From Candidatus Acidiferrum typicum (GTDB lineage Bacteria; Acidobacteriota; Terriglobia; Acidiferrales; UBA7541): 35,136 nucleotides of DNA. Numbering within the stretch: position 1 is the first letter of the stretch; every line of letters starts with the position of its first letter. This document shows positions 1-35,136 of this stretch, piece by piece. The notes beneath the pieces were generated by a model that saw only the letters and a program-made list of their open reading frames with translations, searched no databases and had not been told where the DNA came from. Position numbers and translations under genes: made by a program. Location of the stretch: contig JAOAPV010000110.1 of the NCBI GenBank assembly GCA_025463055.1, positions 1 to 35,136 on the forward strand, read 5' to 3'.

Positions 1-967
<967 letters not shown>

Positions 968-1006
968 CTAATTTGGTTCAGATAATCCGAGAGACTGCCT
1001 CGTCAT

Positions 1007-1026
1007 ATTAACCATAATCAGTTAAT
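1007..1026. promoter_or_regulatory. Operator-like inverted repeat on the groEL promoter
   Basis: ATTAAC-N8-GTTAAT is a perfect 6-base inverted repeat that covers the -10 element of the groEL promoter. Its right arm merges into the palindrome GTTAATTAAC (1021-1030). The placement suggests a repressor site. It is not the CIRCE/HrcA operator, whose arms are TTAGCACTC and GAGTGCTAA. The cognate regulator is unknown. Confidence 0.45.
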
Positions 1027-1042
1027 TAACTTGACCTGTCAA
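1014..1042 (-). promoter_or_regulatory. Probable sigma-70-type promoter of groEL
   Basis: On the minus strand a perfect -35 TTGACA (1037-1042) is separated by 17 bases from GATTAT (1014-1019, 4 of 6 to TATAAT). The predicted start of transcription is near 1007, giving an untranslated leader of about 130 bases before the groEL ATG. The region is far more AT-rich than the surrounding coding DNA. Seen by eye only; no transcript data. Confidence 0.6.
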
Positions 1043-1067
1043 GCTAAATGCGATATTATTTTTTATG

Positions 1068-1086
1068 ATTAACTGGCAGAGTTAAC
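1068..1086. promoter_or_regulatory. Second copy of the ATTAAC inverted repeat upstream of groEL
   Basis: ATTAAC-N7-GTTAAC lies about 25 bases upstream of the -35 element and resembles the inverted repeat at 1007-1026. Two similar sites flanking a promoter fit cooperative binding or looping by one regulator. This is an inference from sequence similarity alone. The rest of 878-1255 (groEL leader and hisA 3' flank) shows no gene; TTCAGATAA occurs twice at 959-967 and 977-985 in the leader. Confidence 0.35.
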
Positions 1087-1255
1087 CTGAGGGCGAGGCT
1101 ATCATACTGAGCGAAAACCTCAAGCGGGCGCGGGCCAATGGCGAATGGAGTGAGAAGTGGTCTCCGGCGGTCCTCATCGGCCCCCCGCTTCCCTACTAAG
1201 CGAACCCCCAGACGTCCTCTTGTCTGGATCATTTGTCAGAAATTACAGCCTAAAC

Positions 1256-1945
1256 TTAGTGCAATCGGTCCTTGTAGAGTGCCATGCCTACCGCCGCGTC
1301 GATCCCAATCCGTTCAAGAGCATCTATTTCCCTCTGCGCTTTAATGCCACCCGCGGCAATGATCGGATGCGACGTGGCACTGCGCAATCGCTCAAACCAC
1401 TCGCGATTGGCTCCGCTCATCGTTCCTTCGCGATCCACGTCGGTGCAAAGAAATGCAGCACAAAAAGGCTCAAGGTGCTCCATCACCTGTTCGGCTTGAA
1501 TCCGCAGTTTTTCTCGCCACCCCTTAATTACAATGTGGCCCCTGCACGTATCGAGCGCCACAACAATTGCCGGGCGGCCTACTCGCGTGCGGAGTCGACG
1601 AAGAAATGCCCGATTTATCTTGCCGTCCTGGAACGCGGCACTTCCGACAATGACTTGCTGCGCCCCCCATTCCGTAATTTCCTCCGCGCGCCAAAGAGTG
1701 CGAATTCCTCCGCCCACGCGCACTTTCATCCCATATCGATGGGCCGCTTCGTCGCAGAGTTTACGCGCCAATTCACTGTTATTGCCCTTCCCCATGGCAG
1801 CGTCCAAATCGATGATGTGCAACCACTTGTACTTTTTGAATTTCAGCAGCAGCGACATGACGTCCGCGATCGCAAGCTCGCGCCTTCTCCCATGGACTAG
1901 CTGCACCGCTTGCCCTTCCTGCAAGTCAATGCACGGAATTAGCAC
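1256..1945 (-). CDS. hisA: HisA, ProFAR isomerase
   Basis: Fourth step of histidine synthesis: isomerises ProFAR to PRFAR in the cytosol. The 229-residue protein is a (beta/alpha)8 barrel of the HisA/HisF family. It begins [19 protein letters not shown], where Asp7 is the expected catalytic acid, and carries the second-half acid in [12 protein letters not shown]. Phosphate-binding glycine motifs are VRVGGGIR and PIIAAGGI. It is somewhat shorter than the usual ~240-250 residues. The start is GTG at 1945 and overlaps the hisF stop by 7 bases, so translation is probably coupled. It is the last gene of the his operon; no convincing terminator was seen downstream. HisA and HisF are related, but the LIPCIDLQ start and gene order make this HisA. 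Confidence 0.93.
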
Positions 1946-2703
1946 GGCAACCTAACCGGAATCCCGCGCGCGGCCAGAAATTCCTTGAGCTCGCGAATTG
2001 GCTGAACACGATCGTGGAAAATGGAGGCCGCCAATGCCGCATCCGCCCGCCCGGCGGTAAAAATCTCGGCGAAGTGTTCCGGCAGCTTCGCGCCACCCGA
2101 CGCAATGACGGGAACGGAGACCGTCGAGGATATCGCTGCGGTGAGCGCCGTATCGAAACCGGTCTTTGTTCCATCTCGATCCATGGACGTCACCAGAATC
2201 TCTCCGGCCCCGAGGGCGACGCCGTGTTTCGCCCATGTGATCGCGTTGATATTTGCAAAGTCAAGCCCGCCGCGAACCATCACCACCCATTGGTCGCCGT
2301 CTCTCTTAGCGTCGATCGCAAGCACCACCGCCTGTGCGCCAAACTCCAGCGATGCTTCCGAAATCAGTTCGGGCCGCGCCACTGCCGCGGTATTCAGCGT
2401 GATCTTGTCTGCGCCAGCTCGCAGCACGGATCGCGCGTCGTCCGCGCTCCGGATGCCGCCTCCGGCGGTCAAGGGAATCGCAAGCTCTGCCGCAACGCGC
2501 CGAATCGTCTCCAGAAACGTCGGTCGCCGGTCGCGCGAAGCTGCAATATCCAGCACGACGAGCTCGTCCGCGCCCTCCGCGTTATATCGTGCCGCCAACT
2601 CGGCGGGGGCGCCTGCGTCGCGAAGCCCGACAAAGTTGACGCCTTTCACCACTCGGTCGCCATCGACGTCCAGGCAAGGAATGATGCGTCGCGCTAAGCT
2701 CAT
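1939..2703 (-). CDS. hisF: HisF, imidazole glycerol phosphate synthase cyclase subunit
   Basis: Cyclase half of the HisH-HisF enzyme; uses ammonia channelled from HisH to turn PRFAR into imidazole glycerol phosphate and AICAR. The 254 residues start [21 protein letters not shown] with the first catalytic Asp in PCLDVDG, and the second lies in LAIDAKRDG. Phosphate sites are seen in [12 protein letters not shown] and [13 protein letters not shown]. Length is normal. The ATG at 2703 overlaps the hisH stop (ATGA). A longer in-frame extension upstream exists but would run through hisH and has no family support. The hisH-hisF adjacency fits the known complex. Confidence 0.96.
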
Positions 2704-3305
2704 GCGCACAGCCTCAGAAAATTCCGCAAGACCTGCACGCCGGCTTCTCCGCTCTTCTCCGGATGAAATTGAACCGCGCACATATTTTCCTTTTCAACCA
2801 CAGCGACAAATTCGGTCCCGTAATCGCACACGGCGGCCGTCTCCGGGCCTTGTTCGATCGCGGCATAACTGTGGGCGAAATAGAAGTAAGCGTCCACTTC
2901 GACCCCTTCCAGCAACCGTGATCTGTTTTTCGAAATCAGGCGATTCCAGCCCATATGCGGGAGCTTGGCCAAGGGGGGCAGCGCGCACACGCGACCCGGC
3001 AACAACTTCAACCCAGTCAGTTTCGGCGCCTCGTCGCTAGCGTCGTAGAGTGCCTGGAGACCCAGGCAAATGCCGAGGAACGGTACGCCACGACGAATAG
3101 CATCGCATAGCGGCTTGCGCAATTTGCGGTCATCGAGGACACGTATTAGCGCTTCGAAGTGTCCCACGCCTGGCAGTAGCAGCGCGTCTGCGTTTGCAAC
3201 GCATTCTGGCGTGGCGGCGCGTTGGGACTGTGCTCCGAGCCGCTCCAGCGAGCGCTCGACAGAGGCCACATTGCTTACGCCGCAATCCAACAGGGTGATT
3301 TTCAC
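2700..3305 (-). CDS. hisH: HisH, imidazole glycerol phosphate synthase glutaminase subunit
   Basis: Class I glutamine amidotransferase that hydrolyses glutamine and feeds ammonia to HisF. The 201 residues start [20 protein letters not shown]. The nucleophile Cys is in [13 protein letters not shown], the oxyanion strand is [11 protein letters not shown], and the His-x-Pro-Glu pair of the triad is in [12 protein letters not shown] at 3305 is chosen because it overlaps the hisB stop (GTGA) and matches the family N-terminus; an in-frame extension upstream lies inside hisB. It overlaps hisF by 4 bases. Confidence 0.95.
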
Positions 3306-3940
3306 AGTAGACCTTTGGTGCTGGGCAGCACGCGGCGCAACCTTTTGTCGCGCGCCACTGCGAAGCGCAACGCGCGAGCAAAAGCCTTGAACATGGCCTC
3401 CACCTGATGATGCGAGGATCGTCCGTAGAGAACTCGGAGATGCACATTGGCGCGAGCGGCTTGCGCAAACCCTTGAAAGAAATCTTCCGTCAGCTCGGTC
3501 TGAAAATCGCCGACGCGCGCGCTCGCAATTTTGGCATTCACAATGCAAAAGGGCCGGCCACCAAGATCGACGGCACTGGCAGCGAGCGTCTCGTCCATGG
3601 GCATCAGGAAGTATCCGGCACGTAGAATTCCCCGCTTCGTGCCCAACGCTTTGGTCACCGCTTCGCCGAGGGCGATGCCCACATCCTCTACGGTGTGGTG
3701 CTGGTCGACGTCCAAATCGCCGCGCGCGTTCAGTTCCAAATCGAAAGCCCCGTGCCGGGCCACGAGTTCCAACATATGGTCGAAGAAACGGATCCCCGTG
3801 GCGACGCGCGCTTTGCCTCCACCGTCCAGATTGAGCCGGAGACTGATGTCGGTCTCGTTGGTCTTACGATGAATCTTTGCTGTTCTCGGCAGCCTTCCGC
3901 TACTTATGATTGAGCGTCGCACGGACGATTTCGGTTTCAT
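3302..3940 (-). CDS. hisB: HisB, imidazoleglycerol-phosphate dehydratase
   Basis: Manganese-dependent dehydratase that converts imidazole glycerol phosphate to imidazole acetol phosphate. The 212 residues hold the paired metal-binding repeats typical of the family: [28 protein letters not shown] and [19 protein letters not shown], with [12 protein letters not shown] in between. It is the single-function dehydratase, without the fused histidinol-phosphatase domain of E. coli HisB, so a separate phosphatase is needed. The N-terminus has about 20 basic, less conserved residues before [12 protein letters not shown]. The ATG at 3940 overlaps the hisD stop by 4 bases. Confidence 0.95.
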
Positions 3941-5190
3941 TGCCGCACCGCCACGGCATTCTCATGCGCCAGCAGATTTTCTGCTCGTGCGAGAGTCTGT
4001 ACATCGTTGGCCAGCCGGCCGAAACCTTCGCGGTTAATCGTCTGCAGGCTGATGCACTTAACGAAATCCGACGCCGATAACCCTCCGCGGCTCCGTGCCC
4101 ATCCGCCGGTAGGCAAAACGTGGTTGCTCCCGCTCGCGTAGTCGCCGAGTGGCTGCGCCGCCCTGGGACCAACAAAAACCGTTCCAGCCGCAGTAATCTT
4201 TCGAAGTGTCGCCGCTCCAGATTGCGGAAAACTCAAATGTTCCGGTGCGAACCGGTTCACGAAAGTGATCGCCGCATCTTCGGACGGGACAAGTAAAATC
4301 AGGCCCCTCGTTCTCAGGGAAATATTGGCCGCGTTCGTTTTCGGCAAGTTCCTTAACTGTTCTGCGATTTCGCGGCGTACGTCCCTTGCCAGTCGCGCTG
4401 ACGTGGTCACCAGGATGCTTCCTGCATCCGGCGCGTGTTCCGCCTGCGCCAGCAAATCCGCCGCAATCCAGCTCGCATTACCCTGCGACGCAATCACAGC
4501 CGCCTCCGTCGGTCCTGCGGGGAGATCAATGGCACAATCGCGGCTCACCAACTGCTTCGCTGCAGTCACAAAGCGGTTGCCGGGTCCAAAAATTTTGTCG
4601 ACACGCGGAATCGTTTTAGTTCCGTAGGCAAGGGCCGCAATAGCCTGCGCGCCCCCTATGCGCGCGACTTCCCTTAGACCGAGAAGACCAGCAGCCGCGA
4701 GCAACTCGTTGTTCGGCCTCGAGCATACGGCCACGATCCTCTTTGCACCCGCAACCTGCGCCGGCACGGCGGTCATTACCAGCGTCGAAAGTAGAGTAGC
4801 TTTGCCACCCGGAATGTAGCAGCCGATCGTTTCAATTGGCCTGACCATTTGCCCGATGCTCACGCCCGGTTCCACTTCCATCGACCAGTCTGGCGGCAAC
4901 TGTTTCTCAGCCACTTTTCGGACGTTGCGTATCGCATGTTTAATCGCTCGCAGGAGATCTGCGCTGACGCTCTTTTGCGCTTCACCTATCTCTCGTTGCG
5001 ATACCCATATCCCTTGGCGCGCTAAATTGATGCCATCAAGTTTTCTCGTCCAGAAAAGGAGAGCGGCATCGCCGCGACGCCGGACGTCCCCGATAATCCT
5101 GCTCGCCACCGTTTCGGCTTGGACGTCGCGACGTTCGCGTGCGTCGATCAGCTTTTTCTCCAGCGCGGCTGTTAGTTTCAAGATTCGCAT
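3937..5190 (-). CDS. hisD: HisD, histidinol dehydrogenase
   Basis: Zinc- and NAD-dependent enzyme that oxidises L-histidinol to L-histidine in two steps. The 417-residue protein has the family landmarks in order: [59 protein letters not shown], the zinc-ligand block [13 protein letters not shown] (Gln and His), and the catalytic Glu-His pair in [10 protein letters not shown]. The ATG at 5190 shares one base with the hisG stop (TGATG). A much longer in-frame extension upstream reads across hisG in another frame and is rejected. Length is slightly below E. coli HisD (434). Confidence 0.96.
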
Positions 5191-6062
5191 CACAGCACGA
5201 TCTTGTTCAGGGGATACTCCACAATCCCCTGCGCATTTGCGGCTTTGAGTCTCGGCAAAATCTGCCGGACCACCGATTCTTCGACAATGGTATTCACAGC
5301 CACCCAGTCCGGATCGCTTAGCATCGAGATGGTGGGGTTCTTCAACGCAGGCAGGATAGCGACTACGCGCTCCAGGTCCTCGCGGCGTACATTGAGGATC
5401 AGACCGACTTTGCTTGCCGCAGCAATGGCCCCTTGCAGCATCAGAATCAGGCTTTCCGCCTTCTCTTTCTTCCACCCATTCGCGGCCGCCGCGCGATTCA
5501 TAATGAAGACCGTAGCCGATTCCAAAACCGTGTCCACAATCCGTAAGCGGTTGGCGCGCAGCGAAGAGCCTGTTTCGGTGACCTCGACGATAGCGTCGGC
5601 AAGTTGCGGCACTTTCACTTCCGTAGCACCCCATGAGAAATCCACACGCCCAGTCACTCCGTGGCGTTTTAGATATTCCTCAGTTATGCGTACGATTTCA
5701 GTGGCGATCACCTTGCCTTGTAAGTCTCGCGGTTCGCGAATCGCGGAATCTTCTTGCACAGCGAGAACCCAGCGCACGCGTGACAGTCTTTGTTTAGCGT
5801 AGACTAGCTCGGCAAGTTCCTCGACATCGGAGCCCGTTTCGACCACCCAGTCGTGCCCGGTGATTCCCGCATCCAGGGCGCCCGTTTCCACATAGCGCGA
5901 CATTTCCTGTGCACGCACGAGCAGACATTCGATCTCCGGATCATCGACGGTGGGCACATAGCTTCGCGAGCTAATGGCAATCTTCCAGCCGGCACGGGAG
6001 AAAAGTTCCACAGTTGCTTCTTGCAAGCTGCCCTTGGGGATTCCTAGCTTCAAACGATTCAT
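5190..6062 (-). CDS. hisG: HisG, ATP phosphoribosyltransferase (long form)
   Basis: First committed step: condenses ATP and PRPP. The 290 residues correspond to the long HisG with a C-terminal regulatory ACT-like domain, which forms hexamers, is inhibited by histidine and does not need HisZ. The N-terminal catalytic domain shows LGIPKGSLQEATVELFSRAGW, GALDAGITGHDWVVE, and the PRPP-binding loop region EVTETGSSLRANRL. The C-terminal portion from about residue 215 (LNVRREDLERVVAILPALKNPTIS) is the regulatory domain. The ATG at 6062 overlaps the hisI stop by 4 bases. Enzyme feedback inhibition would add to the attenuation predicted upstream of hisI. Confidence 0.95.
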   Translation of the reverse strand: MNRLKLGIPKGSLQEATVELFSRAGWKIAISSRSYVPTVDDPEIECLLVRAQEMSRYVETGALDAGITGHDWVVETGSDVEELAELVYAKQRLSRVRWVLAVQEDSAIREPRDLQGKVIATEIVRITEEYLKRHGVTGRVDFSWGATEVKVPQLADAIVEVTETGSSLRANRLRIVDTVLESATVFIMNRAAAANGWKKEKAESLILMLQGAIAAASKVGLILNVRREDLERVVAILPALKNPTISMLSDPDWVAVNTIVEESVVRQILPRLKAANAQGIVEYPLNKIVL

Positions 6063-6448
6063 TGTTCTTTCTCCAGAGCGTACACTTTTGCCGGATCAAA
6101 TGACCGCTCCTCGAGTGTGCGAAGGCTCCCGTTTTCTTCCAGGCGCCGGAAGAAGCAACTACGATAGCCCTTGTGGCAAACACCGGGTCCCAATGGCTCG
6201 ACGCGCAACAACAATGCATCCGCGTCGCAATCAATGCGAATTTCTAGCACCCGCAGAACGTGGCCGCTCGATTCCCCTTTCTTCCACAAACGCTTTCGCG
6301 AACGGCTGAAGAAGACCGCCTCCCCCGTTCGTCGCGTCTCGGCAAGCGCCTCCGAGTTCATGAAGCCGAGCATTAAGACTTCACCCGTTCGCCTATGTTG
6401 AATAATTGCGGGGACCAATCCATCACTCTTCTCGAATGCGATTTCCAC
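6059..6448 (-). CDS. hisI: HisI, phosphoribosyl-AMP cyclohydrolase
   Basis: Opens the adenine ring of phosphoribosyl-AMP (third step). The 129 residues carry metal-binding aspartates in the block IDCDADALLLRVEP and the zinc cysteines in GVCHKGYRSCFFR. Family motifs EVLMLGFMNSEALAETRRTGEAVFFSRSRKRLWKKGE are intact. Only the cyclohydrolase domain is present; the pyrophosphatase domain (HisE), often fused or next door, is absent from this operon. The start is GTG at 6448, preceded by a strong GGGAGGGAG ribosome site. This is the first enzyme gene of the operon and lies 24 bases downstream of the attenuator terminator's T-tract. Confidence 0.94.
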   Translation of the reverse strand: MEIAFEKSDGLVPAIIQHRRTGEVLMLGFMNSEALAETRRTGEAVFFSRSRKRLWKKGESSGHVLRVLEIRIDCDADALLLRVEPLGPGVCHKGYRSCFFRRLEENGSLRTLEERSFDPAKVYALEKEQ

Positions 6449-6472
6449 GTGCTCCCTCCCAACATCACGCCC

Positions 6473-6509
6473 AAAACAAAAAACCCGCTGGGCTTGCTGC
6501 GCCAGCGGG
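6473..6509 (-). terminator. Rho-independent terminator acting as the his attenuator
   Basis: On the minus strand, CCCGCTGG (6502-6509) pairs perfectly with CCAGCGGG (6484-6491) across a 10-base loop and is followed by TTTTTTGTTTT (6483-6473). It sits between a His-rich leader ORF and hisI, where an ordinary gene-end terminator makes no sense. This is the standard place for an attenuator. A competing upstream pairing is described in the findings. Confidence 0.88.
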
Positions 6510-6536
6510 CCGATGAGTGCGTTTTCTAGCTAATCG

Positions 6537-6617
6537 CTAGGTACAACTCAACGGGCGCGGCATGTGGCCGTGATGACGATGGTGCCGATGCGCCCGGAGA
6601 TGATTCAAAACGCTCAT
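6537..6617 (-). CDS. hisL: His operon leader peptide (26 residues, 7 histidines)
   Basis: A short ORF, ATG at 6617 to TAG at 6537, encodes 26 residues beginning MSVLNHLRA and continuing H-R-H-H-R-H-H-G-H, so six of nine consecutive codons are His (seven His in total at positions 6, 10, 12, 13, 15, 16, 18). It lies directly upstream of a terminator hairpin and the his biosynthetic operon, in the same orientation. In enterobacteria such leaders let ribosome stalling at His codons decide between terminator and antiterminator folds. No good ribosome-binding site precedes the ATG; the predicted transcription start is only a few bases upstream, so it may be translated as a leaderless message. The function is inferred from position and composition. 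Confidence 0.87.
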   Translation of the reverse strand: MSVLNHLRAHRHHRHHGHMPRPLSCT

Positions 6618-6629
6618 TTGCTGAGTAGG

Positions 6630-6658
6630 AGTCTAAACAAGCTAGTCCTAGTCGTCAA
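6630..6658 (-). promoter_or_regulatory. Probable promoter of the his operon
   Basis: Minus-strand TTGACG (6653-6658), a 17-base spacer, then TAGACT (6630-6635, 4 of 6 to TATAAT). Transcription would begin near 6622-6624, about 5-7 bases before the leader-peptide ATG. The remaining sequence from 6659 to 7022 contains no gene I can support; the dapE-like gene on the plus strand must have its own promoter there, but no clear one was found. Confidence 0.45.
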
Positions 6659-7022
6659 TCTGCGCGAACCCCCAAAAAATCGTTACGTCAAACGCATCTT
6701 TTGGATGTTTAAGAATATTGACTTTCCTAGGCCGCTCCGCTACTTTCATTTTGTACTTGGTAGAGGTGCGGATCCCATTAGTAGCCGAGCGTGCTTTTCC
6801 GATCAGCTTCGGACGCTTGAGCGAAAGGGGAAATTGTTGTTGATCCGCCGAAGTCGCCCGCGGCAGCTGAAAGCCGCGTGCGGTTGGGGGCCAGGCCTAA
6901 GACCTGTCCACTGTCATCCGTAAGTAGTAACGATTCACGCGGATGGAGCGCTATCGAGGAGTGACAGCCCCGAGCTTCCTTCGGTTCTTCCCTTCTCTTT
7001 CGTTCCATTCCAGAAAGCCATC

Positions 7023-8057
7023 ATGGATCTGTTTGAGCTCACGCGCGCGCTCGTTGACATCGAGTCGGTCACCAACAACGAAGCCATCGCTGGCGAATTT
7101 CTGTTCGGCCAGCTCTCTCCCCTCGCCGCTAAATATGGTGGCCACGTCGAACGTATGCCGGTCGAGGCGCGACGGTTCAACGTGTTTGCCAGCTGGGGCC
7201 AGCCGGTCGTCACGCTCTCGACGCATATGGATACGGTGCCCCCCTTCTTTCCCTTGAGCGAAGACGATGAATTTCTTTGGGGGCGAGGGGCATGCGACGC
7301 CAAAGGCATCATCGCCGCCATGATTTGCGCTGTCGACAAACTCCTCGCGGAAGGCGTTTCGAATTTAGGCCTTCTCTTCGTAGTTGGCGAAGAACGAAAC
7401 AGCGCCGGTGCACGCGTTGCGGCAAAGACGCCGCGCGGCTCTCGCTATCTGATCGATGGCGAGCCCACGGAAAACAAATTGTGCCTGGCATCCAAGGGGG
7501 CTCTGCGTTTCGAGTTGGTCGCGAATGGCCAGTTGGCCCATTCGGGGTACCCGGAGTTGGGCCGCTCGGCAATCGATGCGCTGCTGGACGTGCTACAAGA
7601 CATCCGGCATCTCGCCCTACCCACGGACTCGCTGCTCGGAAAAAGCACGTTGAACATAGGCACAATTTCCGGCGGGCGCGCGCCCAACGTCGTTGCCGAT
7701 GGAGCGCACGCCGAAATTATGTTTCGATTAGTGGGAGACGCCTCTCCCGTGCGAGAGGTCGTGCACGAAGCCGTAGCCGGACGAGTCGAAGTCCGCGAAG
7801 TCCTGTACACGCCGGTGTTTCACTTTTCCGCGCTCAATGGGCTGCCTACCAGTGTGGTTTCCTTCACAACCGACGTTCCGACCTTGCACGAAACATGGGG
7901 CACTCCTTTTCTGATTGGACCGGGCAGCATTCACGTAGCCCACACGGCCGAGGAGCGCATTGCAAAGCGCGAACTGGTCGAAGCGGTGCCGATCTATGTA
8001 GGCATGGTCAAACAACTTCTTGCATCGCATGCCGAAATGGCTGGGAAATCCCAATGA
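7023..8057 (+). CDS. dapE: M20-family deacylase, probable succinyl-diaminopimelate desuccinylase (DapE-like)
   Basis: Binuclear zinc amidohydrolase of the ArgE/DapE family, 344 residues. Metal ligands are visible in STHMDTVPP (His, Asp), GRGACDAKG (bridging Asp), VGEERNSAG (catalytic Glu and ligand Glu), DGEPTENK (Asp) and IHVAHTAEE (His). The lid/dimer domain is the middle stretch around ALRFELVANGQLAHSGYPE. Sequence alone does not separate DapE from acetylornithine deacetylase or LysK-type enzymes. The neighbours dapB, dapA and dapD (a succinyltransferase) argue that it removes succinate from N-succinyl-LL-diaminopimelate. The ATG at 7023 lacks a strong ribosome site, but no better in-frame start exists nearby. 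Its stop overlaps the dapB start (ATGA). Confidence 0.78.
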   Translation: MDLFELTRALVDIESVTNNEAIAGEFLFGQLSPLAAKYGGHVERMPVEARRFNVFASWGQPVVTLSTHMDTVPPFFPLSEDDEFLWGRGACDAKGIIAAMICAVDKLLAEGVSNLGLLFVVGEERNSAGARVAAKTPRGSRYLIDGEPTENKLCLASKGALRFELVANGQLAHSGYPELGRSAIDALLDVLQDIRHLALPTDSLLGKSTLNIGTISGGRAPNVVADGAHAEIMFRLVGDASPVREVVHEAVAGRVEVREVLYTPVFHFSALNGLPTSVVSFTTDVPTLHETWGTPFLIGPGSIHVAHTAEERIAKRELVEAVPIYVGMVKQLLASHAEMAGKSQ

Positions 8058-8755
8058 CGCGCGGGCTCGCCATTGTTGGACACGGCAAGATGGGGCGCCT
8101 GATCGAACAGCTCGCTCCCGAATACGGGTTCGATGTGCGCCTGGCGCTCGGCAGCGCCAGGAATGCATGCGGTGCAGGGCTCACGAGGGAGAATCTTCGC
8201 GGAGTTGACGTGGCCGTGGAATTTTCCGCGCCTTCAGCGGCGGCCCAGAATATTCGGCAGCTCGCCGCGTTGGGTGTTCCCGTAGTTGTAGGCACGACCG
8301 GATGGTTTCAGGACTTGGCTTGCGTGCGCGAAGCCGTGCAATCGAGCGGCGGGGCTCTAGTGTGGAGTCCGAACTTTTCGGTCGGTGTCTACCGTTTCCG
8401 GCAGATCATCGCGGAAGCGGCAAGCGCCTTCGCCGCCGAACACGAGTACGAAGCGTGGGGCTGGGAGATCCATCACGGCGCAAAGCGAGACGCGCCGTCC
8501 GGCACCTTGTTGGCGGTCGCCGAAGAAATGAAGCAAGCCGGTTTTGATCGCGCGATCAACCTAAGCGCCAATCGCGCTGGCGCTCATCCTGGAACGCACG
8601 AGATCGGGTTCGATTCGAGCTCTGACACGATCACCATCCGTCACACGGCAAGAAGCCGCGAAGGATTTGCCCGCGGTGCTCTGCGTGCGGCGCACTGGAT
8701 TATGGGGAAAAACGGAGTGTTCGAATTTCGCGAAATTGTAAATCAATTGGGTTGA
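8054..8755 (+). CDS. dapB: DapB, 4-hydroxy-tetrahydrodipicolinate reductase
   Basis: NAD(P)H-dependent reductase that makes tetrahydrodipicolinate for lysine and peptidoglycan. The 233-residue protein has the N-terminal nucleotide-binding fold (GLAIVGHGKMGRLIEQL), the DVAVEFSAPSAA and VVVGTTGW loops, SPNFSVGVYRF, and the catalytic/substrate block EIHHGAKRDAPSGTLLAV with the expected His and Lys. It is shorter than E. coli DapB (273), as in some other phyla. The ATG at 8054 overlaps the upstream stop. A longer in-frame reading upstream lies within the dapE-like gene and is rejected. Confidence 0.93.
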   Translation: MTRGLAIVGHGKMGRLIEQLAPEYGFDVRLALGSARNACGAGLTRENLRGVDVAVEFSAPSAAAQNIRQLAALGVPVVVGTTGWFQDLACVREAVQSSGGALVWSPNFSVGVYRFRQIIAEAASAFAAEHEYEAWGWEIHHGAKRDAPSGTLLAVAEEMKQAGFDRAINLSANRAGAHPGTHEIGFDSSSDTITIRHTARSREGFARGALRAAHWIMGKNGVFEFREIVNQLG

Positions 8756-8812
8756 CGTAGGGCTATAGATTACGGCTTAGAGATGCAGAGAGGATCGATA
8801 AGGAGACACATC

Positions 8813-9715
8813 ATGTTCAAGGGTTGCGGTACGGCATTGGTTACTCCATTTCAGAATGACTTCGTGCTCGATGAAGCTGCATTGCGCCGGCTGGTGCGAC
8901 GTCAAGTCGAGGCCGGAGTCCATTTTCTCGTGCCCTGCGGAACGACCGGCGAAAGCCCCACGCTCACGCGAGACGAGCGCAGACGCGTCGTGGAAATCAC
9001 GTTAGAGGAAGCGCATGGCAAAGTGCCCGTGGTGGCCGGGGCGGGAGGCTATGACACCGCCGAAGTGACGCGTGCCGCGCGCGAGTACGAAGCGATGGGC
9101 GTCAGCGGCATTCTTTCTGTTTCCCCCTACTACAACAAGCCCACGCAGGAAGGCCTGTACCAACATTTTCGCTTCATAGCCGGCGCCGTCTCGCTGCCGA
9201 TTTTGCTATACAACGTCCCCGGCCGCACCGGGGTTAACATTGAGCCCGCTACCGTAAAGCGCCTGTCCGCCATCGACACAATTGTGGGCGTCAAGGAGGC
9301 ATCAGGGAACATTTCGCAAATGGCATCCATCGCCGCGCAGGTGCCAGAGCATTTCGTGGTTCTCTCAGGCGACGACGCCATCACGTTGCCACTATTCGCG
9401 CTCGGCGGGCGTGGCGTGATTTCGGTAGCCTCCAACGAAATCCCCGCCGAAATGGCGAACCTCTGCAATTTTGCTTTAGCAAATGATTTTCCAGCCGCTC
9501 GTGCAATTCACTCGCACTATCTTCCGCTGATGGAGGTCAACTTCGTGGAATCCAATCCGATTCCCGTGAAGGCCGCCATGGCCAAGATGGGTTTGCTGCA
9601 AGCAGTCTGGCGGCTTCCTCTGGTGGCGCCGAGTGCCGGCTCCCTAGGGCGAATCCATTCCGTTCTTGAAACGCTGGGCCTGATCGAGAAAACCTATGCT
9701 GCCGTCGGAGATTGA
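8813..9715 (+). CDS. dapA: DapA, 4-hydroxy-tetrahydrodipicolinate synthase
   Basis: Condenses pyruvate with aspartate semialdehyde through a lysine Schiff base. The 300 residues start MFKGCGTALVTPFQNDF and show GTTGESPTLTRDER (active-site threonines), SPYYNKPTQEGLYQHF, the Tyr in LLYNVPGRTGVNI, and the Schiff-base Lys in TIVGVKEASGNISQM. The (beta/alpha)8 core and C-terminal helices have normal length. The ATG at 8813 follows a clear AAGGAG site (8800-8805); an in-frame ATG at 8783 is poorer. It overlaps dapD by 20 bases. Confidence 0.96.
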   Translation: MFKGCGTALVTPFQNDFVLDEAALRRLVRRQVEAGVHFLVPCGTTGESPTLTRDERRRVVEITLEEAHGKVPVVAGAGGYDTAEVTRAAREYEAMGVSGILSVSPYYNKPTQEGLYQHFRFIAGAVSLPILLYNVPGRTGVNIEPATVKRLSAIDTIVGVKEASGNISQMASIAAQVPEHFVVLSGDDAITLPLFALGGRGVISVASNEIPAEMANLCNFALANDFPAARAIHSHYLPLMEVNFVESNPIPVKAAMAKMGLLQAVWRLPLVAPSAGSLGRIHSVLETLGLIEKTYAAVGD

Positions 9716-10535
9716 GCAACTATTTAACTCTCCTCCGCCGGAGTATACGGAAGAACACCGCCGCACCTTCGAATCATTCAAAAGCGCGTTGAATCGCGGC
9801 GAAGTTCGCGCCGCCGAGCCTGATATAGCATCGAAAAACGGCTGGCGCGTAAACCCATGGGTAAAGAAAGGCATCCTGCTCGGATTTCGCATAGGCAAAG
9901 TGGTCGACATGTCCATCGACCACCTCCGCCAGCCCTTTTTCGACAAGGACACCTACCCGCCCAAAGCAGTCAGCCTCGCAAGCCAAGTGCGAATCGTTCC
10001 AGGTGGATCTAGTATTCGCGACGGAGCTTACGTCGGACGTGGTGTCACGTGCATGCCGCCGATGTTCATCAATGCCGGTGCGTACGTCGATGATGGCACG
10101 ATGATTGACTCGCACGCGTTGATCGGGAGCTGCGCACAAGTCGGGCGGAATTGCCACATCTCCGCAGCCGCGCAAATTGGCGGCGTTCTCGAGCCTATAG
10201 GAAGCCTGCCCGTGATTATTGAGGATGATGTGATGGTTGGCGGGAATTGCGGCGTGTACGAGGGTGTTATCGTGAAGCACCGCGCAGTGCTCGGCAGCGG
10301 CGTGTTATTGAATGGCTCAACCGCCGTATACGATCTTGTGCGCGAACAAATCTACACAGCGACCGATGCTAGCCCCCTCGTGATCCCGGAAGAAGCGGTC
10401 GTCGTTCCCGGCTCGCGCGCCATTTCGCACCCTGCCGGGAAACATTGGAACCTGTCTCTATATACACCCATCATCGTCAAGTATCGCGACGCGAAAACGA
10501 ATGAGCGCGTCCAGTTGGAGAACCTCTTCCGCTAG
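9696..10535 (+). CDS. dapD: DapD, tetrahydrodipicolinate N-succinyltransferase
   Basis: Transfers succinyl from succinyl-CoA to tetrahydrodipicolinate, defining the succinylase branch of lysine synthesis. The 279 residues have an N-terminal helical domain (EIEQLFNSPPPEYTEEHRRTF), then a left-handed beta-helix of hexapeptide repeats from about residue 100 to 210 (VRIVPGGSSIRDGAYVGRGV, MFINAGAYVDDGTMIDSHAL, CHISAAAQIGGVLEP, VMVGGNCGVYEGVIV), and a C-terminal tail. The start lies inside the end of dapA, implying coupled translation. No gene for the aminotransferase, epimerase or lysA follows in this window. Confidence 0.95.
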   Translation: MLPSEIEQLFNSPPPEYTEEHRRTFESFKSALNRGEVRAAEPDIASKNGWRVNPWVKKGILLGFRIGKVVDMSIDHLRQPFFDKDTYPPKAVSLASQVRIVPGGSSIRDGAYVGRGVTCMPPMFINAGAYVDDGTMIDSHALIGSCAQVGRNCHISAAAQIGGVLEPIGSLPVIIEDDVMVGGNCGVYEGVIVKHRAVLGSGVLLNGSTAVYDLVREQIYTATDASPLVIPEEAVVVPGSRAISHPAGKHWNLSLYTPIIVKYRDAKTNERVQLENLFR

Positions 10536-10559
10536 CTCCTGCCTGAACTGCTGTGCAGA

Positions 10560-10820
10560 CTACTCGCTGCCCAGAAACGCGTAGCGGAGGAGAAAGAGTA
10601 CGCTGAGAACCCAAATCAGCGCGCTGATCTCCCGATACTTACCCGTGCCGAGTTTTATAGAGGTGAAGGATAGAAGGCCAAGGCTAAGTCCCGTTGCAAT
10701 GCTGAAAGTAAGGGGCGTAAGAAATGCCGGAAATGCCTCGCTAAAATCGTCCCATCGAACACGCGCGATCGAACCCCACATGAGAGCATCCACCAGGATC
10801 AGCGCAGGAGCCGTAGCCAT
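10560..10820 (-). pseudogene. Remnant of an NCS2/AzgA-type purine permease (C-terminal fragment)
   Basis: About 86 codons match, from memory, the C-terminus of hypoxanthine/guanine permeases (ATAPALILVDALM, WDDFSEAFPAFLT, FSIATGLSLGLLSF, ALIWVLSVLFLLRYAFL). The N-terminal ten or so membrane segments are missing; upstream the reading frame runs into unrelated sequence and then the allantoinase gene on the other strand. Within the fragment the usual four residues between PAFLT and PLTFSIATG (IIMM in relatives) are absent, a 12-base in-frame loss. This looks like a decayed permease that once served the adjoining purine pathway. The rest of 10536-11007 shows nothing else I can identify. Confidence 0.7.
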
Positions 10821-11007
10821 ATTCAGGTGCGGCTCGCTTTTTAGCCCACAACCCAACACATGGAGCGGCAAGCACCTCCCGTCCCCGCGGCTCACGGAAG
10901 GCATCTGTTCGATGGAATCGGACCGCCTTCAAGGATTGGTCGGCGGGCAATCCTGCTGTACTCTCGTACCGATCCGTTTGTGTCCCTCACGAGGAAATTC
11001 GGCATTT

Positions 11008-12381
11008 ATGGCTGTGCAAGCCTTCACATCGTCTCGAGTAGTCGTCCCAGGAAAAATCGGAGCTTTCGCGGTGCTGGTTGAAGGGGAACAAATTGTTGGT
11101 GTTGTTCCTCGCAAGGATATCCCGCTGTCCGTTTCCGTCACGGATTTTGGAGACTTGGCTATTCTTCCGGGCTTGGTGGACTCCCACATTCACATCAATG
11201 AGCCAGGAAGAACGGAGTGGGAGGGCTTTCGCACCGCAACGCGAGCGGCGGCTGCGGGCGGGTACACAATGTTGGTGGACATGCCTCTAAATTGCGTGCC
11301 GGCCACTACTTCACCGGAAGCTCTGGAAGCAAAACGAAAGGCTGCGCAAGGTCAGTGCCAAGTGGATTGGGCGGTGTGGGGAGGGCTGGTTGCTGACAAT
11401 CTCAATCAGATCGCTCCCCTCGTATCTGCCGGCGTATCCGGCTTTAAGTGTTTCTTGATCCACCCCGGGATCGACGAATTCACGATGGTGAACGAAGAAC
11501 AGTTGCGTAAGGCTCTTCCGAAACTGAAGAAATCAGGATTGCCTCTGCTCGTTCACGCGGAGCTGCCGGGACCCATCGCTTCCGCGACAGAGGGATTAAT
11601 GCAAGCAGACTGGGGCGCGTATAAGACGTATCTGAAATCGCGACCGGACGAAGCGGAACTCAACGCCATCGAACTGATGGTCAGTTTATGCGAGGAAAGC
11701 GGATGCCAGATCCACGTTGTGCATCTTTCGACGGCCAAAGCCCTGGCGATGTTACAAGACGCAAAGCGCCGAGGACTCCCCATCACTGTGGAAACGTGCC
11801 CGCACTACCTTCATCTGTGTTCCGAAGAGATACCCAACGGAGCGACGCTGAATAAGTGCGCGCCGCCAATCCGCAATCGCGAGAACCGCGAAGCGCTCTG
11901 GCAGGGGCTTCGCGAAGGGATAATTGACCTCGTGGCGACTGATCATTCTCCGTGCCCGCCCGCAATGAAGCAGCTGGAACGCGGAGACTTCCGGTCCGCA
12001 TGGGGCGGAATTCCGAGCGTGTCGCTGGCCCTCTCTTTGATGTGGACGGAGGCCCGCCGCAGAGGTTTTTCTCTTGTTGATATCGGACGTTGGATGGCGG
12101 AAGGCCCGGCGCAACTAGTCGGCATGCGAGAACGAAAGGGCCGCCTCGCCGCGGGCTTTAACGCCGACATGGTGGTGTTTGATCCGGAATCAGAATGGGC
12201 GGTCACCGCCGCTGAACTCCACTACCGCCATGCGATATCACCGTATCTAGGGAAACGCATGAGGGGAAAAGTTTTGATGACGTTCCTGCGTGGCACGTGT
12301 GTTTACGATAAGGGAAGTTTCCCCAACCAACCAGCTGGCCGCGAATACACTCGCGAAACTTTTGCTGCGCATCCTAATTAA
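11008..12381 (+). CDS. allB: Allantoinase (cyclic amidohydrolase)
   Basis: Hydrolyses allantoin to allantoate. The 457 residues show dihydroorotase/hydantoinase-type metal sites: the two His in VDSHIHINEPGRTEWEGF, the carboxylated Lys in GVSGFKCFLIHPG, His in LLVHAELPGP, His in HVVHLSTAKAL, and Asp in VATDHSPCPPAMK. GRTEWEGF and the DHSPCPP block are typical of allantoinase rather than dihydropyrimidinase. The ATG at 11008 begins the family-like N-terminus MAVQAFTSSRVVVPG with a GAGG element about 13 bases upstream; the longer in-frame reading back to 10645 has no support. It starts the purine cluster, 113 bases before the xanthine dehydrogenase genes. Confidence 0.92.
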   Translation: MAVQAFTSSRVVVPGKIGAFAVLVEGEQIVGVVPRKDIPLSVSVTDFGDLAILPGLVDSHIHINEPGRTEWEGFRTATRAAAAGGYTMLVDMPLNCVPATTSPEALEAKRKAAQGQCQVDWAVWGGLVADNLNQIAPLVSAGVSGFKCFLIHPGIDEFTMVNEEQLRKALPKLKKSGLPLLVHAELPGPIASATEGLMQADWGAYKTYLKSRPDEAELNAIELMVSLCEESGCQIHVVHLSTAKALAMLQDAKRRGLPITVETCPHYLHLCSEEIPNGATLNKCAPPIRNRENREALWQGLREGIIDLVATDHSPCPPAMKQLERGDFRSAWGGIPSVSLALSLMWTEARRRGFSLVDIGRWMAEGPAQLVGMRERKGRLAAGFNADMVVFDPESEWAVTAAELHYRHAISPYLGKRMRGKVLMTFLRGTCVYDKGSFPNQPAGREYTRETFAAHPN

Positions 12382-12494
12382 GCATTCAAAACCCGTTCTA
12401 TTTCGGTCACAATATCGCCGAAATATCGGCTCTAAGGACTTTGTCACCGGAGCCAGTTCGCGTGCGCTTCTGCGCGTACTGCGAAGGAGTGAAA

Positions 12495-14771
12495 TTGACT
12501 GAGTCGGAAGAAACGATCATCGGCACCTCGGTTCCTCGCAAGGAAGGCCGTGACAAAGTTACCGGAGCAGCCCGGTATGTCGACGACATTCGGTTGCCCG
12601 GCATGCTGTACGGCGCCACCGTTCGCAGCAAAATTGCGCGAGGCAAAATCAAAAGGATTTCCTTCAGTCCCGAAATCGATTGGAACGAGTACGTCATTGC
12701 TACGGCCAAGGACGTTCCTGGGAAGAATTGCATTGCCCTGATCCTGGATGACCAGCCGTGCCTGGTGGACGGTGTCATCAATCATCCCGAAGAACCCGTC
12801 GTTCTCATAGCCCATCCGGATAAACACGCACTCGCGAAAGCTGTCGAAGGCGTTGTCATCGAATCTGATCCACTTCCAGCGATCTATTCGATGGAAGGGA
12901 GCGAGAAACAAAGCGAGATCATTTGGGGCACGGACAATATCTTTAAGAGTTTTCTGATTGAAAAAGGCGATGTCGATCGAGTTTGGGCAGAGGCTGATTT
13001 TATCGTCGAAGGCGAGTACTTCACGGGCGCGCAGGAGCATCTCTACATTGAAAATAACGGGATGATTGCCGTCTTCGACTCTGTCGCAGGCGTCACCGTC
13101 TGGGGCTCGCTTCAATGCCCTTTTTATGTACACAAAGCCTTGATGGCCCTTTGCGGACTCCCAGAAGAAAAAATCCGCGTTGTGCAACTGGAAACTGGGG
13201 GAGCTTTCGGAGGCAAAGAAGAATACCCGTCCATGATTGCTGGGCACGCCTCAATATTAGCCATGAAATCTGGACGCCCGGTGAAGATTGTTTACGATCG
13301 CCTGGAAGACATGGTTGCCACTACGAAGCGGCATCCGTCGAGGACGCGGCATCGCACAGCGCTGCGCAAAGACGGAAAGATCCTGGGCGGCGAAATCGAC
13401 TTCACCATCGACGGCGGCGCCTACGCCACTCTTTCCTCAGTCGTTCTTTCACGTGGCACGATTCACGCGGGCGGTCCTTATCTTTGGCCGAGCGTCCGAA
13501 TTCGCTCCAAAGCGGTGGCGACGAACACGCCACCCCACGGTGCGTTTCGCGGATTCGGCGCCCCGCAGAGCCTATTTGCCATGGAACGTCATATGGACCG
13601 CATTGCTAAGATCGTTGGCCTTAGTCCGGTCGAAATCCGTCGGCGCAATTTTTTGCAGCCGGGGCAAACGACAACAACAGAACAAGTGATCCGCGAACCA
13701 ATCAATCTTTCAGATCTATTGGATAAATCTTTGGCGCACGCTAGCTATAAAGCAAAAAAGGAGAATTTCGCTCGCGAAAACAAAACCAGCTCCATTAAAA
13801 AAGGGATGGGAATCGCTGCCTTCTTGCACGGTGCAGGATTTACCGGCTCCGGTGAACGCTATTTAGACTCTGTCGTCGGAATGGAGGGAACAGCGGATGG
13901 GAGCGTTCGCATCCTGGTATCCAGCACGGAATTTGGTCAGGGGACGAACACCGTTCTATGTCAGATCGCTGCCGAGGCCCTTGGGATTCCTTATGAATCC
14001 GTAACCATCGCGCAGGCTGACACAACAATCGTCCCGAATAGCGGGCCCACAGTGGCTTCACGAACGGCCATGATCGTCGGAAACTTGGTTCGCTCCGCGG
14101 CGATTGGATTAAAACAAACATTGCAATTGGATGGAACTCTCAAAAAGACCTTTAAACCTGCAGAATTTGGCGCTGCATGCCGCAAGTATGTAGCGGAGAA
14201 AGGCCTCCTCCGTTCTCTGGCCCGCTATAACTCCCCTGAAGGCGTCTACTGGGACGACGTGACGTACAAAGGAGAAGCCTATGCAGCGTACGCGTGGGCT
14301 GTCTATGTCGCCGAAGTGTCCGTTGATCTAACGACCTATGCTGCTAAGGTAGAGAACTTCGTCGCGCTGCAGGAGATTGGCAAGGTACTGCATCCAGTCC
14401 TAGCCGAAGGCCAGATCATCGGCGGGATCGCGCAGGCGATAGGTCTCGCGCTGTACGAAAAGGTTCTCTGGCAAAACGGCCGAATGCTGAACGGGCAGAT
14501 GACAAACTACATCATGCCCGCCTCCTGCGATCTACCCCCCATTCGGGTAGTTTTTGAAGAGATTGGAAATCCGCACGGGGCCTACGGCGCTAAGGGCATC
14601 GGAGAGCTTCCCATGGACGGACCCGCCCCAGCCATTCTCAATGCGATAGTCGACGCCCTCGGCGTTCCGTTTGATTCGATACCCCTGTTACCCGAAGACA
14701 TCCTGGAAGCCATAACTCGTCGTGTTCAATCTCGGCAACAGATAACGTCGCCGCAGGAGTCTCCTTGCTGA
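12495..14771 (+). CDS. xdhA: Xanthine dehydrogenase, molybdopterin-binding subunit
   Basis: Large molybdenum-cofactor subunit that oxidises hypoxanthine and xanthine to urate. About 758 residues with the aldehyde oxidase/xanthine dehydrogenase hammerhead domain at the N-terminus (VTGAARYVDDIRLPGMLYGA) and cofactor segments ETGGAFGGKEEYPSMIAG, NTPPHGAFRGFGAPQSLFAME, STEFGQGTNTVLCQIAAEALG and YGAKGIGELPMDGPAPAI; the last contains the catalytic Glu. The TTG at 12495 is preferred because AAGGAG sits 5 bases upstream; another in-frame TTG at 12441 would add 18 residues without a ribosome site. The stop overlaps the iron-sulfur subunit start. Substrate is inferred from the uricase and allantoinase neighbours. 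Confidence 0.9.
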   Translation: MTESEETIIGTSVPRKEGRDKVTGAARYVDDIRLPGMLYGATVRSKIARGKIKRISFSPEIDWNEYVIATAKDVPGKNCIALILDDQPCLVDGVINHPEEPVVLIAHPDKHALAKAVEGVVIESDPLPAIYSMEGSEKQSEIIWGTDNIFKSFLIEKGDVDRVWAEADFIVEGEYFTGAQEHLYIENNGMIAVFDSVAGVTVWGSLQCPFYVHKALMALCGLPEEKIRVVQLETGGAFGGKEEYPSMIAGHASILAMKSGRPVKIVYDRLEDMVATTKRHPSRTRHRTALRKDGKILGGEIDFTIDGGAYATLSSVVLSRGTIHAGGPYLWPSVRIRSKAVATNTPPHGAFRGFGAPQSLFAMERHMDRIAKIVGLSPVEIRRRNFLQPGQTTTTEQVIREPINLSDLLDKSLAHASYKAKKENFARENKTSSIKKGMGIAAFLHGAGFTGSGERYLDSVVGMEGTADGSVRILVSSTEFGQGTNTVLCQIAAEALGIPYESVTIAQADTTIVPNSGPTVASRTAMIVGNLVRSAAIGLKQTLQLDGTLKKTFKPAEFGAACRKYVAEKGLLRSLARYNSPEGVYWDDVTYKGEAYAAYAWAVYVAEVSVDLTTYAAKVENFVALQEIGKVLHPVLAEGQIIGGIAQAIGLALYEKVLWQNGRMLNGQMTNYIMPASCDLPPIRVVFEEIGNPHGAYGAKGIGELPMDGPAPAILNAIVDALGVPFDSIPLLPEDILEAITRRVQSRQQITSPQESPC

Positions 14772-15265
14772 ATCCTCGCCTGCCCGACGGCACGAGACTG
14801 GAAATCTCCCTGACCGTGAATGGTGCGGCTCGAACCATTCATGCCTATCCGATGACGAGACTTCTCGATGTACTGCGTGAGGAACTTAATCTCACCGGCA
14901 CAAAGGAAGGCTGTGGCGAGGGTGAGTGCGGGTCATGTTCCATCCTGATGGACGGCTTCTTGGTAAATAGCTGCTTGATTCCTGCACTGCAGGCAAACGG
15001 AACGAGCATTGTCACGATTGAAGGCCTGGCAAATGACAATCGATTACATCCCCTCCAGAAGGCCTTCCTCGAATGTGGTGCGGCACAATGCGGAATATGC
15101 ACTCCCGGCATGATTCTGGCTGCACTGCATCTTCTTGACAAAATTCCGCAGCCTTCTCTCGACGAAATTCGCGAAGGGCTTTCGGGAAATCTTTGCCGCT
15201 GCACCGGATACTTCCAGATTTTTGAAGCGGTAGCCAAACTTTCGCGAAACGGGGTGGCGGATTGA
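14765..15265 (+). CDS. xdhC: Xanthine dehydrogenase, 2Fe-2S subunit
   Basis: Small electron-transfer subunit with two [2Fe-2S] clusters. The 166 residues have the plant-ferredoxin-like domain with cysteines in GCGEGECGSCSILMDG and NSC, and the C-terminal helical domain with AAQCGICTPGMILAAL and GNLCRCTGYFQIF. All eight cluster cysteines appear to be present. TTG at 14765 follows AGGAG (14755-14759) and overlaps the stop of the upstream subunit by 7 bases. Gene naming of xanthine dehydrogenase subunits differs between organisms; the E. coli XdhABC style is used here. Confidence 0.9.
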   Translation: MLNPRLPDGTRLEISLTVNGAARTIHAYPMTRLLDVLREELNLTGTKEGCGEGECGSCSILMDGFLVNSCLIPALQANGTSIVTIEGLANDNRLHPLQKAFLECGAAQCGICTPGMILAALHLLDKIPQPSLDEIREGLSGNLCRCTGYFQIFEAVAKLSRNGVAD

Positions 15266-16140
15266 GGGCCAATCCCACCGAATACGAACTCGTCGCACCT
15301 GGCACGTTACAAGAAGCCCTCGCCTTGCACGCCAGCGAGCCAGGATCGTGGCTGCCTATTGCCGGTGGTACTGACCTAATGGTCCTTTATGCCGCCGGCA
15401 GATTGCAGTCCCGGAAGCTGATCAGCATCGCAGCGCTACGCGAGTTGCGAAACATAGAGGTCGCTTCCGCTGAGGTGCGCGTTGGGGCCGGCTGCACCTA
15501 CACTGATTTGCGCCAGCACCCGGTGATCACAAAAGAATTCCCCTTACTGGCCCGGGCGGCTGCCTGGACGGGAGGAATCGCAAATCAAAACCGCGGAACA
15601 TTGGGAGGCAATATCGCGAACGCCTCGCCGGCAGGCGATTCTTTGCCGGTATTGCTCGCCTATGACGCGGACCTCATCCTAGTGTCGGCAAGCGGGGAAA
15701 GGCGAATTCCCTACCGGACCTTTCACACTGGCTACAAGAAAACTTTGCTTGCCCCCGACGAATTGATCCACAGCATCTGCATGCCTAGAAATCTGTCGGG
15801 TTACAAGTGCTACGCAAGAAAGGTTGGAGCGCGCAATGCCCAAGCCATTTCGAAGGTATTTCTAGCCGCGATGGTGCGCATCTCAAACGCAACGATCAAG
15901 GATATCCGGCTTGCAGCGGGCAGTGTTGGACCGGTCCCAATTCGATTAGCTGGAACCGAACGCGCCTTAGCAGGCCAACCTATCAACGACTCTCTGCTTG
16001 AATTAGCGGGCAAAGTCATGGCCGAAGAGATTCAGCCAATCGACGACATTCGCTCGACGGCGGGATACCGCACCGTGGTACTACGCAACTTACTAGGCGA
16101 GTTCTTGCAGAGCCTGCCAGGCGCAAGGTTTGCGTCGTGA
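15262..16140 (+). CDS. xdhB: Xanthine dehydrogenase, FAD-binding subunit
   Basis: FAD subunit that passes electrons from the iron-sulfur centres to NAD. The 292 residues show the FAD-binding signatures LPIAGGTDLMVLY near residue 35 and QNRGTLGGNIANASPAGDSLP near 110, and a C-terminal CO-dehydrogenase flavoprotein domain. The start is TTG at 15262, sharing TTGA with the preceding stop. Separate Mo, FeS and FAD polypeptides in this order make a complete enzyme; an XdhC-type cofactor-insertion chaperone is not present in the window. Confidence 0.9.
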   Translation: MRANPTEYELVAPGTLQEALALHASEPGSWLPIAGGTDLMVLYAAGRLQSRKLISIAALRELRNIEVASAEVRVGAGCTYTDLRQHPVITKEFPLLARAAAWTGGIANQNRGTLGGNIANASPAGDSLPVLLAYDADLILVSASGERRIPYRTFHTGYKKTLLAPDELIHSICMPRNLSGYKCYARKVGARNAQAISKVFLAAMVRISNATIKDIRLAAGSVGPVPIRLAGTERALAGQPINDSLLELAGKVMAEEIQPIDDIRSTAGYRTVVLRNLLGEFLQSLPGARFAS

Positions 16141-16649
16141 ATCACGTTCTATCCCGCTGGAACCTTTTGTCGGTGGACCAAGCCGCGAAGGAGATACTTC
16201 CGTGTTGTGGATCTCGGGCTTGGGCAAGCAGCATGGTCTCTAGCCGTCCAGTGCAAGATGTAGCCACTCTGCTGGCGACTTCCGATAGAATCTGGCGCGA
16301 GCTCAGTGCAGCGAATTGGTTGGAGGCGTTTCGCAGTCATCCCCGAATCGGTGAGACCCGGGGACCCCGAGGAGCCTCGGTTCAGTCTCGGCATTGGTCA
16401 GCGCAAGAGCAAAGTCACGCTACGGAAAGCGACGATGCGCTAAGACAGGCTCTTGCAGAAGCAAATCGTGAATACGAACAGAGATTTCATAGGCTTTTCA
16501 TCATTTGCGCGATGGGGAAATCCGCCGACGAAATCCTGGCGAATCTCCGCCAAAGGCTGAACAATGACGAAGCCACAGAATTACAAGAAGCGGCCGAGCA
16601 GCAGCGGCAGATCGCGCAGATCCGATTAAGAAAATGGCTGGCGGAATAG
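16137..16649 (+). CDS. uraD: OHCU decarboxylase
   Basis: Decarboxylates 2-oxo-4-hydroxy-4-carboxy-5-ureidoimidazoline stereospecifically to (S)-allantoin. The 170 residues are all-helical with the family motif FRSHPRIGETRG, which holds the catalytic His, and the WSAQEQSHA segment (Glu/Gln/Ser substrate contacts). GTG at 16137 overlaps the previous stop (GTGA). The gene overlaps the HIU hydrolase by 16 bases; the two enzymes act in succession and are fused in plants. Confidence 0.9.
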   Translation: MNHVLSRWNLLSVDQAAKEILPCCGSRAWASSMVSSRPVQDVATLLATSDRIWRELSAANWLEAFRSHPRIGETRGPRGASVQSRHWSAQEQSHATESDDALRQALAEANREYEQRFHRLFIICAMGKSADEILANLRQRLNNDEATELQEAAEQQRQIAQIRLRKWLAE

Positions 16650-16990
16650 ATCGCATTTCAACGCACGTCTTGGACACCGCACTGGGCAGACCGGCTGCGC
16701 GTGTTCCTGTGCGCCTGGAACATCAGCAAAAAGACGGCCGCTGGCTAACCCTGGGATCCTCCACAACGGATGCTGACGGCCGCTGCGCACAAATGCTTGC
16801 GCAGTCTCAACCGGTTGCAGAAGGCCTATACCGCCTTGTTTTCGATGCCGCAACCTACTACGCGGCACAGAGTGTAGCGGGTCTTTACCCGGTAGTAGAG
16901 ATTACCTTCGAAGCGCGGAAGGGCGATTCCCAATTCCATATCCCGTTGCTGTTGAGTCCTAACGGTTACACGACGTATCGAGGAAGTTGA
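16634..16990 (+). CDS. uraH: 5-hydroxyisourate hydrolase (transthyretin-like)
   Basis: Hydrolyses 5-hydroxyisourate, the direct product of uricase, to OHCU. The 118 residues start MAGGIDRISTHVLDTALGRPA, with the active-site His in STHVLD, Arg in DADGRCAQ, His in FHIPLLLSPNGYTTYRGS, and the C-terminal YRGS tetrapeptide that separates this enzyme from true transthyretin. The ATG at 16634 lies inside the end of the decarboxylase gene. Confidence 0.95.
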   Translation: MAGGIDRISTHVLDTALGRPAARVPVRLEHQQKDGRWLTLGSSTTDADGRCAQMLAQSQPVAEGLYRLVFDAATYYAAQSVAGLYPVVEITFEARKGDSQFHIPLLLSPNGYTTYRGS

Positions 16991-16994
16991 CGCA

Positions 16995-17843
16995 ATGCCG
17001 CAATTAGCTGAGAACCGCTACGGGAAATCTCGCGTCCGCCTGGTCCGCGTCAATCGGCAAGCGGCCATTCATGAATTTGAGGAATGGAGCATCGAAGTTC
17101 TGCTGCGCGGCGATTTCTTGAGCTGTTTCGCCGAAGGGGACAACAGCAAAATCCTCCCGACCGACACGATGAAGAATACCGTGTACTTTCTGGCGCGAAA
17201 GTCTTCTGCAACATGCATCGAAGAATTTTCTAAAGAATTGATCGAGTATCTTCTGACCCACAACCCGCAGATTTCGGCCGCGGAAGTTAAGATCGAGGAA
17301 AAGTCTTGGCAGCACTTGAACACCGAAGGGAAGTCTCACCCAACCACGTTCGTCCAAGCAGGAAGCGAGGTGCAAACGACGCGCATCATTCGAAAACGTG
17401 GGGAAGACTTCCAGATAGAATCCGGCCTGTCGGATCTCGTTCTGATGAAGACAGCTGGATCTGCATTTGAAGGATACGTTCATGACCCGCTCACGACCTT
17501 GCCTGAAGCGAAAGATCGCCTTTTCGGCACCAGCCTTCGCGCGAGCTGGACGTACCTTTCAAACAAACTCCCGTTCACGGCCGTGCGTAATTCAATTCGC
17601 GAATCTCTCCTGACCGCATTTGCATCGCATCAAAGCAAATCCGTGCAGCACACCTTATATGCGATGGCAGAATGCGCTCTTGCGGCCGCTCCGCAAATTT
17701 CCGAGATCACCCTCACTATGCCAAATAAACACTGTCTGCTCGTAGACCTGTCGCGCTTCGGCCAAGATAATCCAAACCACATCTTCGTGCCGATAGACGA
17801 TCCGCATGGAACCATTGAAGCGCGCGTCTGCCGGGGAAATTAG
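16995..17843 (+). CDS. uox: Urate oxidase (uricase)
   Basis: Cofactor-free oxidase that turns urate into 5-hydroxyisourate and hydrogen peroxide. The 282 residues consist of two tandem T-fold domains. The catalytic Lys-Thr pair is visible as Lys11 in YGKSRVRL and the Thr of ILPTDTMKNTVYFLA near residue 58. The conserved His is in NPNHIFVPIDDPHG, and the urate-stacking Phe is likely that in AGSAFEGYVHD. Gln in SVQHTLYAMAE is also conserved. The ATG at 16995 is 4 bases after the HIU hydrolase stop. No catalase accompanies it in the window. Confidence 0.95.
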   Translation: MPQLAENRYGKSRVRLVRVNRQAAIHEFEEWSIEVLLRGDFLSCFAEGDNSKILPTDTMKNTVYFLARKSSATCIEEFSKELIEYLLTHNPQISAAEVKIEEKSWQHLNTEGKSHPTTFVQAGSEVQTTRIIRKRGEDFQIESGLSDLVLMKTAGSAFEGYVHDPLTTLPEAKDRLFGTSLRASWTYLSNKLPFTAVRNSIRESLLTAFASHQSKSVQHTLYAMAECALAAAPQISEITLTMPNKHCLLVDLSRFGQDNPNHIFVPIDDPHGTIEARVCRGN

Positions 17844-17848
17844 AGCTT

Positions 17849-19114
17849 GTGACGCGGACATCCGACTACCTCACGCGCGCGCAACAAGTGGTCTCGCGAT
17901 GCATGAGCCTCGCACGCTTCACGGAAGACCCGCCGCGCATCTGCAGAACGTTTCTTTCGCCGACTATGCGCGCCGTCCACCGGCAAATTGAAGACTGGAT
18001 GCGCCCCCTAGGAATGACCGTGACCCTTGATGCGGCGGGAAATTTACATGGTCTCTATCCGGGCGCGGATGGCGCGGCGTGCAAACTGCTGATTGGGTCC
18101 CACCTCGACACCGTTCCCGACGCCGGCGCATACGACGGAATTCTCGGCGTGATGTTGGCGATTTCTGTCGTCGAATCTCTTGGGGGCCGCCGCCTTCCCT
18201 TCGCTATCGAAGTCGTTGGCTTTTCAGAAGAGGAAGGTGTTCGTTTCGGGGTTCCGTTCATAGGAAGTCGGGCACTTGTAGGAAGGCTGGATGAAGAGTT
18301 GCTGAGCCGACGCGACTCTGATGGTATTTCTGTCCAAGAAGCAATTCTGTCCTATGAATTGAAACCAAGCGAGATTCCGGCAGCAAGACTGTCGCAGGGA
18401 GTCCTTGGATATCTCGAGTTCCACATCGAGCAAGGGCCCGTCTTGGAGAATCGGGGATTCCCACTCGGCATCGTCGAGGCCATCGCCGGACAAACGCGGA
18501 TGGAACTTGTGTTTACTGGCGTCGCCAACCATGCCGGCACAACACCGATGGAGTCGCGGCGCGACGCGCTCGTTGCTGCCGCGGAATGGACCGTCGCGGT
18601 GGAAAAGAGCGCCCGCGACATTCCGGGATTAGTCGCTACCGTGGGCGCATTGAACGCGAAGCCCGGAGCAACGAACGTCATAGCCGGACAATGTTGCGCG
18701 ACACTCGATATTCGCCACGCCTCGGACGCGACTCGCACCCAAAGTGTGAGCGCTTTTCTTCACAGTGCAACGGAGATTGCGAAACGCCGGGGCATATCGC
18801 TAACATCGTCGACAAAATTAGTTCAGACCGCGACACCGATGGACTCTCTCTTTTTGCACGAAATCGACGCCGCCGTCTCACAATCAGGAATCACACCTTA
18901 TCGCATGATCAGTGGAGCAGGTCACGACGCCATGGTCCTCGCCGAAAAAGTCCCGGCTGCAATGGTTTTCCTTCGTTCCCCCGGTGGGATTAGCCACAAT
19001 TCCAGGGAATCCGTGCTGGTAGAGGACGTCGCGAAAGCCATAGAATGCGGTTTCCATTTGCTGAATCAACTTGCTGTTTCACCTGAATTTCAAATGAGGG
19101 CCAATCGTGCATAA
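17849..19114 (+). CDS. allC: Allantoate amidohydrolase
   Basis: M20-type metalloenzyme expected to hydrolyse allantoate to (S)-ureidoglycine, carbon dioxide and ammonia. The 421 residues carry metal ligands in IGSHLDTVPDAGAYDGILG (His, Asp), FSEEEGVRFG (Glu), EFHIEQGPVLE (His) and GISHNSRES (His); the dimer domain contains VANHAGTTPMESRRDA. N-carbamoyl-amino-acid amidohydrolases share this fold, but the neighbourhood supports allantoate. The start is GTG at 17849, 5 bases after the uricase stop. It overlaps the next gene by 8 bases. Confidence 0.88.
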   Translation: MTRTSDYLTRAQQVVSRCMSLARFTEDPPRICRTFLSPTMRAVHRQIEDWMRPLGMTVTLDAAGNLHGLYPGADGAACKLLIGSHLDTVPDAGAYDGILGVMLAISVVESLGGRRLPFAIEVVGFSEEEGVRFGVPFIGSRALVGRLDEELLSRRDSDGISVQEAILSYELKPSEIPAARLSQGVLGYLEFHIEQGPVLENRGFPLGIVEAIAGQTRMELVFTGVANHAGTTPMESRRDALVAAAEWTVAVEKSARDIPGLVATVGALNAKPGATNVIAGQCCATLDIRHASDATRTQSVSAFLHSATEIAKRRGISLTSSTKLVQTATPMDSLFLHEIDAAVSQSGITPYRMISGAGHDAMVLAEKVPAAMVFLRSPGGISHNSRESVLVEDVAKAIECGFHLLNQLAVSPEFQMRANRA

Positions 19115-19853
19115 TCTCGGCCATACGCGTAGCGCTCATCAACGCAATCATCTCTTGCTTACTCCCGATACGTTCGTGCGGACCACCTTGCCGGGAATGA
19201 AAGCCGCCTCCGCGATCGTCCACATTAGCTCTGCTCTTGGCGCCGGATTCACGGAGTACACAGCCGAATTGGAGAGTGCAGGGGAGCTCGGTGAAACGGT
19301 CGCACAACGCTTCCTTTATGTGACGGATGGTTCGATGCGCCTACATGCAGGCGGGAAGGACCATCTTCTCGAAGCGCGCGGATATGCCTATTTGCCGCAA
19401 GGAACATCGCATCGCATCTCGTCGCGAGAAAGAAGCCGGGCCATTGTGATTGAGAAGACCTACATGCCAAACACCACGGCGAACGCGTCCGGTGTGATTG
19501 TTGGCAGCGAAGATGGCGTTCCTTCGACCCCTTTAGGTGACGACCCAGCCCTGCAAGTCAGACACCTGCTTCCGGACACCTTATCCTTCGACTTCGCCGT
19601 CAACACCATGATTTATCAACCCGGCGCGGCATTGAGCATGGTCGAGATGCACGTGATGGAACACGGCTTGATCATGCTCGAAGGCGGCGGGATTTACAGG
19701 TTAGGAGACGCCTGGTACCCGGTGACGGCCGGTGATTTTATTTGGATGGGTCCATGGTGCCCGCAATGGTTCGGCGCGATCGGAAAGGTGCCCGCCAAAT
19801 ACATCATCTATAAGGACTGGAATCGGCATCCCCCGGCAGGTCCCCAAAAGTGA
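19107..19853 (+). CDS. allE: (S)-ureidoglycine aminohydrolase (bicupin)
   Basis: Manganese enzyme that deaminates (S)-ureidoglycine to (S)-ureidoglycolate. The 248 residues form two cupin domains; the C-terminal one holds the metal ligands in VEMHVMEHGLIMLEGGG (Glu, His, His) and the Gln of GPWCPQWFGA, followed by the conserved KYIIYKDWNR end. GTG at 19107 lies inside the end of allC and its stop overlaps the next start, so all three amide-cleaving steps are translationally coupled. Confidence 0.92.
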   Translation: MHNLGHTRSAHQRNHLLLTPDTFVRTTLPGMKAASAIVHISSALGAGFTEYTAELESAGELGETVAQRFLYVTDGSMRLHAGGKDHLLEARGYAYLPQGTSHRISSRERSRAIVIEKTYMPNTTANASGVIVGSEDGVPSTPLGDDPALQVRHLLPDTLSFDFAVNTMIYQPGAALSMVEMHVMEHGLIMLEGGGIYRLGDAWYPVTAGDFIWMGPWCPQWFGAIGKVPAKYIIYKDWNRHPPAGPQK

Positions 19854-21088
19854 ATCTGGCCGTCGATCAGGATCGGATTGTGGCCGAGATCGAAGCGCTT
19901 GCTCGAATCTCCGACGCCGAGCCTCCCGCGGTAACGCGCATCGTTTTTACTCCCACGGATCAAGAAGCGCGCGCTTGGTTGCGGGCAAGGTGTTTGGAAG
20001 CAGGCCTCGAGGTCCGGCAAGATGCGATCGGCAACATGTTTGCTCTCTGGACCGGCGCAGACGAAACCGCCGCTCCCGTGGCCACCGGCTCGCACATCGA
20101 TGCCATTCCAAACGCGGGAAAATACGATGGAGTCGTGGGCGTGCTGGGTGGTTTGGAGGCCATTCGCACATTGCAACGAACTGGGTTTCGTCCCACGCGT
20201 GCCATTGAGTTGATCCTTTTCACATCGGAGGAGCCAACTCGCTTTGGCATCGGATGCCTCGGCAGTCGAATGCTTTGCGGAACTTTGACAGTCGAGGCCG
20301 CACGGGGGTTGACAGACACCTCGGCTCAAACCTTGGAACAGGTTCGTCAAAAGGCAAATATCCACGGCGATCTCGAATCGGTAAGACTCGATCCAGGACA
20401 TTACAGCGCGTTTGTGGAACTGCACATTGAGCAAGGCCCTCTCTTGGAGCACTCCCACCTGCCATTGGGTATTGTCGAAAGTATTGCCGCCCCGGCGAGC
20501 TACCAGTTAATTGCGGAAGGCGCCGGCGGCCACGCCGGAGGCGTCCTTATGGCCGGACGGAACGATGCGCTCTGTGCCGCGGCGGAAATCATTTTGACGG
20601 TTGAACAGGCCGCGCTTTCTAGCGGTTCTTCCGACACCGTGGCCACCGTAGGCATCTGTGATGTTTTCCCGGGAGCCGTGAACAGCATTCCTAGCCGCGT
20701 TCGGCTCACTCTCGACGTGAGAGATACCGATCTACCTCGGCGCGAACGAGTGATGCAAATTATTCAAGACAAATCGCACGATGTCTCTGACAAACGTGGC
20801 GTCTCCGTTCAATTTCACATCGTAAACGCCGACGCGCCTGCCATATGTTCCTCGATCGTCACCGAAGCCTTGGTTCGCTCGTGCGGCAAGCACAACCTGC
20901 CATTTCAGAAGATGGTGAGCCGTGCGTATCACGATTCCCTTTTTATGTCCCGCATCGCCCCTACAGGCATGCTGTTCATCCCCTGCCGTAATGGCTACAG
21001 CCATCGTCCCGATGAGTTCGCGTCGCCGGAAGATATCGCCTGCGGAACACTCGTTCTGGCAGAGACTCTCAGGGAATTGTCGCGATGA
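19850..21088 (+). CDS. Ureidoglycolate amidohydrolase (plant UAH-like)
   Basis: M20-type amidohydrolase of 412 residues, a paralogue of the allC product. Metal ligands are in TGSHIDAIPNAGKYDGVVG, FTSEEPTRFG, ELHIEQGPLLE and GYSHRPDEF. Several blocks match, from memory, plant ureidoglycolate amidohydrolase rather than allantoate amidohydrolase: EEPTRFGIGCLGSRMLCG, GGHAGGVLMAGRNDA, and SRAYHDSLFMSRIAPTGMLF. The predicted reaction is ureidoglycolate to glyoxylate, carbon dioxide and two ammonia. GTG at 19850 overlaps the allE stop (GTGA). This is the last gene of the purine cluster; no clear terminator follows in 21089-21182. Confidence 0.85.
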   Translation: MNLAVDQDRIVAEIEALARISDAEPPAVTRIVFTPTDQEARAWLRARCLEAGLEVRQDAIGNMFALWTGADETAAPVATGSHIDAIPNAGKYDGVVGVLGGLEAIRTLQRTGFRPTRAIELILFTSEEPTRFGIGCLGSRMLCGTLTVEAARGLTDTSAQTLEQVRQKANIHGDLESVRLDPGHYSAFVELHIEQGPLLEHSHLPLGIVESIAAPASYQLIAEGAGGHAGGVLMAGRNDALCAAAEIILTVEQAALSSGSSDTVATVGICDVFPGAVNSIPSRVRLTLDVRDTDLPRRERVMQIIQDKSHDVSDKRGVSVQFHIVNADAPAICSSIVTEALVRSCGKHNLPFQKMVSRAYHDSLFMSRIAPTGMLFIPCRNGYSHRPDEFASPEDIACGTLVLAETLRELSR

Positions 21089-21182
21089 ACGCGTTCAATG
21101 TTATTCCCATTGGGCAGACACCAGGAATTGTGAGCAGAACGCCGATTGCGGGTGTGCAGCGAGCGTAAGTGCTTGAAAAGGT

Positions 21183-21259
21183 TGGAGGCGCGGGTGGGAT
21201 TCGAACCCACGAATGGAGGTTTTGCAGACCTCTCCCTTGGGCCACTTGGGTACCGCGCC
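21183..21259 (-). tRNA. tRNA-Cys (anticodon GCA), CCA encoded
   Basis: Read on the minus strand, the acceptor stem GGCGCGG/CCGCGCC (7 pairs), the anticodon stem GAGGT/ACCTC with loop CTGCAAA (anticodon GCA), and the T-arm GTGGG-TTCGAAT-CCCAC are all intact. The discriminator base is U73, a cysteine identity element, followed by an encoded CCA at 21183-21185. It is transcribed toward the purine cluster from its own promoter. Confidence 0.96.
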
Positions 21260-21268
21260 AAGCTTTTT

Positions 21269-21297
21269 AGTATAACGAAAACGAGAAAGAGTGTCAG
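21269..21297 (-). promoter_or_regulatory. Promoter of tRNA-Cys
   Basis: Minus-strand CTGACA (21292-21297) and TATACT (21269-21274, 5 of 6) are separated by exactly 17 bases. The tRNA 5' end lies 9 bases after the -10 element, so the precursor leader would be only a few bases long. Confidence 0.7.
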
Positions 21298-21325
21298 GGC
21301 GCGGGAAAACGCCAGGAAAATAATT

Positions 21326-21610
21326 CTAAGCCTTTGCGGATTCTTCGATTCCCTGTAGCTCTTTACCAGGTTTGAAGCGGACCGCCTTGCCGGGCGGAAT
21401 GTTCACCTCTTCCCCGGTCCGCGGGTTGCGGCCGATCCCGGTCTTGCGTGGCTTTACGCTGAAGACGCCGAACCGCCGGAGCTCGATGCGCTGGCCGCGG
21501 CCCAGCGCGCTTTTCAGCGATTCAAAAACGGTTTCAACGGCCTGCTCCGCCTTGGTCCGGCTGATGTTTGTCGTCGTCACGACGGCGTTTACGATGTCGA
21601 GCTTTATCAC
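21326..21610 (-). CDS. HU/IHF-family DNA-binding protein
   Basis: Nucleoid protein of 94 residues that binds and bends DNA as a dimer. It has the N-terminal helical body (MIKLDIVNAVVTTTNISRTKAEQAVETVFESLKSALGRG), the signature RIELRRFGVFSVKPRKTGIGRNPRTGEEV with the DNA-contacting beta-arm GRNPRTGEEVNIPPGKAV, and the ending RFKPGKELQG. GTG at 21610 is preceded by TGGAGG at proper spacing. Sequence alone does not decide between HU and an IHF subunit. Confidence 0.93.
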   Translation of the reverse strand: MIKLDIVNAVVTTTNISRTKAEQAVETVFESLKSALGRGQRIELRRFGVFSVKPRKTGIGRNPRTGEEVNIPPGKAVRFKPGKELQGIEESAKA

Positions 21611-21633
21611 ATGCGCCTCCAGGGGCTCGGCAG

Positions 21634-21662
21634 ATGCTAGAGGCTGCGTCGTGGGTTGTCAA
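21634..21662 (-). promoter_or_regulatory. Promoter of the HU/IHF-family gene
   Basis: Minus-strand TTGACA (21657-21662) and TAGCAT (21634-21639, 4 of 6) are 17 bases apart. Transcription would start near 21627, some 15 bases before the GTG start. Confidence 0.55.
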
Positions 21663-21746
21663 GACGTGATGGCTAATCTACACTGACTTCCTTTTGCATT
21701 CGCGTATTCCGAAATCGTTTGCAAAACACATACCGAGGAGGCGTAG

Positions 21747-22301
21747 ATGTCCGTTAAGCCAGACCGCTGGATCCGGCGCATGGCGCTGGAGCACAAAATG
21801 ATCGAGCCTTTCACTGATCGCCAAATGCGCGAAGGCGTCATAAGCTATGGCGTCTCATCCTATGGCTATGACATCCGCGTTGCCGACGAATTTCGCATCT
21901 TCACCAACGTGAATTCCACCATCGTCGATCCGAAACATTTCGATCCACGCTCGCTGGTCGACTACAAAGGCGATTCCTGCCTGATCCCGCCTAATTCCTT
22001 CGCGCTTGCCCGCTCTGTCGAATATTTTCGGATTCCGCGTAACGTGCTGACAATTTGCCTCGGCAAATCCACCTATGCGCGTTGTGGAATCATCGTGAAC
22101 GTCACGCCCTTCGAGCCCGAATGGGAAGGCTTCGTCACCCTCGAAATCAGCAACACGACGCCGCTCCCGGCAAAAATCTATGCCAACGAAGGCTTATGCC
22201 AGGTGATCTTCTTCCTTTCCGATGAAGATTGTGAAATCAGCTACAAAGATAAAAAGGGGAAATACCAGTCGCAGGGCGGCATCGTGTTGCCGCGCTTATA
22301 G
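21747..22301 (+). CDS. dcd: dCTP deaminase
   Basis: Deaminates dCTP to dUTP as the source of dTMP. The 184-residue protein belongs to the dUTPase-like trimer fold. It shows [23 protein letters not shown], the [23 protein letters not shown] block with the conserved Ser/Arg, and the catalytic Glu in [20 protein letters not shown]. The C-terminal [16 protein letters not shown] would close over the nucleotide. The ATG at 21747 follows GAGGAGG. It is a single gene, divergent from HU and convergent with the DedA-rhodanese gene. Confidence 0.94.
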
Positions 22302-22342
22302 CGGCAAAGTTCTGAAAGTTTGACCGTTTGTCTTGGAAAATT

Positions 22343-23284
22343 TTAGACCAGCGCCGCCGTTACCAACGGATATCCGCGCTCGCGCCAAGCATCCAATCCG
22401 CCCTGCAGCGGACGAATGCGCCGCACGCCCTTGTTCCTCAGGAGCAGCGCCACACGGGCGCTGGTAGCTTCATTCGGTCAAGTGCAGTAAAGAATGACGT
22501 CTCGATCGCGCGGCAGGCGGTCATCCTTCTCTTCCAAATCTTTAGCTTCCATGCGAAAAGCGCCCGGAATCGTATGCGGGTCAGCTTCGAAGTCCAGGGA
22601 ATGCCGCAGGTCCACGATTACCAGTTCTTCTCCAGCGTCAATCTTTAGCTTCAGTTCGTCTGCTGTGATGCGGCCAATGCGCAGCTCCCGTAGAAATCGC
22701 TGGCGCGCAATAAACTTGTACGCAACGTACGCCGCCAACGCGCTGATAACCAGAACCCCGAGTCCGCTGCCAAGGTGAAAAGCATGCTCGGCAATTCTCT
22801 CAATCTCGCCGCTGAAGATAAAACCCAGCCCAACATAGAAGCTGGACCAAAGGAGCGCGCCAAACGCATCGAAAAGTAAGAATCGCGACGGCCGCATGTG
22901 AAAAATGCCCGCCAAAGGCGGCGCGACGGTGCCTAGTCCCGGCACAAATTTCGCAAACAACAGCGACCGCGCACCCTGCTTCGCGAAGAGACCTTCCGTC
23001 CGCCGCACACACGAATCGGGCTCGAGTGAAATTTTGCAAAGCAATTGGAGAACTTTGATGCCGCGCACACGGCCAAGCACGTACCAGCTCGAGTCGGCCA
23101 CGAGGCAACCGAGCACACTCAGGAAAATCGAGCCCGCAAGATTGAATCGCCCGCTCCCAGCCAAAGCGCCCGCTGCCAAGAGAATGGGCAGCGAAGGCAC
23201 CGGCAGACCAATTTGTTCAGCGAATACCCACGCTAGCAGAACCGCATACCCGTGGTGCAGCAGAAATTCCAATACGCTGTGCAT
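22343..23284 (-). CDS. DedA-rhodanese fusion membrane protein with in-frame TGA, candidate selenoprotein
   Basis: If TGA at 22478-22480 is read as selenocysteine, the protein has 313 residues. Residues 1 to ~200 are a DedA/VTT membrane domain (EQIGLPVPSLPILLAAG, LLFAKFVPGLGTVAPPLAGI, several hydrophobic helices). The rest is a cytosolic rhodanese domain (VIVDLRHSLDFEADPHTIPGA ... ILYCT-U-PNEATSARVALL ... RPLQGGLDAWRERGYP), ending at TAA 22343. Reading continues in the same frame with perfect rhodanese homology after the TGA. Sec would be residue 269, two after the loop Cys267, a place where relatives as I recall them carry Cys. A SECIS-like hairpin lies 14 bases after the TGA. Start ATG 23284 is chosen by the membrane-domain N-terminus; an upstream TTG at 23341 overlaps the nitroreductase. 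A plain nonsense mutation is the alternative. Confidence 0.75.
22445..22463 (-). promoter_or_regulatory. Candidate bacterial SECIS element
   Basis: Minus-strand CAGCGCC-CGTGT-GGCGCTG is a perfect 7-bp stem with a 5-base loop, beginning 14 bases after the TGA. The loop starts 22 bases downstream of the codon and has G in its second position. Bacterial SECIS elements are known to sit just 3' of UGA with the apical loop about 16-37 bases away and a G among the first two loop bases, so all these criteria are met. Confidence 0.65.
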
Positions 23285-23307
23285 GATTGAGCCGGATTCC
23301 GATGCGC

Positions 23308-23913
23308 TTACGTCGCAACGAAGGGAGCAGTATGCCCCCAACCGCCCGACATAACAAACTCGCCCAATGGCTTTCGCGTTCGCGGCGCAAGTTCTCGCTC
23401 GCGCAGCTTCTCTGGCAGCGATGCCGGATCGCCAGGGTATCCGACGGCAATCGCCGCTACCGGTTCCCAGTCCGGCGGAATCGTAAATGTCTGCCGCGCT
23501 TTCTCCGCATCAAAGCCGGCCATCTGGTGCACCAACAAGCCGCGCGAATTGGCCTCGAATGTGAGCTGCGCCGTCGCGCTGCCCACATCATGCAGTGCCA
23601 CCCGATTCGGTTTACCTTCACGCTGCGTCTTCACGTGCGCGACGGATAGCGCAAGGACCGGCGCCTGCTTCGCCCAAGTCGCATTGAATTCCACCAGCAC
23701 GCCCAGCATCTTCGCGAAGTTCTCCGCATCATCCTTTGTAGCCACCAGGTAAGCCCATGGCTGCTCGTTGTTGCTGGACGGAGCCCACCGCGCCGCTTCG
23801 AACAATGGTCGCAAAATCTCGCCCGGCACCGGCTTTTCCGCAAACGCGCGCGGGCTCCAGCGGTTCCGGATTAATTCATGAACCGGTACATCAGTAGCAG
23901 CTGCTTTCTGCAT
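23308..23913 (-). CDS. Nitroreductase-family flavoprotein
   Basis: FMN-dependent NAD(P)H oxidoreductase of about 201 residues; the physiological substrate is unknown. N-terminal FMN-binding RNRWSPRAFAEKPVPGEIL and ARWAPSSNNEQPWAYLVAT are typical, and the C-terminal part has DWEPVAAIAVGYPGDPASLPEKLRERE. A start at ATG 23913 fits the family N-terminus; TTG at 23931 is an in-frame alternative. The gene ends 23 bases before the DedA-rhodanese start, so the two are probably cotranscribed. The 115 bases upstream to the YceI gene hold nothing recognisable. Confidence 0.88.
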   Translation of the reverse strand: MQKAAATDVPVHELIRNRWSPRAFAEKPVPGEILRPLFEAARWAPSSNNEQPWAYLVATKDDAENFAKMLGVLVEFNATWAKQAPVLALSVAHVKTQREGKPNRVALHDVGSATAQLTFEANSRGLLVHQMAGFDAEKARQTFTIPPDWEPVAAIAVGYPGDPASLPEKLRERELAPRTRKPLGEFVMSGGWGHTAPFVAT

Positions 23914-24027
23914 AATCTCGGCCCTTATCAAATCGACAGATTTTCAGCGGGAGACGTGCATTTGATGAACAAAATGCGTCCCGCGGTGCATCCACGCCGC
24001 CTTAATCGTACCCGCCCAGGGCGCGCC

Positions 24028-24651
24028 TCAATTCCCAGGCTTTGCAGTAGGCTTTTGCACCATCTCCACGTCAATTGTGATCGCCACGTCATCGCCGACT
24101 ACCAACCCTCCGCCGTCCATCGTGGCGTTCCATTTCACCCCGAAATCCTGTCGGTTGATCTTCGTAGTCGCGTTCGCCGCGGCCCTTTGATTTCCCCACG
24201 GGTCCTTCACCGCACCTGTCGGCCCTTCAACATTTAGCACGACCTGCTTGGTCACTCCGCGAACGGTCAGATCTCCCGTAACTTTCAACTTCCCTGGCTC
24301 GGCCTGCTCCACCTTCGTGGACTTGAAAGTCAGCGTGGGATATTTTTCCACGTCGAAAAAGTGATCGCTGCGCAGATCTTTGTCGCGATCCGGCACGCGC
24401 GTGTCCACCGAAGCGGCATCGATCGTCACGTCCACCGAAGACTTGCTGATGTCTTTATCGTCGAGCTGAATTGTCCCATTTACCTTAGTGAACGCTCCCC
24501 GTACCGTCGAAATTGCCAGGTGCCGCACCGCAAACTGTGCCGCCGAATGGTTCGGATCGATCTGCCAGGTGGAAGTAGCTGCGGACGCCGGCAGCGAAAG
24601 TGCACCCGCTAGCGCCATAATGGAAATTACCCGAGTCAGTAAATGGTCCAT
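24028..24651 (-). CDS. YceI-family periplasmic protein
   Basis: Lipocalin-like barrel of the YceI family, which binds isoprenoid-type lipids in known members; the exact role here is unknown. The 207 residues begin with a signal peptide (MDHLLTRVISIMALAGALSLPASAA), then the family pattern TWQIDPNHSAAQFAVRHLAISTVRGAF, DVTIDAASVDTRVPDRDKDLRSDHFFDVEKYPTLTFKST, and LTVRGVTKQVVLNVEG. The ATG at 24651 has an excellent AAGGAGGG site. It lies 55 bases after the MarR gene and is likely in the same transcript. Confidence 0.93.
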   Translation of the reverse strand: MDHLLTRVISIMALAGALSLPASAATSTWQIDPNHSAAQFAVRHLAISTVRGAFTKVNGTIQLDDKDISKSSVDVTIDAASVDTRVPDRDKDLRSDHFFDVEKYPTLTFKSTKVEQAEPGKLKVTGDLTVRGVTKQVVLNVEGPTGAVKDPWGNQRAAANATTKINRQDFGVKWNATMDGGGLVVGDDVAITIDVEMVQKPTAKPGN

Positions 24652-24706
24652 TTTCCCTCCTTGTTATCGCAAGTGAAAGCAATGCCTGTCCGCGCGGCAA
24701 ACTCCT

Positions 24707-25165
24707 TCACGCCCTGTCTTGTACGCAGATTTCATCAAGCAGATTCGTCAAAGTCTTTACGCCCGCGTTGCCCATATGCGCGAACTGCTCTTTGTGCATC
24801 TCGCGAACCGGCATATCGAGCCGCTTCAGCAACTCCAGTCCGCCGCTCGTGATTCTCGTTTTCACCACGCGCCGGTCGTCGCTCTGGCGCTGCCGTGTAA
24901 TCAGGTGGCGCTTTTCCATGCGGTCCAGCAGACGGGTCATGTCTGGATCATGTGAAATCATCCGCTCGCTGATGCTGCTGCAGGCCAACCCATCCGGCTC
25001 CGCACCGCGCAGAATACGCAGCACGTTGTACTGCGCACCCGTGAGGCCATGCGATTTCATTAACTGTTCGGCTTCTACCGCGAGCTTGTCCGCCGCCTTT
25101 TGCAGCGCAATGAATGCACGGTCCTCGCTCGGCAGCGAAACGTGCTGGGCATGCCTGGAACTCAT
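24707..25165 (-). CDS. MarR-family transcriptional regulator
   Basis: Winged-helix repressor of 152 residues. The DNA-binding core is LTGAQYNVLRILRGAEPDGLACSSISERM followed by the recognition helix and wing DMTRLLDRMEKRHLITRQRQSDDRRVVKTRITSGG; terminal helices would form the dimer. ATG 25165 is chosen because the perfect palindrome and promoter lie immediately upstream; a longer in-frame reading upstream crosses them. The predicted transcription start is at or within a base or two of the ATG, so translation may be leaderless. It probably represses itself and the YceI gene downstream. Confidence 0.9.
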   Translation of the reverse strand: MSSRHAQHVSLPSEDRAFIALQKAADKLAVEAEQLMKSHGLTGAQYNVLRILRGAEPDGLACSSISERMISHDPDMTRLLDRMEKRHLITRQRQSDDRRVVKTRITSGGLELLKRLDMPVREMHKEQFAHMGNAGVKTLTNLLDEICVQDRA

Positions 25166-25171
25166 AAAACA

Positions 25172-25197
25172 ACAATAGTTGTTGCAACAACTATTGT
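25172..25197. promoter_or_regulatory. Perfect 26-bp palindrome, MarR autoregulatory operator
   Basis: ACAATAGTTGTTG (25172-25184) is followed directly by its exact reverse complement (25185-25197). It lies 6 bases upstream of the marR-type ATG and fills the whole spacer of its promoter, a classic arrangement for autorepression. Binding by the adjacent regulator is inferred. Confidence 0.82.
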
Positions 25198-25200
25198 CAA
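25172..25200 (-). promoter_or_regulatory. Promoter of the MarR gene
   Basis: Minus-strand TTGACA (25195-25200), a 17-base spacer and TATTGT (25172-25177, 4 of 6). Both elements are built into the palindrome. The start of transcription would fall at about 25165-25166, which is the ATG itself. Confidence 0.65.
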
Positions 25201-25224
25201 GAGGAAATGACCAGCCTTGCGCAT

Positions 25225-25974
25225 TCAGGACTTCCGAAGCGGACGCACGTGTATCTCGCTCATGAAACTCCCCGGCCTTTGCGTCACAATCGCCTCCACC
25301 GCGTGCGCCACATCTTCCGGCTGCAGCGCCTTGCTCGCATCCTTTGCCGTATGGCCGGAGAATTCCGTCGCCACGCTCCCCGGGCAAATCACGCTCACGC
25401 GGATACCATACCCTCGCAAATCTTCCGCCATGCACCCTGAAAGTCCCTGCACTCCCCATTTCGACGCGCAGTACAATCCTCCACCCGCGAATGTATTTCT
25501 CCCCGCAAGCGAGCTGATATTGATGATGTCCCCTGCGCCTTTTTTGATCATGGATGGAACCACCGCCCGCGAAACAAGAAACACGCTCTTCAGGTTTGTG
25601 TTTAGAACGCGGTCCCAATCTTCTTCGCTTTTTTCGTGTGCCGGTCCGAAAAGTCCGATGCCTGCATTGTTGACCAGGACTTGGATCGGTCCCAACTTCG
25701 CTTCCGCTGCCGAAACGAATTTCTCCACGTCATCCGCCCGCGTCATATCTGCCGCTTGCCAGAAGACGCCCTCGGTTCTCTCGTGTAACTCATCTGCCGT
25801 CGCGCGCAACTTCTCGCTGTCACGCCCGCAAATGGCCACCGCCGCGCCTAGCTCCGCAAGCCTTATCGCTATGGCCCGCCCAATACCGCGGCTGCCTCCC
25901 GTAACCAAAGCAACTCGGTTCTCTAGCAGTTTCTCTGTGTCTTTCTCCGCATTCGTTTTACTTATGCCAGCCAT
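25225..25974 (-). CDS. Short-chain dehydrogenase/reductase
   Basis: Classical SDR oxidoreductase of 249 residues; substrate unknown. It has the nucleotide-binding TGGSRGIGRAIAIRL, NNAGIGLFG, the catalytic Ser in INISSLAGRN, the YxxxK pair in YCASKWGVQG, and the CPGSVATEF segment. The cofactor loop ending CGRDSEKL suggests NADP preference. ATG 25974 has AAGGAAG upstream; the in-frame extension to 26019 is not needed. It lies just upstream of the MarR operator on the same strand but, given that promoter, is probably transcribed separately. Confidence 0.93.
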   Translation of the reverse strand: MAGISKTNAEKDTEKLLENRVALVTGGSRGIGRAIAIRLAELGAAVAICGRDSEKLRATADELHERTEGVFWQAADMTRADDVEKFVSAAEAKLGPIQVLVNNAGIGLFGPAHEKSEEDWDRVLNTNLKSVFLVSRAVVPSMIKKGAGDIINISSLAGRNTFAGGGLYCASKWGVQGLSGCMAEDLRGYGIRVSVICPGSVATEFSGHTAKDASKALQPEDVAHAVEAIVTQRPGSFMSEIHVRPLRKS

Positions 25975-26120
25975 CACAATTCTTCCTTCGCCGGGCGACC
26001 CTTTTCGTGCAAAAATCATCTTAACATTCAGCCGCAGGGACCGCTGCGCGCCTCAACCCGACGCGCACTCGGAGGCTTCGTCAACAATGCAAGATACATA
26101 GGTCCCTGCAGAGTAACGCC

Positions 26121-26150
26121 TTGCAGACTTACGTGCGCTTTTCCTATAAT
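26121..26150 (+). promoter_or_regulatory. Promoter of the TPR protein gene
   Basis: TTGCAG (26121-26126), an 18-base spacer and a perfect TATAAT (26145-26150). The untranslated leader would be about 100 bases. Apart from this promoter, 25975-26257 holds no feature I can support. Confidence 0.65.
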
Positions 26151-26257
26151 CCCAAAGTTTTAGAACCAGCTTGATACCCGGCAAGAGCACTCCAGGGTGT
26201 ACGAGACGGTGGACGAGACGTACATGAATAGGCTTGGAGTTTGAGCGAGGAGATGGA

Positions 26258-27607
26258 ATGAATCGAACACGTAGAGTGGCGGGCCTGGCGATAATCGCCG
26301 CGCTTTGCATTGCGATTAGCGGCGCGTCCAACGCGCTCGCGCAGGCACCCGCCGGTCAGGACGCCGCGGCCGGTCAGCAAAAATACACCATGGCCGAGTA
26401 CAACGCGTATCAGGCGTGCGCGGCAGAAAAGAATCCACAGCAGCAGGTAAAGTGCCTCGATGATTTTGTCGCCAAGTACCCAAACTCCGCGCTCCTCATT
26501 TACATTTATCCCCTGTATTACAACGCTTACAGCCAGCTCAAGAATTGGCCCAAAGTGATCGAGTATGCGGACAAGCTCCTGGCCATGGCAGACAAGGTCG
26601 AGCCTCCGATTCGCTACCAAGCCTATTACGCACGCGCCTTCGCTTACAGCAACATGCCGCCGAACTCGCCCGAAGTGCAGAGTCAAGCGCCTAAGGCTTG
26701 TGAAGCGGCGAAAGCCGGCCTCAAGACGCTCAACGAATTAAAGAAGCCGGACAACATGTCCGACCAGGATTTCGAGAAGCAGAAGCAGCAGCCCGCCACT
26801 CTCTTCAACTACACGTTGGCCCAGTGCTCCATGATCCAGAAGGACTACCAAACGGCCATCGACTCCTACAAAGCCGTCCTGGAGAAGAATCCGGACGACG
26901 CTATCACCGCCTACAAGATTGGCCAGGCGTACATGGCCATGAACCCGCCTCAGCAGATGGACGCCTTCTGGTATTTCGCAAAGGCGGTCACCGCGAAAGG
27001 CGCCAAGCCAGAGCAAGCAAATCAAGTGAAAACATACCTTCGCAAGCTTATCGCCAACTATCAGGGCGGAAATGTTTGCGACACCCTGGTTGATGCCGAG
27101 CTCAATGAGCTCTTGCAATTGGCTAGCACCTCAGCGGAGCGTCCCGCCACCTACAAGCTACCTAGCGCCGCCGACCTCGACGCCGCGCGCAAAGACATGA
27201 CCATCGCCTCCGTTATCGCCGATCTAAAGGCTGGCGGCGACAAGGCCAAGATTACTTGGCTGGCTTCTTGCGGCTTGGAGTTCCCAGATGTGCCCGGCAA
27301 GCTGATCGAGGTCACTCCCGGCACCGACGCCGTTCAGCTCAAGGTTGCCTTTGTCACCAGCGATGCCGAATTCGATGCCAAGAAGACTCCGGACATGGAT
27401 GTCAAGGTTGTCGGCCAGCCCGAAGCTGCCAAGCTCGAAAAAGACAATCCAGTGCGCTTCACCGGAACTCTGGTGGCTTACGATCCCGAACCTAACTTCA
27501 TGCTGCATTGGGATAAAGCTAAGGTGAACGCCGAGGATATTCCGAAGGAAAAGGAAAAGAAGACAACGAAGAAGCGTCCGTCAACCAAGAAGCCCGGCCG
27601 CAGCTAG
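26258..27607 (+). CDS. Secreted tetratricopeptide-repeat protein of unknown function
   Basis: A 449-residue protein with a signal peptide (MNRTRRVAGLAIIAALCIAISGASNALAQ) and a helical TPR-type region from about residue 40 to 270 (IYIYPLYYNAYSQLKNWPKVIEYADKLLA; LAQCSMIQKDYQTAIDSYKAVLEKNPDDAITAYKIGQAYM). A beta-rich C-terminal part of unknown type follows from about 320, ending in a Lys-rich tail (EKEKKTTKKRPSTKKPGRS). It is probably periplasmic and a protein-protein scaffold, but no specific function can be named. ATG 26258 has AGGAG 5 bases upstream. It stands alone with its own promoter and terminator. Confidence 0.85.
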   Translation: MNRTRRVAGLAIIAALCIAISGASNALAQAPAGQDAAAGQQKYTMAEYNAYQACAAEKNPQQQVKCLDDFVAKYPNSALLIYIYPLYYNAYSQLKNWPKVIEYADKLLAMADKVEPPIRYQAYYARAFAYSNMPPNSPEVQSQAPKACEAAKAGLKTLNELKKPDNMSDQDFEKQKQQPATLFNYTLAQCSMIQKDYQTAIDSYKAVLEKNPDDAITAYKIGQAYMAMNPPQQMDAFWYFAKAVTAKGAKPEQANQVKTYLRKLIANYQGGNVCDTLVDAELNELLQLASTSAERPATYKLPSAADLDAARKDMTIASVIADLKAGGDKAKITWLASCGLEFPDVPGKLIEVTPGTDAVQLKVAFVTSDAEFDAKKTPDMDVKVVGQPEAAKLEKDNPVRFTGTLVAYDPEPNFMLHWDKAKVNAEDIPKEKEKKTTKKRPSTKKPGRS

Positions 27608-27628
27608 GCGGCTTGGTTTTGATTCTGA

Positions 27629-27651
27629 GGCCCGGCGACTTTTGCCGGGCC
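27629..27651. terminator. GC-rich hairpin after the TPR gene
   Basis: GGCCCGGC (27629-27636) pairs with GCCGGGCC (27644-27651) across a 7-base loop, 22 bases after the stop codon. It has no T-tract and probably acts as a 3' stabiliser or weak terminator in front of the better one downstream. Confidence 0.45.
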
Positions 27652-27680
27652 GAAGCTCACCGTACACTCGTGCTCAATGA

Positions 27681-27717
27681 AACGGCTCGCCTAAACCTCG
27701 GCGAGCCGTTTCTCTTT
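27681..27717 (+). terminator. Rho-independent terminator of the TPR gene
   Basis: AACGGCTCGCC (27681-27691) pairs perfectly over 11 bases with GGCGAGCCGTT (27700-27710), loop 8 bases, followed by TCTCTTT. It separates the TPR gene from the convergent Fis-type gene and may act in both directions. Confidence 0.75.
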
Positions 27718-27753
27718 CAACCGACCCCATGCGCGAAAATAGTCAAAAATCGC

Positions 27754-27975
27754 TCAGCGCGTGTGGTGATTCCGGTGATCCAGTTTGTAGGCGTCAATCT
27801 TGCGACTAAGTGTGTTCCGGTGAATGCCTAGAATCTGCGCCGCTCTCGACTGATTTCCTTCCGCACGGTCCAGAACTCGTTTGATGAACCGCTTTTCGAA
27901 CTCTCCTACCGCTTCGTCAAACAAAATCCCCCGCTCCACCATCTGGCTCACGAGTCCTTCTAGTTGATCCTTCAC
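27754..27975 (-). CDS. Small Fis-type helix-turn-helix protein
   Basis: A 73-residue protein with a C-terminal Fis-type HTH (FEKRFIKRVLDRAEGNQSRAAQILGIHRNTLSRKIDAYKL), the same module that ends sigma-54 activators. The N-terminal 30 residues (KDQLEGLVSQMVERGILFDEAVGEF) would dimerise. No ATPase or receiver domain is attached, so it resembles stand-alone Fis-like regulators. GTG 27975 has GGAG upstream; TTG 27987 is an in-frame alternative adding four residues. It lies 39 bases after purC on the same strand, so cotranscription is likely. Confidence 0.82.
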   Translation of the reverse strand: MKDQLEGLVSQMVERGILFDEAVGEFEKRFIKRVLDRAEGNQSRAAQILGIHRNTLSRKIDAYKLDHRNHHTR

Positions 27976-28014
27976 GACACGCTCCAAAGGGAAACGCGCG
28001 ATTCCACCCCAGCG

Positions 28015-28914
28015 CTAATCCAATTCGCGCCCGGTCAGAATCCGATACGCTTCCCTGTACTTGCCACGCGTTGCACCCACGACCTCCGGAGGCAGCTCCG
28101 GGCCGGGCGGGGTTTTCGGCCAGTGAATGCTCTCCAGATAGTCGCGCACAAACTGTTTGTCGAACGATGGCTGGGGCCCGCCAGGTTTATACTGGGCAGC
28201 GGGCCAAAATCGAGAAGAATCCGGCGTCAACGCCTCATCGATCCAGATGAGCTCATCATTCAGCAATCCAAATTCAAATTTGGTGTCCGCCAGCAGAATC
28301 CCGCGCGGCTCCGCATACGCAGCCGCCCGCCGGTAGATTTCCAGGCTGACCTCTCGTACCCGCTGCGCGTGTTCGTTTCCGATCAGTGCCGCGGCTCGCG
28401 CGAACGAAATATTCTCGTCGTGCCCCGTCCCCGCTTTCGTAGCTGGCGTAAAAATGGGCTCCGGCAAGCGATCGGACTCGCGCAAACCAGGCGGCAACGC
28501 AATTCCGCAAATCTGCCCTGCGGCCTGATAGTCCTTCCACCCCGAGCCCGAAACATAGCCGCGGACAACGCACTCAATCGGCAAAGGCTCCGTCTTGAGC
28601 ACCAGCATCGACCGCCCGGCGAGATCCTCGCGGTACGCCTGGAACGGCGCCGGCAATTCCGTTCCACTCACCACGTGGTTCGGAATCGCATCGCGTAGCA
28701 AATCAAACCAGAAGAGGGAAAGCTGCGTCAGCACCCGTCCTTTATCGGGAATCGGCGTCGGCAAAATCACATCGAACGCCGACAGCCGGTCCGTAGCCAC
28801 GATCAGCAGCTTGTCGCCGGCATCGTAAATGTCGCGCACTTTCCCGCGCGCGGCAGGTGAGATGCCGGCGAACTTCGTTTCTCGTACTACGCGCATTGCC
28901 GCACCGAAGGACAC
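28015..28914 (-). CDS. purC: PurC, SAICAR synthase
   Basis: ATP-dependent ligase that joins CAIR and aspartate in purine synthesis. The 299 residues match the longer (yeast Ade1-like) form: [81 protein letters not shown], and [32 protein letters not shown], which includes the ATP/Mg-binding acidic residues. GTG 28914 is given; ATG 28896 is an equally plausible start six codons later. The stretch 28915-29112 toward SMC has a purine-rich tract but no gene. Confidence 0.95.
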
Positions 28915-29112
28915 GGAAGAATTTCCCCTGCAAGTGTGATGAGCATTCTAGCGCAGCGCAAAGCGAAGTCAATCACGCCCGCGCGGAAAAAATAATTTCA
29001 ACAGGAGAAGAAAAAGAAATACCCGCAATAAGAAGAACAGTGTAGACAAAACAAACAGCTTTGCCGGAAACACTGCCTAGCCGAACTCACGACAAATTGT
29101 GCTTGCGACGCT

Positions 29113-32100
29113 TTAGGCTGCGGAAGCTGCCGCGGCCTCCCTGTGCTTTTTGTTCGGCGCTTCGTCGCCTTCCCACCGCACGCTCACCAGCTTTGAAACG
29201 CCGGGCTCCTGCATCGTCACGCCGTACAACACGCTGCCCGTCTCCATCGTCTTTCGATTGTGCGTAACGATAATGAACTGCGTCTGCCCGCTCATCTGAC
29301 CTACGAGCCGCGTGAAACGCCCAACGTTCGCCTCATCCAGCGGTGCATCCACCTCGTCCAAAATACAGAACGGGCTCGGCTGATACCGGAAGATCGCAAT
29401 CAGCAGCGCGAGCGCGGTCATCGCTTTCTCGCCTCCCGACAGCAGCAAAATGTTCTGCAAGCGCTTCCCCGGAGGCGAAGCTACCACGTCGATCCCCGCG
29501 TCCCCGGAACTGTCCAGCTCCGTAAGCCGCATCTCCGCTGTCCCACCGCCGAATATCGTGTGAAACGCTTCCGAAAAATTGCTGTTGATGCTGTTGAACG
29601 CCTGCTCGAATTTCTCCCGTGATACCAAATCCAATTCGGTGATCGCCTGCTGCGTATCTGCAATCGACTGCAGCAAATCGTCCCGTTCCCGCGTCAGGAA
29701 CGTAAACCTCTGGTCGCACTCGTTATACTCCTCGAGCGCCATCATGTTCACCGCGCCCATTGAGTCGATACGCTCCTTCATCTCCCGATAATTCGTCTCC
29801 GCAATGGCCAGTTCTTCTCCGCTGATGAACGCCGTCTCCGTCGCGATCAAATCCTCCGGCTGCGCGTTCACTTCCGCCATGCACGTCTCGCGCAGATGCT
29901 GCCGGTCCGAATCGTTCCGCGCCTTCTCGACTTCTGCATGGCTCCGCTGCTCGCGGACCTCCTGCAGAGTCTGCCGTCCCATCCGCAGGCGATCTTCCAT
30001 TTGCGTAACCCGCGTCCGCCCGCTCTCCCATTCCTGCTCCAACTCGCGCTGCCGGGTCTCCAGCCGCAGTTTCTCCGCGCGCAAGCCTTCCAGTTGTGTC
30101 GCGAGCTCCTCGCTCTGTTTCGCCAGCCCCGCCGCTTCTTCATTGATTGAGGCTTCCTGTTGACGAAGCGCCGCGTCCCGTCTTTCCAATTCCGCCCGCT
30201 CTTCCATCAATCGCGAAGCGACCGCTTCCGCCCCCGCCAGCCGTTCATTCAATGCCGCAAGCTCCGCGCGCCCGGCGGCCAGCTCATTCTGCTCCGCCTG
30301 AATCGATCCACGAAGCTGCACCAACTCCGTCGCAAGGCGCCCGCTCTCTGATTCCGCCTCCGCTCGCGAAGTCGCCGCCGCCGCAAGCTGGTGTTGCGCG
30401 CGATCCGCCCGCAGCCGCGCATTCTCCACATCCTGCCGTATCCGCCCCAAATCAGTCTGGCAAAGCGTCAACTCCAAGCCCAGCCGAGCCAGGTCCGCCT
30501 GAGTCTGTTCGTGCCGATGTTTCGCGGAATAGACCTCGCGCTCCGCAACCTGCTTCTGAGCGGTTACTTCCTCCAGCGACTGTTCGGCACTACGCAAATT
30601 CGCGACCAAAATCTCTAGTTCCGCACGCGCCTCTTCCCCGCGCCTTTCCAACTGCGCAATCTCCCCATCCAGCGCCCGCAATTCCCTCTTCATCCCCAGC
30701 GGCCCCGCCTCATCCGCCCGTCCGCCGGTCACCATGCGCCCCTGATAGCAAGTCCCATCCGGCGTCACAAACGCATACTGCGGATTTTCCCGCGCCAGTT
30801 TTTCCGCCGCCGCAGCATTGTCCGTCAGATATCCCGCACGCAGCCGCGGCAAAAACTGTTTCGCCGCCGCCCCCAGCGGATCGCGGAATCCCACCAGTTT
30901 ATCCAGCCGCGAAATCACCCCATCTTCCGCCCGGAAGTGCACGATCGGTTCGTATTCCGTCAGCTTCAAATTCCGCAGCGAGTCCACAAAGAATGTCGCG
31001 CGGCCGCCGACCTCATCGCGCAGCAACGACACTCCCGCCCGGGCGTGATCGAAAGTCTCCACCACAACGTATTCCAGTTCATCTCGCAAATATTGCTCAA
31101 CCGCCGCCTCATGCTGCTCTTCCACTTCCGCATAATCGGCAAGCACGCCCACGGCCCGGAAGCCCCCCCCCGCCCCGCGCTCATTCGCGGCAAACAACTT
31201 CTGCACCGCATCCGCCGTATACGATCGATCATTCAAAATCTGCGTCAGCGTTCCATGTCGAGCCTTGACGCCCACTACGGACTCGCGCAACGCGTCCGCC
31301 TGCGCCGCCATCGCTTCCCGTTCCTGCCGCAGCGTGCCAATCGAAGCCTGCAACTCAGCAGCCTTCGTTATCAGCTCATTTAACTGACCGCGAGCCGCTT
31401 CAAATTCCGTAGCCGCGCGCTCCGCGTCATCGCGCACCTTAATCGACGACTCCAGCAGCTCCGCCTCGCTAGCTTCCCGCTTCTGCAGTGCCGCATTCTG
31501 ATGGACCAGCGCCTCCTCCGCCTGCTTTTGCTCGCCATGCAAACGCAGCAGGCTCTCGCCCGCCTCCGAAGCCGAAGCCCGCAGCGCCTCAATCCGCAGC
31601 TCCCAATCCCGAATCTGCGCCCCGCGCGTTTCCGCCCGCGCCGCAAGCTCCTCGACGCGTTCGCCCAGCACTCCCGATTCGTCACGCAGCGCAATCACAG
31701 CCTGCTGCTGCGCCGCATTCCGCGAATCCCACTCCGCCGACCGCGTCGCCGCTTCCGCAATCTCCGCCGCAATCTGCCCGTGCCTGCCGGCAAGCTCATC
31801 CGTCCGCTGCCGGTTGAACGCAATCCGGTTCTCGCTGCGGTCCACCTCCAGCGCCGTCAAGTTCAAATGGTTCTGATTCTGCCGCAGCTCCGCGTCCAGC
31901 GTGTAAATCCGCTGATTCAGCGAATCCTGCTCGCCTTCTTCCCGCTGAATCTCCGCAGCATGATGCGCTTCCGCCGCGCTCAATTCCGCCAGCCGCTGCC
32001 CGACGCGCTCCGCCTCCCCATCCAACTCCCGCGCCTTCCCCGCCAGCATCTGCCGCACAATTCCACGCATCTGGTCGCGAATTTCCGAATACCGCCGCGC

Positions 32101-33012
32101 CTTAGCCGCCTGCCGCTTCAGCGAACCAAGCTGCTTCTCTACCTCCACCACAATGTCGTTCACGCGCGACAAATTCACTTTCGACGATTCCAGCTTCGCC
32201 TCAGCCAGCCGCTTCTTCGTCTTGAATTTCGTAACGCCCGCGGCCTCTTCAATAATCGCCCGCCGCTCCATGGGCTTGGTCGACAAAATCAACCCAATGC
32301 GTCCCTGCTCGATAATCGCGTAGGAGTCCGGCCCCAGTCCCACGCCCATGAACATCTCTTGAATATCCCGCAGCCGCGCCACGCGTCCATTAATCAAATA
32401 CTCGCTCTGCCCCGACCGATAAAGCCGCCGGCTAACCACCACCTCGCCCGGCTTCATCACCAAAGCTGGCTTCTCCGCGGCCCTCTTCCGCCCTTTCCCC
32501 TTAACAAACTCCGACTCCGCTGGTTCGCATTGCGCCTGTAGGGGCGCAGCATGCTGTGCCCCAGCTTGCCCAGACTCATTATGCAGGCCTTCCCCACCAA
32601 CATCGCCACCGGCTCCATCCACCGCGGTCAAATCGTGCCCGCTCTGCTCCGCGCCCTCTGTGCTCCCGGCCTCCGTGACCTCCGTGTTAGGTCCTTCGTT
32701 CTCCCCCGCGCTCTCAAAAACAAACCGCGCCGCCTCCGCCAGCTCCGGGTCCTCCATCGTAATCGTCACTTCCGCCAACCCCATCGGCGGCCGCTTAACC
32801 GTACCATTGAAAATGCAATCTGCCATGCGCTCCGCGCGCAGCGACTTGTGGCTCTGTTCGCCCAGCACCCAAGAAATCGCGTCCACGACGTTCGACTTCC
32901 CGCATCCATTCGGCCCCACGATGCAAGTAGTCCCCGTCCCGCTGAACGTCACCACCGTCCGCTCGCAAAACGACTTAAATCCCACGATTTCCACTTTTCG
33001 CAGCTTAAGCAA
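29113..33012 (-). CDS. smc: SMC, chromosome segregation ATPase, with a head-domain insertion
   Basis: Condensin-type ATPase that organises and segregates the chromosome with ScpA/ScpB (not in this window). At 1299 residues it is about 100 longer than usual. Walker A is GPNGCGKSN near residues 33-41; coiled coils flank a hinge near residues 600-750 (YLRDELEYVVVETFDHARAGVSLL). The signature LLSGGEKAMTALALL is near 1190, with Walker B FCILDEVDAPLDE behind it. The extra length is mostly an Ala/Gly/Glu-rich stretch, about residues 90-188, between AEVTITMEDPE and VVVSRRLYRSGQSEYLING in the N-terminal head. Start TTG 33012 follows GGGGAG. Apart from the insertion all motifs are intact, so it should be functional. 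Confidence 0.96.
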   Translation of the reverse strand: MLKLRKVEIVGFKSFCERTVVTFSGTGTTCIVGPNGCGKSNVVDAISWVLGEQSHKSLRAERMADCIFNGTVKRPPMGLAEVTITMEDPELAEAARFVFESAGENEGPNTEVTEAGSTEGAEQSGHDLTAVDGAGGDVGGEGLHNESGQAGAQHAAPLQAQCEPAESEFVKGKGRKRAAEKPALVMKPGEVVVSRRLYRSGQSEYLINGRVARLRDIQEMFMGVGLGPDSYAIIEQGRIGLILSTKPMERRAIIEEAAGVTKFKTKKRLAEAKLESSKVNLSRVNDIVVEVEKQLGSLKRQAAKARRYSEIRDQMRGIVRQMLAGKARELDGEAERVGQRLAELSAAEAHHAAEIQREEGEQDSLNQRIYTLDAELRQNQNHLNLTALEVDRSENRIAFNRQRTDELAGRHGQIAAEIAEAATRSAEWDSRNAAQQQAVIALRDESGVLGERVEELAARAETRGAQIRDWELRIEALRASASEAGESLLRLHGEQKQAEEALVHQNAALQKREASEAELLESSIKVRDDAERAATEFEAARGQLNELITKAAELQASIGTLRQEREAMAAQADALRESVVGVKARHGTLTQILNDRSYTADAVQKLFAANERGAGGGFRAVGVLADYAEVEEQHEAAVEQYLRDELEYVVVETFDHARAGVSLLRDEVGGRATFFVDSLRNLKLTEYEPIVHFRAEDGVISRLDKLVGFRDPLGAAAKQFLPRLRAGYLTDNAAAAEKLARENPQYAFVTPDGTCYQGRMVTGGRADEAGPLGMKRELRALDGEIAQLERRGEEARAELEILVANLRSAEQSLEEVTAQKQVAEREVYSAKHRHEQTQADLARLGLELTLCQTDLGRIRQDVENARLRADRAQHQLAAAATSRAEAESESGRLATELVQLRGSIQAEQNELAAGRAELAALNERLAGAEAVASRLMEERAELERRDAALRQQEASINEEAAGLAKQSEELATQLEGLRAEKLRLETRQRELEQEWESGRTRVTQMEDRLRMGRQTLQEVREQRSHAEVEKARNDSDRQHLRETCMAEVNAQPEDLIATETAFISGEELAIAETNYREMKERIDSMGAVNMMALEEYNECDQRFTFLTRERDDLLQSIADTQQAITELDLVSREKFEQAFNSINSNFSEAFHTIFGGGTAEMRLTELDSSGDAGIDVVASPPGKRLQNILLLSGGEKAMTALALLIAIFRYQPSPFCILDEVDAPLDEANVGRFTRLVGQMSGQTQFIIVTHNRKTMETGSVLYGVTMQEPGVSKLVSVRWEGDEAPNKKHREAAAASAA
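32538..32562. repeat. Palindromic repeat, copy 1, inside the smc insertion
   Basis: A 25-base element starting GTAGGGGCGCAGCA and ending in TGCTGTGCCCC; the 22-base palindrome has one imperfect pair. It is read in frame as part of SMC (about residues 151-158, GAQHAAPL). It matches the element at 33085-33109 with two differences. Confidence 0.7.
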
Positions 33013-33084
33013 GGTCTCCCCTTTTGTCCCTCATCGCACAGCTAATCTCAGACTGACACTCCGTCCAAACCCGCGCAACACGCC

Positions 33085-33109
33085 GTAGAGGCGCAGCATG
33101 CTGCGCCCC
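33085..33109. repeat. Palindromic repeat, copy 2, upstream of smc
   Basis: GTAGAGGCGCAGCATGCTGC followed by GCCCC; the central 18 bases (33090-33107) are a perfect palindrome. It lies between smc and the S9 peptidase. The remainder of 33013-33443 has one further hairpin (CGACCG/CGGTCG, 33184-33200) and no gene I can support. Confidence 0.7.
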
Positions 33110-33443
33110 AAGCACTAAACAACGCTCATGCGAAGAGAAACGAAGCTTTTGTCTTTGGGGAAGAAGGTACGTCGACGTCAATCCGACCGTGACGCGGTCG
33201 CCCGTCAAAACGTGTGGCAGGTTCTCGATCAGAGCCCAGCCGCCTGGCGCGTGAATGGCGGTACGGGAAAAAACACTAACACGATCCCGTGCCGCTGTAA
33301 AGCACCTCGCAACAGGTAGTACCGGGTCGCAAACAACCCACAACTACGCCTATGCTCGCGCATTCCCAGCGCCGTAGGGTGCGGCACACGCTCTGACTCT
33401 CGCATGAAGGCCAACAACGCTGACTCGCCGCTGAACGCGCCCA

Positions 33444-35136
33444 CTACTTCGCCGGTTTCTCCGCCTTCAGATACTTGTCATACCACCCCAAAATCCGATT
33501 CAGCCGATCCACCAAATGCTTCTCCTCATGAAATCCATGAGGCTCCCGCGGATAAACCACCAACTCCGTCTCCACTCCATACCGCTTTAATCCGCGATAA
33601 AGCTCCTGGCTCTGCCCCAGCGGATCAACCGTATCCGCATCCCCCTGCAGCACCAGCGTCGGCGTCTTGGCATTCTTCAAATGCATAAAGGGCGAGCTAT
33701 TCAAGAATCCCTCCGGCTTCTCCCAAGGCACGCCATAAAACCATTCATCTCCCGCCGGATGATCCTCCGTCCCAAACTCCGAAATCAGATTCGCCATCCC
33801 CGCACCAGAAACCGCCGCCTTGAACACGTTCGTCTGCGTAATCGCCCATTCCGCCATATACCCGCCGTACGACCACCCGCCGATCCCCAGCTTCTCCGGG
33901 TCCGCAATGCCGCGCTTCACCAAATCGTCCACCCCAGCCATCACGTCCTTGAAGTCGCCGCCGCCCCAATCCCCGCGGTTCGCCTCCACAAATTTCTCCC
34001 CATAACCCACCGACCCGCGAATATTCGGATAAAACACCGCATACCCGCGCGCCGCCAGCAACTGCCCCCAAGTCTCGATGGAATCGCCCCACCGCCCCGT
34101 AGGGCCGCCATGAATCAGCGCAATCAGCGGCAGCCTCGATTTCCCGGGAACGCCAATCTCCGGATTGGCGCTCGGCGAAACTCTCGGCTTCAGCAGCGCC
34201 GCCTCAATCTCTATCCCATCAAATGATTTGTACTTGTAGAACTCCGGCTCAATCAGCGAGTACTGCTTCCACGAATCATTCAGGTGCGTAACTCCCCGCG
34301 GCGCGCTCTTCTGGTCCCAAAGCCAAACCTCCTGCGGCCGCGTAGCGCCCTGCGAAACAAACGCAATCTCCCCGCCACTCGCCAGCGCCATGCTCCCCGC
34401 CGGACCGGGCGCAGGCGAAAGGTCTTGCCGCGCCCCATCCGCCGAATATGTCACCAGCAAATTAGAAAACCCATTCGCCGCCAGCAACACCACCGACCCA
34501 TCCTTCTGCCAGTGATAATCCTGCACCAAGCGATCCAGACTCGCGCCCGTAAGATTTCGCGCCGCATGCGCCGTCACCGGCAGCAACATCAAATCGTGCG
34601 GCTCCGGCCCATCCTCCCTTGGGCCAACATAACTAATCGTCTTGCCATCCGGCGCCACGCGCATCTCCCCAAATGGGCCGAGCGGCTTCACCAACTCCTT
34701 CATCGCTCCATCCGCCACCTGCACGCTAAAAATCCGCTCCGTGTACTGATCCGATTCCGGCCGGTCCGTACCTTTCACCACCACGCGATCTCCCGCCGGC
34801 AACCAGGCAAGCTCATCAAAATTCCAATTCGCCTTCGTCAGCGCCCGCGCCTCACCGCTAGCCACATCCAAAATCCAGAGCCGCGCGTGCTTATCATCCT
34901 TATCCACCACTTTCGCGTCGTCCTTATCTTTCTCCTTCTTCTCTTCGTCCTCCGTCTTAGCGTCTGGCGCCAGGAACGCAATCTCCTTCCCATCAGCCGA
35001 CCACTCAAACGCCTTCACGCTCCTCTTCCCTTTCGTGAGAGCGCGCCCCTCCCCGCCATTCATCGACATCAAAAAAATCTGCTGCTGGCTCTCGTCGCGA
35101 TCAGATAGAAACGCCAATTGCTTTCCATCCGGCGAC
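33444..35136 (-). CDS. S9-family prolyl oligopeptidase / acylaminoacyl peptidase, N-terminus cut by the window edge
   Basis: Serine peptidase with an N-terminal beta-propeller built of WD/PD40-like blades (WSADGKEIAFL, APDGKTISYVG) and a C-terminal alpha/beta-hydrolase domain from about 270 residues before the end. The catalytic Ser is in GIGGWSYGGYMAEW, Asp in LQGDADTVDPLGQ, and His in EPHGFHEEKH; the oxyanion segment is ALIHGGPTGRWG. About 563 codons are present and the reading frame is open to the right edge. A very charged linker (EDEEKKEKDKDDAKVVDKDD) interrupts the propeller. Secretion cannot be judged because the N-terminus is missing. Confidence 0.93.
   Translation of the reverse strand, partial: SPDGKQLAFLSDRDESQQQIFLMSMNGGEGRALTKGKRSVKAFEWSADGKEIAFLAPDAKTEDEEKKEKDKDDAKVVDKDDKHARLWILDVASGEARALTKANWNFDELAWLPAGDRVVVKGTDRPESDQYTERIFSVQVADGAMKELVKPLGPFGEMRVAPDGKTISYVGPREDGPEPHDLMLLPVTAHAARNLTGASLDRLVQDYHWQKDGSVVLLAANGFSNLLVTYSADGARQDLSPAPGPAGSMALASGGEIAFVSQGATRPQEVWLWDQKSAPRGVTHLNDSWKQYSLIEPEFYKYKSFDGIEIEAALLKPRVSPSANPEIGVPGKSRLPLIALIHGGPTGRWGDSIETWGQLLAARGYAVFYPNIRGSVGYGEKFVEANRGDWGGGDFKDVMAGVDDLVKRGIADPEKLGIGGWSYGGYMAEWAITQTNVFKAAVSGAGMANLISEFGTEDHPAGDEWFYGVPWEKPEGFLNSSPFMHLKNAKTPTLVLQGDADTVDPLGQSQELYRGLKRYGVETELVVYPREPHGFHEEKHLVDRLNRILGWYDKYLKAEKPAK

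Follow-up and report, generated by a model that had tools for sequence, protein, structure and literature searches.

Selenoproteins of the rhodanese type and DedA-rhodanese fusions that carry Cys have been described separately. The former include the 'rhodanese-like domain-containing protein form 3, CxU' named in the accessible part of a 2026 review (PMC13188914; also PMC9312934) and are represented by the family model NF041203 (rhodanese_LYCAU), which bears out the statement, in an earlier note on the DNA analysed here, that such selenoproteins exist. The latter include PA1209 of Pseudomonas aeruginosa (PMC12893004) and fusions within COG0586 (PMC10127716), as given in the accessible text of these two papers, and database records label them 'DedA family protein/thiosulfate sulfurtransferase GlpE'. 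A further comparable protein is TsoB, listed in the accessible part of the same review as a 'rhodanese/DsbD fusion-like selenoprotein' with a UxxxxU motif (NF045694; PMC13188914). For the DedA family itself, the available sections of PMC10127716 describe Glu39, Asp51, Arg130 and Arg136 of YghB (i.e. two acidic and two basic tip residues) as the residues of undecaprenyl-phosphate flipping, and call the connection of rhodanese fusions to this activity unclear.

The window, i.e. the whole stretch of 35,136 nucleotides analysed here, is contig 6 of a Candidatus Acidiferrum typicum genome (5.33 Mb, 146 contigs, 98.9% complete and 2.45% contaminated). Read on the minus strand with TGA as Sec, positions 22343-23284 encode 313 residues with a single TGA at codon 269, followed by 44 more codons and a TAA; no coding sequence was found on the plus strand of the same interval. 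The earlier note had placed this TGA inside the rhodanese active-site loop (ILYC-T-TGA-PNEATSA) and had described the frame behind it as open for 44 codons, and translation confirms both statements. The strand, the SECIS-type hairpin, the CX8C pair of the DedA domain and the position of the Sec at +2 from the canonical Cys, all described below, go beyond that note. The Pfam domains PF09335 and PF00581 both score above their cut-offs, and it takes read-through of the TGA to join them in a single frame. The features of the gene are as follows.

22343..23284, minus strand: coding sequence of the predicted DedA-rhodanese selenoprotein, 313 aa with Sec269, TAA at 22343-22345
22823..23200, minus strand: VTT (DedA) domain, residues 29-154 (PF09335, 57.7 bits against a cut-off of 33.9)
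23036..23038, minus strand: codon of Cys83, the first Cys of a CX8C pair in the DedA domain
23009..23011, minus strand: codon of Cys92, the second Cys of the CX8C pair
22379..22666, minus strand: rhodanese domain, residues 207-302 (PF00581, 48.6 bits against a cut-off of 22.2; fold matches in the PDB)
22484..22486, minus strand: codon of Cys267, at the canonical rhodanese nucleophile position by alignment with relatives and with 6mxv
22478..22480, minus strand: TGA codon of the predicted Sec269, in the loop ILYC-T-U-PNEATSAR
22445..22463, minus strand: candidate bacterial SECIS-type hairpin CAGCGCC-CGTGT-GGCGCTG, with a loop that begins 21 nt past the TGA

The predicted protein shares with NF041203 homology over its residues 200-307, a Cys-x-Sec loop (YCTU) and bacterial Sec decoding. 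However, its score of 89.5 bits lies below the curated cut-off of 115, which makes it a domain homologue rather than a member, and the 126 positions of that model cover a rhodanese only, whereas the window protein adds an N-terminal DedA domain with a CX8C pair. It has the same two domains in the same order as the Cys fusions, with C83, C92, C267 and residue 269 (as Cys) conserved in the six compared, but differs from them by Sec at position 269 and by the SECIS-type hairpin of its gene. Like TsoB, judged by the name given in the accessible text, it would be a rhodanese-type selenoprotein joined to a membrane part resembling a thiol relay; the Sec motif and the membrane part differ, and the two are set apart here by description and not by sequence. 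With the COG0586 flippases (UptA, YghB and YqjA) it shares the VTT domain, an acidic residue at 23 and a basic one at 112, but it lacks the equivalents of Asp51 and Arg136 and adds the CX8C pair and the rhodanese domain. The nearest named relative is a protein from a Candidatus Acidoferrales MAG (88% identical; L048), followed by proteins from soil Acidobacteria MAGs.

We searched 151 related genomes, 94 of which contain a match at E <= 1e-20. From these matches 94 loci were retrieved (30 with the search and 64 by place), and 92 of them cover residue 269; two (L152 and L186) end short of it and were dropped, and one fragment match (G066) was left out. Codon 269 is TGA in 61 of the 92 loci, TGC in 24, TGT in six and TCC in one, i.e. 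30 Cys and one Ser. GTDB contigs were scanned separately and yielded 70 loci (19 TGA and 51 Cys), many of them from the same genomes as the 151-genome set. Of 396 genomes drawn from across the phylum, 70 have a match at E <= 1e-45; 32 of the 84 matches listed have one in-frame TGA, as counted by eye, and the 40 loci read at residue 269 comprise 23 with TGA, 13 with Cys and four with neither. Named carriers of the Cys form include Dyella strains, one Verrucomicrobia MAG and several proteobacterial MAGs. TGA loci also occur under two labels outside the Acidobacteria, Deltaproteobacteria RBG_13_43_22 (L067) and a MAG labelled Betaproteobacteria (L065), although the latter label may be wrong because its protein is 67% identical to the window protein. 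The expectation of the earlier note that relatives have Cys (a CxC loop) where the window has TGA holds for all but five of the non-TGA relatives read. The note had also named other nonsense codons or frameshifts in close relatives as a sign against a selenoprotein; close relatives instead retain the same TGA, and the 164 matches that were read have no other in-frame stop in their aligned part. In the database search, the match in one relative (G031) is broken in two by a frameshift or stop.

For the tree and the alignment, identical proteins were counted once and 11 matches that were too short were left out, giving 131 full-length rows; three loci (L008, L018 and L187) are copies of the window gene. 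The tree requires at least 13 changes between Sec and Cys, six of them forced by starred branches, with the lone Ser row scored as Cys and with gain and loss not distinguishable in direction. Median dN/dS over 435 pairs is 0.17 after the TGA, 0.11 in the rhodanese part before it and 0.15 in the DedA part. The locus therefore combines an in-frame TGA, conserved downstream coding and Sec/Cys exchange among homologues, as selenoprotein genes do.

A bacterial SECIS element is a hairpin soon after the TGA with a G early in its apical loop, and the candidate hairpin has this form. We compared it between 61 Sec and 77 Cys/Ser loci, leaving out identical or incomplete stretches. The five core pairs are all preserved in 59 of the 61 Sec loci versus 5 of the 77 Cys/Ser loci, and loop position 2 is G in 61 of 61 Sec loci; the form is weaker in the wider phylum, where 6 of 19 Sec loci are without one or two core pairs. 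In pair counting over the Sec alignment, 93.6% of the cells are paired and 13 are both-side cells, and none of 500 shuffles reached the covariation score. Two of the five covariation measures are ordinary, namely the pairs with both-side changes (2; 69 of 500 shuffles) and the further pair types (6; 328 of 500), and a stem G-C pair is replaced by A-U in three loci. Folded as a single sequence, the hairpin is no better than its shuffles (z -0.58). Among 30 close Sec genes, the lowest synonymous divergence of all 302 eight-codon windows is found in those starting 3, 4 and 5 codons past the TGA (0.141-0.158 vs a median of 0.683), whereas the same site ranks 24th in 14 Cys relatives (0.607 vs a median of 0.736). 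Two members of the window's genus with Cys269 act as natural controls: one (L034) retains five of the seven pairs, and the other (L035) has all seven but A rather than G at loop position 2.

The genome also encodes the machinery that the earlier note had proposed to look for, all of it above cut-off: a tRNA-Sec (65.2 bits, above the gathering score; tRNA-SeC with anticodon tca by ARAGORN), SelA (560.7 bits), SelB (353.8 bits) and SelD (348.9 bits). These four genes lie on four different contigs of a MAG, so contamination would be possible judging by this genome alone. Across the 151 related genomes, 125 have SelA above the cut-off. Scored fusions are present in 87 genomes, 61 with the TGA form and 26 with Cys or Ser only. 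Of the former, 58 have a full SelA, two a partial one (G012 and G124) and one a weak match only (G026, 85% complete), compared with 15 with and 11 without SelA among the latter (Fisher p 2.7e-6, uncorrected for kinship). Since 15 of the 26 Cys/Ser-only genomes have SelA, the Cys form is not simply a consequence of lacking Sec.

On this comparative evidence, UGA269 is almost certainly decoded as Sec by the cell's SelA, SelB, SelD and tRNA-Sec, directed by the downstream SECIS hairpin, and the selenoprotein reading of the earlier note is supported by the machinery, by the TGA/Cys alternation at 269 and by the same TGA being kept in close relatives. Two other accounts of the TGA were weighed. That the TGA is a genuine stop, a lesion in a pseudogene or an error of sequencing would be in keeping with one in-frame stop in one metagenome-assembled genome and with a hairpin that is unremarkable when taken alone, but the recurrence of this TGA at 61 of 92 loci across many assemblies, the downstream dN/dS and the concordance of hairpin and SelA leave it hardly credible, and we reject a pseudogene or an error. 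Read-through by an ordinary near-cognate tRNA (for Trp or Cys) would preserve downstream selection just as well; yet the non-TGA relatives examined have Cys at 269 in all but five cases, the hairpin with its suppressed synonymous change is confined to TGA genes and the TGA form co-occurs with SelA, and we regard this account as extremely improbable.

We then considered the rhodanese loop. In the alignment with 6mxv, a rhodanese of solved structure, Cys267 falls on the loop Cys, and the position is Cys in 164 of 164 matches. By alignment, Sec269 is the residue at +2 from the predicted classical nucleophile (Cys267) and not the nucleophile itself. An AlphaFold2 model built from 30 sequences, with residue 269 entered as Cys, has a mean pLDDT of 83.5 and a pTM of 0.71, with the lowest confidence around residues 81-100 (69 and 63). 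The fold search used residues 190-313 as its query and so hardly probed the DedA half, and the matches listed include no DedA structure; the rhodanese part matches 3tp9_A (Z 16.9, rmsd 1.6, 107 aligned), the persulfide reductase 3nta_A (Z 13.9, rmsd 1.8, 95 aligned) and GlpE 1gmx (Z 13.7, rmsd 2.2, 102 aligned). The predicted protein thus has both the fold and the catalytic-loop Cys of the rhodanese superfamily. The same genome contains a second, shorter rhodanese.

Contig 60, 28331-28645, plus strand (1495-1809 of retrieved locus L189, which equals L192): standalone rhodanese of 105 aa

Both loop positions of this rhodanese are encoded by in-frame TGAs (FYUAUPAEAS), and the gene has a hairpin of its own with the loop GGUCA 21 nt past the second TGA (single-sequence z -0.50). 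Standalone rhodaneses with both TGAs occur in two others of the 151 genomes (L193 and L194; same genus, 86-87% identical, FYUGUPGEAS), and two distant standalone homologues in the 396-genome draw (L220 and L221) have CxU loops (FYCAU and IYCSU). The loop is therefore CxU in the window protein, CxC in its relatives and UxU or CxU in its standalone relatives, and the occurrence of Sec at both loop positions in the wider rhodanese family fits a two-chalcogen centre.

In the DedA half, the CX8C pair is nearly invariant: position 83 is Cys in every one of the 130 rows with a letter and position 92 in 129 of 130, with L100, which is gapped at both positions, left out of both counts. Both are present in all six proteobacterial fusions from plasmid or megaplasmid records. 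Among 15 standalone DedA proteins compared, the pair is present in five and absent in 10, and this indicates that it characterises a group of DedA proteins extending beyond the fusions, in which a fused rhodanese is not strictly needed. The following standalone genes encode the pair without a rhodanese domain.

L216, 3872-4555: standalone DedA with CX8C
L217, 4083-4721: standalone DedA with CX8C
L219, 4153-4818: standalone DedA with CX8C
L214, 495-1133: standalone DedA with CX8C

The lone exception at position 92 (L180) has Ser at both 92 and 269. Of the 40 phylum-draw loci, the 36 with Cys or Sec at 269 retain both Cys, and the four without comprise two with Ser92 and Ser269 (L222 and L244), one with Ala83, Gln92 and Ser269 (L243) and one that keeps C92 and has Arg269 (L242). 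C92 is thus lost in four of five members without Cys or Sec at 269 and retained in 129/129 and 36/36 of those with it, which is suggestive of a linked loss of C92 and the residue-269 chalcogen. These five members form a single clade (SH-aLRT 99), so the link stands on one loss at 269 and one or two losses of C92. L222 (genome G390) has an extra in-frame TAG near residue 186 and may be a decaying gene. Counts of charged residues (7 K/R vs 3 D/E over residues 75-116, and 6 vs 1 past the last helix) suggest, by the positive-inside rule, that C83/C92 and the rhodanese domain are probably on the same side of the membrane, facing the cytosol.

We also examined whether the membrane half resembles a lipid flippase, mapping the YghB residues onto the window protein via E. 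coli DedA (this mapping is our own). In the 131 rows, the equivalent of Glu39 is acidic in 121 (Glu at 23 in 113) and that of Arg130 is Lys112 in all 131, whereas the equivalent of Asp51 is acidic in three and that of Arg136 basic in none. The UptA models score far below their cut-offs (NF052604, 60.2 bits vs 250; NF052605, 33.9 vs 300). With two of the four tip residues missing and these scores, identity as an ordinary undecaprenyl-phosphate flippase appears unlikely.

These observations lead us to propose the following mechanism. The rhodanese domain would face the cytosol and bear a two-chalcogen centre, with Cys267 as the putative nucleophile and Sec269 as a resolving or electron-transferring partner. 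Sulfane sulfur or a disulfide would be taken up on Cys267 and discharged via a Cys267-Sec269 selenenylsulfide. More speculatively, Sec269 might exchange electrons with the Cys83/Cys92 pair on the cytosolic side of DedA, in which case the whole protein might act as a thiol/selenol relay by which the membrane domain is either reduced or sensed and gated; for this exchange and relay we stop a little short of calling the chances even. The chain as a whole, from Sec decoding through the two-chalcogen rhodanese centre to the relay with the CX8C pair, seems to us evenly poised between right and wrong. DsbD has a comparable wiring, and the proposed relay would use a different membrane fold. A wider version is more tentative still: DedA-rhodanese fusions in general might be membrane relays in which a cytosolic CxC or CxU loop passes electrons or sulfane sulfur to the CX8C pair of a DedA domain that has ceased to work as a standard undecaprenyl-phosphate flippase, the Sec form being their selenium version, distributed over Acidobacteriota and one or more further MAG lineages.

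Two other functions compete with the relay. The Sec rhodanese could be a sulfur- or selenium-transfer enzyme, in which Cys267 carries a persulfide or selenosulfide, Sec269 helps to hand it on and DedA tethers the enzyme or brings its substrate (e.g. a selenium oxyanion). Pfam and fold both identify the domain as a true rhodanese, and rhodaneses usually transfer sulfur. In Cupriavidus metallidurans CH34 a DedA protein has reportedly been linked to selenite resistance (Ledgham, 2005), and the same strain carries a Cys fusion, given below, which may or may not be the selenite-linked gene.

L206, 3001-3912 (C. metallidurans CH34 megaplasmid): Cys DedA-rhodanese fusion

Dedicated selenium supply is disfavoured because Cys forms occur in genomes without SelA (11 of the 26 Cys/Ser-only genomes), and a pure supply role would leave the linked loss of C92 and residue 269 unexplained; overall we hold a transfer enzyme to be rather unlikely. 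Alternatively, DedA could still move lipid, with a C83/C92 disulfide, reduced by the rhodanese loop, as the switch. The retained DedA fold, the acidic residue at 23, the invariant Lys112 and the conserved CX8C pair would suit such a redox-gated transporter, but the missing Asp51 and Arg136 equivalents and the low UptA scores make it improbable in our view.

With regard to novelty, we found no report of a Sec DedA-rhodanese fusion or of the link between CX8C and residue 269 in the open-access literature (subscription papers and preprints lie outside this scope), nor of any DedA selenoprotein in the titles and abstract openings of those of its papers that mention both selenoproteins and the DedA family. 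The words DedA, VTT, SNARE and PF09335 are absent from the main text of PMC13188914 in its accessible part, and the standalone rhodanese with a UxU loop, from the genome analysed here, represents another variant not met there. In dozens of genomes from a phylum common in soil, gene callers that treat TGA as a stop would end the protein prematurely, within the active-site loop. Naturally occurring Sec/Cys pairs offer ready single-position variants, and the linked loss of C92 yields a testable prediction on how the rhodanese acts upon DedA.

Finally, we inspected the neighbourhood of the fusion gene, where two upstream open reading frames were labelled from the Pfam families of relatives' neighbours and from synteny.

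23308..23931, minus strand: nitroreductase-family open reading frame, immediately upstream (23 nt from the fusion ATG), a possible operon partner
24028..24651, minus strand: YceI-like open reading frame, further upstream

With the window's nitroreductase as query, a nitroreductase lies within 500 nt upstream of 29 of 60 Sec fusions vs 7 of 71 Cys fusions, and all of these cases belong to the window's family. As a guess, the upstream nitroreductase might supply electrons to the fusion. Flanking reading frames were called by greedy length, and some of the 188 from 94 loci with long flanks may be spurious; all 56 from 28 Sec loci and 56 of the 132 from Cys/Ser loci were scanned. Nitroreductases account for five members in the Sec set and four in the Cys/Ser set, redoxin/AhpC-TSA proteins for four among the Sec neighbours and transpeptidases for five among the Cys neighbours, with the remainder scattered. 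A promoter scan gave a single site (25172-25200, minus strand), no more than in shuffles. Elsewhere in the window are a tRNA-Cys gene (21183-21259, minus strand), about 1.1 kb from the selenoprotein gene, and a lysine riboswitch (6753-6961, plus strand; 65.3 bits).
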